The notes under the pieces are model-generated. The model did not search any database. It saw only the letters and a program-made list of their open reading frames with translations, and was not told the DNA's origin. The position numbers and the translations under genes were made by a program. Positions 1 through 64,000 of a DNA stretch of 64,000 nucleotides are shown here, piece by piece. The DNA comes from Hyphomicrobiales bacterium (GTDB lineage: Bacteria > Pseudomonadota > Alphaproteobacteria > Rhizobiales > CAJQND01), in the NCBI GenBank assembly GCA_028285595.1, contig JANQOW010000052.1, positions 1-64,000 on the forward strand. The letters are read 5' to 3'. Position 1 is the stretch's first letter, and the number at the start of each line of letters is the position of its first letter.

Positions 1-2
1 GC

Positions 3-1172
3 TTGTCACCGGATCCCAACGACGCCTACATCGCTGACGGGATCGCCAGTGAAGTCATCAACATGCTCTCGCGCGTGCCCGATCTGCGGGTGGCGTCGCG
101 TTCGGCGATATTCAGTTCGCGCGCGCAAGGGGAAGATGCATGGGATCTGGTGCGTGAGCACCAGTTTCGCTACGTGCTGACAGGTAATGTACGCCACGCG
201 GGCTCAAAGCTCAGGGTGATTGCCGAGTTAACGGAGGTGGCCACCCGCAGTCAGCTTTGGTCCAACACCTATAACGGCGATTTGTCCGACGTGTTCGCCG
301 TTCAAGAGGAAATTGCCACGGCAATCGTGATTGCCTTTGGCGGGGAACTGCTGCGGGCGGAATGGCAACGCGTCAGTGCGCATCCAACCCAGAACCTGGA
401 TGCTTGGGGATTGGTGCAAAAGGCGCGCGCGCTCAATTTACCAGTAAACCGTGATGCCATCGATGAGGCCCTGGACCTGGCGCGACAGGCCGTGGAATTG
501 GACGCGACTTACGCGGGTGCTCATGCCTGCTTGGCGTCGGTTCTGATGCAACGGGTGGTGAGCGGGTTCAGCGAAGATTTTGAGAGTGACCGGATTGGTG
601 CCCAGACGGCGGTGGAGCGGGCCGCTGAACTCTCCCCGGATGACCCCGCGGTGCAGCGCACGTTGGGCAAGATCTGGAGCAATTGCGGACAGCACGAAAA
701 AGCGGTGGCCGCGCTCCGGCGGGCCGTGGACATTGCCCCTTTTGACTTCCACAGTTGGGGGCGGTTGGGGCGAACCTTGTGTTATGGCGGAACGCCTGAA
801 GAGATCGAGGAAGGTCAAGCCATCCTGGACCGCATTTTGGTCTCTGCGCCCAATCACCCCATGGTGAACTATTGGCTCTATTTCAAAGCGAATGCCTGTC
901 TGCGCCAAGAACGAGCAGAAGATGCTGTGCGCGCAGCCCGCAAGAGTGTGGAGATCCAGCCTGGATACGCAGGCGCTTGGGTCACTCTGGCCAATGCGCT
1001 TGGGACGCTGGGCAAGATCGACGAGGCTCATGCCGCCATGGACAGAGCGCGGAAAGCCAATCCCGCCTTAACACCGGAGCATCTGTTCGAGCAGATCCAG
1101 ATTGCAGGTGGCGGCGATGCTGCTCATGCGGAGAAGGCGCTGGCCGGCCTCAAAGCGGCCGGTTTGCTCTAG
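3..1172 (+). CDS. TPR-repeat protein with TolB-like domain, C-terminal part (adenylate-cyclase-associated type)
   Basis: The reading frame is open to the left edge, so the true start lies outside the window. The first ~110 residues (DPNDAYIADGIASEVINML, then VLTGNVRHAG and SNTYNGDL) match the TolB-like/FlgO-like segment that, in many alphaproteobacterial proteins, sits between an N-terminal class III cyclase or DNA-binding domain and C-terminal TPRs. Residues ~135-389 are helical TPR-like repeats rich in A, L and R. A cyclase domain may therefore lie upstream, but nothing here proves one. Its stop codon TAG shares the palindrome CTAG (1169-1172) with the stop of the convergent sulfotransferase gene. 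Family assignment is fairly secure; the biological role is unknown. Confidence 0.75.
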   Translation: MSPDPNDAYIADGIASEVINMLSRVPDLRVASRSAIFSSRAQGEDAWDLVREHQFRYVLTGNVRHAGSKLRVIAELTEVATRSQLWSNTYNGDLSDVFAVQEEIATAIVIAFGGELLRAEWQRVSAHPTQNLDAWGLVQKARALNLPVNRDAIDEALDLARQAVELDATYAGAHACLASVLMQRVVSGFSEDFESDRIGAQTAVERAAELSPDDPAVQRTLGKIWSNCGQHEKAVAALRRAVDIAPFDFHSWGRLGRTLCYGGTPEEIEEGQAILDRILVSAPNHPMVNYWLYFKANACLRQERAEDAVRAARKSVEIQPGYAGAWVTLANALGTLGKIDEAHAAMDRARKANPALTPEHLFEQIQIAGGGDAAHAEKALAGLKAAGLL

Positions 1173-2533
1173 GGATCGTAGAGCCCGTCCAGTCGTCCGG
1201 CGATGCGTCCAAAGTGATGCTGATAGTTTTTCCAACGGCCAATGGAGCTGGTTGTGACCGGTTGGCGGGCCTGCCAACGGCTGGCTGTGGCGATGGCCGC
1301 GGCTGACGCCTCTGGCTTGAGGCATGCATCATGCCAATCCAGCCCGACAAAGCTGATCAGCTTGCGCGCTTCAGCTTCCGGGGATTGCACGAGATCTTCG
1401 TAATCGACGGTGTGAAGGGCCACCGGAGGATTGGACTGCCAAAAACTCATCAGCCAGTGGTAGAGACGCAGAAAATCGCCCAAGGTTTCCTGTGAATACG
1501 TGAACCCATTGCCCTTCTGGAAATGCTGGAAGAAGCAGGAGGTTGCGGTATCCATCAGGTGTCGGCGTACATGGATGACCTTGGCATTGGGGAACAAAAG
1601 CGCGATGAGCCCCAAATGGAAGAAGTTGAACGGCATCTTGTCCGTAAAGCGCAGATAGCCTGCCGGAGCCCTTTGATTGATCATTTCCAGACAGGCGTCC
1701 GCGGCACGCAAAAACTCCACGGCGGGCACGTGCCGCAAGTAGGCCGCGATGGTTCCTCGATTGCGCTCCGATACGCGCTGGCGCATTTGGGCGTTGATGT
1801 TGCCGATCATCGTTAACTCGCCTGCACCGTAGATCTGTGGGTGGGCGGCCAGGATGCGCTCGCATAACGTGCTTCCGGAGCGGGGCGTGCCGACAATGAA
1901 GACCGGAGCCGGCGAGCGGCTGCCGAAACTCCGCCGCTTGGTGAAAACGGTTTTTCGCGCAACCTTGATGATCTCGGCCACATGGACCTCGTGCGCCTCC
2001 AGATTGAACGGCCGTTTGACCAAGGCGTTTGCCTCTGAGGCATATGCGAAGGCGTTGTCGTAGTCGCCGATATCGTCCAGGGCCTTTGCCAGGGCAAAGC
2101 CCAGGTGGATGCGCTCGGCCTGGGACTGGCCCTCTTTGGCATGAAGGGCCTTCATCTGCCCGATCAAAGGATCATGGGCCTCAAACTTCAGGAAGCCGGA
2201 AAGATTGAAGTACGCCTCTGCATAGTCCGGCTTCAATGCAATTGCGCGTCTGTAACTTCGGATCGCTTCGTCAAAGTGTCCGGTGGCCGTCAGCATGGAC
2301 GCGTAATTGTGGCGGATGACCGGTGCATCCGGACGCAATTGCAGGGCTTGCAGCACCAGCCCCAGAGCCTCCACGGACGATTTGTCCCGGCTCCACAAGA
2401 GCGTTCCTAACAGATGAAGAGCATCGATGTTGTCGGGCTCAGTTCTTAGTATAGTGCGATAGCGTTCTTCAGCCTTGGAGAAGTTTCCAGACTGCTGATC
2501 GTGGACTGCTTGGTTTAAGGACACCCGGCTCAT
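1169..2533 (-). CDS. TPR-domain sulfotransferase
   Basis: 454 residues. Residues ~1-180 are TPR repeats (for example RYRTILRTEPDNIDALHLLG and SYRRAIALKPDYAEAYFNLS). Residues ~210-450 are a sulfotransferase domain: VGTPRSGSTL is the 5'-phosphosulfate loop that holds PAPS, and VIHVRRHLMDTATSCFF matches the 3'-phosphate region. The architecture is that of bacterial TPR plus tyrosylprotein-sulfotransferase-like proteins, which transfer sulfate from PAPS to a protein or small acceptor; the acceptor cannot be told from sequence. No signal peptide is visible, so it is probably cytoplasmic. The ATG at 2533 has only a weak ribosome site. It is convergent with the preceding TPR gene. Confidence 0.8.
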   Translation of the reverse strand: MSRVSLNQAVHDQQSGNFSKAEERYRTILRTEPDNIDALHLLGTLLWSRDKSSVEALGLVLQALQLRPDAPVIRHNYASMLTATGHFDEAIRSYRRAIALKPDYAEAYFNLSGFLKFEAHDPLIGQMKALHAKEGQSQAERIHLGFALAKALDDIGDYDNAFAYASEANALVKRPFNLEAHEVHVAEIIKVARKTVFTKRRSFGSRSPAPVFIVGTPRSGSTLCERILAAHPQIYGAGELTMIGNINAQMRQRVSERNRGTIAAYLRHVPAVEFLRAADACLEMINQRAPAGYLRFTDKMPFNFFHLGLIALLFPNAKVIHVRRHLMDTATSCFFQHFQKGNGFTYSQETLGDFLRLYHWLMSFWQSNPPVALHTVDYEDLVQSPEAEARKLISFVGLDWHDACLKPEASAAAIATASRWQARQPVTTSSIGRWKNYQHHFGRIAGRLDGLYDP

Positions 2534-2644
2534 GGAAAATCCATAGCGCGGCCCTTAGATTCGCACAAAAGAGTGCGCTGAACACAATCATCTGGCGTAC
2601 ACTTAAATGACAGATCAGGCCAAAGCCCAACTGGAATTGAACTT

Positions 2645-3355
2645 GTGACCCGTATCTTTCTCATCTTAGGCGTATTGCTGATCGTGATCCCGATCTTGGG
2701 CATGCTGTTTCTAAAGGCATCGCCGGCCAGGTTGGCAGCCGTTTTACGCGTGCTGGCTGGGAGCGTCCTGCTGGCGGCCGGAACCCTGTTGGCCACGCGT
2801 GGGCTCGCTCTGGTTGGCGGTCCTTTGGCGTTCTTTGGTTTTATGATGCTGTCGCGCGCGTTGGGTGTTGGACCGTTCGGGCGCTGGCCCATGGGCCGGC
2901 GCAAGGCGCAAGGGCAGACGTCGGCCGTTCGCACCAAGGTGCTCGCCATGGAGCTGGATCATGACAGCGGAAAGATGGATGGCGAAATTCTGGCTGGGGA
3001 ATATGCCGGACGCCGACTGTCAGACCTAAGTCTTGAGGAGCTTGTGGTCCTAATGGCCGAATGCACGGCCGCCAAGGACCAGTCATTGGCCCTCTTGGAA
3101 GCCTATCTGGACAGGGCCCATCCTGATTGGCGTGACGGCGCGGAAGGGGAGGGTGCATCGGGCTCGGGCAATGCATCGGCCAAGATGACCGTTCGGGAGG
3201 CTTATGAAATCCTGGGGCTGGAACCAGGGGCCGGTGAAGAGGAAATCGTCGCCGCCCACCGGCGCATGATGAAGCAGTATCACCCCGACCAGGGTGGTTC
3301 GGATTATCTGGCTGCCCGGATCAACCAGGCTAAGGATCTGTTGCTTGGCGTCTAA
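2645..3355 (+). CDS. Membrane-anchored J-domain (DnaJ-like) protein
   Basis: 236 residues from a GTG start. Residues 1-75 contain two or three hydrophobic helices (IFLILGVLLIVIPILGMLF, VLAGSVLLAAGTLLA, GGPLAFFGFMMLS). A soluble linker follows, including LSLEELVVLMAEC. A C-terminal J domain (~180-236) has the diagnostic HPD triad in MKQYHPDQGGSDYLAARIN. The J domain stimulates Hsp70 (DnaK) ATPase, so this protein probably recruits DnaK to the inner membrane. This layout, with N-terminal membrane helices and the J domain at the extreme C-terminus, is common for short alphaproteobacterial DnaJ-domain proteins. The client is unknown. It is transcribed away from the sulfotransferase and convergent with the carboxypeptidase gene. 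Confidence 0.8.
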   Translation: MTRIFLILGVLLIVIPILGMLFLKASPARLAAVLRVLAGSVLLAAGTLLATRGLALVGGPLAFFGFMMLSRALGVGPFGRWPMGRRKAQGQTSAVRTKVLAMELDHDSGKMDGEILAGEYAGRRLSDLSLEELVVLMAECTAAKDQSLALLEAYLDRAHPDWRDGAEGEGASGSGNASAKMTVREAYEILGLEPGAGEEEIVAAHRRMMKQYHPDQGGSDYLAARINQAKDLLLGV

Positions 3356-3425
3356 TGGACACGAGACGATGTCGTTCAGGCGAGCTGTTTAGACCGCACC
3401 CGTTTTCTGAACAGGTGATGGGGGA

Positions 3426-4895
3426 TCAGCTTCTGGGCGCAATGGTCAAGCAGCCGAATGAACGGCGTGACAGCGACTTGCAAGCACGCTTGGCCTGGTT
3501 GCGGTTGAACCCTGCGAACCGGGCGCGGTAAAGCTTTGCGCCTTTTGTTTTCACAACCATCGTGAGGGCCTTCTTGCCTCTTAGGGCTTTCAGGCCGATG
3601 TTCTTGGCTTTGGTGAGACCGGAGAGGGCCTCGCCGGCGCTGTTGTAAGCGCCGATTTGGATTTGCCAAGTGCGGCCGCGGGCCATTCCGATGCGGGGCT
3701 CTGCGCGCTTGGTTTTGCGCTTGGCGACTTTGACTTGCTGCGTTTGGGGGACGTCGTCCTGCAATCTCTCAATGTCCGCCCGGTCCGACTTGTTGCTTAT
3801 GTCCGCTGGAAGCGCTTCGGTCTCAGTGACCTTTGCCGCAATCAGGCTCTTCATTTGCGCGCGCACTGGCGCCGCTCCTGCGCCATTGGCGCTGAGGACC
3901 CGGACCCGGCTGTCAGATTGTCCGTTTGGCGAAATAATATTTGGCTTACGCGGCTTTGCAGCGGCAACCTTATGCGGCTTGCGCCGTTTGTAGCCGGGAG
4001 GTGTGCCGGCCACAGATGCTAAGCGCAGGCGCTTGCGATAGGGCACCTTTTTCAGGGCTGTTTTCAGGATGCCCGTCATGTAACGGTTGCGAGAGCGGCC
4101 AGACTTGCCGCCCATGACCACGCCCACCACGTGGCGCCCCTTTCGGCGCACGGAGGATGTCAGGTTGAAGCCTGATGCGCGCGTGTAACCGGTTTTGATG
4201 CCGTCGACACCTTTCACGCGGCCGAGCAACCGGTTGTGATTGCCGTACCTGCGGCCCTTATACGTGAAGGTGCGTGTGCGGAAATAGCTGTAATACTGCG
4301 GAAAATCGCGCTGAATGCGCAAGCCCAGCGTGGCCATGTCGCGCGCAGTTGTGCGCTGGCGTCGATTGGGAAGGCCCGAGGCATTGGCGAATGTGGTGCG
4401 GCTCATGCCCAGAGCGCGCGCAGTGCGGGTCATGCGACGTGCGAAATTGGCTTCGCTTCCGCCCAGGTTTTCAGCCACGGTTGTGGCCACGTCATTGGCA
4501 GACTTGGTGACCAAGGCCTTGATCGCGTGCCGGACCCTAATGGTGGAACCGGGCTTGAGACCCAGTTTGGATGGCTGCATGGAGGCTGCACGGCGCGAGA
4601 CACGTAAGGGCGTATCGATACTGATGCGCCCAGCTTCCAGATCCTGAAACACCAGATAAAGGGTCATGATCTTGGTCAACGAAGCCGGGTAGCGCAATGC
4701 GTCTGCATTGCGCGCAAAGATCACTCGGCCGCTGTGGGCGTCCACGGTAATGGCCGCGAACTTCGCTGCAGCTTGTGCAGAAGGACCTGATGCCAGGAAG
4801 AAGGTGGCAGCCAGGAGCGCTCCAAATAATGAGATCAAAAGGTTGGAAACCCTGGAACGAGCCTGGCCGCCATACTCGCCAACTCTTACAAACAT
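3426..4895 (-). CDS. D-alanyl-D-alanine carboxypeptidase (peptidase S11) with SPOR domain
   Basis: 489 residues. An N-terminal hydrophobic segment ending near AQA is a likely signal peptide. The serine DD-peptidase motifs are present: SLTK (SxxK, nucleophile Ser), SAN (SxN) in TKSANDVATTVAE, and KTG in GIKTGYTRASG. Family S11 enzymes (DacA/DacF) trim the terminal D-Ala from peptidoglycan pentapeptides in the periplasm. A long basic linker (~280-400) leads to a C-terminal SPOR domain (~410-489, IQIGAYNSAGEAL to AKRACKSLSRRSFG), which binds denuded septal glycan strands. This suggests action at the division site. The S11 plus SPOR layout is common in Rhizobiales. Confidence 0.88.
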   Translation of the reverse strand: MFVRVGEYGGQARSRVSNLLISLFGALLAATFFLASGPSAQAAAKFAAITVDAHSGRVIFARNADALRYPASLTKIMTLYLVFQDLEAGRISIDTPLRVSRRAASMQPSKLGLKPGSTIRVRHAIKALVTKSANDVATTVAENLGGSEANFARRMTRTARALGMSRTTFANASGLPNRRQRTTARDMATLGLRIQRDFPQYYSYFRTRTFTYKGRRYGNHNRLLGRVKGVDGIKTGYTRASGFNLTSSVRRKGRHVVGVVMGGKSGRSRNRYMTGILKTALKKVPYRKRLRLASVAGTPPGYKRRKPHKVAAAKPRKPNIISPNGQSDSRVRVLSANGAGAAPVRAQMKSLIAAKVTETEALPADISNKSDRADIERLQDDVPQTQQVKVAKRKTKRAEPRIGMARGRTWQIQIGAYNSAGEALSGLTKAKNIGLKALRGKKALTMVVKTKGAKLYRARFAGFNRNQAKRACKSLSRRSFGCLTIAPRS

Positions 4896-5209
4896 ACTCT
4901 CTTCGCCTCACGCCTTCGAAACGGAAGAGAAGACCCGATATCCGCTCATTTTGTGGCGTTATCCAGTCTGTACTTGGGCAAACGTGTTTGCGAACATCCC
5001 TGGGGCAATTACTGGTACTGTGCCAAGGGGCCGTTGCGTTTGTCCTGCCCAACTCCCAATCCGATACACTACTCACCACCCCGGTCCCTGCGGGGGTTGC
5101 CTGTCTCTGTTACTGAGCTGCAACAGCTACGGATATTCTCTGATCTGGCTTACCAAACGATTAAACGTTCAGCTTCGCTCAAGCTTGGATGGCTCGCATT
5201 TTCTTTTTT
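4896..5209. other. Gene-free interval upstream of the carboxypeptidase and phasin genes
   Basis: No credible coding frame, tRNA or conserved RNA was recognised in this stretch between two divergent genes. It is less GC-rich than its surroundings. It must hold the leftward promoter of the carboxypeptidase gene. The rightward phasin promoter starts at its right edge. Confidence 0.5.
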
Positions 5210-5269
5210 TGTGCACTGCAATAAATCGGCTTGACATTAATGATGCAGTGCACATATAACGATTGTGCA
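5210..5269 (+). promoter_or_regulatory. Phasin promoter with inverted-repeat operator (PhaR-like candidate)
   Basis: A sigma-70-like promoter reads TTGACA (5231-5236), 18-bp spacer, TATAAC (5255-5260). An 11-bp perfect inverted repeat brackets the -35 box: TGTGCACTGCA at 5210-5220 and TGCAGTGCACA at 5244-5254. A third TGTGCA lies at 5264-5269, near the predicted transcription start. PhaR repressors of PHA-producing alphaproteobacteria bind TGC-rich, CTGC/GCAG-containing sites in phasin promoters, so PhaR is the natural candidate. That assignment is inference. Confidence 0.65.
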
Positions 5270-5340
5270 AGCGCGAAGAGCGAGGCCGCTCGACGCCAAG
5301 TTTGAATTTTCAAGTCCGATGGGGACAGGAGCCAAGTGTG

Positions 5341-5691
5341 ATGATCAAGTCGTTTGAAGAAGCCCAAAACTGGGGCAAAGAAGGTTTTGAAGCTTATGTG
5401 GCGAGCGCAACTGCTTTGACCAAAGGCTTCCAGTCAATCGCAACTGAAGTTGCTGATTACTCTCGCAAGTCCTTCGAAGAAGGTTCTGCGGTAATCGAAA
5501 AAGCCATGGCCGCCAAAAGCTTCGACAAAGCTGTTGAAGTTCAGCAGGGCTATGCAAAGGCAGCTTCTGAAGCATACCTGAACGAGCTGAACAAGCTCGG
5601 CGAACTCTACAAAGAGACTGCAAAAGAGGCTTACAAGCCTTTTGAAGCCAGCGTTGCCAAATTCTCCGGCAAAGCACCCGCAGCAAAGTAA
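5341..5691 (+). CDS. phaP: Phasin family protein
   Basis: 116 residues from the ATG at 5341 (a GTG lies directly before it), chosen because CAGGAG at 5326-5331 gives a good ribosome site; the longer frame from 5263 would begin near the predicted transcription start. The protein is a highly charged amphipathic helix without membrane segment (SFEEAQNWGKEGFEAYVASA, DYSRKSFEEGSAVIEKAM), typical of the phasin_2 family that coats polyhydroxyalkanoate granules. Length is usual for the small rhizobial phasins. No PHA synthase lies in the window. The gene stands alone between an operator-bearing promoter and a strong terminator, suggesting high, regulated expression. Confidence 0.88.
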   Translation: MIKSFEEAQNWGKEGFEAYVASATALTKGFQSIATEVADYSRKSFEEGSAVIEKAMAAKSFDKAVEVQQGYAKAASEAYLNELNKLGELYKETAKEAYKPFEASVAKFSGKAPAAK

Positions 5692-5695
5692 GTTA

Positions 5696-5766
5696 GATCG
5701 CGCTTCGCCGCGATCCCGGTTTATCCGGTTTCAAACCCGGTGCAGTGAACTGCACCGGGTTTTTTC
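5696..5766 (+). terminator. Phasin rho-independent terminator with preceding hairpin
   Basis: A 13-bp perfect stem (5733-5745 pairing with 5750-5762, loop TGAA) is followed by a run of T. The stem core is CCCGGTGCAG. A smaller hairpin, GATCGCG/CGCGATC with a 6-nt loop, lies immediately upstream at 5696-5715, just after the stop codon. Confidence 0.92.
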
Positions 5767-5888
5767 GCGTTCAATTCTACGGTTTTTTGCACCTTGTCCC
5801 TTGCGGAGCAGCGTCAAAGCTCGCATCTTTAGGATGACACACTATATAGGTCGCGTTGGTCGGAGAATGGGCCTCCTCTAGGACGTAC

Positions 5889-6245
5889 ATGGCTTTTGTT
5901 GAGAACATTACCGCGATGGCGGAGGATAAGGACGACGATGGCGGTTCGGGCAACCAAACCGGCGTTATCACGCGTGCAAAGCCGAAAACAAAGAAGCCCA
6001 GCCTTTATAAGGTTCTCCTTCTGAACGATGATTACACACCCATGGAATTCGTGGTGTATGTGCTGGAGAAGTTCTTCGGAATGGGACTTGACCAAGCAAC
6101 CCGCGTAATGCTCCATGTTCACCAAAAGGGTGTTGGCGTCTGTGGCGTCTATACCTTTGAAATCGCTGAAACCAAAGTGACGCAGGTGATGGATTTCGCC
6201 CGAGAGCATCAGCATCCCCTGCAGTGCACAATGGAAAAGGAGTAA
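5889..6245 (+). CDS. clpS: ATP-dependent Clp protease adaptor ClpS
   Basis: 118 residues from the ATG at 5889; an in-frame TTG at 5856 and ATG at 5916 are alternatives, and AGGA just upstream favours 5889. The conserved core is clear: [20 protein letters not shown] followed by [24 protein letters not shown]. The NDD segment and the later His-containing region form the pocket that binds N-degron residues. ClpS hands N-end-rule substrates to ClpAP. The acidic, disordered N-terminus ([12 protein letters not shown]) is usual. clpA starts 8 bp after the stop codon, so the two are co-transcribed. Confidence 0.95.
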
Positions 6246-6253
6246 CAGGTCCA

Positions 6254-8695
6254 GTGCCATCATTCTCACGCAGCCTCGAAGAAGCATTGCACCGCGCGCT
6301 CGCGCTTGCGAATGACCGAAGCCAGGAATATGCCACGCTTGAACACTTGTTACTGGCGCTCATTGATGACACCGATGCGGCTGCCGTAATGCGCGCCTGC
6401 AACGTTGATCTCGATGCTCTGCGTCGCAATCTTGAGAACTATGTGGACACGGAACTGGCGACATTGGTGTCCGCGACGGGCGATGATTCCAAACCAACTG
6501 CTGGCTTTCAGCGGGTCATTCAGCGCGCTGTCATTCACGTTCAGTCGTCTGGTCGCGAAGAAGTGACTGGCGCCAACGTTCTGGTGGCGATCTTCGCTGA
6601 GCGCGAGAGCCATGCCGCTTACTTCCTGCAAGAGCAGGATATGACGCGGTATGATGCGGTCAACTATATCTCCCACGGCATAGCCAAACGCGCCGGCTCG
6701 TCCGAGCCGCGCAGCGTCCGCGGTGTTGAGGAAGAACGCGACGCTGAATCGGGTGAGGGCGGCGAGAGCAAAGACGGCACCGATGCATTGGAAGCCTATT
6801 GCGTCAATTTGAACCGCAAGGCGGAAGAAGGCCGCATTGATCCACTTATTGGCCGTGAAGCCGAGGTGCGGCGCACGGTTCAAGTCCTATGCCGCCGCCA
6901 GAAGAACAATCCATTGTTCGTCGGCGAGTCGGGCGTGGGCAAGACTGCCATTGCTGAAGGTCTGGCGCGCAAGATCGTCAACAATGATGTGCCGGAGGTT
7001 CTGAAAGAGTGCACCATTTTCGCCCTCGACATGGGCGCCCTTTTGGCCGGAACGCGCTATCGCGGCGATTTTGAAGAGCGTCTGAAAGCGGTCGTGAAAG
7101 AGATCGAGGATTACGAAGGCGCGATTATGTTCATCGATGAGATCCATACGGTCATCGGTGCAGGCGCGACCTCAGGCGGAGCTATGGATGCCTCTAACCT
7201 CCTGAAACCGGCTCTGGCCGGCGGAACCCTCAGGTGCATCGGTTCGACCACCTATAAGGAATACCGCCAGCACTTCGAGAAAGATCGCGCTCTGGTGCGC
7301 CGCTTCCAGAAGATCGACATTAACGAGCCTTCTGTTGAAGATGCGGTGAAGATCCTGAAGGGGCTGAAGCCTTACTTCGAGGATTTCCACAATATCCGCT
7401 ACACCAACGATGCGATCCGCCAGGCGGTTGAGCTGTCAGCCAAATACATGTCTGACCGTAAGCTGCCGGACAAGGCGATCGATGTGATCGATGAGACCGG
7501 TGCGTCACAGATGCTGCTGCCGGAATCCCGGCGCCGCAAGACCATTGGCATCAAAGAGGTCGAAGAGACCATTGCCAGCATGGCCCGCATTCCACCGAAG
7601 ACCGTCTCCAAGTCCGACGCGGAGGTGTTGCAGGATCTGTCTTCAACACTGCGCCGGGTTGTGTTTGGTCAGGACAAGGCCATTGATGCGTTGGCCTCGG
7701 CCATTAAGCTGTCACGCGCCGGATTGCGCGAGCCGGAAAAACCCATCGGCAACTACCTCTTCTCCGGGCCCACGGGCGTGGGTAAAACCGAAGTGGCTCG
7801 TCAGTTGGCAGATGCCATGGGCGTTGAGCTTCTGCGGTTCGATATGTCGGAATACATGGAGCGCCATACCGTCTCCAGACTGATCGGTGCGCCTCCCGGT
7901 TATGTGGGCTTTGATCAAGGCGGTCTCCTCACTGACGGGGTCGATCAAAACCCGCATTGCGTGCTGTTGCTCGATGAGATTGAGAAAGCTCACCCTGATC
8001 TCTTCAACATTCTCTTGCAGGTGATGGATCACGGCAAGCTCACCGATCACAACGGCAAATCCATCGACTTCCGCAATGTGATCCTCATCATGACTACCAA
8101 TGCGGGTGCGGCTGATCTGGCCAAGCCGGCTATGGGTTTCACGCAGTCCAAGAGGGAAGGGGACGATGAAGAGGCCATCAACAAGATGTTCTCTCCTGAA
8201 TTCCGGAACCGTCTGGATGCGGTCATTCCGTTCGCTCCGCTCAGCCAAGACGTGATCCAACGGGTCGTTGAGAAGTTCGTCCTGCAACTGGAAGCGCAAT
8301 TGGCCGACCGTCAGGTGAACATCGAACTGACAGACGAGGCAGCGGATTGGCTGGCCAAGGAAGGCTATGACGAACTCTACGGCGCCAGACCGTTGGCGCG
8401 GGTGATCCAGGAGAACATCAAGAAGCCGCTGGCTGACGAAGTGTTGTTCGGGAAGCTGTCCGGGGGTGGTACTGTCAAGGTGGTGGTCGAGCGTAAGGAC
8501 GGAAAGTCGGCCCTCGGCTTTGAGTTCCTTACCGGGGATGCCGAGAAGGCCAAGCCCACCAAGCCTGCAAAAGCGAAGGCGACTCGCAAAAAAACCGCTA
8601 CAAAGAAAAAAGCTGCGCCGCGGAAAAAGTCTCCGCCGCGTAAGAAAAGTGGTGGCGGTGGATCAGTCCCGAGCGTTCCACTGCTGACGGATTAA
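6254..8695 (+). CDS. clpA: ATP-dependent Clp protease ATP-binding subunit ClpA
   Basis: About 814 residues from the GTG at 6254, with AGGAG at 6238-6242 upstream and the family-typical start [15 protein letters not shown]. Domains: N-terminal ClpN repeats (~1-140), AAA+ module 1 with Walker A GESGVGKT (~223) and Walker [10 protein letters not shown], and AAA+ module 2 with Walker A GPTGVGKT (~504) and Walker [12 protein letters not shown]. ClpA unfolds substrates and threads them into ClpP; clpS lies directly upstream. The last ~50 residues form a Lys/Arg/Pro-rich tail ([17 protein letters not shown]) ending in a Gly run and [11 protein letters not shown]. coli ClpA has no comparable tail, though extended basic tails occur in some relatives. 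Confidence 0.96.
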
Positions 8696-8775
8696 CCGGG
8701 CGCGCATTTTCGCAATGGTTATGCGCGTCCCCAGACGGGACGCGCGAGCCTCCGGGGCGGCAGCCGTTCCTGGGT

Positions 8776-9429
8776 ATGCCGATGATGAGATTTGCATCTC
8801 GAGCCGTGCTTCTTGCGCTACTGCCAATCCTAATGCCTTGGCAATCTGTGGATGCCCTGGCCGCACCCAGCGCTTCTGATCAGAAAAAGCTGAAAAAATA
8901 TCTCAACTCACGCGCTTACGTAAACAAGTTGAGATTTGTGGTGGCGCGCTATGAAGCCAATGTGAATGGCTGCAAGAGCCCAAAGATTGCCGGGCGGACC
9001 GACGTGAAAATGCTTAAGGCCCCTGTGGCAATGCCCGATATCGGCGTGCCTAAGTCGAGCCAATGGATCGATACCGTCCGGGTTGAAGGTTGCGGAAAGC
9101 CGTTTCGTAGGAAGGTCATCGCGGCCCGGCACGGCGGAGAAGCGGTGATGTTTCCGTATCTTTCGGGAACCACGCGAACGACACCAAAGCTGCAGTTTGA
9201 CACCATGAAACTCGTGCTTGCGGCAGAACGCAAGCGGTCCACAAGGGCAGGCTGCAAAAAGAAGAGCCTCCTTAAGGTCAGCAATTCGCAGTTTGTCGCT
9301 CAAGCGAAGATGAAGCACGGGACCATGTGGCGGGAAACCTGGACCGTGAAAAACTGCAAGGGCCACCGCAAAGTCGGCATTTTGTTCACACCCGACAAGC
9401 GCGGAAAGATCCAGGTTTCCCTCGAATAA
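8776..9429 (+). CDS. Secreted hypothetical protein
   Basis: 217 residues. The start MPMMRFASRAVLLALLPILM followed by DALAAPSAS is a convincing Sec signal peptide with likely cleavage after ALA. The mature part is basic, lacks transmembrane helices and has about four cysteines (NGCKSPK, VEGCGKP, RAGCKKK, VKNCKGH), which could form two periplasmic disulfides. The C-terminal half reads like a small beta-rich domain (RETWTVKNCKGHRKVGILF). I do not recognise a named family. It follows clpA by 80 bp but need not share its promoter. Confidence 0.65.
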   Translation: MPMMRFASRAVLLALLPILMPWQSVDALAAPSASDQKKLKKYLNSRAYVNKLRFVVARYEANVNGCKSPKIAGRTDVKMLKAPVAMPDIGVPKSSQWIDTVRVEGCGKPFRRKVIAARHGGEAVMFPYLSGTTRTTPKLQFDTMKLVLAAERKRSTRAGCKKKSLLKVSNSQFVAQAKMKHGTMWRETWTVKNCKGHRKVGILFTPDKRGKIQVSLE

Positions 9430-9537
9430 GTTCGCGAGCGAAGCCTTTTTGTCCTTTGCCTGTTCAGGCAGTTCTTATGGGCGTATAGATAGGGTCCCAC
9501 TCGATTAAGCCCCACCAAGTTTATCCGCGTTCCCTGC

Positions 9538-10260
9538 ATGTCAACTGAGGACACACATTACGACTGGTCTGCCTTCTGGCAGGGCACGACAGGTGTGTTC
9601 TCCTTGGCCGGTCTTGTCATGTGCGCCTCGTTTCTGGGGTTTGGGGCGCTGGTGCGCGGTATGGGATTTGAGGTTTGGCCGGCCGTGGTGACCACCGCAG
9701 TTATCTGGGCTTTGCCTGGGCAGGTGGTGTTGTTGACCCTGGTGACGGAAGGCGCCGGACTGTTGGCCACGGCATTGGCTGTCAGCTTTACGGCCGTGCG
9801 CTTGTTGCCGATGGTGACCCTGGTGCTGGCCAAGTCTGCATTGCCGGGCACCGGAAGGACGCCGCTTTACTTTCTGGCGCATTTCATTGCCGTGACCTTA
9901 TGGGTGCTGACGGAACAAAAAGTGGTGCAGATGGAGCGAGCCCGCAGGCTGCCCTGGCTGACCGGGCTTGGGTGTTGCTTGATGTTGGTGATGCTGGGCA
10001 TGAATGTGGCCGGATACTATCTCACCGGGGTACTTCCGCTTGTGGTTGCTGCGGCCTTGGCGTTCATGTCGCCTTGCTTCTTCTTCATTTCGCTCTTCAT
10101 GAACGCGCGGGCGCGGGCTGACTATTTCGCCATTGCCGCGGGCACAGCTCTGATCCCTCTGTGCATGCGGTTGGTGCCGGACTATGACCTGGCCGTTGCC
10201 GGGTTCGTGGGCGGCACGGTGGCCTACTTTGCCGGGCGTGCTGCGAGGCGGCCGATATGA
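9538..10260 (+). CDS. azlC: AzlC family branched-chain amino acid exporter, large subunit
   Basis: 240 residues with about seven hydrophobic helices. The AzlC signature lies near the N-terminus: SLAGLVMCASFLGFGALVRG, then ALPGQVVLLTLVTEGAGL and SFTAVRLLPMV. AzlC with its small partner AzlD forms an inner-membrane exporter of branched-chain amino acids or analogues; the actual substrate here is unknown. The stop overlaps the azlD start (ATGA, 10257-10260), so the subunits are translationally coupled. No Lrp-type regulator is adjacent. Confidence 0.88.
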   Translation: MSTEDTHYDWSAFWQGTTGVFSLAGLVMCASFLGFGALVRGMGFEVWPAVVTTAVIWALPGQVVLLTLVTEGAGLLATALAVSFTAVRLLPMVTLVLAKSALPGTGRTPLYFLAHFIAVTLWVLTEQKVVQMERARRLPWLTGLGCCLMLVMLGMNVAGYYLTGVLPLVVAAALAFMSPCFFFISLFMNARARADYFAIAAGTALIPLCMRLVPDYDLAVAGFVGGTVAYFAGRAARRPI

Positions 10261-10601
10261 GCGATGATGACCTCCATCTGTTGATGGCCATATTTGTTGC
10301 CGGAGGTTTGGCCACTTACATCTGGCGGGCAATGGGTGTTTATGCTGCGCAGAAGCTCAGCCCTGATGGTGAACTGCTGCGCTGGTTGAGTTGCGTGGCC
10401 ACGGCCATTGTGGCGGCCTTGTGTATTAAATTGGCGATCGCCCCGCCCGATATCCTCAAGGAAACCCTGCTTGCGACGCGGCTTGGCGCCTATGGGGCAG
10501 GCATTGCGGTCTATTATGCGCTCTCAAACGCACCTGCCGGTGTGGGGGCGGCCTTCGCCACCATTCTCATCATGGAAGAACTCGTTCGACCACTGCTTTA
10601 G
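10257..10601 (+). CDS. azlD: AzlD family branched-chain amino acid exporter, small subunit
   Basis: 114 residues, almost wholly hydrophobic, with three to four membrane helices (LLMAIFVAGGLATYIWRAMG, VATAIVAALCIKLAI, GAYGAGIAVYYALS). Size and context are typical for the AzlD partner of AzlC. It starts on the ATGA overlapping the azlC stop. It converges on the HIT-family gene with only 11 bp between stops and no obvious terminator. Confidence 0.85.
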   Translation: MSDDDLHLLMAIFVAGGLATYIWRAMGVYAAQKLSPDGELLRWLSCVATAIVAALCIKLAIAPPDILKETLLATRLGAYGAGIAVYYALSNAPAGVGAAFATILIMEELVRPLL

Positions 10602-10612
10602 GCAAGCCCCGG

Positions 10613-11032
10613 TCACAGGGCAGCCCTGATCTTCTCGGCATTGGCAGCCAGAATGTCGTTATCTGCCATTTCGCCCGTGTGTGGACCCAGCTTCACACCA
10701 TCGTGGCGGGGCAGCACATGCAGGTGGGTGTGAAACACCACTTGGCCGCTCGCCGGCTCGTTGAACTGTTGGATGGTCACCCCTTGCGCATCAAAGGCCT
10801 TCATGACCGCATGCGCCATCTTTTGGGCGGTGACCATCACCGCGCCGATGTCACTGGCTCCAATGTCCAGCAAATTGCGCGAGGGTGCCTTGGGGATCAC
10901 CAGGCAATGGCCGTCGCAGCGCGGCATGATATCCATGATTGCCAGGGTCTTGTCGTCTTCATAGAGAGAGTGACACGGTAACTCGCCGCGCAAAATCTTG
11001 GCGAACACGTTCTCATTGTCATAGGTGGGCAT
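10613..11032 (-). CDS. HIT family nucleotide-binding hydrolase
   Basis: 139 residues. The histidine triad HTHLHVLPRHDG is present near residue 100, preceded by the usual fold segments (FAKILRGELPCHSLYEDD, DIMPRCDGHCLVIPK). HIT proteins hydrolyse or transfer nucleotide phosphoramidates and related bonds (Hint-like). Unusually for the name but commonly for the family, no metal site is needed. It is the last gene of a leftward run RidA, GDPD, FemAB-like, HIT, starting 25 bp after the FemAB-like stop. This grouping recurs in Rhizobiales, but a shared pathway is not established. Confidence 0.9.
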   Translation of the reverse strand: MPTYDNENVFAKILRGELPCHSLYEDDKTLAIMDIMPRCDGHCLVIPKAPSRNLLDIGASDIGAVMVTAQKMAHAVMKAFDAQGVTIQQFNEPASGQVVFHTHLHVLPRHDGVKLGPHTGEMADNDILAANAEKIRAAL

Positions 11033-11057
11033 CTATCTTTATTCCTGCTCGTTGGCG

Positions 11058-12245
11058 TCAAGATTGTGAGTGTTTCTTAAACGGCACGTGGCGGGCAAGG
11101 TGTTGCTGCTCTTCTTCCACATATTGCCGCTCGCGGGTGAGGTATTCTCGGACCGCTTGATCCAGGCCGGGATCAGCGATGTAGTGCGCCGAGTAGGTGG
11201 TTACCGGCACATAGCCCCTGGCCAGTTTGTGGGGACCTTGGGCTCCTGCCTCAACGCGTTTCAGGCCGCGCTCAATCGCAAACTCAATGGCTTGGTAATA
11301 GCACAGCTCAAAATGCAGGAACCGGTGGTCTTCCACACACCCCCAATTGCGGCCGTAGAGCGTGTCACCGCCGATGAAGTTCAACGCACCGGCTATGATG
11401 CGGCCGTTTCGCCGGGCGATCACCAGAAGAATGTCATCGGGCATGGCGTTTGACACATGGGAGAAGAACGACCGGGTGAGGTATGGCCGGCCCCATTTGC
11501 GCGAACCTGTATCCATGTAGAAGGTGTAGAAGGCATCCCAATGGCCTTCGGTCAAATCGTTGCCCGTTACCCATTCCACCTCGATGCCATTGCACAGGGC
11601 GCCCGCGCGCTCCTTCTTTACATTCTTGCGCTTGCGAGAGGAGAGGGCGTCCAGAAAATCATCGAAGCTTTCATACCCGTCATTGAGCCAGTGAAACTGC
11701 TGATCCATGCGCTGCAGCAAGCCCAGCGTGCCGAGGCGCTCATACTCCCCCTGGGTCAAAAACGTCCAATGTACCGATGACGCGCCTGCCTTCCGGCAGA
11801 GCTCAACGGCGCCGGACATGAGTGCTGTTTCGCGGGCGTCCTGCTCAGGGCCATCTTCCACCAACAGGCGGCGCCCTGTGGCCGGTGTAAAGGGAACGCT
11901 CACCTGGAGTTTGGGATAGTAGCGGCCGCCTGCGCGCTCGTAAGCATCGGCCCAGCCGTAGTCGAAAACATACTCGCCCTGGCTATGAGACTTCACGTAG
12001 CAGGCCATGCATCCCGTCACCTTGCCGTCCTCTTCAAGCACCAAATGCCGTGGCAGCCATCCGGCCCGGCCGGAGACCGATTCAGAGGTTTCCAGCGCGT
12101 TCAAGAACGCATGCGACAAGAATGGGTTGTATGGACGGCTGGAGGGGTTGGCGCAGGCATCCCAGGCCTCTGGCGCAATATCGGCCATCGCCCCTTCAAC
12201 GCGGATTAAAAGCTTTTCTTCTGTATCGTCCTGTGGTGTTGCCAT
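11058..12245 (-). CDS. FemAB-like GNAT-fold protein (COG3146/DUF482)
   Basis: 395 residues, no signal peptide. Conserved family blocks are visible: WDACANPSSRPYNPFLSHAF near the N-terminus, SSVHWTFLTQGEYE, FLDALSSRKRKNVKKERAGA and the C-terminal RFLHFELCYYQAIEFAIERG followed by EAGAQGPHKLARGYVP. This is the peptidogalycan biosynthesis/recognition family, which has a FemAB-like fold of two GNAT domains and is presumed to transfer an acyl or aminoacyl group. No substrate is known. It lies between the GDPD and HIT genes on the same strand. Confidence 0.85.
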   Translation of the reverse strand: MATPQDDTEEKLLIRVEGAMADIAPEAWDACANPSSRPYNPFLSHAFLNALETSESVSGRAGWLPRHLVLEEDGKVTGCMACYVKSHSQGEYVFDYGWADAYERAGGRYYPKLQVSVPFTPATGRRLLVEDGPEQDARETALMSGAVELCRKAGASSVHWTFLTQGEYERLGTLGLLQRMDQQFHWLNDGYESFDDFLDALSSRKRKNVKKERAGALCNGIEVEWVTGNDLTEGHWDAFYTFYMDTGSRKWGRPYLTRSFFSHVSNAMPDDILLVIARRNGRIIAGALNFIGGDTLYGRNWGCVEDHRFLHFELCYYQAIEFAIERGLKRVEAGAQGPHKLARGYVPVTTYSAHYIADPGLDQAVREYLTRERQYVEEEQQHLARHVPFKKHSQS

Positions 12246-12279
12246 GGGGTCCGCTTGGGTCGGTTGCCTTATCTTAGCA

Positions 12280-13038
12280 TTACGGGCGGAAACCTTCGAA
12301 GATCATCTGATCGGCATATTTTGCGGCAATTTCACGCTCTTTGGACGTCCGCACCGTCCAGGTGAGCACGGGGCGGCCCAGTTTGCGAAAGAGGCGGGTA
12401 GGGCCATAGGGCAGACCTTTGACGTGGTAGTGCAGGAAATGGGGATCGCATTGCTGCAGATGCGTCCCGTGACGCAAGGCGAGGCGCTGGCCAACGGACA
12501 AAAAGCGCCACTCGTCCAGAGGTTCAAAGCGCTCCGAGACCAGGCCGCGGACCACATGCGGAGCTATGGCTCTGAAGGCGGTCACGGACTGGGGGTCAAA
12601 CGACATAACCGACGCGGGGCCCTTATAGGTGGCAAGCACATCAGCCACACGCTGTTCAAGCGGGCCGACATTTTGCCAGAGGCTCTTCAGCTCCAGCATC
12701 AGCGTGGCTTTGCCCTCGACCTGCTCTAACAGTTCCGGCAAGCTCTGGATCTTGTCGGAGCAGGCGCGAAACGCCACTTGCTTTAGCTCCTTGACGGTCT
12801 GGGAGAGAACCCGTCCTTTTGCGGTTGTAAGCCGGTCCAGAGTGTAGTCATGGAAGATCACTGCCTCGCCATCTGCCGTCAACTGCAGATCCACCTCGAT
12901 GGCGTATCCACCCTCGAGCGCCGCCTGAACGGCGCTCTCGGTGTTTTCGATAATGCCATTGGCCGGATCATGCAGACCGCGGTGGGCAACAGGTCGCTCG
13001 GTGAGCCAGCTCAGCGCTCGCCGCGCACCTGGGGTCAT
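12280..13038 (-). CDS. Glycerophosphodiester phosphodiesterase family protein
   Basis: 252 residues from the ATG at 13038; a TTG at 13047 is possible. The GDPD catalytic motifs are clear: VAHRGLHD (catalytic His), ENT, EVDLQLTADGEAVIFHD (metal-binding Glu and Asp plus the second His). The enzyme hydrolyses glycerophosphodiesters to glycerol-3-phosphate and an alcohol. No signal peptide is seen, which suggests a cytoplasmic enzyme. The ridA-like stop lies 15 bp upstream, so they are probably co-transcribed. Confidence 0.9.
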   Translation of the reverse strand: MTPGARRALSWLTERPVAHRGLHDPANGIIENTESAVQAALEGGYAIEVDLQLTADGEAVIFHDYTLDRLTTAKGRVLSQTVKELKQVAFRACSDKIQSLPELLEQVEGKATLMLELKSLWQNVGPLEQRVADVLATYKGPASVMSFDPQSVTAFRAIAPHVVRGLVSERFEPLDEWRFLSVGQRLALRHGTHLQQCDPHFLHYHVKGLPYGPTRLFRKLGRPVLTWTVRTSKEREIAAKYADQMIFEGFRP

Positions 13039-13053
13039 AGGTAGCAATGCGGC

Positions 13054-13518
13054 TTACTCGATCTCAAACACAGCATCTACTTCGACCGCCACGTTCAGCG
13101 GCAAAGATCCTGCGCCCATGGCAAAGCGGGCATGACGGCCCTTGTCGCCGAACACTTCCACCATGAGATCTGAACACCCATTGATCACCTTGGGGTGGTC
13201 AGTGAATGTAACCGGGGCATTGACGAACCCGCCCAACTTGACCACGCGGACCACACGGTCCAGATCGCCGCCGCAAGCTGCTTTCACCTGGGCTATGATG
13301 TTGATGCCGCAGAGGCGGGCGGCTTCTGCGCCTTCCTCAACGCTGAAATCCTCGCCAACCTTGCCGATATATTTGAACTCGCCGTTCTCGATGGTGACCT
13401 GACCGGACACAAACACCATGTTTCCGCTCTGCACATAGCCCACATAGTTGGCCACGGGCGCGGCTGCCTCAGGGATCTCCACGCCAATTTCAGCCAGCCG
13501 ATCGTCAATTTTGCCCAT
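13054..13518 (-). CDS. RidA (YjgF/Rid) family protein
   Basis: 154 residues from the ATG at 13518, supported by AAGGA 8 bases upstream; a TTG two codons earlier is possible. Family blocks: VGYVQSGNMVFVSGQ near the N-terminus and RHARFAMGAGSLPLNVAVEVDAV at the C-terminus. The second block contains Arg in the position used by enamine/imine deaminases. However, this ~154-residue form resembles the longer YjgF-like subgroup more than the ~128-residue RidA proper, so imine hydrolysis is probable but not certain. It heads the RidA-GDPD-FemAB-HIT run and lies 30 bp after a 2-hydroxyacid dehydrogenase gene. Confidence 0.87.
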   Translation of the reverse strand: MGKIDDRLAEIGVEIPEAAAPVANYVGYVQSGNMVFVSGQVTIENGEFKYIGKVGEDFSVEEGAEAARLCGINIIAQVKAACGGDLDRVVRVVKLGGFVNAPVTFTDHPKVINGCSDLMVEVFGDKGRHARFAMGAGSLPLNVAVEVDAVFEIE

Positions 13519-13548
13519 CTTCAAAATCCTTCATCTTGGGGTTTTCGT

Positions 13549-14526
13549 TCAGCCCGCAGTGACCAGATCACCGGGGGTTTTTCCAGCAAAAAATGCATCC
13601 AGATTGTCAACGGCGCGCATGCCCATGGCGCTCCGTGTGCCTAAGGTTGCCGAGCCGATGTGGGGCAACAGGAATGTGTTCTTCAAGGTGCGGTAGCGCT
13701 CGTCAATAGCGGGTTCGCCGGCAAAAACGTCCAAGCCAGCAGCAGCCAACTTGCCGCATTCGATGGCTGCTATGAGGGCGTCGTCATCCACAATGTCGCC
13801 GCGCGCGGTGTTCACCAACACAGCGCCATCTGGAAGCACGGCGATGGTTTCCGCGTTGATCAAACCGCGGGTCTGGGGCGTTGAGGCGCAATTGATGGAG
13901 AGAAATTCTCCATTGGCGAGCACGCCTGCAAGCGTGTCGTGATAGATCGCGCCTTGTTCCAGGTCCGCGGGCAGGCGGGAGCGCTTATGATAATGGATCT
14001 CCATGTCGAAGCCGCGGGCACGCTTGGCCACTGCTTGGCCGATCCGGCCCATGCCCAAGATAGCAAGCTTGCGGCCTGTCACATCGTGACCCAGCGGGTG
14101 AGTGGGAGACCAGGAAGTCCAAGTGGCCTCGCGAACCATGCGCTCACCCCATACCGCACCGCGCGCGGCGCCAAGCATGAGGAGCCAGGCTGTATCAGCC
14201 GTGGCGTCGGTGAGAACGTCAGGGGTGTTGGTCACTGCGATGCCGCGGGCTTTGGCTGCCGCTATGTCAATATGGTCATAGCCGACCGAAAAGGTGGCCA
14301 CAATCTTCAGCGAATCTGGCAAAGCTTCAATAAAGCCTGCATCAATGCGCTCTGTGGTGGTGACCAGTGCGCCGTCACAGCCTTGGGCTTTTTCGGCCAG
14401 TTCGGCGGGGCTCATAATGTGGTCATCATCGTTGAATACTGGCTCGTACGTGCCGGCGATCCGATCTTCAACGTCTTGAGTGAGTTTGCGGGTCACGAAA
14501 AGTTTGGGTTTGCCGGGGATGGTCAT
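13549..14526 (-). CDS. D-2-hydroxyacid dehydrogenase (glyoxylate/hydroxypyruvate reductase type)
   Basis: 325 residues from the ATG at 14526 (TIPGKPKLFVTRKL); the frame extends 30 codons further upstream without family similarity. The NAD(P) fold motif is GMGRIGQAVAKRA. The catalytic set is visible: Arg in VNTARGDIVDDDAL, Glu in AGLDVFAGEP and His in LLPHIGSAT. This family reversibly reduces 2-oxoacids such as glyoxylate or hydroxypyruvate to D-hydroxyacids in the cytoplasm. It is divergent from eipB with 65 bp between start codons, and may head the leftward RidA-HIT run. Confidence 0.9.
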   Translation of the reverse strand: MTIPGKPKLFVTRKLTQDVEDRIAGTYEPVFNDDDHIMSPAELAEKAQGCDGALVTTTERIDAGFIEALPDSLKIVATFSVGYDHIDIAAAKARGIAVTNTPDVLTDATADTAWLLMLGAARGAVWGERMVREATWTSWSPTHPLGHDVTGRKLAILGMGRIGQAVAKRARGFDMEIHYHKRSRLPADLEQGAIYHDTLAGVLANGEFLSINCASTPQTRGLINAETIAVLPDGAVLVNTARGDIVDDDALIAAIECGKLAAAGLDVFAGEPAIDERYRTLKNTFLLPHIGSATLGTRSAMGMRAVDNLDAFFAGKTPGDLVTAG

Positions 14527-14591
14527 ATGGATAATTGCTGGCGAATAGACTAGATCAGGGCGGTAGGCGCCTATCAAGGAAGATCCCAAAA

Positions 14592-15455
14592 ATGCATCAC
14601 GCACGCCTGATTGCAACGAAAAAACGTGCTGTTCTCACCAAATCACTGATCTTGGGCGGACTTTTTCTGTTTGCCGTGCCAACCGCAGCGAGCGCAGCAG
14701 CCGGGCTTTCTCCTCACCGTGCGGTCTATGACCTCAAGCTGGCCGATGCCCGGGAGCGTTCAGGCATCCGGGCGGCACGTGGGCGCTTGGCCGTGGAAAT
14801 CTCTGCTGCCGGTTGCGAAGGCTGGACTGTGAACGTCAGATTCCTCAATCAGTTCACCCTGCGCCGCGGCAAGACGTCCATGTTGGACATCCACAACTCG
14901 TCGTTTGAGACGGCAGATGGGCGCACCATGGATTTCTCCAGCCGCGAGTATGTCAACGGCAAGCTCCAGACGGAAGTAAAAGGACGGGCGCGTATCGGCA
15001 GTGGGTCTGGCGCCGTGGCCATGTCAAAGCCCAAAGAAGAGACGTTCAATCTGCCGAAAGATACAGCTTTTCCGCTGGCCCACACCCGGCGCCTCTTGGA
15101 ATTGGCGCGCGATGGCAAGACGATCGATGAAATCAGCCTCTACGAAGGTTCGGCGGACAAGAAGGTGTACACCGCAACATCGGTCATTGGGGTCAAACGC
15201 GAGCCGGGCAAGGCGAAGCATTCCAATAAGGGCAAGCACAATGATGCGCTGAAGCCGCTGGCGTCCTGGCCCATGACCGTGAGTTATTATGACCCGACCG
15301 AAAAGATTGAGGGCGAGCAGGTGCCGTCTCACCAGATGAGCTTTCAGCTCTTCGATAACGGGGTCACAGGCGATTTGACGATCGACTATGGCGATTTCAA
15401 AATGCAAGGCGCACTCACGCACCTGGAGATGCTGGAGCTCCCGGACTGCGAATAG
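14592..15455 (+). CDS. eipB: EipB (DUF1849) periplasmic cell-envelope integrity protein
   Basis: 287 residues from the ATG at 14592, chosen for AAGGAAG at 14576-14582. A signal peptide (LILGGLFLFAVPTAASAAAG) precedes a beta-rich domain starting LSPHRAVYDLKLADARERSGIRAARG. Two cysteines, C75 in SAAGCEGW and C286 two residues before the end (LELPDCE), match the conserved EipB disulfide known from Brucella. There the protein forms a spiral beta-barrel in the periplasm and is needed for envelope integrity. Other family blocks include FPLAHTRRLLELARDGK, KVYTATSVIG and WPMTVSYYD. EipB is a marker of Rhizobiales and relatives. A low-complexity Lys/His insert (GKAKHSNKGKHN) lies near residue 210. Confidence 0.9.
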   Translation: MHHARLIATKKRAVLTKSLILGGLFLFAVPTAASAAAGLSPHRAVYDLKLADARERSGIRAARGRLAVEISAAGCEGWTVNVRFLNQFTLRRGKTSMLDIHNSSFETADGRTMDFSSREYVNGKLQTEVKGRARIGSGSGAVAMSKPKEETFNLPKDTAFPLAHTRRLLELARDGKTIDEISLYEGSADKKVYTATSVIGVKREPGKAKHSNKGKHNDALKPLASWPMTVSYYDPTEKIEGEQVPSHQMSFQLFDNGVTGDLTIDYGDFKMQGALTHLEMLELPDCE

Positions 15456-15510
15456 CTCTATGCTTCTGGTGTCTGGTCATCTGGCAGAGGCCAGATTTGC
15501 TGCACTTCAG

Positions 15511-15533
15511 GCCTTGGGTTTTTAGCCCAAGGC
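15511..15533. terminator. Hairpin between convergent eipB and ald
   Basis: GCCTTGGG at 15511-15518 pairs perfectly with CCCAAGGC at 15526-15533 around a T-rich 7-nt loop. No T tract follows on either strand, so it would be an imperfect bidirectional terminator. Its position between two converging stop codons is the main support. Confidence 0.4.
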
Positions 15534-15572
15534 GGCAGGGCCGGCCCGCCGCCTCGGTGGTCTTTGTGACCG

Positions 15573-16691
15573 CTAGACCCTCAGGGCCTCGCGCGGGTCC
15601 ATAAACGCATAGCCCAAATCATCGGCCACAGCTTTGTAGGTCACGTTACCCTTGTGCACGTTCAGGCCGGCGAGAAGGTGCTCATCTTCCGCTAAGGCGT
15701 TGCGCCAGCCTTTGTCGGCCAACGCCAAGGTAAACGGCAGGGTGACGTTGTTGAGGGCATACGTGCTGGTTTTCGGAACACCGCCCGGCATGTTGGCCAC
15801 ACAGTAGTGGATCACATCGTCCACCACATAGACGGGATCATCATGGGTGGTGGCTTTTGAGGTTTCCGCGCAACCGCCCTGGTCAATGGCCACATCGACG
15901 ATCACCGAGCCTGGCTTCATGGTTTTCACCAAATCGGCAGTGATCAGTTTGGGGGCCGCTGCGCCTGGAATGAGAACGCCGCCAATCACCAAGTCCGCAT
16001 CGGCAAGATGGCGCTCAATGGCATCGATTGTGGAGTAGACCGTGTTCAAAGGACGGTCAAACTGCTGCCAGCATTGGCGCAGAACGTCTACGTTTTTGTC
16101 GATCACCCATGTGTCTGCGCCCATGCCAAGCGCGATGTGGATCGCATGGCGCCCCACCATGCCGCCGCCCAGGACCACGACCTTTGACGGGTCAACCCCG
16201 GGAACGCCCCCGAGGAGAACGCCGTGACCGCCATGGGCTTTCTCAAGATAGTAAGCACCGGCTTGGATCGACAGCCGTCCGGCCACTTCAGACATTGGGG
16301 CCAACAAGGGAAGGCCGCCGGTGCGTCCGGTGACGGTTTCATAGGCAATGCACGTGGCGCCGCTTTCCACCAGATCCTTTGTTTGTTCCGGATCGGGGGC
16401 CAAATGCAGATAGGTGAAGAGCACTTGGTCCTCAGACAGCATGGCCCGCTCGGACGCCTGCGGTTCCTTTACTTTCACGATCATCTCGGCATTGTCGAAC
16501 ACCTCCGCTGCGGTTTTCACCACTTCGGCGCCGGCTGCCTCATAGGCCGCATCGTCCATGCCGATACCGATGCCGCATCCCGTCTCCACAATCACCTTGT
16601 GGCCGCGTGCAACCACCTCGCGTACGGCGGTCGGGGTCATGCCGACGCGAAACTCTTTGACTTTAATCTCCTTGGGTACGCCAATAAGCAT
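15573..16691 (-). CDS. ald: Alanine dehydrogenase
   Basis: 372 residues from the ATG at 16691 (LIGVPKEIKVKEFRVGMTP), which is the canonical N-terminus; the frame extends further upstream without similarity. Hallmarks: the catalytic Lys/His region VLFTYLHLAPD, the alanine dehydrogenase/PNT signature around GAYYLEKAHGGHGVLLGG, and the NAD fold VVLGGGMVGRHAIHIALGMGA. It interconverts L-alanine + NAD+ and pyruvate + NH3 + NADH. In taurine and beta-alanine catabolism it recycles the alanine made by pyruvate-dependent transaminases. Such an aminotransferase lies 2 kb away. The upstream region (16777-16836) carries GGACC motifs like those in the mocR-aminotransferase promoter region, suggesting shared control. 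Confidence 0.95.
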   Translation of the reverse strand: MLIGVPKEIKVKEFRVGMTPTAVREVVARGHKVIVETGCGIGIGMDDAAYEAAGAEVVKTAAEVFDNAEMIVKVKEPQASERAMLSEDQVLFTYLHLAPDPEQTKDLVESGATCIAYETVTGRTGGLPLLAPMSEVAGRLSIQAGAYYLEKAHGGHGVLLGGVPGVDPSKVVVLGGGMVGRHAIHIALGMGADTWVIDKNVDVLRQCWQQFDRPLNTVYSTIDAIERHLADADLVIGGVLIPGAAAPKLITADLVKTMKPGSVIVDVAIDQGGCAETSKATTHDDPVYVVDDVIHYCVANMPGGVPKTSTYALNNVTLPFTLALADKGWRNALAEDEHLLAGLNVHKGNVTYKAVADDLGYAFMDPREALRV

Positions 16692-16776
16692 CGTGCCTAC
16701 TCCTGAGTGCGTGTTGGGCCGCAATCGGCCTTGACGGGATATGTTTGAGGGGTGCCCGCTTGGCGCACTTTAACAG

Positions 16777-16836
16777 TGGACCAGTGGGGACGGATGAGTG
16801 TCCTTAGACCTGTTTTTGGCTCCATGACAGGACCAG
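16777..16836. promoter_or_regulatory. Two GGACCAG motifs upstream of ald (candidate MocR operator)
   Basis: TGGACCAG at 16777-16784 and AGGACCAG at 16829-16836 lie 52 bp apart, in the same orientation, in the 180-bp gap between the mocR stop and the ald start. They are the complement of the GGTCC motifs repeated in the mocR/aminotransferase intergenic region. GGACCAGATAA here also mirrors GGTCCAGATA at 18391. Binding by the adjacent MocR protein is inferred. Confidence 0.5.
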
Positions 16837-16871
16837 ATAATGTGAGACGATTGCGCCAGAGTTCCATAACG

Positions 16872-18362
16872 TCATGCCGCTTTGGCTTGGCTTTGGGCAA
16901 TCTCAGCCAGAAGCTTGATGCCGGGCTCGATTTTGTTTTCCGCGATTGATGAAAACCCGAGGCGAAAGTGCCGGCAGGGATCTGTCGGGTTCGCAAAATG
17001 AATGCGCCCCGGCTCGATCAAGATACCATTCTCCGCGGCGCGGTTGGCCAACACGTCGCTGTCCAGGCCAGGTGGACCTTGCACCCAAAAGCTGGTGCCG
17101 CCGAAGCCCGGAACGCGGGCCGCGTCTGGAAAGTGGGTTTGCAGGGCCTCTCCCATAATATCCCAGCGGGCCCGATAAGCGCGGTGCAACCGACGGATCA
17201 GGCTGTCGTGGTGTCCGAGTGAAAGGAAGAGAGCCGCTGTTCGCTGATTGTTGTTGGGGGCGTGGCGCACCATGAGGCGCCGCAAGGCCCTCGCTTCTCG
17301 GATAAGCTCCGGCGGACCCACCAGGAAACCCAGGCGCAACCCGGGGAACAGGGTTTTGGAAAGTGAGCCGATGTAGAGAACCCGTTCTTCATCATCCAGG
17401 GATTTCAGAGCCGGGCAGGGCTCGTTCACATAGTTTGTCTCAAACTCATAGTCATCTTCAATAATCAGAAGGTCGTGGGCCCGCGCCTTCTCCAGCAGCG
17501 CCATCCGGCGCTCCAGGGGCATGGTCACCGTCGTGGGAAACTGATGGGAGGGCGTGACAAACGCCACATCGCAGTCTTCCAGCGGGCCATCGGCGGGCAT
17601 ACCATGCTCGTCGACCGGCACGGGCTTAATGTGGTTGGTGCGCAGTTGGAAGATGTTGCGCACATCCGTGTAGCCTGGATCTTCAATGGCCACCCGCGTG
17701 TCCCGCGTCACCAGGAGGCTCGCCAGAATGTACAGGGCGTTTTGGGCCCCTAGGGTGATGAGGATCTGGTCATCCGACACGCGGATCCCCCGGCGGGGCA
17801 GTAGCCTGCGGCGGATCTGTTCAACCAGCAAAGGGTCATCATATTCCCAAGTGTCATTGGTCCAGGCGCCGAGCCAGCGCTTGCCCAGCGCTTGGCGGGA
17901 ACACTCGCGCCACTCTGTGATTGGGAACAGCGTGTGATCCACCTGCCCATAAATGAACGGGTAGGGGTACGACTGCCAATCAAGAGGCTTGGAGATGTTC
18001 TCCTGTTCGGCCGGCTGCACGCGGAACCGGCTCTTCCAATCTGGACCAGAATGCTCACTGCTTGACACATCGGGCTTGGGCAGATCAACCACGCCTGGCC
18101 GCGCGGCGTCGGCAATCGTGCCGTTCACGTAATATCCGGAGCGTTCACGGGACACCAAGTATCCGTCATCGATCAGACTCTGGTAGGCAAGCACGACCGT
18201 GTTGCGGGACACACCGAGGATCTTGGCCATTTTCCGGGTGGAGGGCAGGGGTTCCTCGTGACCCAACTGTCGGTCCAATATGGCCGATACAAGGGTTTCA
18301 CGGATCTGGGCTTGGAGGCTGTTGACCTCATTCTTGCGAATATGAAACAGGGTGTCGCGCAT
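16872..18362 (-). CDS. MocR-type regulator (GntR winged helix fused to aminotransferase-like domain)
   Basis: 496 residues, the usual MocR length. Residues ~10-80 are a GntR winged helix (LVSAILDRQLGHEEPLPSTR, ILGVSRNTVVLAYQSLIDDG). Residues ~110-490 form a fold-type I aminotransferase-like domain that binds PLP through the Lys of YIGSLSKTLFPGLRLGFLVG. MocR proteins sense amino compounds through PLP and bind direct repeats near the genes they control; GabR, PdxR and TauR are examples. This one is divergent from an omega-amino acid:pyruvate aminotransferase and upstream of ald on its own strand, a setting like that of TauR. AGAGGAG provides a strong ribosome site. The ligand (taurine, beta-alanine or another omega-amino acid) is not determined by the sequence. 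Confidence 0.9.
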   Translation of the reverse strand: MRDTLFHIRKNEVNSLQAQIRETLVSAILDRQLGHEEPLPSTRKMAKILGVSRNTVVLAYQSLIDDGYLVSRERSGYYVNGTIADAARPGVVDLPKPDVSSSEHSGPDWKSRFRVQPAEQENISKPLDWQSYPYPFIYGQVDHTLFPITEWRECSRQALGKRWLGAWTNDTWEYDDPLLVEQIRRRLLPRRGIRVSDDQILITLGAQNALYILASLLVTRDTRVAIEDPGYTDVRNIFQLRTNHIKPVPVDEHGMPADGPLEDCDVAFVTPSHQFPTTVTMPLERRMALLEKARAHDLLIIEDDYEFETNYVNEPCPALKSLDDEERVLYIGSLSKTLFPGLRLGFLVGPPELIREARALRRLMVRHAPNNNQRTAALFLSLGHHDSLIRRLHRAYRARWDIMGEALQTHFPDAARVPGFGGTSFWVQGPPGLDSDVLANRAAENGILIEPGRIHFANPTDPCRHFRLGFSSIAENKIEPGIKLLAEIAQSQAKAA

Positions 18363-18390
18363 AAAGTATTTCTCCTCTGGGCCAGATGAT

Positions 18391-18546
18391 GGTCCAGATA
18401 GGGCGGAAAATATCTCTGATTGGCTCTAGCTTAGGTCCAATTTCGTGAGTAGTATAGAGATAATTCGCCAAATTGGGTCCAACTGCGACAAAATTGGTCG
18501 CATACTGGTCCCAAAAAGGGGTATCTCTCAGTTTAAAGCAGGACCA
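18391..18546. promoter_or_regulatory. Array of GGTCC motifs in the mocR-aminotransferase promoter region
   Basis: GGTCCA at 18391, GGTCCA at 18434, GGTCCA at 18476, GGTCCCA at 18507 and the inverted GGACCA at 18541 lie in a 244-bp divergent intergenic region. Start-to-start spacings are 43, 42, 31 and 34 bp, near whole helical turns. TTAGGTCCAA at 18431 is the complement of TTGGACCTAA. TATCTCT (18411, 18532) and its complement AGAGATA (18456) also recur. MocR regulators bind direct repeats, so this is the likely operator set. Confidence 0.65.
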
Positions 18547-18606
18547 TTCTCGACGTGAGATCCTGCACCAACAACTTGGGTGGCATTTTAGGAAAGGGCC
18601 CATGCC

Positions 18607-19944
18607 ATGAACGCACCAGTCGCAAACGTTTCCGTCAATTCTCTCGAAGCTCATTGGATGCCGTTCACGGCGAATAAGGACTTTAAGGCCGAACCGCGCC
18701 TGCTGGTGAAGTCGGAAGGTGTGTATGCATGGGACCACAAAGGCGGGAAGGTGATTGATGGGTCTTCCGGTCTGTTTTGCGTTCCGGCCGGCCATGGCCG
18801 CAAAGAGATCGCCGATGCGGTGCATGAGGCGCTGCTGACCAACGACTATTGTTCGCCGTTCGGCACCGGCCAGCCGACCTCGTTCACTCTGGCCCAAATG
18901 GTGGCCAACATCACGCCGGAGCCCATCAACCACGTGTTCTTCGTGAACTCCGGTTCTGAGGCGGTGGACACTGCCCTAAAGATCGCTATGGCCTATCACC
19001 GCGCCAAAGGCGATGGTCAACGGACGCGCTTCGTGTCGCGCGAACGGGCCTATCATGGTGTGAATATTGGCGGGGTTTCCCTGTCGGGCATGGTGCGTAA
19101 CCGGGAGACGTTCACCGGCGTCATGCCGAACGTTGTGTGCATGCGCCACACCTGGAACCCGGAGGAGCGCTTTGTGCGCGGGCAGCCGGAGAGCGGCGCC
19201 GAGTTGGCAAACGACCTGCAGCGCTTCTGCGAGACCTATGGCGGGTCGACCATTGCAGCGGTGTTCGTTGAGCCGGTGGCCGGTTCCACGGGGTGTCTGG
19301 TGCCGCCGAAAGGCTATCTGGAACGGTTGCGCGAGATTTGCGATGAGCACGGCATTCTGTTGGTGTTCGATGAGGTGATTACCGGCTTTGGCCGCATTGG
19401 CGCTCCGTTTGCCTCTCACTTGTTCGGCGTCACGCCGGATATTATGACCATGGCCAAGGCGCTGACCAACGGGGCTCAGCCCATGGGTGCGGTGGGTGTG
19501 AAGGATGACATCTACGACACCGTGATGGAGGCCTCTCCTCAATCGGCGATCGAGTTCTTCCACGGCTATACCTATTCAGGCCATCCAGCGTCCTGCGCTG
19601 CCGGCGTCGCTACTCAACAGATCTATCTCGATGAGAACCTGTTCGATCGGGCCGCAGAAATGTCGGAGTATTTCCTCGACGGTATCTTCAGTCTTCAGGA
19701 TCTGGACATCGTGACCGACATCCGTGGTATTGGCATGATGGCTGGCGTTGACATTGCGGCCAAAGGGGCTCCGGGAGCCCGCGGCGGCGGCGTGCAGAAA
19801 CGCCTGTTCTGGAACGGTATGCACGTGAAGTTCACCGGTGATTGCGGCATCGTTGCTCCTCCCTTCGTGTCTGAGAAGAGCCATATCGATGAAATGATCG
19901 AGAAGCTCCGTATGACGCTGGAGCAAGAACAGGCAGCCGGCTAA
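18607..19944 (+). CDS. Omega-amino acid:pyruvate aminotransferase (class III, beta-alanine/taurine type)
   Basis: 445 residues. The N-terminus SLEAHWMPFTANKDFKAEPR and the blocks NHVFFVNSGSEAVDTALKI, RAYHGVNIGGVSLSG and FDEVITGFGRIG are those of beta-alanine:pyruvate transaminases. The PLP lysine is in TMAKALTNGAQPMG (~285). Such enzymes move the amino group of beta-alanine, taurine, hypotaurine or similar amines to pyruvate, giving alanine. With ald nearby the net result would be deamination with pyruvate recycled. Class III sequences alone do not separate beta-alanine transaminase from taurine:pyruvate aminotransferase (Tpa). A TauR-like neighbour and downstream sulfite-oxidation genes favour a sulfonate substrate, but no xsc gene is present to confirm it. 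Confidence 0.88.
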   Translation: MNAPVANVSVNSLEAHWMPFTANKDFKAEPRLLVKSEGVYAWDHKGGKVIDGSSGLFCVPAGHGRKEIADAVHEALLTNDYCSPFGTGQPTSFTLAQMVANITPEPINHVFFVNSGSEAVDTALKIAMAYHRAKGDGQRTRFVSRERAYHGVNIGGVSLSGMVRNRETFTGVMPNVVCMRHTWNPEERFVRGQPESGAELANDLQRFCETYGGSTIAAVFVEPVAGSTGCLVPPKGYLERLREICDEHGILLVFDEVITGFGRIGAPFASHLFGVTPDIMTMAKALTNGAQPMGAVGVKDDIYDTVMEASPQSAIEFFHGYTYSGHPASCAAGVATQQIYLDENLFDRAAEMSEYFLDGIFSLQDLDIVTDIRGIGMMAGVDIAAKGAPGARGGGVQKRLFWNGMHVKFTGDCGIVAPPFVSEKSHIDEMIEKLRMTLEQEQAAG

Positions 19945-19965
19945 CACACGTGGGCTGGAGACAAG

Positions 19966-20060
19966 GGCCTGAGTGTGAACACCCAGGCCTTACCTGCCTG
20001 CCATAAGCTCGATTGAGCTGTCGGAGATAGAGCACAGAGCGCGACCTTTCCGCTCTGTGC
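19966..20060 (+). other. Two hairpins in the aminotransferase-soeA gap
   Basis: The first hairpin, 19966-19989 (GGCCTGAGTG, loop TGAA, CACCCAGGCC), has one mismatch and sits 22 bp after the aminotransferase stop. The second is a perfect 10-bp stem: GCACAGAGCG at 20032-20041 pairs with CGCTCTGTGC at 20051-20060. Neither has a T tract. They may end the upstream transcript, stabilise mRNA ends or structure the soeA leader. Confidence 0.45.
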
Positions 20061-20145
20061 GCCGCTGTCGCGTATGCGTACGTCACCGCAACTGCCATTA
20101 AGGGGAACCGCTTGCGATTGTGCGGGCGTGGAAAGGACGGATATT

Positions 20146-23010
20146 TTGTCTAACCAACCGCAGGTAGACACCTCGCCCAAGACTTGGGATGAGGTCAAAA
20201 GCACTACCTGCTACATGTGCGCCTGCAGGTGCGGAATCAAAGTCTATCTGAAGGATGGGACGGTCACCTACATTGAAGGCAACCGGGATCATCCGGTGAA
20301 TGGCGGTGTTCTCTGCGGTAAGGGTTCGGCCGGCATTATGCAGCACTATTCGCCGGCGCGGCTTCGAAAACCTTTGCTGCGTGTGGGCCCGCGCGGTTCT
20401 GGTGAGTTTCGAGAGCTGGAGTGGGAAGAGGCGCTCAGGCTGGCCACCACATGGTTGTCGCAGGTGCGCAACGAAGACCCGCGCAAGCTGGCATTTTTCA
20501 CTGGCCGCGATCAGTCGCAATCACTCACCGGCTTCTGGGCCATCCAGTATGGTACGCCCAACTATGCGGCGCACGGTGGCTTTTGCTCGGTGAACATGGC
20601 TGCTGCCGGGCTCTACACTATCGGCGGTTCCTTTTGGGAATTCGGCGAGCCCGATTGGGAACACACCAAGTACTTCATGCTGTTTGGTGTTGCCGAGGAG
20701 CACAGCTCGAACCCGCTGAAGAAGCAGCTCGGCAAACTGAAAGAGCGCGGCGCAAAGATCGTCTCGATCAATCCTGTGCGGTCCGGGTATTCGGCGATTG
20801 CTGATGAATGGGTGGGGGTCCGGCCCGGCACGGATGGGTTGTTCGTCGCAGCCCTCATCCACGAACTCCTCAAGAGCGGCCGGGTGGATTTGGACTATCT
20901 GGCGCGATACGCCAACGCGGGTTGGTTGGTGATAGATGATCCGGGCGCTGAGGACCACGGGCTCTTTGCGCGCGATGAGGACGGCGAGCCCCTGTGCTTC
21001 GACAAAACGTCCGAGAAGCTCACAAATGCCTTGCTTCCTGATATCGCGCCCGCCCTGGTTGGGCAGTTTGAGCTGGCCGACGGGCGCAAGGCGGTGACGG
21101 CGTTCCAGCTCTTGTCGCAACGGTTCCTCGATGAAAGCTACTCTCCGGATGCGGTGGCCGAGCGCATTGGCGTTGCAGCGGAGACCACCCGTCGCATCGC
21201 GGCCGAATTGGCCCACACGGCGTTTGAGGAAGAGATCAGTCTGGACATTGCCTGGACCGATTGGGCCGGGCGCAAGCATGAAAAGACCACGGGCCGGCCG
21301 GTCTCCATGCACGCCATGCGGGGGATTTCAGCCCATTCCAACGGCTTTCACACCTGCCGGATGATCCACATTCTGCAGGTGCTTTTGGGCACCATCGATT
21401 GTCCGGGCGGTTTCCGCTACAAGCCTCCTTATCCCAAGCAGACACCGCCATGGCTGAAACCGTCTGGCAAGCGCGTAGGCAACCGGCTGGCCGAGCCATT
21501 GGGCGGGCCGCACTTGGGCTTTCCCACCGGGCCTGAAGATCTCTTGGTCAATCCATCGGGCAGCGCGCAGCGGATCGATAAGGCGTTCAGCTGGGAGGCG
21601 CCGTTGGCTGCGCATGGGTTGATGCATATGGTCATCAATAACGCTGCCAAGGCTGATCCCTATCCCATTGATGTTCTGTTCCTCTACATGGCGAACATGG
21701 GCTGGAACTCGTCCATGAATGTGGCGGCCACTCTGAAGAACCTCACCGACACCAATCCGGAAACAGGCGAGTATGTTATTCCCAAGGTGATCTATTCAGA
21801 TGCCTACTATTCCGAAACGGTGCCTTATGCAGATCTGATCTTGCCGGACACGACATATCTTGAGCGCTGGGACTGCATATCCATGCTGGACCGGCCGATC
21901 TCAGAACCCGACAGTGCGTCCGATGCCATTCGCCACCCGGTGGTGGAGCCGGACCGGGACGTGCGCCCCTTTCAGGATGTGCTGATCGAACTTGGTGCGC
22001 GGCTTGGGTTGCCGAAGTTCTGTAATGAAGATGGCTCGCCTTGCTATCCCGGTGGCTATCCCGATTACCTGGTCAATCATGAACGAAAACCCGGCGTTGG
22101 CCCCCTTACGGGGTTCCGCGGCGAGGATGGTCAGTCCTATGGCGTCGGGGCGCCCAACCCAGAGCAACTCGAGCGCTACATCGAAAACGGCAGTTTCTAT
22201 CAGCATCACCTCCGAGATGATCAGCGCTACTATAAACACGCCAATCAGGCGTACAGCGATTGGGCCGTGGAGATGGGGCACCGGATGCTCGGCGACCAAA
22301 TCGTCTTCCAGCTCTATCTGGAACCCATGCAGAAGTTCCGTCTCGCCGCCCAGGGCAAACGCAGCGAGATCGTTCCGCAGCAGCACAAGAAGCGTGTGGA
22401 GACGTATTTCGACCCGCTGCCTCTGTGGTACATGCCGTTTGAAGAGGAAATGGCAGGCGGTGAGGAATATCCGCTGCACGCCGTAACCCAGCGGCCCATG
22501 GCCATGTATCACTCCTGGGGATCCCAAAACGCATGGCTCAGGCAAATTCATGGCCGCAACTGGATCTATCTGAACCGCGAGCGCGGCCAGGAACAGGGCA
22601 TCGCAGATGGAGATTGGATTTGGATCACCAGTGCGCATGGGAAGGTGAAGGCACAAGCCAAGCTCATGGATGGGGTCAACCGGGACACGATCTGGACCTG
22701 GAACGCGATCGGTAAGAGATCTGGGGCTTGGAACCTGGACCCGAAAGCTCCGGAAGCCACAAAAGGCTTCCTGTTGAACCACGTGATTTCGGAACTGCTG
22801 CCTGAACAGGGCGGGTACCGGTATTCCAACTCCGATCCGGTGACGGGCCAGGCCGCGTGGTATGACCTGCGCGTGCGTATTGAAAAAGCCGAGCCGGAGG
22901 AGCAGGGCAGGACGTCGCCTGAGTTTGAGACGCAGAACCGGGCGCAAGGCATGAGGCGGGCTCCTGAGGATGTGGCATTTACCGGACGGAACGGGAAGGG
23001 GCGCAGATGA
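20146..23010 (+). CDS. soeA: Molybdopterin oxidoreductase, SoeA-like (sulfite dehydrogenase catalytic subunit)
   Basis: 954 residues from the TTG at 20146, preferred because AGGA at 20133-20136 is well spaced; the ATG at 20074 would add 24 unconserved residues. An N-terminal [4Fe-4S] site (CYMCACRCG with a fourth Cys in GGVLCGKGSAG, residues ~22-57) and the bis-MGD fold of the DMSO-reductase family follow (NPVRSGYSAIADEWVGVRPG, VIYSDAYYSETVPYADLILPD, then a C-terminal dinucleotide-binding barrel). No twin-arginine signal is present, so the enzyme should face the cytoplasm, as in SoeABC of Allochromatium and roseobacters. That enzyme oxidises sulfite to sulfate and passes electrons to quinone. 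The B and C subunits follow directly. Polysulfide or other CISM enzymes remain alternatives. Confidence 0.8.
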   Translation: MSNQPQVDTSPKTWDEVKSTTCYMCACRCGIKVYLKDGTVTYIEGNRDHPVNGGVLCGKGSAGIMQHYSPARLRKPLLRVGPRGSGEFRELEWEEALRLATTWLSQVRNEDPRKLAFFTGRDQSQSLTGFWAIQYGTPNYAAHGGFCSVNMAAAGLYTIGGSFWEFGEPDWEHTKYFMLFGVAEEHSSNPLKKQLGKLKERGAKIVSINPVRSGYSAIADEWVGVRPGTDGLFVAALIHELLKSGRVDLDYLARYANAGWLVIDDPGAEDHGLFARDEDGEPLCFDKTSEKLTNALLPDIAPALVGQFELADGRKAVTAFQLLSQRFLDESYSPDAVAERIGVAAETTRRIAAELAHTAFEEEISLDIAWTDWAGRKHEKTTGRPVSMHAMRGISAHSNGFHTCRMIHILQVLLGTIDCPGGFRYKPPYPKQTPPWLKPSGKRVGNRLAEPLGGPHLGFPTGPEDLLVNPSGSAQRIDKAFSWEAPLAAHGLMHMVINNAAKADPYPIDVLFLYMANMGWNSSMNVAATLKNLTDTNPETGEYVIPKVIYSDAYYSETVPYADLILPDTTYLERWDCISMLDRPISEPDSASDAIRHPVVEPDRDVRPFQDVLIELGARLGLPKFCNEDGSPCYPGGYPDYLVNHERKPGVGPLTGFRGEDGQSYGVGAPNPEQLERYIENGSFYQHHLRDDQRYYKHANQAYSDWAVEMGHRMLGDQIVFQLYLEPMQKFRLAAQGKRSEIVPQQHKKRVETYFDPLPLWYMPFEEEMAGGEEYPLHAVTQRPMAMYHSWGSQNAWLRQIHGRNWIYLNRERGQEQGIADGDWIWITSAHGKVKAQAKLMDGVNRDTIWTWNAIGKRSGAWNLDPKAPEATKGFLLNHVISELLPEQGGYRYSNSDPVTGQAAWYDLRVRIEKAEPEEQGRTSPEFETQNRAQGMRRAPEDVAFTGRNGKGRR

Positions 23011-23780
23011 CTTCGCTTCCTGCCCCAGAAGAGCGTTCGGGAAAGAAGCTCGGTCTGGTGATCGACCTCGACACATGCGTGGGCTGCCACGCGTGTGCGG
23101 TCAGCTGCAAAGAATGGAACACCCAAGGCTACTCAGCGCCGCTTACGGACGTCGATGCTTACGGCTCCGATCCGGTAGGGGCCTGGCTGAACCGCATTCA
23201 CTCATATGAAGTGGAGACGGCGGATGGGCAGCCCAATAGAACCGTACATTTTCCGCGCTCCTGCCTGCATTGCGAGGAGCCCGCTTGCGTGACGGTGTGT
23301 CCTACAGGCGCAAGCTACAAGCGGGCCGAAGACGGCATAGTGCTGGTGAACCCGGACACCTGCATCGGCTGCAAGCTGTGCTCATGGGCCTGTCCTTATG
23401 GTGCGCGGGAGTATGATCCAAGCCACGGTGTGATGAAGAAGTGCACCTTGTGCGTGGATCGGATCTACAATGAGCATCTTGAGCCGGAAGACCGCCAGCC
23501 GGCATGTGTGAGAGCATGCCCCGCCGGTGCTCGGCATTATGGGGACTTGGGTGATCCGGAGAGTGCCGTTTCCAAGCTGGTGGCTGAACGTGAAGGCTAT
23601 GATTTGTTGCCGCAGTCAGGTTACAAGCCCGTCAACAAGTATCTCCCGCCGCGCCCGCGCCGCACGGGAGCTGAGAGCGATGGGCCAAAAGCGCCTAAAG
23701 CTTTGGAGCCTCTGGGACCCGCAGACGGCAGCCTCACCGAGCAGTTCTTCATGTGGGCCGACAAGGTGCTCAGCCGGTAA
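23007..23780 (+). CDS. soeB: Four-cluster [4Fe-4S] ferredoxin subunit, SoeB-like
   Basis: 257 residues, overlapping the soeA stop by ATGA. Four cysteine clusters are visible in order: CVGCHACAVSCKEWN, CLHCEEPACVTVCP, CIGCKLCSWACPYGAREY with KKCTLCVDRI, and PACVRACPAGARHYGDL. This is the DmsB/NrfC-type electron-transfer subunit that links the molybdenum subunit to the membrane anchor. A Pro/Arg-rich stretch (KYLPPRPRRTGAESDGPK) lies near the C-terminus. No signal peptide is seen, in keeping with a cytoplasmic complex. Confidence 0.88.
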   Translation: MTSLPAPEERSGKKLGLVIDLDTCVGCHACAVSCKEWNTQGYSAPLTDVDAYGSDPVGAWLNRIHSYEVETADGQPNRTVHFPRSCLHCEEPACVTVCPTGASYKRAEDGIVLVNPDTCIGCKLCSWACPYGAREYDPSHGVMKKCTLCVDRIYNEHLEPEDRQPACVRACPAGARHYGDLGDPESAVSKLVAEREGYDLLPQSGYKPVNKYLPPRPRRTGAESDGPKAPKALEPLGPADGSLTEQFFMWADKVLSR

Positions 23781-23786
23781 CTTGTC

Positions 23787-24737
23787 ATGCATCCCGCTTA
23801 CTCCGTCATATTTTTCACAACGGCCTCAGGTGCTGGCTACGGGCTGCTTGCGCTGCTTGGTCTGGGAGCTGTATTTGGCGTTGCGTTCCCACAAGGCCCG
23901 TTGTTCTGCATTGTTGCATTCGGCCTATCGCTGGGTTTGATCACGCTGGGTTTGCTCTCATCCACGTTCCATCTGGGCCATCCTGAACGCGCCTGGCGCG
24001 CCTTTTCCCAATGGCGCTCGTCCTGGTTGTCGCGCGAGGGCGTGGCAGCCTTTGCGACCTATGTTCCGGCTGGTCTGTTCGGGGTGTTGTGGCTCGCCGG
24101 CTTTGAGGGGGGCGTGGCCTGGAAGATTCTTGGTTTTTTGAGTGCCGCTTTGGCGGTGATCACCGTTTGGTGCACAGGCATGATTTACGGCTGCCTGACC
24201 ACAATCCGCCAATGGAATCATGCACTGGTCGCCCCCATTTACGTTGTTTTGAGTGGCGCCACTGGCCTCGTCTTGTTCGCCTTGCTGATGCAGGGCTTTG
24301 GTTCCGGCCGGGCCTGGCACGTGGGCTTTGCCATGGCAGGCCTTGTAGCGGCGGCGCTGATAAAGAGTGTTTACTGGCGCAGCATTGATCAAGCGCCACG
24401 GGATCTGACGATCGGCGATGCCACCGGCCTTGGCCGCCTTGGAAAGGTCCGCCAATTGGAAGCCCCGCACACGCAGACCAATTTCGTTCAGCGCGAAATG
24501 GGATACAAGGTGGCCCGGAAACATGCACGCAAGCTTCGCCTTATGTGCCTGCTCCTCGGCTTCGGAGCCTGCTTTGTGGCGTGTGGACTGACGTTTCTCC
24601 TCCCGGCTTGGACGGCAACCGCATGGCTCATCGTTGCCGCATGTGCGGCCGCGTTTGCGGTCGTGGTTGAACGCTGGTTGTTCTTCGCTGAGGCTGAGCA
24701 TGTGGTGAACCTGTTTTATGGGACACCTCAGGCTTGA
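23787..24737 (+). CDS. soeC: DmsC-type membrane anchor subunit, SoeC-like
   Basis: 316 residues with about eight hydrophobic helices, starting HPAYSVIFFTTASGAGYGLLALLGLG, the usual DmsC opening. Other anchor-family features are TFHLGHPERAWRAFSQWRSSWLSREG and AALIKSVYWRSID. The protein would hold the catalytic A and B subunits at the cytoplasmic face and pass electrons to the quinone pool. It begins 6 bp after soeB, and its end lies 34 bp before the dioxygenase start, so the run is probably one operon. Confidence 0.87.
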   Translation: MHPAYSVIFFTTASGAGYGLLALLGLGAVFGVAFPQGPLFCIVAFGLSLGLITLGLLSSTFHLGHPERAWRAFSQWRSSWLSREGVAAFATYVPAGLFGVLWLAGFEGGVAWKILGFLSAALAVITVWCTGMIYGCLTTIRQWNHALVAPIYVVLSGATGLVLFALLMQGFGSGRAWHVGFAMAGLVAAALIKSVYWRSIDQAPRDLTIGDATGLGRLGKVRQLEAPHTQTNFVQREMGYKVARKHARKLRLMCLLLGFGACFVACGLTFLLPAWTATAWLIVAACAAAFAVVVERWLFFAEAEHVVNLFYGTPQA

Positions 24738-24771
24738 GCCCTGGCGGACGAGGGTTGTATCCTTCGCGCCC

Positions 24772-25623
24772 ATGAGTGAAAGCCTGGAACCCCTGCACCC
24801 TTGCGTGGGCGTTGAGATCACAGAGCTGCGGAACACAGCCCCTGATCTGCTCCGCCAAAGCGTGGCGAAACATGGGTGCGTGCTGATCAGGAACCAGACC
24901 CTCAAGCCCGACGACTTGCTTGATCTGGCCAGCACACTGGGCACGCCGTTGCCGCCATACCGCCCTCAATACAGTGTTCCGGGCCGTCCTCAGGTTGTTC
25001 AGGTGGGGAACCTGAAAGCGGATGGTGACGTACGGGTTTATCTGAACAAAGGCGGGGTGGAATGGCATTCCGATAGTCCTGGATCGTCGCACCCGGCCGG
25101 ATGGAGTCTGCTCTATTGCCTTGAGAGCGAGATCCCCGACGGAGGCGGAGAAACGGGGTTCGCCTCAACCGTGACGGGTTATCGCGCGTTGCCTGAGGAG
25201 TTGAAGTCACAGATCGCACATATGGAGCTGGTGCACAGCTTCAATACGTTCAACGACAAAGTGGCGGCATACGCTGACAGCACGGTGCCTCTGCAGGACG
25301 GCGAGCTGCGCACCCGCAATGCTGACACGATCGATCCGCTCGTGCAGACCCACCCGCTCACCGGTGAACGTTTGATCTATGTTTCCCATGCCATGGTGAA
25401 AGAGTTTCTGGGGATGGAGGCGGCGCAGGGGAGGGCGATAGTCGCCGATCTTGTTGCCAGGCTGACGGCGCCGGAACGCATCTACAAGCATCTCTGGCGC
25501 CCAGGAGACCTCATGCTCTTCGATAACAGATCTTGTCTCCACACGCCGTTTCCTTACGCGTATGATGACTATCCGCGCACCCGCAGGCTGCTCCACCAGA
25601 TTATTATTGGCGGAAATGCCTGA
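24772..25623 (+). CDS. TauD/TfdA family Fe(II)/2-oxoglutarate dioxygenase
   Basis: 283 residues from the ATG at 24772. The iron ligands H-x-D are in EWHSDSPGSSHPAG and the distal His in NRSCLHTPFPYAYDD; the 2-oxoglutarate-binding Arg is in RTRRLLHQII. TauD-family enzymes hydroxylate the carbon next to a leaving group, for example releasing sulfite from taurine or alkylsulfonates. Located directly after a SoeABC-like sulfite dehydrogenase, a desulfonating role is attractive: sulfite would be made and then detoxified. The family also includes many non-sulfonate hydroxylases, so the substrate is inferred only. The start has a weak ribosome site, suggesting coupling to soeC. Confidence 0.82.
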   Translation: MSESLEPLHPCVGVEITELRNTAPDLLRQSVAKHGCVLIRNQTLKPDDLLDLASTLGTPLPPYRPQYSVPGRPQVVQVGNLKADGDVRVYLNKGGVEWHSDSPGSSHPAGWSLLYCLESEIPDGGGETGFASTVTGYRALPEELKSQIAHMELVHSFNTFNDKVAAYADSTVPLQDGELRTRNADTIDPLVQTHPLTGERLIYVSHAMVKEFLGMEAAQGRAIVADLVARLTAPERIYKHLWRPGDLMLFDNRSCLHTPFPYAYDDYPRTRRLLHQIIIGGNA

Positions 25624-25638
25624 CTTTCAGGATGGACC

Positions 25639-26808
25639 ATGAGCACAGCCCCACAGTTCGACATTGATCTGGCCGCGTTCTGGCAGGACCCTTATCCGGT
25701 GCTTGCCGAGCTGAGAGCCAAGGCGCCTATCGCGTTCGTGCCGCAACTCGGCGGTGTAGTGATGACCCGGCGCGATGACATTGCCACCTCTGAAAAGCAG
25801 ATCGATGTGTTCTCGTCCCACCAGCCTGAGGGGTTGATGAACAAGCTGATGGGCCACAATCTCATGCGCAAGGATGGAGAAGACCATCAGGCCGAACGCA
25901 AGGTGATTTTCCCCTCCGTCTCGCCAAAAACCGTTAAGGCCGTTTGGCGGCAAAAGTTTCAGGCCCATACGGACCGGATATTGGATGAACTCGTCCCTCT
26001 CGGGCGCGGCGACTTGTTCGACGTGTTTGCTCGCCCTGTCTCCGGGGAGGCCCTCAAAGAGATCACCGGCCTCACCAACATCACATACCGCCAAATGGAC
26101 AGTTTCTCGCAAGGAATGATCGACGGCATTGCCAATTATGCCGGCGACCCGGAGATCGAAGCGCGCTGCCATTCCGCTACGGCGGGGATAGATGCGGCGA
26201 TTGACGAGATGATCCCCGTGCTCAAAGCCAACCCCGACCACAGCCTCCTGAGCGTAATGTTGGAGGCCGGTTTGCCCATGGAGAGCACCAGGGCAAATGT
26301 GAAGCTTGCAATCAGTGGCGGCCAGAACGAACCTCGAGATGCCATTGCCGGGGCAATCTGGGCGTTGTTAAACCACCCGGAGCAACTGGATATGGTGCGC
26401 TCGGGCCAGGTGAGCTGGCTGCAGGCATTTGAGGAGTATGCCCGTTGGATCTCGCCGATCGGCATGTCTCCGCGGCGCGTGGCGAAGGCACATAAGCTCG
26501 GGGACATTGAATTTCACCCAGACGACAAGGTGTTCTTCATGTTCGGATCAGCAAATCGTGACGAGGCGTATTTTTCGGCGCCTGATGCGTTTGATGTGAC
26601 CCGAGATGTTTCAAAGTCAATCGCGTTTGGAGCAGGGCCACACTTTTGCGCCGGGGCCGCGGCCTCAAGATCATTGATCGCTGATGTGGCGCTGCCCGCT
26701 GCTTTTGAGCGGCTAAAGGGGTTGCGTCTTGAAGACGGGGCGGAAGTGAAGCTCGGCGGCTGGGCGTTTCGCGGGGTGTTGAACCTGCCCTGCGAATGGT
26801 CAGCGTGA
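25639..26808 (+). CDS. Cytochrome P450 with atypical I-helix
   Basis: 389 residues, a soluble bacterial-type P450. The heme-binding loop is FGAGPHFCAGAAASRS (axial Cys), and the ExxR pair lies in FEEYARWISP. The I-helix reads AISGGQNEPRDAIAGAIW. The usual acid-alcohol pair (D/E-T) that delivers protons to bound dioxygen is replaced by Asn-Glu followed by Pro. This may change the chemistry or mark a subfamily with an alternative proton path. It starts 16 bp after the dioxygenase stop. No ferredoxin or reductase is encoded beside it. The substrate is unknown. Confidence 0.9.
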   Translation: MSTAPQFDIDLAAFWQDPYPVLAELRAKAPIAFVPQLGGVVMTRRDDIATSEKQIDVFSSHQPEGLMNKLMGHNLMRKDGEDHQAERKVIFPSVSPKTVKAVWRQKFQAHTDRILDELVPLGRGDLFDVFARPVSGEALKEITGLTNITYRQMDSFSQGMIDGIANYAGDPEIEARCHSATAGIDAAIDEMIPVLKANPDHSLLSVMLEAGLPMESTRANVKLAISGGQNEPRDAIAGAIWALLNHPEQLDMVRSGQVSWLQAFEEYARWISPIGMSPRRVAKAHKLGDIEFHPDDKVFFMFGSANRDEAYFSAPDAFDVTRDVSKSIAFGAGPHFCAGAAASRSLIADVALPAAFERLKGLRLEDGAEVKLGGWAFRGVLNLPCEWSA

Positions 26809-26827
26809 GGGCTCAAGGAGACGGCAA

Positions 26828-27301
26828 ATGAAGCTTGAAGGATCTTGTCACTGTGGCGCAGTTAAGTTCAGCCTTGAGTCGGACAGTCCGTGCCCGTACC
26901 TGAAGTGCTATTGCTCCATTTGTCGCAAAGTGGCCGGAGGCGGTGGATTTGCCATCAATATCGGCGGCACCACGGCCTCGCTTCAGGTGGAAGGCGGCGA
27001 GCATATCTCGATCTATGAAACAGGACCTTCTCCGGAGGGGGCCGATGCGCCGCGAGGGCGCCGCTTTTGCAGCAAGTGTGGTACGGCCCTCTGGAACTAT
27101 GATCCGCGCTGGCCTGAACTCCTGCACCCGTTCGCGTCCGCCATCGATACGCCCCTTCCAGAGGCACCGCAGACGGTCCACATTATGCTTGGATCAAAAG
27201 CCAACTGGGTGAACCCTTGCGCTGCGGAGGGCGATCTGGATCATCAGGAGTATCCAGAAGAGTCGCTCGCCGATTGGCATAAGCGCCATGGCATCGGGTA
27301 A
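26828..27301 (+). CDS. GFA family zinc-binding protein (glutathione-dependent formaldehyde-activating-like)
   Basis: 157 residues with a strong ribosome site (AAGGAG). Zinc-binding Cys motifs of the GFA fold are present: GSCHCGAVKF, KCYCSICRKVAGGGG and RRFCSKCGTALW. The family was named for Gfa of Paracoccus, proposed to help condense formaldehyde with glutathione, but most members have no proven activity. A formaldehyde link would fit demethylation by the P450 next to it; this is speculation. It is the last gene of the likely soeABC-dioxygenase-P450 operon and converges on a membrane-protein gene 4 bp away. Confidence 0.85.
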   Translation: MKLEGSCHCGAVKFSLESDSPCPYLKCYCSICRKVAGGGGFAINIGGTTASLQVEGGEHISIYETGPSPEGADAPRGRRFCSKCGTALWNYDPRWPELLHPFASAIDTPLPEAPQTVHIMLGSKANWVNPCAAEGDLDHQEYPEESLADWHKRHGIG

Positions 27302-27305
27302 GCCG

Positions 27306-27812
27306 CTATCGCAGCCACGAGGCGTACTCCGGATTGCTCTGGCGCATCTCTTCATAGAGCCAGACCATCCTGTCCAAGAACCAGAGCTTTCCAATGACCA
27401 CCCAAACGACGCCGAGGGCAGCCGCAAAAGGCTCATAGGTGACCAAGCCATAGATCATGGGGGCTAAGCCGAGGCCACTCAAGATGCTGAGGCCATGTGC
27501 GAAGCGGGTGTGATGATCCGGGATCGGCACGTGCTTGCGGTTCAGCCAGACCCGCTCCCCGAACGTTGCTTTTGACGCCCAGGTGTTGGTGGAGGCGGGA
27601 GGCGGAAACGCTCTGGGGTTCAGATAGGTCCAAAGAGCCAGCATTGCGATCGGAACCAAACACCACCAACCGAGCCATTGGCGGCTCCACACGGCGAAAG
27701 CCAGCAAAGGCAGCACGGGCACCCGTGTCCACACGCTCCAGGGGCTTGCGTGGCGCGTCCAGGTGGCCTCGTCCATGGCCATAAGTTTTTCCAGCCAACG
27801 GCCGTAGTCCAT
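27306..27812 (-). CDS. Small membrane protein of unknown function (DUF6653-like)
   Basis: 168 residues with about four hydrophobic segments (VPVLPLLAFAVWSR, WWCLVPIAMLALWTYL, GLAPMIYGLVTYEPF, AALGVVWVVIGKLWF). Conserved-looking blocks are SVWTRVPVLPLL, LNPRAFPPP and FGERVWLNRK, which I associate, from memory only, with the DUF6653 family. Hydrophilic His-rich segments (VPIPDHHTRFAHG) could face the cytoplasm. No function can be stated. It lies between two rightward genes and appears to be a single-gene unit. Confidence 0.7.
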   Translation of the reverse strand: MDYGRWLEKLMAMDEATWTRHASPWSVWTRVPVLPLLAFAVWSRQWLGWWCLVPIAMLALWTYLNPRAFPPPASTNTWASKATFGERVWLNRKHVPIPDHHTRFAHGLSILSGLGLAPMIYGLVTYEPFAAALGVVWVVIGKLWFLDRMVWLYEEMRQSNPEYASWLR

Positions 27813-27914
27813 GGGGCCTGATGTCCTGTTCTCAGTTTGGGCCGGGCCCGGGAGGGGTGTTTTAAGCTTTTGCGGGTAGGATTAGCTCAGCGCAAGCAAT
27901 TTTGGGGACCAACC

Positions 27915-28280
27915 ATGGCCAGTCACTACGATGTTTTGGGCAAGCGGAAGCCGCGCGGCTTCTCCCGCCGTGAGCGAAAAACGCGTAAACGTGAGCTGTC
28001 CTTAGGGCGGGCCGTGTGGGGCTTCTTCGTGCTCCTGTCCTTGCACGCCATTGTGGCTGGCGTGCTCTTCTACTTTTATCCGACGATTTTCGATGTGCCC
28101 ACAGACCAGCTTGCGACGCCTGGTAGTCGCACGAATTTCTGTACGAAAGTCTTTCTGTTCATTCCTGAACACTGGGAAACCGTCACCGTGTGCCGTCTTT
28201 CAAATGCGGTCCCCTTTCTTCTGATGCCGGCCATTGTGCTTTTCTACATTCTTGGCCGTCTCGTGAAGGGGCGCTTCTAA
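27915..28280 (+). CDS. Small membrane protein, hypothetical
   Basis: 121 residues from the ATG at 27915. A very basic N-terminus (KRKPRGFSRRERKTRKRE) is followed by a hydrophobic helix (AVWGFFVLLSLHAIVAGVLFYF). A loop with two cysteines (NFCTKVFLF, TVCRLSNAV) leads to a second helix (FLLMPAIVLFYILGRLV) near the end. By the positive-inside rule both ends are cytoplasmic and the two-cysteine loop periplasmic, where a disulfide is possible. I do not recognise a family. The frame opens at 27837, but only the part from 27915 looks protein-like. Confidence 0.6.
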   Translation: MASHYDVLGKRKPRGFSRRERKTRKRELSLGRAVWGFFVLLSLHAIVAGVLFYFYPTIFDVPTDQLATPGSRTNFCTKVFLFIPEHWETVTVCRLSNAVPFLLMPAIVLFYILGRLVKGRF

Positions 28281-28288
28281 GGGGTGGC

Positions 28289-29089
28289 TCATCCCAGAGG
28301 TGATGGTCCCAAAAGATCTGCGGTCAAATCCACTGTGTTCTCATCGCCGGGATGCCTGGGATAAAGCTCCATCACCTTGGGGTCATGTCCCGGCACCACA
28401 TGAGATGGGCTGTCCGCCAGCGCGATCAGGCGTTCCTGGGTTTCGCACTGGGTCGGCACGTCGGCGATAATGGGGAACGGGTTGTCCAAGGCCAGATTGT
28501 CATAGAAATGCGCACAATCTGATGCCAGGACCACCAGTCCACGGCGGGTGGCCACGGTGACGCACATAAGGCCGCGGGAGTGACCGCCCATCAGATGGAC
28601 CTTGAAGCCGTCAAACAGCTCCTTGTCACCGTCCACAAAGCGCACCCGACCATTGTAGTTTTGACGCACCAGCTCACACACATCATCGGCCTCAAACGGC
28701 AGACGTACGGCCGGATAGCGCACATAGCGTCCTGTGGCGAAACTCACCTCTTTGTCCTGGATATAAATATCTGCGTTGGGGAAAAGAGGGATGTTGCCCG
28801 CATGATCATAGTGCAGGTGCGTGAGGATCACCGTGTCTATATCTTCAGGGCCAAGGCCGAACGTTTTGAGACCTTCTGAAGGGCATCTCTCGATACTCCG
28901 ACCTCTCTTGGCGGCCCGCTCCTTGGTGAAGCCGGTATCGATCAGAATGTTGCGACCGCCCCCTTGCACCAGCCACACATAGTAAAAGATGGGCCAGGGG
29001 CTATCGTGAGGATCCTCCATCAAAAAGGCTTGGGAGGACTTGAGCACGTGAGAGCCGTATTTTATGGCATGCACCTCATAGTGCGTCAT
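28289..29089 (-). CDS. MBL-fold metallo-hydrolase, N-acyl homoserine lactonase-like
   Basis: 266 residues from the ATG at 29089, which has GAGGA 8 bases upstream; an ATG at 29098 is an alternative. The metal site HLHYDHAGN (HxHxDH) is complete, with later ligands in GHSRGLM, ASDCAHFYD and VVPGHDP. The N-terminal layout (YVWLVQGGGRNILIDTGFT) is that of AHL-lactonase-like enzymes, which open lactone or other ester rings. Quorum quenching is not implied; many such enzymes have other lactones or esters as substrates. Its start overlaps the end of the upstream dehydrogenase gene, so translation is coupled. Confidence 0.85.
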   Translation of the reverse strand: MTHYEVHAIKYGSHVLKSSQAFLMEDPHDSPWPIFYYVWLVQGGGRNILIDTGFTKERAAKRGRSIERCPSEGLKTFGLGPEDIDTVILTHLHYDHAGNIPLFPNADIYIQDKEVSFATGRYVRYPAVRLPFEADDVCELVRQNYNGRVRFVDGDKELFDGFKVHLMGGHSRGLMCVTVATRRGLVVLASDCAHFYDNLALDNPFPIIADVPTQCETQERLIALADSPSHVVPGHDPKVMELYPRHPGDENTVDLTADLLGPSPLG

Positions 29090-30083
29090 TGTCTTCATCC
29101 TCCTCATCATCCTCAGGCGTGGCGCCAATCAGATCTTCCAGGTACTTGAAAATCTCCGTGTGATCGGCATCCCGATCCGTGGCCGCACTTGCATCCGACC
29201 AAAGTTCTGCCTCTCGCGTCAGACCGGGGGCGCTCAAGCCCAGTTCTTCGGCCATGGCGGCAGCGGCCTTTACGTCTTTGGTCATCAGGTCCAGATGGAA
29301 ACCGGACCCGAACGCCTTGTTAAAGATCTGCTGGTGAAATTTGATCTGGGTTGCATTGTTGCGACCGGTCGAGGCGTTGATGATGTCAATCATGGTGGCT
29401 GGCGAGAGACCAAACTCGCGGCCGATCAGAACGGCTTCAGACGCGGCGCTCAGGCCAACCGCAGAGAGGTAGTTGTTGAGTGCCTTCATGGCATGGCCCG
29501 TGCCGAGACCTCCTGTGGGCGTGACCTTGCCCATGGTGCTGATCAGCTTGGTCACGCGGTTGAGCACCTCGTCAAAGTTGCCGCCCAGCATGATGGAGAG
29601 AGAGGCGTTCTTGGCACGCTTCACTCCTCCAGAGACAGGGGCATCGCAGAGCACGATCTCGTGCTCCAAGAGAGCTGCTCCGGTTCTTATTGTGGTCGGC
29701 GGGTAGGATGAGCTCATATCAACCACGATCATGCCCGGCTTCAGGCCCCGGGAGGGGATGTCCGGTTGTGCGGGGTCATTGAACAGAACGTTGCGCACAA
29801 TATTCCCGTTGGGCAACATGAGGATCAGGCATTCCGCGCTGGTGACGGCCTCTTCAAAGCTTGTGGCCACATGGCATCCGGCGGCATCGGCTGCCGAGAC
29901 AGCGCTCTCAATGCGCGTGTCGTAGAGGCACAGGTGATCGAGTTCAGCCGAGGCCAGATGTAACGCCATGGGGGCGCCCATGTTGCCGGTGCCCACGAAG
30001 GCAACGGTGGTTATGGGCTCAACCCCGTCGTCTGGCTCTGGTGCTTTGGCTTTGGATTTCTTAGGTGTTTTTCTGGAGGCCAT
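29076..30083 (-). CDS. NAD-binding beta-hydroxyacid dehydrogenase family protein
   Basis: 335 residues. Family features in order: FVGTGNMGAPMALHLA (dinucleotide fold), DMSSSYPPTT, CDAPVSGGVKRAKNASLSIMLGG (substrate motif), GHAMKALNNYLSAVGL with the catalytic Lys, and FHLDLMTKDVKAAAAMAEELG. Members include 3-hydroxyisobutyrate, tartronate semialdehyde and L-threonate dehydrogenases; the motifs do not fix the substrate. The N-terminus has an extra Lys-rich stretch (RKTPKKSKAKAPEPDD) and the C-terminus a short acidic tail (PEDDEEDEDNDAL) that overlaps the next gene's start. Its ATG directly follows the PEP-mutase-family stop. Confidence 0.87.
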   Translation of the reverse strand: MASRKTPKKSKAKAPEPDDGVEPITTVAFVGTGNMGAPMALHLASAELDHLCLYDTRIESAVSAADAAGCHVATSFEEAVTSAECLILMLPNGNIVRNVLFNDPAQPDIPSRGLKPGMIVVDMSSSYPPTTIRTGAALLEHEIVLCDAPVSGGVKRAKNASLSIMLGGNFDEVLNRVTKLISTMGKVTPTGGLGTGHAMKALNNYLSAVGLSAASEAVLIGREFGLSPATMIDIINASTGRNNATQIKFHQQIFNKAFGSGFHLDLMTKDVKAAAAMAEELGLSAPGLTREAELWSDASAATDRDADHTEIFKYLEDLIGATPEDDEEDEDNDAL

Positions 30084-30944
30084 TCAGAGGAACTCCTTCG
30101 CCCAGCGCTCATAATCGTGCGCCCGGGTTGCCATGCTTTTCAGCTCGGCTGAGGGTTGGCCCTCCAAGTTTGCCGGCGCGCCACCGGCACCAAGGTGCTT
30201 CAACGTTTCATAAACAGCGTGCATAGCCGCCGGCAAGGTGTGGTGGCCTTGAAGACAAAGCCGCACGCCTTGGGCCGCCAGGTAGTCCTTATCCAACAAC
30301 TCTGGGCCCACGCCGCCCACGATGAGGGGGAGGGTCAACGGCCCGGCAATCTGTTCCAGATCCGCTTTTGTTTTGACCCCCACCAGAAAAATCGCGTCCA
30401 CCCCGGTGTCTTGATAGGCCAAGGCCCGTTTTGCAGCTTCCTGCGCGCCCAAGGGTCCGGCCGCGTCCGTGCGCCCGGCGATCACCAGATCAGGGTCGCG
30501 CCTTGCCTCAACGGCCGCGCGCAGCTTTGCGGTGGCCTCGTCGACCGAGATGAACTGTGGGTTGCCCGCGCCACCGTGGGCGGCGGGAAGGCTGGTATCT
30601 TCGATGGAGAGCCCCGCCGCGCCCGCGACCTCCAGCTCTTCCACCGTGCGCATGACGCTGAGCGCATTGCCATAGCCATGGTCTGCATCCACCATAATGG
30701 GAAGGTCACTGGCCCGGGCCAAGCGGCTGACCAGACCTGCCAGCTCGCTCAAGGTCAGGACGATCAGGTCTGGCGCACCCAATACGGCCAAGGACGCCGT
30801 GGAGCCGCCGAGCATGCCCACTTGAAAGCCAAGATCCTTGGCGATCCGCATGGAGATGGGATCAAACACGGACGCCGGATGCACACAGGCGCTGCCGTCA
30901 AGTACATTGCGAAAAGCCTTTCGGCGTTCATACCAACGATGCAC
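30084..30944 (-). CDS. Isocitrate lyase/PEP mutase family protein (oxaloacetate decarboxylase-like)
   Basis: 286 residues from a GTG start with GGGAGGGG just upstream. The TIM-barrel metal and active-site segments are clear: ASVFDPISMRIAKDLGF, GMLGGSTASL, MVDADHGYGNALSVMRTVEELE and SIEDTSLPA. The block LCLQGHHTLPAAMHAVYETL corresponds to the His-containing loop of PA4872-type oxaloacetate decarboxylase rather than to the Cys of isocitrate or methylisocitrate lyases. Decarboxylation of oxaloacetate or a related 2-oxoacid is the best guess. It begins the leftward set lyase, dehydrogenase, MBL hydrolase, whose products could act on one C3-C5 acid series. Confidence 0.83.
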   Translation of the reverse strand: MHRWYERRKAFRNVLDGSACVHPASVFDPISMRIAKDLGFQVGMLGGSTASLAVLGAPDLIVLTLSELAGLVSRLARASDLPIMVDADHGYGNALSVMRTVEELEVAGAAGLSIEDTSLPAAHGGAGNPQFISVDEATAKLRAAVEARRDPDLVIAGRTDAAGPLGAQEAAKRALAYQDTGVDAIFLVGVKTKADLEQIAGPLTLPLIVGGVGPELLDKDYLAAQGVRLCLQGHHTLPAAMHAVYETLKHLGAGGAPANLEGQPSAELKSMATRAHDYERWAKEFL

Positions 30945-31028
30945 GGGACCCCTCCCAGGTTATTGTGTTTTCATAATGCTATATATTGGCCCCGGTCAAA
31001 CATGGCGACAGTTTGATCGCGATGCTCT

Positions 31029-31415
31029 TTATCTTTCAAGTTTCGGTGCAGGCCAGGCCGGGTCCTTGAATGTCTGGATTTCCAAGGTGTAGCCGTCCGG
31101 GTCTTTGAGGAAAAGGTGGTAGATATTATAGCGCGGGTTGAGCTTAGGCGGACCGTCTGTCTCAACGCCATTGGCCTGAAGCCGCGCGTACCACCCGTCC
31201 ACATCCTGGCTGACGAACGTGACGATCACGCCCCCCGGCGCAGCGGGGCGGGCCTGGCTGCACTGGCATATACCGAGAAAAGCTTCCCCGGCGACGCGAA
31301 AGATCTGGCAGGTCCCCTGGTCCAAGACCAGCTCCAAGCCCAGTTTCTCGGAATAAAACTCTGCACTTACGTCCAAATCGGAGGCGTAGAGAAAGGTGAC
31401 GTGTTGATCGAACAT
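31029..31415 (-). CDS. VOC (glyoxalase/bleomycin-resistance fold) family protein
   Basis: 128 residues, one vicinal-oxygen-chelate domain made of two beta-alpha-beta3 units: VTFLYASDLDVSAEFYSEKLGLELV, then VIVTFVSQDVDGWYARLQANGV and NIYHLFLKDPDGYTLEIQTF. The final Glu of TLEIQ is the usual metal ligand, and the His of HVTFLY-like position is also present. Function ranges from lyases to resistance proteins; none can be chosen here. It is on the same strand as, and 84 bp upstream of, the PEP-mutase-family gene, but a promoter-like sequence separates them. Confidence 0.85.
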   Translation of the reverse strand: MFDQHVTFLYASDLDVSAEFYSEKLGLELVLDQGTCQIFRVAGEAFLGICQCSQARPAAPGGVIVTFVSQDVDGWYARLQANGVETDGPPKLNPRYNIYHLFLKDPDGYTLEIQTFKDPAWPAPKLER

Positions 31416-31515
31416 GAGGGAAAGGAGCCTGTGCGCTTTCTTCTGTTTCCTGGGGTGATGCTACACGCTAGATTGCCGCCGACAAGATGAAAAGAAGCAG
31501 GGCAAGGATCCAATC

Positions 31516-32724
31516 ATGTTTCCACTGAGTGCGCGGGCCGAAGAGCTCAAAGGACAATTGCTGGCGTTCATGGATGAGCATATCTATCCGAACGAAGCGG
31601 CGACGGCGGAGCAGCATGCCGGCTTGGAAAACAGGTGGACGCATCCCCCCTTGTTGGATGAGCTGAAGGCAAAGGCCCGCAGCAAAGGGCTGTGGAACCT
31701 GTTTCTTCCCGATGGCGAGTATGGAGCGGGGTTGAGCAACCTCGACTATGCTCAATTGTGCGAGGTTATGGGGCGTTCGCCGATTGGCCCGGAAGTGTTT
31801 AACTGCAGCGCTCCGGACACCGGCAACATGGAGACATTGGTGCTCTATGGCTCCGCTGAGCAAAAGAAACAATGGCTGGAGCCTCTCCTCGCCGGCGAGA
31901 TCCGCTCCTGTTTCTCCATGACGGAGCCGGCCGTGGCCTCGTCAGACGCCACAAACATCCAAACAGAAATCAAGTTGGACGGAAACGAGTATCGGATCCA
32001 CGGCACCAAATGGTGGTCATCCGGGGCCATGGACGAGCGCTGTAAGATTGCCATCGTGATGGGACGGACCGATCCCGACGCAGACCGCCACAAGCAGCAG
32101 TCCATGATCCTTGTGCCCCTGGACACGGAGGGGGTGACGGTTAAGCGCCATCTTACGGTGTTTGGTTATGATCACGCACCTCACGGCCATTCGGAGGTGG
32201 TGTTCGACAATGTCCGGGTGCCCGCCTCTAACATCTTGCTGGGCGAGGGGCGCGGCTTTGAGATTGCTCAAGGACGGCTGGGTCCCGGGCGTATCCATCA
32301 TTGCATGCGCCAGATTGGTGTGGCGGAGCGGGCTCTGGAAATGATGTGCAAGCGCGCCACGGAACGCGTTGCCTTTGGCAAACCCTTGAGTGATCAGGGC
32401 GGGCTGCGGCAGGAGATCGCCAGATCACGGATCGAGATCGATCAGGCCCGGCTGCTCACCATGCGCGCGGCGCAGATGATGGATACGGTCGGCAATAAAC
32501 AAGCGCGCAAAGAGATCGCCATGATCAAGGTTGTGGCGCCGGCCATGGCCTGCCGTGTGGTGGACCGGGCCATTCAGGTGCACGGCGCGATGGGCGTTTC
32601 GCAAGATACGTTCCTCGCCAGTGCCTATGCCCATTCACGCAGCCTGAGGCTGGCAGACGGCCCGGACGAGGTGCACATGAACGCCATCGCCCGCATGGAG
32701 CTGAAGGCTGTGGCTGGCGTATGA
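31516..32724 (+). CDS. Acyl-CoA dehydrogenase of the ACAD10/11 type
   Basis: 402 residues. The FAD/acyl-CoA features are clear: [51 protein letters not shown] and [25 protein letters not shown]. At the C-terminus the usual YEGTSE catalytic-Glu motif is replaced by [20 protein letters not shown], as in human ACAD10/11. Those enzymes act on 4-phosphorylated acyl-CoAs. The neighbours supply a CoA ligase, an SDR and an APH-type kinase, the other parts of such a route. It heads a four-gene rightward operon with gaps of 16, 2 and 9 bp. Confidence 0.9.
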
Positions 32725-32740
32725 GCGAGCGGGACATCTG

Positions 32741-34405
32741 ATGCAGGACCGGCATTTCAAAGTTTGGCCGAAAGGCAGGCCGTTGGAGTTGCCTGCGCTT
32801 AAGACGAGTGTATTTGAGAACTTCGTCATGAGCGCCGGACGCACTCCGGAGCATCCGGCCATCATCTACTACGATGCGGTGCTCACCTATCAGGAGCTGC
32901 TGCAGCAGGTGCTCGATCTGGCGGGGTATCTGTCGGAATATCTGGGCCTGCAGAAAGGCGAACGGGTTCTGCTCTATATGCAGAACTGCCCTCAGTTCAT
33001 CATTGCCTATTACGGCATCCTTGGCGCGGGCGGCGTGGTGGTTCCGGTCAACCCCATGTGCCGGAGCGGGGAGATTGAGCATATCGCGGGAGATACCGGC
33101 GCGGTCGCGGCGGTTGTCGGTCAGGAGCTGGCCGAACATGTTTTGCCGCTACTGGACGGATCGGATTTGCGCACGGTGATCCCTGTGAACTACGGCGATT
33201 ACCGCTCGCCGGAAACCGATCTGGAGCTGCCTGATGAAGTTCTGGAGGTTCGCAAAAGCTTTCAGATGCCTCATGTGGTGGGCTGGTGGGATGCACTCAA
33301 CGCCGCTGCTGAGCGCCCGAATGTGGCGTCTGGACCAGATGATTGGTGCGTGATCCCCTATAGCTCAGGCACGACAGGTCAGCCGAAAGGCTGTCTGCAC
33401 ACCAATGCCACGGTGAACGCCGTGATCAACGGGTATGCCAATTGGAACCCGATCCCGCCGAATGCGCCGATCCTGGCAACCCTGCCGTTTTTCCACGTCA
33501 CCGGCATGCAGAACTCCATGAACACGCCGCTCTTCACCGGGGCGACGATCGTGATGATGACCAGGTGGAACCGGGAGGTGGCGGCGACTTTGATCAGCCG
33601 TTATCGCGTTGCGCAATGGCGGGCCATCACAACCATGATCATCGACTTCATATCCAGCCCAAATGTCGAGGCCTACGATCTCAGCAGTCTGATTTCCGTG
33701 GGCGGTGGTGGGGCGCAGTTACCGTTTGCGGTTGCTGAGAAATTGGGTGAACTGACGGGCTTAAAGGTGACCGAAGGCTATGGTTTGACCGAAACCATAG
33801 CGCCGTCGCACATGAACCCGCCGGATGCGCCGAAGCTTCAATGTCTGGGCATTCCGATCTTCGGCGTGGATTCGCGGGTGATTGATCCGGAGACCCTGGA
33901 AGAGCTTGATGTCAACCAGACAGGCGAAATCATCACCCATGGGCCTCAGGTCTTCGTGGGCTATTGGCAGAACGAAGAGGCGACGCGAGAAGCCTTCATT
34001 GAGATTGACGGCAAGCCGTTCTTCCGCACCGGCGATTTGGGCTATTATGACGAGGACGGTTACTTCTTCTACGCCGACCGGTTGAAACGCATGATCAATG
34101 TCTCCGGATTTAAGGTTTGGCCGGCGGAAGTGGAAGCCATGATGCACAAGCATCCGGGCATTCGGGAGGCTTGCGTCATTGCTTCACGTGATGCTCGCAA
34201 GGGTGAGACTGTGAAGGCACTGGTGGTGGCAAGCGGCTCGGTTCCCCCTACAGCATCGGAGCTGGAAACATGGTGCCGGGAACAAATGGCCGCCTATAAG
34301 GTGCCGCGGATCTATGAGTTCAGAGATCACCTGCCGCGGTCTGGTTCCGGCAAGGTGCAATGGCGCGAGCTTCAGGAGCGCGAACTTCACGGGGAGGGGG
34401 ACTGA
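32741..34405 (+). CDS. AMP-forming acyl-CoA synthetase
   Basis: 554 residues of the ANL superfamily. Core motifs: A3 PYSSGTTGQPKGC, A5 EGYGLTETIAPSHMN, A7 RTGDLGYYDEDGYFFYADR, A8 RLKRMINVSGFKVWPAEVE and A10 lysine in PRSGSGKVQWREL. It activates a carboxylic acid to an acyl-AMP and then an acyl-CoA. Placement between the ACAD and SDR genes suggests it feeds the pathway (the LvaE position in the levulinate-type route). Chain-length preference cannot be read from sequence. Confidence 0.92.
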   Translation: MQDRHFKVWPKGRPLELPALKTSVFENFVMSAGRTPEHPAIIYYDAVLTYQELLQQVLDLAGYLSEYLGLQKGERVLLYMQNCPQFIIAYYGILGAGGVVVPVNPMCRSGEIEHIAGDTGAVAAVVGQELAEHVLPLLDGSDLRTVIPVNYGDYRSPETDLELPDEVLEVRKSFQMPHVVGWWDALNAAAERPNVASGPDDWCVIPYSSGTTGQPKGCLHTNATVNAVINGYANWNPIPPNAPILATLPFFHVTGMQNSMNTPLFTGATIVMMTRWNREVAATLISRYRVAQWRAITTMIIDFISSPNVEAYDLSSLISVGGGGAQLPFAVAEKLGELTGLKVTEGYGLTETIAPSHMNPPDAPKLQCLGIPIFGVDSRVIDPETLEELDVNQTGEIITHGPQVFVGYWQNEEATREAFIEIDGKPFFRTGDLGYYDEDGYFFYADRLKRMINVSGFKVWPAEVEAMMHKHPGIREACVIASRDARKGETVKALVVASGSVPPTASELETWCREQMAAYKVPRIYEFRDHLPRSGSGKVQWRELQERELHGEGD

Positions 34406-34407
34406 GC

Positions 34408-35163
34408 ATGTTTGATCTTTCCGGCAAGGTTGCAATCGTCACAGGGTCCACCAAGGGCATCGGCAAGGCGATTGCCAAAGCGTTTGCACGCGCCGGTGCC
34501 AAGGTGGTCATCTCCAGTCGCAAGGCCGACATGTGCGATGATGTTGCCGCCGAGATTAGGGCGGAGGGACATGAGGCCATGGCGATCCCGTGCCACGTGG
34601 GCCGGCGCCACGATTTGGAAACTCTGGTCTCCAAAACCGTAAAGGCCTGGGGCGGGGTTGATATTCTGGTTTGCAACGCCGCGACCAACCCGGTGTATGG
34701 CCCCATGGTTGACGCGGGCGATGACGCGTTCAGCAAGATCATGGAGACCAACGTGCTGAGTGTCTATCAGCTCTGCAACATGGTTTGCCCGCTGATGGCC
34801 GAGCGTGGCGGCGGGTCCGTGATCGTCATCTCTTCGATCGCGGGACTGCGCGGCAATACGGTGATCGGGATCTATGGTGTGTCCAAGGCAGCCGAGGCAG
34901 GTCTGGTCCGCAACCTTGCGGTGGAGTGGGGCCCGAAGGGCATCCGCGCTAACGCCATCTCGCCCGGGCTGATCAAGACCGATTTTGCCCGTGCTCTGTG
35001 GGAAGACCCGGTGCGTCTGGAGCGGGCGGAGAACCAGACCCCCTTGCGGCGCATTGGGGAGCCGGAGGATATTGCCGGGGTCGCTCTCTTCCTGGCATGC
35101 GATGCCAGTGCCTATGTGACCGGCCACAATCTGGTGGCCGATGGAGGCGAAACCATCTCTTAG
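34408..35163 (+). CDS. Short-chain dehydrogenase/reductase (SDR)
   Basis: 251 residues from the ATG at 34408, two bases after the ligase stop; the frame extends into the ligase end but the family start is MFDLSGKVAIVTGSTKGIG. The cofactor loop is TGSTKGIGKAIAKAFARAGA, and the catalytic Ser and Tyr-x3-Lys are in VISSIAGLRG and YGVSKAAEAG. A C-terminal GHNLVADGGETIS is typical of classical SDRs. In this operon it would interconvert a keto- and hydroxyacyl-CoA or acid, for example 4-oxo to 4-hydroxy. That role is inferred from context. Confidence 0.92.
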   Translation: MFDLSGKVAIVTGSTKGIGKAIAKAFARAGAKVVISSRKADMCDDVAAEIRAEGHEAMAIPCHVGRRHDLETLVSKTVKAWGGVDILVCNAATNPVYGPMVDAGDDAFSKIMETNVLSVYQLCNMVCPLMAERGGGSVIVISSIAGLRGNTVIGIYGVSKAAEAGLVRNLAVEWGPKGIRANAISPGLIKTDFARALWEDPVRLERAENQTPLRRIGEPEDIAGVALFLACDASAYVTGHNLVADGGETIS

Positions 35164-35172
35164 GAGCCTCTG

Positions 35173-36222
35173 ATGACGGTGCCCGAAACAGTTGCCGTGC
35201 TGCCCCAACACCGCTTCGATGTGTCCAAACTCGCTGCCTACCTGGAAGAACACCTGCCGGACTGCGGAGGTGATTTCGAGCTCGGGCAGTTTCAGGGCGG
35301 TCAATCCAATCCGACCTTCTTGCTCACATTCGAAGGGCGCCGTTTGGTGTTGCGCAAGAAGCCGCCCGGCGACCTACTGCGGGGTGCACACCAGGTGGAG
35401 CGAGAGTTCACGGTCATGCGGGCCCTTTATTCCAGCCCGGTTCCGGTGCCGAAGATGCATATCCTATGCGACGATGAAGAGGTGATCGGCACCGCCTTCT
35501 TCCTTATGGATTACGTGCCGGGGTGGCTCAGTGCCGAGCCAAACCTCCCGGATTTCCGCCAATCTGCGCGGACACCCCTGTGGCTTGCCATGGCGCGTGT
35601 TCTGGGCAGCCTGCACGAGGTGGACTGGCGCGCGGCGGGACTTGAGAGCTTTGGAAAACCGGAAGGCTATGTGGCGCGTCAGCTCAAAACCTGGACGCGC
35701 CAGTACGAGGCATCAAAGACCCAAGAGATGCCGGCGATGGACAAGTTGATCGCCAAGCTCCAGGCCCACTTGCCCGAGGATGAAGCGGCCACGATCGTCC
35801 ATGGCGATTTTCGTCCAGGCAACATGATCTTCGGCGCGGGGCAGGACGAAGTTGCCGCGGTTCTGGATTGGGAGCTTTCCACGATTGGACACCCGCTGGC
35901 TGATCTGGGTTATTTTTGCATGCCCTACCGGGTGCCGGCCGAGGTGCCTGGCGTAAAGGGCCTGGACGGGCTCGATCTTGCAGCAGAGGGCCTGCCCAGC
36001 CGTGAAGAGGTTGTGGAAGCCTATTGCGCGGCGCGGGGGATCGCGGAGCCGGATAATCTGGATTACTTCACGGCCTTTGCTCTGTTCCGTCTGACGGCGA
36101 TCGTGCAAGGCGTTTACGCGCGGGCGCTGCAGGGCAATGCCAGTCATGCCGATGCGTTGAAGGTCGGAGAGCGGGCGAGCTTCCTGGCTGAGTGCGGTTG
36201 GGCGCTTGCGTCGCGCTTATGA
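35173..36222 (+). CDS. APH-family phosphotransferase (ACAD10/11 kinase-domain homologue)
   Basis: 349 residues. Kinase features: GQSNPTFLLTFEGRRLVLRKKPPG (N-lobe with Lys), REFTVMRAL, the catalytic loop VHGDFRPGNMIF, and the metal-binding VLDWELSTIGHPLADLGYF. This is the subgroup fused to an acyl-CoA dehydrogenase in vertebrate ACAD10/11 and separate in bacteria (LvaA). There it phosphorylates the 4-hydroxyl of a 4-hydroxyacyl-CoA. An antibiotic-resistance role is unlikely given the operon. The DUF6285 partner (LvaB) of the Pseudomonas system is not seen here. Its stop is next to that of the convergent GntR gene. Confidence 0.9.
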   Translation: MTVPETVAVLPQHRFDVSKLAAYLEEHLPDCGGDFELGQFQGGQSNPTFLLTFEGRRLVLRKKPPGDLLRGAHQVEREFTVMRALYSSPVPVPKMHILCDDEEVIGTAFFLMDYVPGWLSAEPNLPDFRQSARTPLWLAMARVLGSLHEVDWRAAGLESFGKPEGYVARQLKTWTRQYEASKTQEMPAMDKLIAKLQAHLPEDEAATIVHGDFRPGNMIFGAGQDEVAAVLDWELSTIGHPLADLGYFCMPYRVPAEVPGVKGLDGLDLAAEGLPSREEVVEAYCAARGIAEPDNLDYFTAFALFRLTAIVQGVYARALQGNASHADALKVGERASFLAECGWALASRL

Positions 36223-36906
36223 GGGGGTGGATGCCTCTTGGCGCTGCAGCCAATCTCTGACGGTTTCAAACTTATTGGCGAGGTGGGTGCGCAGGATGGT
36301 GGCGAGACTGGCCGCATTGCGCTCCTGCAAGGCCTGAAGTATCTGCTCGTGTTCATCGACCGCTTGGGCCCAACGTTCCGGTGTCATGTTTGCGATGTAG
36401 CGCGCGCGTCTGATGCGGGTCGACAGTGAGCGGTACTGAGCAGACAGCGTATCATTGCCGGCTGCTTCCAGAATGGCTTCGTGGATCTGCTCATTGACGG
36501 CGAAATACCTTTCAAGCTCGCAGGCACGGTAATGCTCGCTCATGCGGCTATGCAGTGAGCGGATATGTGACATCTGCTCATCTGTTATTCGGGCGCAGGC
36601 GAGTTCTCCAGAGAGCGCCTCCAGGGCCCCCATCACCGGGAACACTTCTTCCAGTTCAGCCAAGGTCAGCTTGCTGACCTGAGCGCCCCGGTTGGGCATG
36701 AGCGTCACCAGACCGTCTGCCGCGAGCACCTTGAGCGCTTCGCGCAACGGTGTGCGCGAGACGCCAAACTGTTCGCAGAGCTCGCGTTCCGGCACCTTGG
36801 TGCCTGGCTCCAGGACACCTTCAACAATCAGGTTGCGCAACTGCTCGGCCAATTCGTCGTGCAGAGAGCGCCTGGGGATTGAGGTTATGCTTTGGGCGAT
36901 GTTCAT
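36217..36906 (-). CDS. GntR family regulator, FCD subgroup
   Basis: 229 residues from the ATG at 36906 (NIAQSITSIPRRSLHDELAEQ); a longer open frame upstream overlaps the oxidase gene and is not used. N-terminal winged helix (VPERELCEQFGVSRTPLREALKVLAADGLV) and C-terminal FCD ligand domain with the metal/acid-binding residues in NEQIHEAILEAAGNDTL and DEHEQILQAL. FCD regulators sense organic acids such as lactate, glycolate or gluconate. The gene begins 10 bp after the large FAD/Fe-S oxidase gene on the same strand. The 18-bp palindrome in front of that oxidase is the likely operator, giving autoregulation. Confidence 0.9.
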   Translation of the reverse strand: MNIAQSITSIPRRSLHDELAEQLRNLIVEGVLEPGTKVPERELCEQFGVSRTPLREALKVLAADGLVTLMPNRGAQVSKLTLAELEEVFPVMGALEALSGELACARITDEQMSHIRSLHSRMSEHYRACELERYFAVNEQIHEAILEAAGNDTLSAQYRSLSTRIRRARYIANMTPERWAQAVDEHEQILQALQERNAASLATILRTHLANKFETVRDWLQRQEASTPS

Positions 36907-36916
36907 TGGCGGTTTC

Positions 36917-39841
36917 CTAGTTCGGAGTGAGGGCCATCTCCAAAAGGCGGGCGACATGAAGGGCTGAGCGGCCTGAAAAATCGGAAATCTGATGGCGGCA
37001 CGAGGTTCCATCGGCGATAATAAACGTGTCCGAATCAGCGCCGCGGACCGCCGGGAGGACATCCAGTTCGGCCATTTTCTGGGAGACTGAAAACGTCTCT
37101 TTGCCGTAGCCGAATGCACCCGCCATGCCGCAACACGAGCCTGAAATGTGTTCAACCTCCATCTCAGGTATCAGCCGCAACGTGTGCTCCACACTGCTCA
37201 TGACATCGAACGCTTTTTGGTGGCAATGGCCGTGCAAAAGTACCCGTTTTGTGGGTGCTGTGAGCGGGAGGATGAGCTCGCCTTCTTGCTCCTGGGCGCT
37301 GATAAACTCTTCAAACAGGTGCGATGAGGCGGCAAGCTGCTGTGTTTCCTCACCTGGCATCATGGCCAAAAACTCATCTCTGAGGGTCAGAAGGCAGCTT
37401 GGCTCCAAGCCCACCACAGGAACGCCTCGTTTGACGTAAGGCATCAGGGCTTTCACCGTTCTTTGCGCCTCCGCGCGTGCCTCATCAACCAGACCGGCGG
37501 CGAGAAATGTGCGTCCGCAGCACAAGGGCCGGCTTCCGTCAGCGGCGGATGGTGTGTGGACACGGTAACCCCCGGCGTTGAGGACGTTCTCTGCGGCTTG
37601 CAGGTTTTCCGGTTCAAAGTAACGGTTGAACGTGTCCGCCAGGAGCACGACACTGCGGGCATTGGTCTCGGCCTCTTGCGTTCCGCCATAGGGACGCCGC
37701 GCCCAGCGGGGCAGGGGGCGGCCGGCGGCAAAGCCGGTGAGCGCTTCGCTCAACTTGGGTATCCCCGGAACCTGATCCCGCAGGTTGGCCAGCCACGGCA
37801 GGCGGGAGAGCATTGGGGCGTATCTCGGCAGGTACGCCACAAGCCGTTCGTGCACGGATAATCCATGAGCCTTGGCACGCGCCGCCAACACCTCGATTTT
37901 CATCCGGGCCATGTCGACACCGGTCGGGCACTCGCGCTTGCAGCCTTTGCAGGAGACACAGAGCTTGAAGCTCTCCATCATGTGGTCAGATGCAAAAGCA
38001 TCCGGTCCGAGTTGGCCGGAGATTGCAAGCCGCAAACTGTTGGCGCGTCCGCGGGTGGTGTCGCGCTCGTTGCGTGTGGCGCGGTAGGACGGGCACATGG
38101 TGCCGCCGACCAGCTTACGGCAGGCGCCGTTGTTGTTGCACATCTCAACGGCGCCTTGGAAGCCGCCGCCGGCGCCCGGCCATGCGGACCAATCCAGGGC
38201 GGTCTCAAACTCGGGCACGCTATAGTCCGCTGCAAACCGAAAAAGTGAGCGGTCGTCCATTTTGGGCGCGTCCACAATCTTTCCGGGATTGAAGAGACCA
38301 TGCGGATCGAACTGTTGCTTGACGTCGCGAAAGCTCTGGATCATCCGCGTGCCGAACATTTTTTCGTGGAACTCGGAGCGCACGATGCCATCGCCATGCT
38401 CGCCGGAGTGTGAGCCTTTATAGGAGGCCACCAGGTCGAAGGCTTCTTCGGCAATGGCGCGCAAGGTGCGCACGTCCTGATCAAGCTTGAGGTTGAGCAC
38501 TGGCCGAACGTGGAGGCACCCCACCGATGCGTGGGCGTACCATGTGCCGGTGGTGCCATGCTTATGGAAGATCTCTGTGAGGCCTGCCGTGTAGTCTGCA
38601 AGATCAGGCAGCTCGACAGCGCAATCCTCCACGAAGCTCACCGGTTTTCCCTGTGATTTCATAGACATCATTATGTTGAGGCCTGACTTTCTCACCTCCG
38701 CAACAGCGCTTTGGAGAGAAGGCTCAACCGCTTCCACGACGCCGCCCCACTGCTTTCCCGTGCCCTGCCAGGTGAAGCCGAGTTCGGCCATGCGCTCATC
38801 CAGCAGTCTGAGCCGGCGCAGGTTTTCAGCCTGGTCCTCTTCGGCGAACTCCACCAGCAGAAGAGCGGCAGGCTCGCCGCGGACAAACTGTTCCACCGTG
38901 GGCCGGAAAAGCTCAATGTCCCGTGCCAGGGCGATCATAGTGGCGTCCACCAACTCCACTGCATGAGGACCGAGAGGCACCAAATGCTGAGTGGCGTCCA
39001 TGGCCTGGTAGAACGTTGGAAAGTGGCAAACGCCCATTACCTTGTTGTTCGGCAAAGGGGAGAGTTTAAGTTCGATGGCGGTGGAGTAGGCCAGGGTGCC
39101 CTCTGAGCCCACCAGCAGATGGGCAAAGTTCACCTCCGGCCCGTTGGGCACCAGTGCGTCCAGATTGTATCCCCCGACCCGGCGCAGGACGTTTGGAAAC
39201 CGCGCAGCAACCTCTGCGGCCTCCCGCTCTCCGAGCGCCAGCAATGCCTCAAGCCGCTCGCGCACGGGATCATTCAGACCATCGAGGGAGCGCTGCTGGG
39301 GGCCAAAATGGGCTTCCGTGCCGTCGGCCAGGATCGCGTCGATGGCAACAACATTGTCCCGCATGGTGCCGTAATGGATCGACCGGCCGCCACAGGAGTT
39401 ATTTGCCGCCATCCCGCCGATGGTGGCCCGGGACGCTGTGGACACGTCAACGGGGAACCATAGGCCGTGGGGTTTCAAATGCCGGTTCAGCTCATCAAGC
39501 ACGATGCCCGGCTCAACCACACATCGCTTTGCCTCCACATCCAGGCTCAAGATCCGGTTGAGGTGTTTTGAGTTGTCGAGCACAAGCGCTTCATTGACCG
39601 TCTGGCCAGCCTGCGATGTGCCGCCGCCTCTGGGAAGGAGAGGGACCTTCTCATCATGGGCCAGAGCGATGGCGGCGCGCACATCATCCAGCGTGCGCGG
39701 CACAGCCACACCCAACGGCATCATCTGATAGATCGAGGCATCGGTGGCGTAGCGGCCGCGGCTGAAGGCATCGAACATGACCTCGCCTTGAAGCGAAGAC
39801 GTCAGACGCCGTTCCAAACCTGGACGCACTGTTGCGGGCAT
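36917..39841 (-). CDS. FAD and [4Fe-4S] D-2-hydroxyacid dehydrogenase (YdiJ/GlcD-GlcF-like fusion)
   Basis: 974 residues from the ATG at 39841 (PATVRPGLERRLTSS). N-terminal FAD-binding PCMH domain (VPRTLDDVRAAIALAHDE, LLPRGGGTSQAGQT, DVSTASRATIGGMAANNSCG). FAD-oxidase C domain follows (GSHSGEHGDGIVRSEF). Iron-sulfur region: CNNNGACRKL with GTMCPSYRATRNERDTTRGRA (~567-600) and CVSCKGCKRECPTGVD (~630). C-terminal CCG-type domains have LEPSCLLTLRDEF and SGSCCGMAGAFGYG. Such enzymes oxidise D-lactate, D-2-hydroxyglutarate or glycolate and pass electrons to quinone. It is co-oriented with the GntR gene and divergent from a glyoxylate-type aminotransferase, which hints at glycolate or a related acid. 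Confidence 0.88.
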   Translation of the reverse strand: MPATVRPGLERRLTSSLQGEVMFDAFSRGRYATDASIYQMMPLGVAVPRTLDDVRAAIALAHDEKVPLLPRGGGTSQAGQTVNEALVLDNSKHLNRILSLDVEAKRCVVEPGIVLDELNRHLKPHGLWFPVDVSTASRATIGGMAANNSCGGRSIHYGTMRDNVVAIDAILADGTEAHFGPQQRSLDGLNDPVRERLEALLALGEREAAEVAARFPNVLRRVGGYNLDALVPNGPEVNFAHLLVGSEGTLAYSTAIELKLSPLPNNKVMGVCHFPTFYQAMDATQHLVPLGPHAVELVDATMIALARDIELFRPTVEQFVRGEPAALLLVEFAEEDQAENLRRLRLLDERMAELGFTWQGTGKQWGGVVEAVEPSLQSAVAEVRKSGLNIMMSMKSQGKPVSFVEDCAVELPDLADYTAGLTEIFHKHGTTGTWYAHASVGCLHVRPVLNLKLDQDVRTLRAIAEEAFDLVASYKGSHSGEHGDGIVRSEFHEKMFGTRMIQSFRDVKQQFDPHGLFNPGKIVDAPKMDDRSLFRFAADYSVPEFETALDWSAWPGAGGGFQGAVEMCNNNGACRKLVGGTMCPSYRATRNERDTTRGRANSLRLAISGQLGPDAFASDHMMESFKLCVSCKGCKRECPTGVDMARMKIEVLAARAKAHGLSVHERLVAYLPRYAPMLSRLPWLANLRDQVPGIPKLSEALTGFAAGRPLPRWARRPYGGTQEAETNARSVVLLADTFNRYFEPENLQAAENVLNAGGYRVHTPSAADGSRPLCCGRTFLAAGLVDEARAEAQRTVKALMPYVKRGVPVVGLEPSCLLTLRDEFLAMMPGEETQQLAASSHLFEEFISAQEQEGELILPLTAPTKRVLLHGHCHQKAFDVMSSVEHTLRLIPEMEVEHISGSCCGMAGAFGYGKETFSVSQKMAELDVLPAVRGADSDTFIIADGTSCRHQISDFSGRSALHVARLLEMALTPN

Positions 39842-39864
39842 GAGGCAAATCCTATAAGACACAC

Positions 39865-39895
39865 TTGACGTAATTATGAATTCATAATTCAATAT
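39865..39895. promoter_or_regulatory. 18-bp perfect palindrome between divergent promoters (candidate GntR operator)
   Basis: AATTATGAATTCATAATT at 39872-39889 is a perfect palindrome. Rightward, TTGACG (39865-39870) precedes it, with an AT-rich -10 candidate around 39889-39895. Leftward, TTGCCA and CATAAT, separated by 17 bp, form a plausible promoter whose spacer and -10 overlap the palindrome. A dimeric repressor bound here would block both promoters. The GntR-FCD protein encoded at 36217-36906 is the obvious candidate. Confidence 0.65.
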
Positions 39896-39951
39896 TGGCA
39901 ATGAAAACCTGAACCCAACCGGGTTCGCACCAGTGATGGGGAGCTAAGGCG

Positions 39952-41142
39952 GTGAGACAGGCCGGGCGACATTTTCTTCAGATACCAGGTCCAAGCGCTG
40001 TGCCGGACCGCATTCTCCGGGCCATGGACATGCCCGTTCAGGATCATCGCGGGCCGGGCTTTGGGGAGCTCGGCATGAGCGCCGTAGAGGGGATGAAATC
40101 CATCTTCAAGACGGCCGGCCCCGTGGTCATCTACCCCTCATCGGGCACCGGTGCCTGGGAAGCCGCACTGGTGAATGTGCTCTCACCCGGCGATAAATGC
40201 GTGATGGTCGAAACTGGTCACTTCGCCAGTCTTTGGGCCCACTTAGCGCGGAAATTTGAGTTGCAGCCTGAGGTGATCGAGACCGATTGGCGCCGGGGTG
40301 CGGACCCAAATCTCCTGGAGGATCGGCTGAGGGCGGACAGCGCTCATGAGATCAAGGCGGTCTGTGTGGTCCACAATGAAACCTCCACCGGCTGTACCTC
40401 CAGAATTGCCGACATTCGCAAGGCCATAGATGCCGCCGATCATCCGGCTTTGCTGATGGTCGACACCATTTCCGGCCTTGCGTCGGCAGACTTCAGATTT
40501 GACGAATGGGGGGTGGATGTCGCCGTTTCAGGCTCCCAGAAAGGCCTCATGCTCCCGCCCGGATTGAGCTTCAATGCGGTGAGCGAGAAGGCGTTGGAGG
40601 CGGCGAAAACCTCCACGCTGGCGAAATCCTATTGGAGCTGGAGTGAAATGATCGCCGCCAATGCGACCGGTTACTTCCCCTATACCCCGGCGACCAACAT
40701 GCTTTACGGGCTGATTGAGGCGGTGGCCATGTTGCACGAGGAGGGGCTGGAGAATGTGTTCGCCCGCCACAAGCGCCACGGTGAAGCAACCCGGCGCGCC
40801 GTGCAGGCCTGGGGCCTTGAGGTGCAGTGTCAGGTGGAGGATGAATACTCCCCGGTGCTCACCGCCGTGCGTGTTCCCGATGGCCATGACGCGGATGAGC
40901 TGCGCTCGGTGATCCTGAAGAATTTTGACATGTCGCTCGGTAACGGGCTGTCGAAGGTTCAAGGCAAGCTGTTCCGGATTGGTCATCTGGGCGACTTCAA
41001 CGACCTGATGCTGGCCGCCACCTTGTCGGGTGTGGAGATGGGGCTCGATCTTGCGGACGTGCCCCATCAGACAGGCGGTGTTGCCCGCGCGCTGGACTAT
41101 CTGAAATCCACCGCCGGGGAGAACCCTTGGATGAAGGTCTGA
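39952..41142 (+). CDS. Class V aminotransferase, serine/alanine--glyoxylate type
   Basis: 396 residues from a GTG with GGGGAG upstream. The N-terminus LQIPGPSAVPDRILRAMDMPVQDHRGPGF is diagnostic of the glyoxylate-aminotransferase branch. The PLP Lys is in VSGSQKGLMLPPGLSF (~197), with VHNETSTG and MVDTISGLAS as cofactor-binding segments. Members use glyoxylate or pyruvate as acceptor and serine, alanine or aspartate as donor (SgaA, AGXT, BhcA). It is divergent from a possible glycolate-type oxidase, so a glyoxylate-to-glycine step is a reasonable inference. A cysteine-dioxygenase-like gene follows. Confidence 0.86.
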   Translation: MRQAGRHFLQIPGPSAVPDRILRAMDMPVQDHRGPGFGELGMSAVEGMKSIFKTAGPVVIYPSSGTGAWEAALVNVLSPGDKCVMVETGHFASLWAHLARKFELQPEVIETDWRRGADPNLLEDRLRADSAHEIKAVCVVHNETSTGCTSRIADIRKAIDAADHPALLMVDTISGLASADFRFDEWGVDVAVSGSQKGLMLPPGLSFNAVSEKALEAAKTSTLAKSYWSWSEMIAANATGYFPYTPATNMLYGLIEAVAMLHEEGLENVFARHKRHGEATRRAVQAWGLEVQCQVEDEYSPVLTAVRVPDGHDADELRSVILKNFDMSLGNGLSKVQGKLFRIGHLGDFNDLMLAATLSGVEMGLDLADVPHQTGGVARALDYLKSTAGENPWMKV

Positions 41143-41192
41143 GTGTGCTAGGGTGAGCGTGAGGGGAATAACCGGTAATCCAGGAGGACCTC

Positions 41193-41750
41193 ATGTTTGA
41201 CGTGGACCGGTTCGTTGAAGAATGCAAGAGCGCCTACGCCGAAGACAGCTCCCATAAGGCGGCACGGGAGGTGATTGCGCGCGCGGTGGCTGATCCCGCT
41301 GCGGTCATCCAAGGTCTGGGTGAGCCGACAAAGGGCGGCGTTCACAAACTCTACCACAGCCCCACGCTGACCATCTTGAATGTGGTCTGGGCGCCGCGCA
41401 TGACCTTGCTTCCGCACAATCACAATATGTGGGCGGTGATCGGCGTTTACTCCGGACGGGAAGACAACATCTTCTGGCGCCGCATCGAAGACGAAGGCGG
41501 GGCCCAGATCGAAGCGGCCGGTGCCAAGACCATGGCCCCCGGCATGGCGACCCCGCTCGGGCACGACATCATTCATTCCGTGACCAATCCCACAGATCTC
41601 TTCACCGGCGCAATCCATGTCTATGGGGGCGATTTCTACGATGCTCACAGGAGCGAGTGGGAGCCGGAAAATCTCACCGAACGTCCGTTCGACTATGAGC
41701 AGAATACGCGGCGGTTCCAGATCGCCAACGAGGCAGCTCATCTGTCCTAG
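41193..41750 (+). CDS. Cupin of the cysteine dioxygenase-like family (COG5553)
   Basis: 185 residues. The iron-binding cupin motif 1 is LLPHNHNMWAVIGVYSGREDN (two His, residues ~75-77), and the third ligand is in GHDIIHSVTNP (~128). Length and motif spacing fit the thiol-dioxygenase-like family, which converts cysteine or 3-mercaptopropionate to the sulfinate using O2 and Fe(II). The resemblance is general, so other cupin oxygenases are possible. It follows the aminotransferase by 50 bp. Its TAG stop shares the palindrome CTAG (41747-41750) with the stop of the convergent oxidase gene. Confidence 0.72.
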   Translation: MFDVDRFVEECKSAYAEDSSHKAAREVIARAVADPAAVIQGLGEPTKGGVHKLYHSPTLTILNVVWAPRMTLLPHNHNMWAVIGVYSGREDNIFWRRIEDEGGAQIEAAGAKTMAPGMATPLGHDIIHSVTNPTDLFTGAIHVYGGDFYDAHRSEWEPENLTERPFDYEQNTRRFQIANEAAHLS

Positions 41751-42889
41751 GCGGTTGTTAGACGGCTGAGGTAGGCGCTGATGAACGGGCAGGGCGCGGC
41801 TTCGTCAAGCATGTAGTCCGCTAGTTCATCAGCAACCACCGGCGCACGCAGGAAGCCGGAGCCGCCATGACTGAGACTGTAGTAGACGCCTGGAACCGCG
41901 CGGCTTTGGCCGAGCTTCAAGGCCCCATCTCCCGTAAGCGCGCGGATGCCGACCAGAGTGTCTGTGCACTCCAGGGTGCGCACAGCGGGCACAAACCGGG
42001 CGGCCATCTCCAGCAGGTCTGTTGTTACGGTCTCCTGCACGGCAAGGGAGGTCTCGCCCTTTTCCGATGTGGGCCCCACAAGAAGGCGGCCTCCCGCACG
42101 GGGGCAGATGACTCCTTTGGAATGCTTGACCATCCGTCTGACCAGCGGCCTGGCGGCATCGCCAGCCAAGTCCAGCATGACGCCGCGCACCGGCCGGCTC
42201 AGCGGAATGTCGTCCGGCAAACCCGCGATGTGATTGCGGCCCATGGCGCAGCACAGGACCACCTTGGCGGCGCGCTCATCGCCGCGGCTGGTGTGCACGA
42301 CGAGCCCGGGGCCGTCCGCTGCAATGGAGAGGACCTCCGTATCCTCTAAAACCTCGCCACCCCTCTGGCGCAGGAGGGCTGCGATGGCGCTGCAGAACTT
42401 CCGCGCATCAAGTGTGTGGACCTGATCGAGGGTATATCCGGCGACGATGGCTTCAGAGAGGGCGGGCTCTTCTGCGCGGGCTTCATCGCCGGTCAGCCAG
42501 GTGACGTGAGTGCCGGCCTCCTGCCTTTGCTTAAACTCCCGCTGCAAGCGGGGAAGGCCGTCCTCTTGGGCGACGTGGATTAGGCCGCTGCGGCGGTAAT
42601 CTAGATCCGTGGCCGTGGCCTCGGCCACCTTCTGGGCATAGGTGGGCCACCGTGCCAGGCTCTCCCACTCAATGGCTCTGAGGCCGCCTGAGCCGGTTCT
42701 GGGTTCCAAATAGGCCGCCGCGGCCCCCGAAGCACCGGCGCCCACACGGCCGCCGTCCAGCACCAGCACCGATTGACCTTTGTCCATGAGCGCCTTGGCC
42801 AGGGACAGGCCGGAGATCCCGGCGCCGATGATTATGATTGGCGGTTGACCCAAGCTGGTGTTTCCTGCTGCAACGATGTTCAAGCTCAA
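41747..42889 (-). CDS. FAD-dependent oxidoreductase of the DAAO/MnmC-C type
   Basis: Up to 380 residues. The Rossmann motif PIIIIGAGISGLSLAKALMDKG and the GAGASGAAAAYLEPR segment (compare GASGN in MnmC) are near the N-terminus. The C-terminus has GIRALTGDGALKLG and YSLSHGGSGFLRAPVVADELADYML, typical of DAAO-fold oxidases. In E. coli MnmC a domain of this fold removes the carboxymethyl group from cmnm5(s2)U34 of tRNA before the MnmD domain methylates it. mnmD lies divergently next door, so this is probably the separate oxidase. The start is uncertain: TTG at 42889 has no ribosome site, whereas TTG at 42853 follows AGGA. Confidence 0.78.
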   Translation of the reverse strand: MSLNIVAAGNTSLGQPPIIIIGAGISGLSLAKALMDKGQSVLVLDGGRVGAGASGAAAAYLEPRTGSGGLRAIEWESLARWPTYAQKVAEATATDLDYRRSGLIHVAQEDGLPRLQREFKQRQEAGTHVTWLTGDEARAEEPALSEAIVAGYTLDQVHTLDARKFCSAIAALLRQRGGEVLEDTEVLSIAADGPGLVVHTSRGDERAAKVVLCCAMGRNHIAGLPDDIPLSRPVRGVMLDLAGDAARPLVRRMVKHSKGVICPRAGGRLLVGPTSEKGETSLAVQETVTTDLLEMAARFVPAVRTLECTDTLVGIRALTGDGALKLGQSRAVPGVYYSLSHGGSGFLRAPVVADELADYMLDEAAPCPFISAYLSRLTTA

Positions 42890-42945
42890 GAGGAGCTTAT
42901 GCCCAATTGCGGCGCCCGCCGCCAGTGAGGAGCGTTTAGCCGGCG

Positions 42946-43632
42946 ATGTCCGATCATCCTTTGAGCTGGAGTGAGGGAGACGTGCCCTTCTCGGAGCGGT
43001 TTGCCGATCACTTCTACTCCGAAGCCGATGGGCGGGCGGAAACCGCTTATGTGTTTCTGCAAGGCAATGATCTGCCGGCGCGCTGGGGCGCCGCGCGCGC
43101 GTTCACCATCGGCGAGCTCGGCTTTGGCACCGGGCTGAACTTCTTGGAAACCTGGCGCCAATGGATAGCCGCGCGCCGGCCGGAGGGCGAGCTCATCTTT
43201 GTCTCGTTTGAAGGTTATCCGCTGGCCCGCACGGAAATGGCGACAGCCCTGGCGCGCTGGCCCGATCTTCAGCCACTTGCGGTGCGCCTCTTGGAGCACT
43301 GGGACACACTCAAACGCGGCCTCAACATCTGGCAAATGGATGCTGAGACCCAACTGATTGTGGTTCATGCGGAAGTCCTGGACGGGATGGCCGCTTGGGA
43401 TGGGCAAGCTGATGCTTGGTATCTGGACGGCTTTGCCCCGGCGCGGAACCCGGACATGTGGTCAGAGGAGCTGATGCAAGCGGTCGGGGAGCATGCGCGG
43501 CCTGGCGCAAGCTTTGCCAGCTATACCTCGGCAGGCTGGGTGCGGCGCAACCTGGAAGCGGCAGGCTTCGCGGTTGAGCGTGTGCCCGGTTTTGGCCGCA
43601 AGCGCCATATGATCAAAGGAACCAAAATCTAG
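42946..43632 (+). CDS. mnmD: tRNA 5-(aminomethyl)-2-thiouridine methyltransferase MnmD
   Basis: 228 residues. Signature elements: SERFADHFYSEADGRAETAYVFLQGNDLPARW, ARAFTIGELGFGTGLNFLETWR (SAM site) and YLDGFAPARNPDMWSEEL. A final segment ASYTSAGWVRRNLEAAGF leads to GFGRKRHMIKG. MnmD methylates nm5(s2)U34 in certain tRNAs using SAM, the last step of mnm5(s2)U formation. E. coli carries this domain fused to an oxidase in MnmC; here the two are separate, divergent genes. Family assignment is strong. Confidence 0.93.
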   Translation: MSDHPLSWSEGDVPFSERFADHFYSEADGRAETAYVFLQGNDLPARWGAARAFTIGELGFGTGLNFLETWRQWIAARRPEGELIFVSFEGYPLARTEMATALARWPDLQPLAVRLLEHWDTLKRGLNIWQMDAETQLIVVHAEVLDGMAAWDGQADAWYLDGFAPARNPDMWSEELMQAVGEHARPGASFASYTSAGWVRRNLEAAGFAVERVPGFGRKRHMIKGTKI

Positions 43633-43722
43633 GGCCCGCCTGATCTTGACGAAACGGCCAAAGAGGCGCAAAAGGGCGCCCGTCTTATGACCTTAACCCC
43701 CAAGGGGCACTCCGCCCCACCA

Positions 43723-43740
43723 CCCGCATCCGTTTGCGGG
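43723..43740 (+). other. Hairpin ahead of the thrS ribosome site
   Basis: CCCGCA (43723-43728) pairs with TGCGGG (43735-43740) around a 6-nt loop, ending 7 bp before AGGAG (43748-43752) of thrS. It may be a simple leader structure; no T tract or tRNA-like mimicry was seen. Confidence 0.35.
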
Positions 43741-43759
43741 ATTGGATAGGAGCCATATT

Positions 43760-45679
43760 ATGCCGAACCTAACCTTCCCGGATGGGAACTCCCGACATAT
43801 TGAATCTGGATTGAGCGGCGCGGACGTCGCAGCCTCGATCTCCAAGTCATTGGCCAAGAAGGCCGTGGCTGTGAAGCTTGACGGCGAGTTGTGCGATCTG
43901 TCCGACCCGATTACGCAAGATGCCGCCATTGAAATCGTCACCCGCGATGATGACGCGGCCTTGGAACTGATCCGCCATGATGCAGCTCATGTGATGGCTG
44001 AGGCCGTGCAGGAGCTCTATCCCGGCACGCAAGTGACCATTGGCCCGGTGATCGAGAACGGTTTTTACTACGACTTTGCGCGCAACGAGCCCTTCAGCCC
44101 GGAAGATTTTGACGCCATCGAAAAAAAGATGCGCGAGATCATCCAGCGCAACGCACCCTTTACCAAGGAATATTGGTCGCGGGAGAAAGCCAAGGAAGTG
44201 TTCTCCGAGAAGGGCGAAGCTTACAAGGTTGAGTTGGTGGACGCGATCCCCGCAGGCGAAGACCTGAAGATCTACCATCAGGGCGACTGGTTTGACTTGT
44301 GCCGCGGGCCGCACCTGCCGTCTACCGGCAAGATCGGCACCGCATTCAAGCTGATGAAAGTGGCCGGCGCCTATTGGCGCGGCGACAGCAACAACCAGAT
44401 GCTGACGCGCATCTACGGCACAGCCTGGGCCGATGACAAGCAGCTCAAGGCTTATTTGCATGCCCTGGAAGAAGCTGAAAAGCGCGACCACAGGCGCCTT
44501 GGGCGCGAGATGGATCTGTTCCATTTCCAGGAGGAGGCGCCAGGATCCGTGTTCTGGCACCCGAAAGGCTGGACCTTCTTCCAGACGCTCATTTCGTACA
44601 TGCGCCGGCGCCAGGAGAAGGCGGGCTACATGGAGGTCAACTCCCCCGACATGATGGACCGTGCCCTTTGGGAAGAGTCCGGCCACTGGGAGAAGTTCCG
44701 CGAGAACATGTTCACCACCGAGACGGAGGATGAGCGCACGTTCGCGTTCAAGCCGATGAACTGTCCGGGCCATGTGCAGATCTTCAAGCATGGATTGAAG
44801 AGCTACCGCGATTTACCTTTGCTGATGGCGGAGTTCGGGAAAGTGCACCGCTATGAACCTTCCGGCGCGCTGCACGGGTTGATGCGCGTACGCTCGTTCA
44901 CGCAGGATGATGCGCACATTTTCTGCACCCAGGAACAAATCACCGAAGAGTGCGTTGAGGTGCATCAGTTGATGCTCTCAATCTACGAGGATTTCGGTTT
45001 CGAGAATGTGGTGATCAAATTCTCTGACCGGCCCGAGAAACGGGTGGGCTCAGATGAAGTCTGGGATGCAGCGGAAAAGGCGCTCAAGCATGCGGTCGAC
45101 GTCGCCGGCGGCGATGTGGAGTTCAATCCGGGCGAGGGCGCGTTTTACGGGCCCAAGCTGGAATATGTGCTGCGCGATGCAATCGGCCGTGACTGGCAAT
45201 GCGGCACCCTGCAGGTGGATTTCAATCTGCCGGACCGGTTCGGTGCGTTCTACATGGACTCAAACGGTGAGAAGGTGACGCCCGTCATGCTGCACCGCGC
45301 CATGTTCGGCTCACTTGAACGCTTTAGCGGCATCTTGATCGAGCACCATGCGGGGCACTTCCCGCTGTGGTTGGCGCCGCTGCAGGTGATGGTGTGTCCA
45401 ATCACCAGCGAAGCAAACGAGTATGCGCTGGACGTATTGGATGAGCTGCGCGTGGCCGGGCTTCATGCGGAAGCAGATTTGCGCAACGAGAAGATCAACT
45501 ACAAGGTACGCGAGCATTCTGTGACAAAGGTTCCCGTAATTGTGGTGGTTGGGATGCGCGAAGTTGAGGAGCGTTCGGTGAATATTCGCCGCCTTGGATC
45601 CAAGCAACAAACCGCAATGAGCCTTAGCGATGCGCTGGTTTCTCTGCAAATCGAAGCAACGCCTCCGGACATGCGCTGA
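43760..45679 (+). CDS. thrS: Threonyl-tRNA synthetase
   Basis: 639 residues from the ATG at 43760 with AGGAG 8 bp upstream. Domain order is standard: TGS (~1-60), editing/SAD domain with [11 protein letters not shown] and a GPHLPSTG motif, class II catalytic core and C-terminal anticodon-binding domain. The zinc and active-site residues are in [24 protein letters not shown] and [14 protein letters not shown]. It charges tRNA-Thr and hydrolyses mischarged Ser-tRNA-Thr. It appears monocistronic. Confidence 0.97.
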
Positions 45680-45804
45680 GAAAACTGAAACATTTCTGTC
45701 AAGGTTATATTAAGCCAAGCTAAATGCCTTTGCGCTAGCTCTACCTCTCGATCAACACCGTGATTGCGTAAAGATTACGGGTCTTGTGAGTAGAGTGAGT
45801 AAGC

Positions 45805-47193
45805 GTGGGCCTCCAAGCTGTCCTTAATGTGCTGCCGGCAGAGCTGCGCGGCCGTGTGTCTGAGTTGGCCAAGGGCGAGGGTGAGGCCGCACGGTCCGGG
45901 CGCAATGCGCTTGAAGTCTATGCGATCCGCGTCTTTTCCGCCGGCATTGCCTTTCTCTCGCACATCGTGCTCGCCCGCTGGCTGGGCGCGCACGAGTTCG
46001 GCATCTTCACTTATGTGTGGATCTGGGTCCTGGTCATCGGCAGTCTGTGTGCCATCGGCTTCGACACCACGGTTTTGCGCTTTGCGCAGGAATATCAGAC
46101 CAAGAAGGCGTTTGATTACCTGCGCGGCTTCCTGTTCTGCGGGCGCATGGTGGCGTTTGGCATCGGTACGGTGAGCGCGGGACTGGGGATCGGATTGATC
46201 ACCCTGTGGCCTGATGTGGTCGATCCAACTTACCGGAATGCCCTGGTTCTGGCCCTGTGCTGTGTGCCGGCCTTTGCTCTGATGGATTATCTGGACGGCG
46301 TCGGGCGTTCTCAGTCCTGGATGCGGCTGGCGCTGATCCCACCCTATATCCTCAGGCCGGTTCTGATCTTTGCCTTTTTTGCCCTGGCCGTGATGGCAGG
46401 GTTTGATGTTCGCGGTGAAACGGCGGTGATGGCCGCCATCGCCGCCACGTGGGGCGCCTGCCTGGTGCAATATCTGCTGCAGCGCCGGGCGCTCGCGAAA
46501 ATCGTTCCGGCTGGCCCGAGACGGTTCAAGGTCGGTTTCTGGGTGTCTGTGTCCGTGCCTCTGGTCATGATTGACGCGTTTGAGCTGTTGATGACCAATC
46601 TCGACACACTTCTGCTCCAGCTCTTTGTCTCACCTGATCAAATCGCCATCTACTTTGCTGCCGCACGCACCACGGCATTGATCGCGTTCGTTCAATTCGC
46701 CGTGACAGCTGCGTTCCTGCCGCGCATTGCCGCCGCCTTTGCGGAGAACGACTATTCCGCTCTGTCGCACTATCTGCGCACGGGGTGCAAGTGGACCTTC
46801 TGGCCGTCCCTGGTCGGAACCTTGGGGCTGGTTGCCCTTGGAAAACCGTTGCTTTGGCTGTTTGGACCGGAGTTCACCGCCGGCTATGGGGCGCTTCTCA
46901 TTTTGCTGGTGGGAGTCATGGCGCGGGCCGCCGCCGGACCCTCGCAAGGGGTGCTCGTGCTCACGGGCCGCCAGAAGATGGCAGCAGGCATTTCGTTTGC
47001 GACTTTAATTCTTAATGCTGGCCTGAATCTTGCGTTGATCCCCTCATACGGATTGCTGGGCGCGGCGGTTGCCACGTCGGCAGCATTTGCGTTGGAGGCC
47101 CTTGCCGCCATGTACGTGGCGCACAAGGTCATCCGCCAAAGCGTGGAAAGAGAACAAAAAAGAGGCGCAGATGAGCAGCTCGCTCTCTCATAG
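45805..47193 (+). CDS. Oligosaccharide flippase / lipopolysaccharide biosynthesis membrane protein
   Basis: 462 residues from a GTG, with 12 or more hydrophobic helices. The opening RNALEVYAIRVFSAGIAFLSHIVLARWLGAHEFG is that of MOP-superfamily polysaccharide exporters (Wzx type), with GPEFTAGYGALLILLVGVMARAAAGP and FATLILNAGLNLALIPSYGLLGAA near the end. Such proteins move lipid-linked oligosaccharides across the inner membrane. The next gene starts within its last codons, and a third gene overlaps the second, so a three-gene envelope operon is likely. No glycosyltransferase or polymerase is in the window. Confidence 0.88.
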   Translation: MGLQAVLNVLPAELRGRVSELAKGEGEAARSGRNALEVYAIRVFSAGIAFLSHIVLARWLGAHEFGIFTYVWIWVLVIGSLCAIGFDTTVLRFAQEYQTKKAFDYLRGFLFCGRMVAFGIGTVSAGLGIGLITLWPDVVDPTYRNALVLALCCVPAFALMDYLDGVGRSQSWMRLALIPPYILRPVLIFAFFALAVMAGFDVRGETAVMAAIAATWGACLVQYLLQRRALAKIVPAGPRRFKVGFWVSVSVPLVMIDAFELLMTNLDTLLLQLFVSPDQIAIYFAAARTTALIAFVQFAVTAAFLPRIAAAFAENDYSALSHYLRTGCKWTFWPSLVGTLGLVALGKPLLWLFGPEFTAGYGALLILLVGVMARAAAGPSQGVLVLTGRQKMAAGISFATLILNAGLNLALIPSYGLLGAAVATSAAFALEALAAMYVAHKVIRQSVEREQKRGADEQLALS

Positions 47194-48376
47194 CCAACAA
47201 GGCTGGCTTGTTCCGGATCTGGCAGACGCCCTCAACGGCGGAGCAGGGGCTCTGCAAACGGGGACGACCACCGATGCGGAGGCCGCCTGGTGTGCTGAGC
47301 TTGATCAGACCATGCTGGTCCCGGCGCTGTCCGGCCGAGCCGATTGGCTGCGCCCGGTTATCCGGCATATGGGTTCAGCGCGTACGCCGCTTGTGATTGC
47401 CACCACCGCTGTGGATGCGGCCGGGGGCGGCAAGCTCACCGGCCGCTTTGCCTTTGAGAAAGTGAATTTCCGCTGGGCGGCGCCCATGCCCGTTCTGTTG
47501 GATTGGCAGAACCCGCTTTTCCTGTCCGGTGCGCCTATGGTTGTGGCGCGCGATGGGGCAGCCTCCGCCTTCACCTCCATGTTGAAAGCTGCCGGCGAGC
47601 AGGGCGCGCGGGCGGTGATCTTGAAAGAGGTCACCTTGAGCGAGGAGATGATCGCAGCGCTTCAGAGCTCCGGTGCCACATGGTGCACCACTGACACAGC
47701 CGAGCGGGCGGCACTGGTGTGCGGCCAATCCTATGACGAGTGGTTCTCCGGCAATTTCAGCCGAAAGCGCCGAAAGGAATATCGGCGCCTGCACAACCGC
47801 TTATCAGAGACCGGCCGTTTGGTGACCCATCGCTTTGAGCAGAGCGAAGACCCTCAGCCGTGGATTTCCGAATTCCTCGACCTGGAGAGCAGCGGCTGGA
47901 AAGGCGAGCGCGGCACGGCTATGGCGTGCGATCAGAAACAGCGCAGCGCCGTCTCCGAAGCGCTGTTGGCCTTGGCGCATAGCGGCGATCTCTTGTTCTG
48001 GAAGCTGAGCCTGGATGACCGTCCGATCGCGATGTTGTTTGCCATCAAATGTGGTGACAGCGCGGGGCTTGGGAAGATCGCCTTCGATGAAGGCCTCAGC
48101 GCTTATTCTCCCGGTGTCTTGCTGATCTTGGAAGCGACCCGCGATCTGCTGTCGACACCAGGCATCAAGCTGGTGGATTCTCACGCCATTCCCGATCATC
48201 CCATGATCAACAATATCTGGCGCGACCGGGTTCCCATTGCAGATCTCATGCTGGCAACCCCCGGCACGCCGAAAGGGCTTTTCACCTTGATGCGGCACGC
48301 CGAGGAAAAGCGTCACGACCTGCGTCAACTGGCCAAGACCATGTATCACCGACATCTTAAGCGAGGAACCAAATGA
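47171..48376 (+). CDS. GNAT (BcsL/CelD-like) acyltransferase family protein
   Basis: 401 residues from the ATG at 47171 inside the flippase end. The family core SGNFSRKRRKEYRRLHNRLSETG is followed by FLDLESSGWKGERGTAM and KLSLDDRPIAMLFAIKCGDSAGLGKIAFDEGLSAYSPGVLLILEATRDLL, as in the CelD/BcsL acetyltransferase group linked to exopolysaccharides. Overlap with the flippase gene upstream and an ATGA overlap with the cupin gene downstream indicate one transcript. The likely job is acylation of a surface glycan, but the acceptor is unknown. Confidence 0.82.
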   Translation: MSSSLSHSQQGWLVPDLADALNGGAGALQTGTTTDAEAAWCAELDQTMLVPALSGRADWLRPVIRHMGSARTPLVIATTAVDAAGGGKLTGRFAFEKVNFRWAAPMPVLLDWQNPLFLSGAPMVVARDGAASAFTSMLKAAGEQGARAVILKEVTLSEEMIAALQSSGATWCTTDTAERAALVCGQSYDEWFSGNFSRKRRKEYRRLHNRLSETGRLVTHRFEQSEDPQPWISEFLDLESSGWKGERGTAMACDQKQRSAVSEALLALAHSGDLLFWKLSLDDRPIAMLFAIKCGDSAGLGKIAFDEGLSAYSPGVLLILEATRDLLSTPGIKLVDSHAIPDHPMINNIWRDRVPIADLMLATPGTPKGLFTLMRHAEEKRHDLRQLAKTMYHRHLKRGTK

Positions 48377-49296
48377 GCCTTCTCACCCTGGATACCGCGA
48401 ACGCTAAAACCAACCTTCATCAGCACCCGTTTCAGCTCGATCACGCTTTGTCGGACCATCAGCTTTTTACCTTGGAGCGCCTTGTGGACCTTGCCTCCAA
48501 GATGCCGCGCGACAAGATCGAGTACAATTCAGGCAAGGTCGACATCAATCAGGATCCCGACACCACGCCCCAGGTGAACCTGGAACCCGCTCAGGTGATC
48601 CGGGAAATCGAAACCTGCGGCGCCTGGCTTGTGATCAAGAACGTGGAGAGCGAACCGGCCTATCGGGCGCTCCTGGCGGAGTTTATCGGCGAGTTATCGG
48701 ACGCGTCCGGGCTGGAAGCTGAGATGTTTGAGGATCTGCAAGGGTTCATCTTCATCTCCTCTGCGGGGTCAACCACCCCGTTTCACATCGATGCCGAAGA
48801 GAACATTCTTGTGCAGATCTCCGGTGACAAGAAAGTGCATGTGTTTGAGAACGAAGACCGCAGCCTGGTGAGCGAGGGGGAAATGGAGATTTCGCCGGAT
48901 GGTCACCGCAATATGCACTATCAGCCCTCCCACGAAGAGCGTGCGGCCGTGTTCAATCTCAAAGAGGGCGATGCGGTCCACATTCCCTACATGCAGCCCC
49001 ATTGGGTGGGCACGGGCGAGCGCTATTGCATTTCGATGGCCATGACCTGGAAGACGCCCGAGGTCAGGCGCCTCAACAAGATCCGCTTCATGAACGGCAC
49101 CCTGCGCCGCTATGGCTGGGTGCAGAACCCGCCTGGCCATTCGGCCCTTGCAGATGGGGCGAAGGTGCTGATGCACGATATGGTCCGCGCGGTGCTGGAC
49201 CCAATCCGGCGGTCAGAAAAAGCGCGGCGCTGGTTGCGCGGGCTGATTTATGGGCGCAAGGCCAACTACTACTACGAGGCCGGCCACAAGGCTTAA
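48373..49296 (+). CDS. JmjC-like cupin protein (putative Fe(II)/2-oxoglutarate oxygenase)
   Basis: 307 residues starting on the ATGA at 48373. The cupin-8/JmjC-like core shows the H-x-D iron motif in GSTTPFHIDAEENILVQISGDKKVHVFE and the distal His in GDAVHIPYMQPHWVGTGERYCISMAMTW. Human and bacterial relatives hydroxylate proteins or small molecules; here a glycan, lipid or envelope protein substrate is suggested only by the flippase and acyltransferase partners. Its TAA stop shares the palindrome TTAA (49293-49296) with the stop of the convergent dinB gene. Confidence 0.75.
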   Translation: MSLLTLDTANAKTNLHQHPFQLDHALSDHQLFTLERLVDLASKMPRDKIEYNSGKVDINQDPDTTPQVNLEPAQVIREIETCGAWLVIKNVESEPAYRALLAEFIGELSDASGLEAEMFEDLQGFIFISSAGSTTPFHIDAEENILVQISGDKKVHVFENEDRSLVSEGEMEISPDGHRNMHYQPSHEERAAVFNLKEGDAVHIPYMQPHWVGTGERYCISMAMTWKTPEVRRLNKIRFMNGTLRRYGWVQNPPGHSALADGAKVLMHDMVRAVLDPIRRSEKARRWLRGLIYGRKANYYYEAGHKA

Positions 49297-50576
49297 GGAC
49301 TGCCGGGTTTCAACGCACGTCCCTTGCCCACAGCCTCGCGCCCGAAGCGGGAGCGTACCTTGTCCATCGCCCTTTCCACATCGGCGCGCTTTGCTGCGCC
49401 CGGATCCAAAAGGCTGACCGGGTCGGCCAGAGCTTCAGAGCACAAGCCCGATATACCTATGCCTAAGAGCCGGAAGGGCGTGCCGTTCGCTTCGCGTTCC
49501 AACAGGGGGCGGGCGGCCTTGAACATCACGTCGGCCAGTTGAGTGGGTTCGGCCAGCTTCCGGTTGCGGGTGAGGATCTGGAACTTCGCTGTCTTGAGCT
49601 TCAAGACCACTGTGTGGCCGGCGAGCCCGGATTTCTTGGCGCGTTGTGAGACCCGTTCCGCCTGGCCCCAGAGTTTGCGTTCCAGCTCTTTGAAGTCTGC
49701 AATGTCCACGTTGAACGTTGTTTCCGAGGAGATGCTCTTGGCCCCGCCGCGGCTGTCCACGGTGCGGCTGTCTTCGCCGCGCGAGAGATGGTAGAGCCGC
49801 GATCCCATGGAGCCATAGCGCTTCATCAGGTCGGGCTTTTCCATGATCTGGAGCTGGTTCACGCTGCGAATGCCGTCCTTGGCCAGTTTCTTCTGCATGG
49901 CCTTACCCACGCCCCAGATCTTGGAGACCGGCAGAGCGGCCAGGATCGACTTGGTGTCCTCAACCCCGATGATGGAAAAACCCCGGGGCTTGTCGAAGTC
50001 AGATGCCAGCTTGGCCAGAAACTTGTTGTGCGAGAGCCCAATGGAAACGGTGATGCCGATTTCATCTTCGATGGTCTTGGCGAGCTTCGCCAGCGTTACA
50101 GCCGCCGGCGCATGGTGCAGGCGCTCCGTGCCGGTGAGATCCATGAAGGCTTCATCAATGGAGAGCGGTTCGACCAGCGGGGTGAGTTCGCGCATCAGAT
50201 CGCGCACCTCGCGGCCCACCTTGGTGTATTTCTCCATATTGGGCCGAATGACCGTGGCCTCCGGGCAGGCTTTCAAGGCTTTGAACATGGGCTGGGCCGA
50301 GCCGACACCGCGGATGCGGGCAATGTAGCAGGCCGTGGAGACGACGCCCCTGCGCCCGCCGCCGATGATCAGGGGCTTGTCTCTCAGTTCCGGATTGTCG
50401 CGCTTTTCCACCGCCGCATAGAAGGCGTCGCAGTCGAGATGGGCGATCGTCAGAGCGTTGAGCTCCCGGTGGCGCAGGATGCGCGGCATGTGGCAGGCGC
50501 GGCAGCGCTTGTCGGACGGCGCAGCCGGCGTGAAACAGTCGCGGCAAAATCCGGGGAGCTGATCCGTCTCGGTCAT
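49293..50576 (-). CDS. dinB: DNA polymerase IV (Y family) with N-terminal zinc ribbon
   Basis: 427 residues from the ATG at 50576. An N-terminal four-Cys motif, FCRDCFTPAAPSDKRCRACH, precedes the Y-family palm (IAHLDCDAFYAAVEKRD with catalytic Asp, and PLSIDEAFMDLTG with Asp-Glu). Fingers and little-finger regions follow (TVSIGLSHNKFLAKLASDFDKP, ETTFNVDIADFKELERKLWG). The zinc ribbon is typical for rhizobial DinB homologues. It carries out error-prone translesion synthesis. No LexA box was recognised upstream. Confidence 0.93.
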   Translation of the reverse strand: MTETDQLPGFCRDCFTPAAPSDKRCRACHMPRILRHRELNALTIAHLDCDAFYAAVEKRDNPELRDKPLIIGGGRRGVVSTACYIARIRGVGSAQPMFKALKACPEATVIRPNMEKYTKVGREVRDLMRELTPLVEPLSIDEAFMDLTGTERLHHAPAAVTLAKLAKTIEDEIGITVSIGLSHNKFLAKLASDFDKPRGFSIIGVEDTKSILAALPVSKIWGVGKAMQKKLAKDGIRSVNQLQIMEKPDLMKRYGSMGSRLYHLSRGEDSRTVDSRGGAKSISSETTFNVDIADFKELERKLWGQAERVSQRAKKSGLAGHTVVLKLKTAKFQILTRNRKLAEPTQLADVMFKAARPLLEREANGTPFRLLGIGISGLCSEALADPVSLLDPGAAKRADVERAMDKVRSRFGREAVGKGRALKPGSP

Positions 50577-50644
50577 GATGGCTTTGACTTTATGCCGCTT
50601 GAAGGGTGGCTTGCAATCAGATGCCGACGTTGAGCGGCCAAGTG

Positions 50645-51547
50645 TTACCAGAGCCAAGCCGCGCCGCGCACGCCGGAGGCATCGCCGTGCACGGGCGGAA
50701 GGATCTTTGTGGTCACGTGATCGGAGAAGATGAAGGGCTCCATCAAGCGCGGCAGGTCGTTGTAAAGATGCGGCATGTTCGACAGGCCGCCGCCCAAAAC
50801 GATCACCTCAGGGTCCAGCAGGTTGCACACGGCCGCCAAGCCGCGCCCCAGCCGGCCCGCGTGGCGCTGCAGAGTGGCGCGGCTGGCTTCATCACCTGCT
50901 TCGGCGCGCTCAACAATCTCTTCAGCCTTCAGGGTTTGGCCGCTGACCGCCAGGTGGTCGCGGGCAAGACCGGGCCCGGACAGCCAGGTCTCCTGACAGC
51001 CGCGCAAGCCGCACCAGCATTTGGGACCCGGCACTTCCGTCACATCCGGCCAGGGCAGGGGATTGTGGCCCCATTCTCCACCAATGCCGTTCGCCCCGTC
51101 CACCAGCTCGCCCGCGATGACGACCCCGCCACCGCAGCCTGTGCCGATGATGACGCCGAACACCGAGTGTGCTCCTTGGCCCGCGCCGTCCGTGGCTTCA
51201 GACAGGGCAAAGCAGTTGGCGTCATTGGCGAGGCGCACGGGGCGGTCCATGATGGCTTCAACATCTTTGGCAAGCGGCTTGCCGTTCATCCAGACCGAGT
51301 TTGAGTTCCGCAAGAGCCCTGTGGTGGGAGAGATCGAGCCTGGCGTGCCCATTCCGACGCTTGCGCGCGCGCCGGCTGCCCGATCAGCCTCTTCCACCAG
51401 GTCACGCAAGGCCTCCAGTGTGGCGCGATAATCCGGGGCCGGTGTGGGGATGCGCTTTTCAAAGAGGATCTGGCCACCGTCGCCCAGCATGACGATTTCG
51501 ATTTTCGTGCCGCCGAGATCAATGCCGGTCCGTGGGCCGCGTGCCAC
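50645..51547 (-). CDS. ROK family sugar kinase
   Basis: 300 residues from the GTG at 51547, supported by AAGG 9 bases upstream; the longer frame from 51604 overlaps the HAD gene. ATP-binding GIDLGGTKIEIVML, catalytic LANDANCFALSEA, the ROK phosphate motif IGTGCGGGVVIAGELVDGANGIGGEWGHNPL, and the zinc motif CWCGLRGCQET. ROK enzymes phosphorylate glucose, fructose, N-acetylhexosamines or similar sugars; without a helix-turn-helix it is a kinase, not a NagC-type repressor. It begins 5 bp after the HAD gene stop. Confidence 0.9.
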   Translation of the reverse strand: MARGPRTGIDLGGTKIEIVMLGDGGQILFEKRIPTPAPDYRATLEALRDLVEEADRAAGARASVGMGTPGSISPTTGLLRNSNSVWMNGKPLAKDVEAIMDRPVRLANDANCFALSEATDGAGQGAHSVFGVIIGTGCGGGVVIAGELVDGANGIGGEWGHNPLPWPDVTEVPGPKCWCGLRGCQETWLSGPGLARDHLAVSGQTLKAEEIVERAEAGDEASRATLQRHAGRLGRGLAAVCNLLDPEVIVLGGGLSNMPHLYNDLPRLMEPFIFSDHVTTKILPPVHGDASGVRGAAWLW

Positions 51548-51552
51548 CTGCT

Positions 51553-52212
51553 TTAGCCTTTTTGCGAGATGGCCTGGCGGATATGGTCGTGGCCCTCTTC
51601 CCAATTGTCCACACTGGCAATAATACCATTAAGGTCAGGCAGATGCTGGCGAAACCGGTGATCTTGCATGAAATGCAGAATGTGGACCTCAGGGGCATGC
51701 GTGGCCACGGAGTTCACATTGCTGGGCGTGTCGTCGATGAAGACGATTTCCGCGCTCATCTGGTTGCTCAAATGCTTCACCGTCGGGCCCTTGGGACCGG
51801 AGTTGGAGACCACCGGAAAGTGGATCCCATGGCCCGACAGGTTACTGATCCGGTCGAGCCGGTAGGCGTCAGGCATGTTTGTGAGCATGATGACCTGAGC
51901 GTCCTCGGCCAACGCGTCCAACGCCTCATCGGCCCCGTCAATCAGCTCAAGATGGCCCGTTTTTTCGCTGAAGAACCGCTCCAGCATGCCGCCCACTTCA
52001 GAGCCGGGCAGAGGGGCATGGCCGCCCGCATATTTGATATTGCCGTTCAGGGCGAAGCTGGCGGGGTCGAGCCACAGGCCGTTTTCCTCTAAAAACCCCT
52101 CTAATCCGCGCAAAAAATGCACCACCACTTCGTCCACATCACAGATGATGAGGGGCTGATCTGCGTTCAGCTTCAACTCTTTGAGCTGCTCTATGGTGAC
52201 CGGATTGATCAT
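51553..52212 (-). CDS. HAD-superfamily hydrolase
   Basis: 219 residues. HAD motifs are visible: ICDVDEVVVHFLRG (nucleophile Asp, DxD), VIMLTNMPDAYRLDR (motif II Thr), SGPKGPTVKHLS (motif III Lys) and EIVFIDDTPSNVNSV (motif IV Asp pair). A phosphatase acting on a small phosphorylated metabolite is likely. It starts on the ATGA overlapping the DUF3572 gene and is followed 5 bp later by the ROK kinase, a pairing that may balance a sugar phosphate pool. The substrate is unknown. Confidence 0.88.
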   Translation of the reverse strand: MINPVTIEQLKELKLNADQPLIICDVDEVVVHFLRGLEGFLEENGLWLDPASFALNGNIKYAGGHAPLPGSEVGGMLERFFSEKTGHLELIDGADEALDALAEDAQVIMLTNMPDAYRLDRISNLSGHGIHFPVVSNSGPKGPTVKHLSNQMSAEIVFIDDTPSNVNSVATHAPEVHILHFMQDHRFRQHLPDLNGIIASVDNWEEGHDHIRQAISQKG

Positions 52213-52481
52213 TGGGGCTCCTGGGCGCCAGGCAGGGCGCGGCGGGCTTTCTGTGCGTCTTCAACACCAATGCCCTGTGATTCGGCGAACAGGAACAACA
52301 GGCTCTCATCTGAGAGCAGGTAGTCCACCACGCCGGCCAGAAACTGGGGATCAGACGCGTTCTGGCGCAAGCTTTCAGGGCCGACGCCGGAAATGGCCAA
52401 AAACCGCCCCAATCGCTCAGGGTCGGAGGCCAGGAAGCCGAGTGCGTTGATGGCCAGGATTTCTGCGGATTTCTGCTCCAC
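52209..52481 (-). CDS. DUF3572 family protein
   Basis: 90 residues from a GTG. The helical sequence EILAINALGFLASDPERLGRFLAISGVGPESLR is the DUF3572 hallmark, and the family is almost limited to Alphaproteobacteria. It often sits next to divK, as here (divergent, 211 bp away). No function is known. Overlap with the HAD gene by ATGA shows translational coupling. Confidence 0.85.
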   Translation of the reverse strand: MEQKSAEILAINALGFLASDPERLGRFLAISGVGPESLRQNASDPQFLAGVVDYLLSDESLLFLFAESQGIGVEDAQKARRALPGAQEPQ

Positions 52482-52620
52482 TGCGCGTCCTATGTGGTTT
52501 GTGACCTTGATGAAGTGGCAAGATTAATCAGTTCGTTACCAAATACGGCTCTAATCGTCGATGACCAAGAAACGGAATCGACGTAAAGAATGTCGGGACG
52601 CCGTGTAGAGCGCCGCTCGG

Positions 52621-52653
52621 GGGGACGCCGCAAGCTACAAGAAACGCGTCCCC
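52621..52653. promoter_or_regulatory. Inverted repeat upstream of divK
   Basis: GGGGACGC (52621-52628) and GCGTCCCC (52646-52653) are perfect 8-bp arms with 17 bp between them. AACGCGTC is repeated nearby (52643-52650 and 52663-52670), and AGATATAC at 52671 is a possible -10 element. Together they suggest an operator or leader structure for divK; the binding factor is unknown. Confidence 0.4.
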
Positions 52654-52692
52654 TGTAACAAAAACGCGTCAGATATACGCGGGAGTGGGCCC

Positions 52693-53064
52693 TTGTCGAA
52701 AACGGTCCTCATTGTTGAAGACAACGAGCTGAACATGAAACTCTTTCATGATCTGCTGGAAGCTCACGGCTACTCCACATTGCAAACCTATGATGGCCTG
52801 GCCGCGCTCGACATGGCACGCGAGCACCGGCCCGATCTTATCTTGATGGACATACAGCTACCGGAAGTCTCCGGTTTGGAAGTGACCAAGTGGCTGAAGG
52901 AAGATGAAGGTTTGCGCGAGATACCGGTGATTGCCGTCACCGCATTCGCCATGAAGGGCGATGAAGAGAAGATCAGGGAAGGCGGCTGTGAGGCCTATAT
53001 TTCAAAACCGATTTCGGTGACCCACTTCCTTGAGACCGTTGATGGATTCTTGGTAGAGGCTTGA
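52693..53064 (+). CDS. divK: Single-domain response regulator DivK
   Basis: 123 residues from a TTG with GGAG upstream. A complete receiver domain with the acidic pocket in LIVEDNELN, phospho-acceptor D53 in LILMDIQLP, Thr in IAVTAFAM and Lys in YISKPIS, and no output domain. This sequence and the following pleD gene match the Caulobacter pair. DivK with PleC and DivJ controls the CckA-CtrA pathway and cell polarity. pleD starts 4 bp after the stop. Confidence 0.95.
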
Positions 53065-53068
53065 GCCC

Positions 53069-54436
53069 ATGACCGCCCGCGTATTGGTCGTCGATGATAT
53101 TGTGGCGAACGTGAAGCTGCTTGAAGCCAAGCTGCGCGCCGAGTATTTCGAGGTGGTTACGGCCATGAACGGCCCGGCCGCCCTGGAAATCATCCAATCG
53201 GAAAAGCCCGACATCGTGCTGCTGGACGTGATGATGCCCGGCATGGACGGCATTGAAGTGTGCCGCCGCATTAAGGGCAACCCTCAACACAACCATATTC
53301 CGGTGGTGATGGTGACCGCGCTGGATTCGCCTGAAGACCGGGTGCGCGGCATTGAGGCGGGCGCCGATGACTTCCTCACCAAGCCGGTCAACGATGTGGC
53401 CTTGTTCTGCCGCGTGCGCAGCCTGTTGCGCTTGAAGATGCTCACCGATGAGCTGCGCGCTCGCGCTGACACCAGCGAGGCCGCGGGCCTGGCTGAGCAG
53501 ATTGAGGCGGAATACATCCAGAACCCCGGCCGCATTCTGCTGGTGGATGATCTGGATATGTCCGTGGAGCGCATTCGCGGGTCGCTTCAGGGGATCTATG
53601 ACGTGACCCCGGTGGAAGACCCGCAAAGCGCTCTGTTTGAGGCCGCTGAGAACCCATACGATCTGATCGTGGTGAGCCTGGATCTTGAGAATTTTGACGG
53701 GCTTCGGCTTTGCTCGCAAATCCGCTCACTGGAGCGCACGCGGCAAATCCCGGTTCTGGTGTTAGTGGAACCCGATCAGGACGACAAGCTGATGCGCGGC
53801 CTGGATATGGGCGTGAACGACTACCTTGTGCGCCCGGTGGACCGCAACGAACTTCATGCCCGCGTGAAAAGTCAGATCCGCCGCTGGCGGTATACCCAGA
53901 AGCTGCGCCAGAGCGTTCAGGAATCCATCGAACTGGCCGTAACCGATCCGCTGACCGGCCTTCACAACCGGCGCTATCTGGAAACCCATTTGAGCGGTCT
54001 GGTGGACAAGGTGGGCAATCGCGGCAAGGCGCTGACGATCCTCGCCCTCGACATTGATCACTTCAAAAGCATCAACGACACGTTCGGCCACGATGTGGGC
54101 GATCGGGTGCTGCAGGAATTTGCCCAGCGGGTGCAGACGGAAGTGCGCGGGTTGGATCTCGTCTCGCGGACCGGCGGGGAGGAGTTCATCGTCGTCCTGC
54201 CTTACACAAACACCGATCAGGCACGTCTGATTGCAGAGCGTATCCGCGAATCTGTGAGCAAGCAGCAGTTTGAGGCTGGCGGCGATTGTGAGCCGCTGGA
54301 TGTGACCGTTTCAATCGGGGTCTCTGCCCTGGACGATCCTTTGGATCAGCCCGATGACCTCTTAAAGCGCGCTGACCTTGCCCTTTATGACGCCAAGCGG
54401 GGCGGGCGCAACCGCGTTATCTACAACGCGGCGTGA
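53069..54436 (+). CDS. pleD: Diguanylate cyclase response regulator PleD
   Basis: 455 residues with the PleD layout: receiver 1 (1-120, D53 in IVLLDVMMPGMDG), degenerate receiver 2 (~150-275, acceptor region VVSLDLENFDG), and a GGDEF domain (~290-455). The active-site motif is GGEEF (~369), and the inhibitory I-site RGLD lies five residues before it, so feedback inhibition by c-di-GMP is expected. PleD makes c-di-GMP at the stalked-type pole when phosphorylated by DivJ-type kinases. Confidence 0.96.
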   Translation: MTARVLVVDDIVANVKLLEAKLRAEYFEVVTAMNGPAALEIIQSEKPDIVLLDVMMPGMDGIEVCRRIKGNPQHNHIPVVMVTALDSPEDRVRGIEAGADDFLTKPVNDVALFCRVRSLLRLKMLTDELRARADTSEAAGLAEQIEAEYIQNPGRILLVDDLDMSVERIRGSLQGIYDVTPVEDPQSALFEAAENPYDLIVVSLDLENFDGLRLCSQIRSLERTRQIPVLVLVEPDQDDKLMRGLDMGVNDYLVRPVDRNELHARVKSQIRRWRYTQKLRQSVQESIELAVTDPLTGLHNRRYLETHLSGLVDKVGNRGKALTILALDIDHFKSINDTFGHDVGDRVLQEFAQRVQTEVRGLDLVSRTGGEEFIVVLPYTNTDQARLIAERIRESVSKQQFEAGGDCEPLDVTVSIGVSALDDPLDQPDDLLKRADLALYDAKRGGRNRVIYNAA

Positions 54437-54605
54437 GGCAAAATTAACCTTCGTTAACCGATTTTGGTCCGGTTCCGCCACGAATTGGGCGGCTATAGGG
54501 GCCTGCGGCGCCCAGTAAGGTTAACATTTTACTAATTTACCCGCCGTATTGGCGTTAACCATTTGTTTTTGTTGTGATTCTTCGGTCTCGCCGTATATTC
54601 ACCCT
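54437..54605 (+). promoter_or_regulatory. TTAACC half-sites and candidate promoter downstream of pleD
   Basis: TTAACC occurs at 54444 and 54454 (one helical turn apart), TTAACAT at 54521 and TTAACCAT at 54555; the last matches the CtrA half-site. A -35-like TTGTGA (54572-54577), 16-bp spacer and -10-like TATATT (54594-54599) follow. Together these could place the downstream RNA under CtrA control, which would be notable next to divK-pleD. Confidence 0.45.
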
Positions 54606-54887
54606 CAGCTACGGCTGAGAAGGGCGGGGGAACTCTTTGAGGGATGCGACGACAAGAGAAGACCTTAATCCTGGCCTCCGGTTGGGCGAGTCTTCCGAAA
54701 GTTTGAACATTCCTTAGCCTCTTCGGTCAGCGCGTGGTGTCGGTTTGCCCCTTGGCGTTCAGGTCCGCCGCATCTCCTGGCACCTTGGGGTTGGCCGGTC
54801 CGTCCGGTTGGAGTGGCCTCCTCGTATTAACCGTCTCGGACCGGCCCCTTATCAGAAGGGAGCGCCCCACCGGCGCTCCCTTTTTTT
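54606..54887 (+). ncRNA. Candidate structured small RNA, about 280 nt
   Basis: No protein-like frame explains this stretch. Structure is abundant: a CTCAGC/GCTGAG hairpin with TACG loop at 54604-54619, a long-range perfect 10-bp stem (GGCCGGTCCG at 54793-54802 with CGGACCGGCC at 54837-54846) enclosing a GGAG/CTCC hairpin, and a final perfect terminator. A promoter-like pair lies just upstream. A 20-codon frame (54644-54706) has GAGGG touching its ATG and is unlikely to be translated. I could not match it to tmRNA, 6S, SRP or RNase P RNA. Confidence 0.5.
54858..54887 (+). terminator. Strong rho-independent terminator
   Basis: GGGAGCGCC (54858-54866) pairs perfectly with GGCGCTCCC (54872-54880) around a 5-nt loop and is followed by seven T. 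It cannot serve pleD directly, being about 420 bp past its stop, which supports a separate transcript. Confidence 0.92.
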
Positions 54888-54900
54888 GTCCCGCAGCAGT

Positions 54901-54997
54901 CGTCATCCCGGAATTCTGCGTGAGCAAAATATCCGGGACCCAGAACCGCTTGCTCTGAGAGTTGCAGCCCTGGGTCCCCGCGTTCGCGGGGATGACG
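54901..54997. repeat. Dispersed palindromic repeat, copy 1
   Basis: Two facing units. Unit A (54901-54943) runs CGTCATCCCGG to CCGGGACCCAG with an internal hairpin. Unit B (54968-54997) is the reverse complement of CGTCATCCCCGCGAACGCGG plus GGACCCAGGG. Both units recur near topA (61712-61847). Each unit begins CGTCATCCC and ends GGGACCCAG, so the whole can fold into a large cruciform. Similar CGTCATCC...GGACCCA elements are widespread in alphaproteobacterial genomes. Confidence 0.85.
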
Positions 54998-55021
54998 TTG
55001 AGTGGTGCGGGGAGGCCCAAC

Positions 55022-55048
55022 AAAAAAGCACCGCCGGAGCGGTGCTTT
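55022..55048 (-). terminator. rpmG rho-independent terminator
   Basis: Read on the minus strand, GCACCGC and GCGGTGC (55028-55034 and 55039-55045, loop of 4, extended by A/T pairs) are followed by a run of T, visible as AAAAAA at 55022-55027. It lies 27 bp after the rpmG stop. Confidence 0.88.
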
Positions 55049-55074
55049 GAAACTTCAGATGAGGTCAGATCAGC

Positions 55075-55242
55075 TTACTTGATCTTGCCCTCTTTGAACT
55101 CCACGTGCTTACGGGCGATGGGATCGTACTTTTTGATCGTCATCTTCTCCGTCATGGTGCGGGTGTTCTTTTTGGTCACGTAGAAATAGCCGGTATCTGC
55201 CGTGCTGTTGAGGCGGATTTTGGCGGTTGTGGGTTTTGCCAT
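55075..55242 (-). CDS. rpmG: 50S ribosomal protein L33
   Basis: 55 residues from the ATG at 55242 ([20 protein letters not shown]); upstream in-frame codons are not conserved. The sequence [21 protein letters not shown] is the L33 core, and the protein is of the zinc-free type with no CxxC pairs. Location between pleD and the NUDIX-DUF983-rnr-topA run matches rhizobial gene order. It has its own terminator. Confidence 0.96.
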
Positions 55243-55350
55243 TTTCAAAGCTCCTGTCGCCAAGCGGGCAATGAGACCTGCGGCGGGGTGAATTATGCTG
55301 CGGGATATGCGTCAGATAGCCTGTTCTGTCAAGAAGCAGACGGTCAACGT

Positions 55351-56094
55351 TTACAGGATTTCATTATACCAACTGTTACCGCGCTGATGCTGGAAGCTGA
55401 CCGGACCGCCAGGCGCGAGCCCCTTCGTTTGCCCCAGTTGCTCATCCAGCGATTTCAACACCTGACGGGTGATCCACGGCAGTTGCAGGTCCTCGGTGTC
55501 AGCGATGGTGAGCCAATGGACGTCCAGCAACTCGTCGGTGGAGCCGGCGGGGGCATCCAGATTGACCACATTCTCCGCATCAACCACGAAAAACCGGGTG
55601 TCGAACCGGCGAATGCGCCCGGGCGGGGTGATCGCGCGGGCAATGTAGCGCACAGGCGCCAGGGCAGGGCGCAGGCCCGTTGCCAGAAACTGAGCCCAGT
55701 CCGGATGCCGTGACGCCACGCGGCCCTCAGCCTCGGTGCCGACGATGAGACCGGTTTCTTCAAAGGTCTCGCGCAAGGCCGCCATGGCCAGGGCTCTGGC
55801 GCGCCCGCTTGACGGGGTGCCGCGCATGCGGGTGAGGAGTTTGCGTTCCACCTCAGGATCGAGCGGGCTTGCCGGTTTTACCCTGCTGTCGGCCGCATCC
55901 ACACGTCCGCCTGGGAACACGAAGACGCCGGGCATGAACGCGTGGTTCTCGCTGCGCTTGCCCATGAGCACGCGCGGCGTGGTCCCATCTCGGCGCACCA
56001 TGATCAACGTGGCCGCATCACGGGGTTTAAGCGCCGGGCCGTCAACCTTGGCGGCGACGCCCTTGCCGGAGTGGGGCCGTTCGACAATCTTCAT
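55351..56094 (-). CDS. NUDIX hydrolase
   Basis: 247 residues. The N-terminal block MKIVERPHSGKG, DAATLIMVRRDGTTPRVLMGKRSENHAFMPGVFVFPGGRVD leads to the Nudix core ALAMAALRETFEETGLIVG (REx2EExG). The long insertion between GGRVD and the RE helix matches the NUDT19-like/NTP-hydrolase group common in Alphaproteobacteria. Substrates could be nucleoside diphosphate derivatives or CoA compounds. It lies in the rnr-topA run, between rpmG and a DUF983 gene. Confidence 0.9.
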   Translation of the reverse strand: MKIVERPHSGKGVAAKVDGPALKPRDAATLIMVRRDGTTPRVLMGKRSENHAFMPGVFVFPGGRVDAADSRVKPASPLDPEVERKLLTRMRGTPSSGRARALAMAALRETFEETGLIVGTEAEGRVASRHPDWAQFLATGLRPALAPVRYIARAITPPGRIRRFDTRFFVVDAENVVNLDAPAGSTDELLDVHWLTIADTEDLQLPWITRQVLKSLDEQLGQTKGLAPGGPVSFQHQRGNSWYNEIL

Positions 56095-56139
56095 GGGTTC
56101 TCTTTCAAGCGCATCAGGCTTGCGCTTTAACTGGCAGGC

Positions 56140-56565
56140 TCAGGTGCTTGTGTCCAGCGCCTTTTGCGCGGTGGGGGCGCCCTCAAAGCCGTGCATCTTG
56201 AGCGCCCACTGCAAACCGACCACCGCCCCCTTCACCCTGGGCAGCAGGGCCACGGTCAACAGAGCCAGCACCGGAGCCCAAACGGCGAATTGCAGCCAGA
56301 GGTCGGGCTCGTAAAACCGTTCGATCAGCATGATGGGGGGGAACAGAATATGGCCCACCAGAAAGATGGTCAGATAGGCCGGAGCATCGTCGGCCCTGTG
56401 GTGGTGCAGTTCCTCACCGCAATGGGGGCACGCATCAGCCACTTTAAGAAAGCGGTTGAAGAGTTTGCCCTTGCCGCATTGCGGGCAGCGCAGCATGAAG
56501 CCGCGCCACATTGCGCGCCACGGGCTGCGCTTGTCTATCGGTTGTTCTTGTTCGTACACCTTCAT
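56140..56565 (-). CDS. DUF983 membrane protein
   Basis: 141 residues from the ATG at 56565; a TTG at 56607 would add 14 residues. A zinc-ribbon-like four-Cys site (LRCPQCGKGKLF and DACPHCGEELHHHRADD) is followed by two hydrophobic helices (AYLTIFLVGHILFPPIMLI, LQFAVWAPVLALLTVALL). DUF983 proteins are small inner-membrane proteins of unknown function, often near rnr or cytochrome-oxidase genes. Co-orientation and 38-80 bp gaps suggest a single transcript with rnr. Confidence 0.88.
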   Translation of the reverse strand: MKVYEQEQPIDKRSPWRAMWRGFMLRCPQCGKGKLFNRFLKVADACPHCGEELHHHRADDAPAYLTIFLVGHILFPPIMLIERFYEPDLWLQFAVWAPVLALLTVALLPRVKGAVVGLQWALKMHGFEGAPTAQKALDTST

Positions 56566-56645
56566 AGGACCAATGTGGTCAGAAGTGCTCTGATTGGAAG
56601 TTGCCAAAGCCGCGCAGTGTCATTTTGACGCCGATAACGCGGCTC

Positions 56646-58919
56646 TTAGCGGCGTCCGCGGCGCTTGGGTGGCCGGCGCTTGGGTGGAGCGCGGCGGCGG
56701 CGCTCTGCCGGCTTACCTTTGCGGCCTTCGCTGAGCATCTCAAACCGCAAACCGCCGGCCAGAGGCGTAACCTCCATCAAGCGCACATCGACCGTGTCGC
56801 CCATGCGGAAGGTCTCGCCGGTTTTCTCCCCCACCAGCGCCTGAGCGGCTTCATCATGCACAAAGTAGTCGCCCAAAAGAGTGCTGGCAGGAACAAAGCC
56901 GTCCGCACCGGTCTCGTTGAGGCGCACGAAGAGGCCGGCGCGGGTGATGCCGGAGATGCGCCCGCGGAAGCTGCCACCCACATGCTCCGACAGCCAGGCC
57001 GCCATCAGCCGGTCGACCGTCTGGCGTTCAGCGGCCATGGAACGGCGCTCCGCGTTGGAGATCACTTCCGCGGTTTGTTCCAGCCCGGCAATGTCGTCAT
57101 CCGACAAGCCGCCTTCGCCGAGGTTCAGGGCTGAGACCAACGCGCGGTGGATCAACAGGTCCGCATAGCGCCGGATGGGCGAGGTGAAATGGGCATAGCG
57201 GCGCAGGTTCAGGCCGAAGTGACCTGCGTCCAGCGCCGAATACACCGCCTGGGCCTGGCTGCGCAGCACCATCTCGTTGACCATGTGCTCGGTCTCTTTG
57301 CCCTTCACCTGCTCCAGGATGCGGTTGAAATCCTTCGGCTTCATCACCTGACCCTTGGCAAGGTTGATGCCGATGGTCTGGAGAAACTCGCGCAGACCCG
57401 TCACCTTCTCCTGCGACGGCGCCTCATGGAGGCGGTAGACCAGAGGCGAGCGCTTTTGCTCCAGGGTCTCTGCCGCGCACACATTGGCCTGGATCATGAA
57501 CTCTTCAATGAGCTTATGGGCATCGAAGCGGGCCGGGGTGACGATGCGGTCGATGGAGCCGTCCTCCTTCAGGAGAACCTTGCGCTCGGGCAACTCCAAG
57601 TCCAGCGGCTGACGCCGGGTCCGTGCCTTGTCCAGGGCCCGGTACGCCGCCCAGAGCGGTTTGAGGACCGGCTCAACCAGAGGCGCGCTGTCTTCATCCG
57701 CATTGCCGTCGATCGCGGCTTGCGCCTGTTCGTAAGAGAGCTTGGCATGAGAGCGCATGAGGACACGCTCGAAGCTGTGAGATTTCTTGCTGCCGGATTT
57801 GTCGAAGATCATGGTGACGGCAAGGGCCGGGCGGTCTTCGTTTTCGCGCAGCGAGCACAGATCGTTGGAGATCCGTTCCGGCAGCATGGGCACCACGCGG
57901 TCGGGGAAATAGGTGGAGTTGCCGCGTTCGCGGGCTTCCCGGTCGAGCTCGGAGGCCGGCCTCACATACCAAGAGACATCGGCAATGGCGACCATGACGC
58001 GAAAGCCGCCTTTATTGCTCTCATCGCTGTCGGCTTCCGCCCACACCGCATCGTCATGGTCACGGGCGTCCGGCGGGTCGATGGTGATGAGCGGCACCTG
58101 CCGCACGTCCGTGCGCCCCTTTGCGGTGACCGGTTTCAGGGCGGCGACTTCCGCCTCGATCTTTTCAGAGAAGCTGTCGCGGATGCCCTGCTCGTGCAGG
58201 GCAATCAGGGAGATGTTGCGCTGGTCGTCGATCTGGCCCAGGCGCTCGCGCACCCTGGCCCCGCGCAAACCCCTGCCGCGGTCACGGGTGAGCTCTGCCG
58301 CCACAAGCTCGCCATGCTCAGCGCCATGGTCGTCGCCTGGGGCCACGGCCAGGTTGGAGCGGGCCTTGCGGTCGACGGGTGCGATCTGCATCTCATCGCC
58401 ATGCTTCTGGAACACCCCGATAATGCGCCGTGCGCCACCCTCCAGCCGGCGGATGACGGTGGCCTCGAAGGGGTAGTCCGGATCATTGGTCTTGGCCACG
58501 CGGATCAACACGCGGTCTCCCGGGCCCGGCGGCTGTTGGGCCGCATCGTGGCCTTTGGCCTTGCGCATCTTGATGAGAATGCGCGGCGGATCCGCCGGGC
58601 TGTCTGTTGACCAGTTGGCGGGCTGGCCGATCACTTCGCCATCGGCATCGATCTCGACAATCTCAGCCACGATCACCGGCGGCAACTGGGTGGGGTCCTG
58701 CAGGCGGCGGGAGCGTTTCTCCAACAGACCGCGTTCGGTCATGTCTTTCAGCAGGCGTTTCAGCGGAATGCGTTGCGCGCCCTTAATCCCAAAGTGCCGC
58801 GAGATCTCGCGTTTGCCCACCTTGCCCGTGCTGGACTGGATAAACTGCAGGATCTGCTCTTCGCTCGGAATAGCGGGGGCAGCTTCGGCGCGGCGTGCTT
58901 TCTTCGTGGACTTGGCCAA
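56646..58919 (-). CDS. rnr: Ribonuclease R
   Basis: 757 residues. Domain order: helix-turn-helix (EQILQFIQSSTGKVGKREISRHFG), cold-shock RNA-binding region, RNB catalytic domain with DPPDARDHDDAVWAEAD (Mg-binding Asp residues) and RYAHFTSPIRRYADLLIHRAL, then an S1 domain (GSFRGRISGITRAGLFVRL). It ends in an Arg/Lys/Pro-rich tail (RRRRAPPKRRPPKRRGRR). RNase R degrades structured RNA 3' to 5'. It starts 3 bp after the topA stop, so both share a transcript. Confidence 0.95.
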   Translation of the reverse strand: MAKSTKKARRAEAAPAIPSEEQILQFIQSSTGKVGKREISRHFGIKGAQRIPLKRLLKDMTERGLLEKRSRRLQDPTQLPPVIVAEIVEIDADGEVIGQPANWSTDSPADPPRILIKMRKAKGHDAAQQPPGPGDRVLIRVAKTNDPDYPFEATVIRRLEGGARRIIGVFQKHGDEMQIAPVDRKARSNLAVAPGDDHGAEHGELVAAELTRDRGRGLRGARVRERLGQIDDQRNISLIALHEQGIRDSFSEKIEAEVAALKPVTAKGRTDVRQVPLITIDPPDARDHDDAVWAEADSDESNKGGFRVMVAIADVSWYVRPASELDREARERGNSTYFPDRVVPMLPERISNDLCSLRENEDRPALAVTMIFDKSGSKKSHSFERVLMRSHAKLSYEQAQAAIDGNADEDSAPLVEPVLKPLWAAYRALDKARTRRQPLDLELPERKVLLKEDGSIDRIVTPARFDAHKLIEEFMIQANVCAAETLEQKRSPLVYRLHEAPSQEKVTGLREFLQTIGINLAKGQVMKPKDFNRILEQVKGKETEHMVNEMVLRSQAQAVYSALDAGHFGLNLRRYAHFTSPIRRYADLLIHRALVSALNLGEGGLSDDDIAGLEQTAEVISNAERRSMAAERQTVDRLMAAWLSEHVGGSFRGRISGITRAGLFVRLNETGADGFVPASTLLGDYFVHDEAAQALVGEKTGETFRMGDTVDVRLMEVTPLAGGLRFEMLSEGRKGKPAERRRRAPPKRRPPKRRGRR

Positions 58920-58922
58920 GCC

Positions 58923-61526
58923 TTAAGCGGTTTCTGCCGCTTCAGCTGCGTCTTTGGTTTTTTTCTTGGCGGCCGTTTTCTTCTTTGCCGGCGCCTTCTT
59001 GCCCTTGGCGGCCTTAGCGGCGATCAGCTCCACCGCCTGCTCCATCGTGACTTCTTCGGGCTCCGTCCCCTTGGGCAGAGTGGCATTGGTGCGCTTGTGC
59101 TTCACGTAAGGCCCATAGCGCCCGTTCATCACATTCACCGGCCCGCCTTCGGTGGGGTGCTCGCCCAGCTCTTTGATGGTGCCGGACTTGCCGCCGCTCT
59201 TGGCCGCCTTTTCCGCAATCAACGTGACGGCGCGGTTGAGGCCGATGGTGAAGAGGTCTTCAAAGCTCTCGATATTCGCATAGGTGCCATCGTGCAGCAC
59301 AAAGGGCCCGTAGCGGCCGAGGCCTGCGGTGATGTCCTTGCCCGATTCTGGATGCTGACCCACCAGGCGCGGCAGGGAGAGCAGCTTCAACGCCAGCTCA
59401 AAGTCCACCTCATCGGTGGGGATGCGGCGTGGGATGCTGGCCCGCTTGGGCTTGGCGTCTTCCTCCAGCGTTCCGCCCAACTCAATGAAGGGGCCGAAGC
59501 GACCTTGCTTGAGCAGAACCGGAAAACCGGTGTCCGGATCAATGCCCAGCTCAATGCCTGTGGTGCTCATCGCCGCCTTCTTGGCAGCATCTTCGCCTTC
59601 TTCTTGTGTAAACTGGCGGGTGAAGCGGCATTCCGGATAGTTGGAGCAGCCCACAAAAGCGCCGAATTTGCCCACCTTCAAGGAGAGGCGGCCATCTTCG
59701 CAGTTGGGGCAGGCGCGCGGGTCAGAACCGTCTTCGGGCTGCGGGAACACATGCGGGCCGAGCAGCTCGTTCAAGGCGTCGAGCACTTGCGTGATGCGCA
59801 AGTCGGCGGTTTCGCCCACCGCATCTGAAAACTCGCGCCAGAACTCTTTCAGCACCTGTTTCCAGTCCAGCTCGCCTGCGGAAATCCGGTCGAGCTGTTC
59901 TTCCAGATTGGCGGTGAAGTCATATTCCACATAGCGCTGGAAGAAGCTTTCCAGAAACGCGGTGACCAGGCGCCCTTTGTCTTCGGGGATCAGGCGCTTT
60001 TTGTCCATGCGCACATATTCGCGGTTGCGCAAGGTGGTGAGGATCGCGGTGTAGGTGGACGGCCGGCCGATGCCCAGCTCTTCCATGCGCTTGATCAGCG
60101 TGGCCTCGGTGAAGCGGGGCGGGGGCTCGGTGAAGTGCTGCAAAGGCTCAAGCTTGACCAGGCCCACGGTCTCACCCTTGGTCATCTTCGGCAGGCGGCG
60201 GCTGTCTTCATCCTCGCCTTCATCGTCGCGGCCTTCCTGATAGAGCTTCAGGAAACCGTCAAACACGACCACCTGGCCGGTGGCGCGAAGCGTATAGCGT
60301 TTGCCGTCGGTCCCTTCGGTGATTACATCCGCGGTGGTGCGCTCAAAGTCGGCGCTTTCCATCTGGCTTGCCATGGTGCGCTTCCAGATGAGCTCGTAGA
60401 GCTTGAACTGCTCATCATCCAGCGCGCTGGAGACATCCTTGGGCCGGCGCCACAGGCGGGTGGGGCGGATGGCCTCGTGTGCCTCTTGGGCGTTCTTGGC
60501 CTTGGACTTGTAGATGCGCGGGGAGCTTGGCAGGTAGGGTTCGCCGAAATCGTCCTGGATGACGTTGCGGGCCTCGGCAATCGCCTCATTGGCAATTTGC
60601 ACCCCGTCGGTCCGCATATAGGTGATGAGGCCCGTGGTCTCGCCGTCCAGGCTGATGCCCTCATAGAGCTTTTGGGCAATCTGCATGGTGCGCGCAGACG
60701 AGAAGCCGAGCTTGCGGGAGGCTTCTTGCTGCAGGGTTGATGTGGTGAAGGGGGCCGCCGGATTGCGCTTGGCGGGTTTGGCTTCAACCGAATCCACCGT
60801 GTAGCGCCCCTCTTTGATGGCGCTCTCAATCGCCTTGGCGTCGGCTTCGGCGGGCACATCGAATTTGCCGAGCTTGGTGCCGTTTACGGCGTTGAGGCGG
60901 GCGCGGAAGGGTTTGTCTTCAGCAGTTCTGAGATCTGCCTCGATGGTCCAGTATTCTTGCGACTTGAACGCCTCGATCTCCAGTTCCCGGTCGCAGACCA
61001 GGCGCAAGGCCACCGATTGGACCCGGCCAGCCGAGCGCGAACCGGGCAGCTTGCGCCACAGCACCGGGCTTAAGGTGAACCCCACCAGATAGTCCAGCGC
61101 GCGTCGGGCGAGATAGGCCTCAACCAGGTCTTCATCCAGATCGCGGGCGTTTTCCATAGCCGACGTCACGGCCGTTTTGGTGATGGCGTTGAAGACGACG
61201 CGGGCGACGTCTTTATCTTTCAGAGCCCCTTTTTCGCGCAGGATGTCGAGCACGTGCCAGGAGATCGCTTCGCCTTCCCGGTCGGGGTCAGTGGCCAGAA
61301 TGAGCTTGTCGGCGTCCTTCAGGGCCTTGGCAATGTCGTTGACCCGCTGGCGCGACTTTGTGTCCATGTCCCAAACCATGGAAAAATCGTCGTCCGGTTT
61401 TACCGAACCATCTTTAGACGGCAAATCGCGCACATGCCCATAGGATGCGAGCACGGTGTAATCCGATCCCAGATACTTGTTTATTGTTTTGGCTTTGGCC
61501 GGGGACTCGACGACGACAACGTTCAT
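58923..61526 (-). CDS. topA: DNA topoisomerase I
   Basis: 867 residues, type IA. Toprim domain (VVVESPAKAKTINKYLG, LATDPDREGEAISWHVL), active-site Tyr in TGLITYMRTDGVQIANEAI, and a C-terminal four-Cys zinc motif (CPNCEDGRLSLKVGKFGAFVGCSNYPEC). Several topoisomerase C-terminal repeats follow (GRFGPFIELGG, LGRYGPFVLHDG, GRYGPYVKHKR). The end is Lys/Ala-rich (KKAPAKKKTAAKKKTKD). The Gly after TD is normal for rhizobial homologues. In many relatives dprA lies upstream; here a repeat-bearing gap and a flavin oxidoreductase gene are found instead. Confidence 0.96.
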   Translation of the reverse strand: MNVVVVESPAKAKTINKYLGSDYTVLASYGHVRDLPSKDGSVKPDDDFSMVWDMDTKSRQRVNDIAKALKDADKLILATDPDREGEAISWHVLDILREKGALKDKDVARVVFNAITKTAVTSAMENARDLDEDLVEAYLARRALDYLVGFTLSPVLWRKLPGSRSAGRVQSVALRLVCDRELEIEAFKSQEYWTIEADLRTAEDKPFRARLNAVNGTKLGKFDVPAEADAKAIESAIKEGRYTVDSVEAKPAKRNPAAPFTTSTLQQEASRKLGFSSARTMQIAQKLYEGISLDGETTGLITYMRTDGVQIANEAIAEARNVIQDDFGEPYLPSSPRIYKSKAKNAQEAHEAIRPTRLWRRPKDVSSALDDEQFKLYELIWKRTMASQMESADFERTTADVITEGTDGKRYTLRATGQVVVFDGFLKLYQEGRDDEGEDEDSRRLPKMTKGETVGLVKLEPLQHFTEPPPRFTEATLIKRMEELGIGRPSTYTAILTTLRNREYVRMDKKRLIPEDKGRLVTAFLESFFQRYVEYDFTANLEEQLDRISAGELDWKQVLKEFWREFSDAVGETADLRITQVLDALNELLGPHVFPQPEDGSDPRACPNCEDGRLSLKVGKFGAFVGCSNYPECRFTRQFTQEEGEDAAKKAAMSTTGIELGIDPDTGFPVLLKQGRFGPFIELGGTLEEDAKPKRASIPRRIPTDEVDFELALKLLSLPRLVGQHPESGKDITAGLGRYGPFVLHDGTYANIESFEDLFTIGLNRAVTLIAEKAAKSGGKSGTIKELGEHPTEGGPVNVMNGRYGPYVKHKRTNATLPKGTEPEEVTMEQAVELIAAKAAKGKKAPAKKKTAAKKKTKDAAEAAETA

Positions 61527-61882
61527 TAGCGGACAACGTTCCTTTTATGGGGGCAATCCAAACCAGGGACACGACCGTGGGATTTAGTCGCTCGACGCCT
61601 GACGCGCAAGTGTAGGATGGTCACGGGTGGAAAAAAGGGCCGATGATGCCCCAGTTTCGTAGCCCTCGCGAAAGCGGTGACGCAGGGGGGAGAGCCGATG
61701 TGGGAGCGAATCTGGGTCCCGGACATTTTGCTGGCGCAAAATTCCGGGATGACGAGGGGGGGGGGCGGCACTGGCCGTCATCCCGCCTTCTCTCTCCGTC
61801 ATCCCCCCTTCTCTCTGCGTCATCCCCGCGAACGCGGGGACCCAGGGCGCCCATCTCACTGTTTGCGGTTTTTCGATCCCTG
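61527..61882. other. Gene-free interval upstream of topA with repeats
   Basis: No protein-like frame. It carries the topA promoter region and the dispersed palindromic repeat (61712-61847). The short frames here are made mostly of repeat sequence. Confidence 0.6.
61712..61847. repeat. Dispersed palindromic repeat, copy 2, with short tandem unit
   Basis: Unit A is present in reverse (61712-61754), differing from copy 1 at 4 of 43 positions. Unit B (61818-61847) is identical over 30 bp to the reverse complement of copy 1. Between them CGTCATCCC plus a CTTCTCTCT tail is repeated with 21- and 22-bp period (starts 61775, 61796, 61818), and a poly-G run is at ~61756-61764. The two copies share the facing-unit layout. 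Confidence 0.85.
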
Positions 61883-63922
61883 CTACAGCGTACGGCACAG
61901 GCGGAAGGCATCCATAATGGCTGAGGAGATGTCCCGGCTGGTCACCGCATCGCCAATCCGGTGCAGCTCATAAGGCGCATCGGGGGCGGCCGTATTGGGC
62001 TGGGCGTCACCGTTCAGCAGCGCATCAATGTCCGTGGTGCCATTGTTCTTTGCGCTCCCCCGCAATGCGTCGGTGAACTCATCGGCCGGCACGGTGCCAT
62101 ACTCAACGACGATCTGATCAGCGCTTCTGCGGCTTTCCTCGTCTGTGACCTCATTGCGGAAGAGGGCCGATAGCCTGTTGCCGTCGCGTTCCACCGCAAT
62201 CAACCGTTCATCGAAGGTGCGGGCTAGCTTCAGCTCGTAGGCCCTGCGCTTCCAGATGACCTTCTCCGCGTAGCCCATCTCCATGGACATGGAATCATCG
62301 ATCGTGACCAGTTCCACCTCGCGGCCCGCCATGGCAAACCGTTCCGCGCAGGTGAGTGCGGAGTGGCGGCCGGTGCCGTCATAGACAATGGTGTGACCGC
62401 CGTCCGGCAGCGGTTCGCTCAACGCATCCCAGGACGATGTGCACAACTCTCCACCCGGCAGCCATTCCAGGTCCGGCACTCCGCCGGTGGCGATGATGAT
62501 GATCTGAGGGTTTTCCTCAAGAACATCAGAGAGTTCTGCATATTTGTTCATCACCACCGTCACGCCCAAGCGCTCAAGCTCGGCGGCCCGCCAGTCGGCC
62601 AGCCCGATCACGTCGCCGCGCCAGCTTGCGCTTGCGGCAAGGCGCACCTGGCCGCCCAGAGCATTGGCGGCTTCGAACAGCTTGACCTCGTGACCGCGCA
62701 GCGCCAGGACCCGGGCCGCTTCAAGACCGGCCGGACCGCCGCCCACGACCACGGCCTTCTTGGGTGCCTCAGCCGGCGCCACGGCATGGGGCAGCTTACG
62801 CTCGCGCCCTGTGGAGGGGTTATGCAGGCAGCTCGGCCGGGTCTCGCCCATACAGTGGGTGGCGCCGACGCAGGGGCGGATGCGCTCCTCTTGCCCGGCG
62901 GCCAATTTGGAGACCAGATGCGGATCGGCAATATGGGCCCGGGTCATGCCGGCCATATCGATCAGGCCTTCAGAGATCGCGTGCCGGGCGGTTGCCACAT
63001 CGGCGATGCGGGCAGCGTGGAAGACGGGCAACGAGATTTCCTGCTTGAACGCGGCGGCTTTGGTGAGCCAGGGGCCAAGGGGCGAGGCCATGCCGGGCAT
63101 ATTGTGGGCGGCAAGGCCGAAAGCTGTGTCCATGCGGCCATAGACGGCGTTGAAAAAATCAATGGTGCCGGACTTCTCGAAGATCGTGGCGATCTTCACG
63201 CAGTCTTCAAACGACAGACCGTCCGCCATGGCTTCATCCACCGTGTAGCGGAAGCCGACGATGAACTGATCACCCACAACACGGCGGATTTCATCATAAA
63301 CCATCAAGCCGAAGCGGCAGCGGTTCTCGATAGAGCCGCCATAGCCATCGGTCCGCTGGTTGGTTGCCGGCGAAAGGAACTGGCCGATGAGATGGGCGCC
63401 GGAGAGGGTCTCCAGGCCATCCAGGCCACCTTCCTTACAGCGCCGGGCCGCTTGACCGAAGGCCTTCACCACCCGGGCGATGTCATCATCGTCCATCTGT
63501 TTGGGGATGGAACGGTGCAGGGTTTCGCGCACGGTCGACGGTGCGATGGTGGGCAGGTAGTTGCCCAGGTGAGGATCGCCGCGCCGGCCCAGATGGGTGA
63601 TTTGGATCATCAGAGCGGCGCCCTGGGCGTGTACGCGCTCAGAAAAGCGCTGCAAATGCGGAATGACCCCATCATCGCCCACATAAAGCTGCCGGAACAC
63701 AGACGGCGAATCAGGAGCCACATTAGAGGAGCCGCCGAACATGGTCAGCGCTATGCCGCCTTTGGCTTTTTCCTCGTGATAGGATTGGTAGCGGTCGGCC
63801 GGATATCCGTTCTCATCCTCCAGACCGCAGGCATGGCTGGTGCTCATAATGCGGTTGCGCAAGGCGAGGTGTTTCAGCCTAAGGGGTTGGAGAAGCGGAT
63901 CTTTGTTGGGGGGAGACGCCAT
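61883..63922 (-). CDS. NADH:flavin oxidoreductase, DgcA/StcD-like
   Basis: 679 residues, the size of 2,4-dienoyl-CoA reductase/trimethylamine dehydrogenase-type flavoproteins. An N-terminal FMN TIM barrel (LRNRIMSTSHACGLEDENGYP, QITHLGRRGDPH, GLDGLETLSGAHLIGQFLSPATNQRTD, GFRYTVDEAMADG) leads to an iron-sulfur segment RPCVGATHCMGE with SCLHNPSTGRE. The CVGAxxC pattern, in place of CxxC, is shared with the dimethylglycine and stachydrine (N-methylproline) demethylases DgcA and StcD. A C-terminal FAD/NAD domain begins KKAVVVGGGPAGLEAARVLALRG. Oxidative N-demethylation is the best guess. Its start faces the right end of the window. Confidence 0.85.
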   Translation of the reverse strand: MASPPNKDPLLQPLRLKHLALRNRIMSTSHACGLEDENGYPADRYQSYHEEKAKGGIALTMFGGSSNVAPDSPSVFRQLYVGDDGVIPHLQRFSERVHAQGAALMIQITHLGRRGDPHLGNYLPTIAPSTVRETLHRSIPKQMDDDDIARVVKAFGQAARRCKEGGLDGLETLSGAHLIGQFLSPATNQRTDGYGGSIENRCRFGLMVYDEIRRVVGDQFIVGFRYTVDEAMADGLSFEDCVKIATIFEKSGTIDFFNAVYGRMDTAFGLAAHNMPGMASPLGPWLTKAAAFKQEISLPVFHAARIADVATARHAISEGLIDMAGMTRAHIADPHLVSKLAAGQEERIRPCVGATHCMGETRPSCLHNPSTGRERKLPHAVAPAEAPKKAVVVGGGPAGLEAARVLALRGHEVKLFEAANALGGQVRLAASASWRGDVIGLADWRAAELERLGVTVVMNKYAELSDVLEENPQIIIIATGGVPDLEWLPGGELCTSSWDALSEPLPDGGHTIVYDGTGRHSALTCAERFAMAGREVELVTIDDSMSMEMGYAEKVIWKRRAYELKLARTFDERLIAVERDGNRLSALFRNEVTDEESRRSADQIVVEYGTVPADEFTDALRGSAKNNGTTDIDALLNGDAQPNTAAPDAPYELHRIGDAVTSRDISSAIMDAFRLCRTL

Positions 63923-64000
63923 GGGGTTATGTCCGTGTGAGCCTTGGGGCAGGGCAAGGTTGCGAACGATACGGAATGGCCGGGGCGGCGGTCAAGACGG
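63923..64000. other. Right edge, upstream of the flavin oxidoreductase gene
   Basis: Only 78 bp of probable promoter/leader sequence are visible; no feature can be supported. Confidence 0.4.

Follow-up and report, generated by a model that had tools for sequence, protein, structure and literature searches.

An EcpR1 family small RNA between pleD and rpmG in a Hyphomicrobiales bacterium, with a cluster of TTAACC half-sites upstream

The pleD-rpmG locus

The window, a 64-kb stretch of DNA from a Hyphomicrobiales bacterium, carries on its forward strand a divK-like response regulator gene (52693..53064) immediately 5' of pleD (53069..54436; NCBIfam PRK09581, 649.6 bits against a cut-off of 474). 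The divK-like product is a lone receiver domain that no DivK model matches at its cut-off, and its name is taken from context; the nearest PleD in our named collection comes from a Hyphomicrobiales MAG and is 62% identical. Downstream, and convergent, lies rpmG for ribosomal protein L33 (55075..55263, reverse strand; TIGR01023, 73.5 bits against 23.95). The interval that pleD and rpmG flank, 54437-54887, had been described in an earlier note as free of genes, and nothing in it is supported as a gene by conservation. As judged from the PleD and L33 model matches, this divK-pleD / rpmG arrangement is the known address of the small RNA gene ecpR1.

Two further elements lie between the ecpR1 terminator and rpmG. 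Directly 3' of the terminator, at 54900-55006, is a palindromic dispersed repeat of the CGTCATCCCGG...GGGGATGACG type, which has 73 matches in the genome at E <= 0.001 and is common in tandem clusters. Convergent with ecpR1, a strong intrinsic terminator of rpmG (55025-55048, reverse strand) accounts for weak matches to the RsmY and asX2 models.

An EcpR1 RNA with a covarying two-hairpin structure

Positions 54745..54851 on the forward strand match Rfam family RF02500 (Atu_C6), the EcpR1 core of stem-loops SL1 and SL2, over the full length of the model (cmscan 78.9 bits against a gathering cut-off of 60 bits; E 2.3e-9). This is the sole Rfam match above cut-off in the window; asX2, RsmY and STnc420 also appeared but scored far under their cut-offs, are terminator-like and were set aside. 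There is one copy of ecpR1 in the 5.96-Mb genome. The element at 54745-54851 is EcpR1, a further member of an already described RNA family. A small RNA with a cell-cycle role, as proposed in the earlier note, is thus borne out by the RF02500 match, whereas the RNA is not new, EcpR1 of the related root-nodule bacterium Sinorhizobium meliloti having been described in 2015 (PMC4414408). It is also shorter than the 54437-54887 interval, comprising the core and a terminator that reaches to about 54884.

The GC-rich SL1 loop, UCCGCCGCAUCU (54764..54775, forward strand), is an exact match to the mRNA-pairing region that was demonstrated by mutation in S. meliloti (PMC4414408), and in the window it has a predicted unpaired probability of at least 0.95. 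Across 30 genomes the loop is nearly invariant, with one-letter variants in a few: in our EcpR1 alignment A1, L021 and L023 have CCGCCGCAACUCC, with A in place of U, L029 has gained an A and the loop of L011 is one base shorter, so that it is not strictly invariant. SL2 (54792..54846, forward strand) shows the EcpR1 trait of a variable stem with a UCCUCG loop, here present as CCUCCUCG on a 10-bp stem. Compensatory changes occur at 8 of its 10 pairs, and 98% of its alignment cells are paired. This stem, GGCCGGUCCG/CGGACCGGCC, is the 10-bp long-range helix noticed earlier, and the several perfect stems reported with it are likewise real. For the two-hairpin structure as a whole, 96.6% of cells are paired and 14 of 23 pairs are doubly changed among 30 genomes of the order, a level of covariation reached in none of 500 shuffles; the structural conservation in relatives that had been named as a check is present.

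The core is followed by a Rho-independent terminator at about 54854..54884 (forward strand), a 13-bp G+C-rich stem and then a U tract. This textbook terminator, also claimed before, is seen in the folds and not in our pattern scan, whose stem search probably swallows the T run; the congener L027 has it too. A separate candidate contact, between the SL1 loop and a leader sequence GGGAUGCG (about 54641-54648), was dropped as likely chance.

Might the region encode a short protein instead? Two open frames, 74 and 101 codons long, do overlap the core, but both run through the terminator into the repeat element, length changes among homologues are not multiples of three, substitutions track the base pairs and no reading frame over the core is conserved in homologues; we regard a coding gene as extremely improbable.

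Distribution and comparison with a congener

EcpR1 is found in 40 of 61 relatives, in 32 of them above cut-off. Among 30 EcpR1 loci fetched with 1.5-kb flanks, pleD lies upstream in 27 and rpmG downstream in 23. In a sample of 289 genomes from the class, five from other orders (L225-L229) also carry EcpR1, as does a MAG labelled Parvibaculaceae (L036:5019-5136), a range that exceeds the five Rhizobiales families of the original description; the RNA has been mapped in Methylosinus too (PMC12403871). A purpose-built model detected no EcpR1 3' of pleD in Caulobacterales, Rhodospirillales and other groups. The same model recovers strongly diverged forms at the same address in Hyphomicrobium (L040:5046-5159, 44.7 bits; L041:5074-5186, 28.9 bits), the second of which retains the SL1 loop with the remainder altered.

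L027 is the sole congener compared, and its PleD is 97% identical to that of the window. The EcpR1 cores are 99% identical and the intervening parts of the gap 60-71%, with the exception of two conserved blocks at 54515-54575 (89%) and 54606-54666 (84%). In the second block, which may be the 5' leader of a longer primary transcript, there are CAGCTACGGCTG and CTCTT...AAGAG inverted repeats.

Promoter and transcript forms

The promoter-like pair pointed out earlier is present as TTGTGA-N16-TATATT at 54572..54599 (forward strand). It is the best promoter-like match of the gap, and in L027 the corresponding position also carries a promoter-like match; by themselves such pairs are near chance in the region (2 found, 1.4 expected). 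From the position of this candidate promoter we infer a transcription start near 54605, or else nearer the core, where another promoter could still lie. From the 54572-54599 promoter, the primary transcript would be about 280 nt long and would be trimmed afterwards. The S. meliloti forms measure 171, 142 and 101 nt (PMC4414408), and the span from core to terminator here, about 140 nt, is in keeping with the 142-nt form. The likely promoter of the window differs from the S. meliloti arrangement in lying about 150 nt 5' of the core, and the primary transcript may therefore be longer.

EcpR1 could also be a processed 3' piece of divK-pleD mRNA read-through, the TTAACC cluster upstream being unrelated to it. 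The gene and pleD share a strand, no clear terminator separates them, and a promoter of the usual type near the core is not conserved in the genus, both of which would suit such an origin. In S. meliloti, however, ecpR1 is an independent unit whose expression is lost on mutation of its own -10 box (PMC4414408), and in the congener both the half-site block and the promoter-like match are kept at the same place; we consider the read-through origin improbable and favor a separate transcription unit.

TTAACC half-sites upstream of ecpR1

What might control such a unit? The TTAACC-type half-sites on which the earlier note had based its proposed link to CtrA are real, at 54444, 54454, 54555 and 54519 (given there as 54521), the last being GGTTAAC on the reverse strand. 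Four half-sites within the 164 bases of 54437-54600 compare with 0.31 expected, a number reached in none of 2000 dinucleotide shuffles, and the 64 kb as a whole contain only 8 occurrences of TTAACC or GGTTAA; besides those four, another of them is inside the RNA (54827). The first two half-sites form a TTAACC-N4-TTAACC pair (54444..54459, forward strand), equivalent to TTAA-N6-TTAA, whose TTAA pair and spacing are retained in L027. The conserved TTAACC-rich block at 54515..54575 (forward strand), 89% identical to L027 as given above and bordered by flanks of 60-67% identity, is a candidate CtrA-binding region and includes, at 54555-54562, the only exact half-site TTAACCAT in the window, which is also retained in the congener.

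Known CtrA sites take the form TTAA-N7-TTAAC or that of the half-site TTAACCAT (PMC3692519). No canonical TTAA-N7-TTAA(C) box exists in the window, which has the one pair with 6-nt spacing (54444). Such spacing occurs in one of five verified CtrA sites of S. meliloti, and Caulobacter sites that lack the 7-nt spacing were bound weakly (PMC3616915).

Comparison across relatives strengthens the association. The pleD-ecpR1 gaps of 25 genomes contain 22 TTAACC against 4.5 +/- 2.0 in dinucleotide shuffles, a density of 3.0/kb; the density is 3.7/kb in 13 named EcpR1-bearing loci (two apparently the same genomes) and falls to 0.18/kb 3' of pleD in 39 loci that lack EcpR1, although these are richer in G+C and part of the difference is therefore one of composition. 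Upstream of other genes the densities are 0 (rpmG), 0.83/kb (gcrA) and 0.32/kb (dnaA), and upstream of ctrA 5.6/kb, with 15 occurrences of TTAACCAT there against one N7 box. On these densities the TTAACC cluster accompanies ecpR1 and resembles the ctrA promoter region.

The sites might nevertheless belong to a regulator other than CtrA, or stem from the A+T richness of intergenic DNA, an explanation that would leave the identity of EcpR1 unaffected and to which we give somewhat less than an even chance. The missing TTAA-N7-TTAA box is consistent with it, as are the nature of the link, a motif match only, and the likewise high frequency of related words (TAACCTTA) in these gaps. Yet TTAACC ranks first in frequency among its 90 anagrams (33 occurrences in 37 gaps, median 3) and exceeds the dinucleotide shuffles (22 against 4.5); it is rare upstream of gcrA, dnaA and rpmG; and in the same genomes it is this type of site that prevails upstream of ctrA. 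We take CtrA control of ecpR1 to be a reasonable hypothesis, unproven yet better supported than expected, in which CtrA would act on the TTAACC cluster. In the accessible literature we found no published link from CtrA to ecpR1: the CtrA sites noted in the EcpR1 study belong to genes affected in the ecpR1 mutant and not to ecpR1 itself (PMC4414408), and the pleD-rpmG locus goes unmentioned in the main text of the CtrA ChIP paper on S. meliloti.

Candidate mRNA targets of the SL1 loop

We scored the complementarity of the SL1 loop to the gcrA, dnaA and ctrA leaders, using about 30 genomes for each gene and 300 permuted loops as the reference; the permutation preserves base content alone and takes no account of relatedness, though nearly all genomes come from different families. 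In the region from -200 to +20 of gcrA the mean complementarity score was 20.7 against 17.2 +/- 0.7 for permuted loops, none of the 300 scoring as high, and complements of 10-12 nt, of the GTGCGGCGGACC type, occur in eight genomes at -98 to -136, where the S. meliloti site lies at -109 to -95 (PMC4414408). A loop-complementary site in gcrA mRNAs is thus conserved, at the level of predicted pairing, across the order. For dnaA the order-wide signal is marginal (10 of 300 permuted loops as good), and ctrA mRNA was rejected as a target (221 of 300). The presence of this conserved gcrA site in many families suggests that the oldest target is gcrA and not dnaA or ctrA.

The genome of the window itself lacks the long distal gcrA site (about -110). 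Beside the ribosome-binding site it has AGATGCGG (-22 to -15), which could pair with the loop, but which 43% of permuted loops match as well and which is predicted to be mostly paired; some relatives have similar, loop-pairable sites near the gcrA ribosome-binding site. No dnaA site above chance was found in this genome, where 81% of permuted loops did as well. Elsewhere in the genome there are also exact 12-nt complements of the loop, in about the number expected by chance; those examined fall within the coding sequences of a miaA-like gene, a transporter and a flhA-like gene and were discarded.

Discussion

The RNA whose identity, covarying structure, gene address, terminator and order-wide loop-complementary gcrA site are established here is, very probably, a trans-acting regulator that pairs through its loop with cell-cycle mRNAs, gcrA foremost, and slows the cycle under stress. 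In S. meliloti, EcpR1 is induced by ppGpp and stress and represses gcrA and dnaA through base pairing, its documented action being on these two genes and not on ctrA (PMC4414408), and we would expect, by analogy, that it acts in this species in the same way. The ecpR1 gene would yield a small RNA consisting of two hairpins followed by a terminator, its SL1 loop would pair with target mRNAs and lower their translation or stability, and the cell cycle would thereby be slowed in starvation or stress.

The RNA of the window shares with S. meliloti EcpR1 (SmelC291, Atu_C6) the full model, loop, two hairpins, terminator, address and single copy. By contrast, the gcrA pairing site has diverged in the window genome, and no counterpart to the TTAACC cluster is described in the accessible S. 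meliloti literature. If CtrA controls ecpR1, the RNA would also be like CcnA of Caulobacter crescentus, a CtrA-linked RNA that pairs through its loop with the 5' UTR of gcrA; CcnA differs in being encoded at the replication origin and in raising CtrA through a CCCC loop (PMC8959179), and the likeness is one of mode of action, with no kinship of sequence claimed. GspR of Sinorhizobium is likewise a trans-acting cell-cycle sRNA of the same order, but targets ctrA and cspA5, lies at another locus and is confined to one genus (PMC5928217).

We speculate, tentatively and with more doubt than confidence, that CtrA binding to half-sites sets ecpR1 transcription across the Hyphomicrobiales, giving a path from CtrA through EcpR1 to gcrA, and that in the clade of the window the gcrA site moved from the far leader to the ribosome-binding site. 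The gene gcrA encodes the activator of ctrA, and such a circuit, if true, would be like the CtrA-CcnA-gcrA circuit of Caulobacter, built with an unrelated RNA.

Our analysis extends the range of EcpR1, an established cell-cycle riboregulator, to another lineage, and the new hint that it adds is the presence of likely CtrA sites upstream of ecpR1 in many relatives. Were CtrA to act on ecpR1, this would close a CtrA-EcpR1-GcrA feedback loop and would join ppGpp stress signalling to the cell-cycle clock at one promoter.
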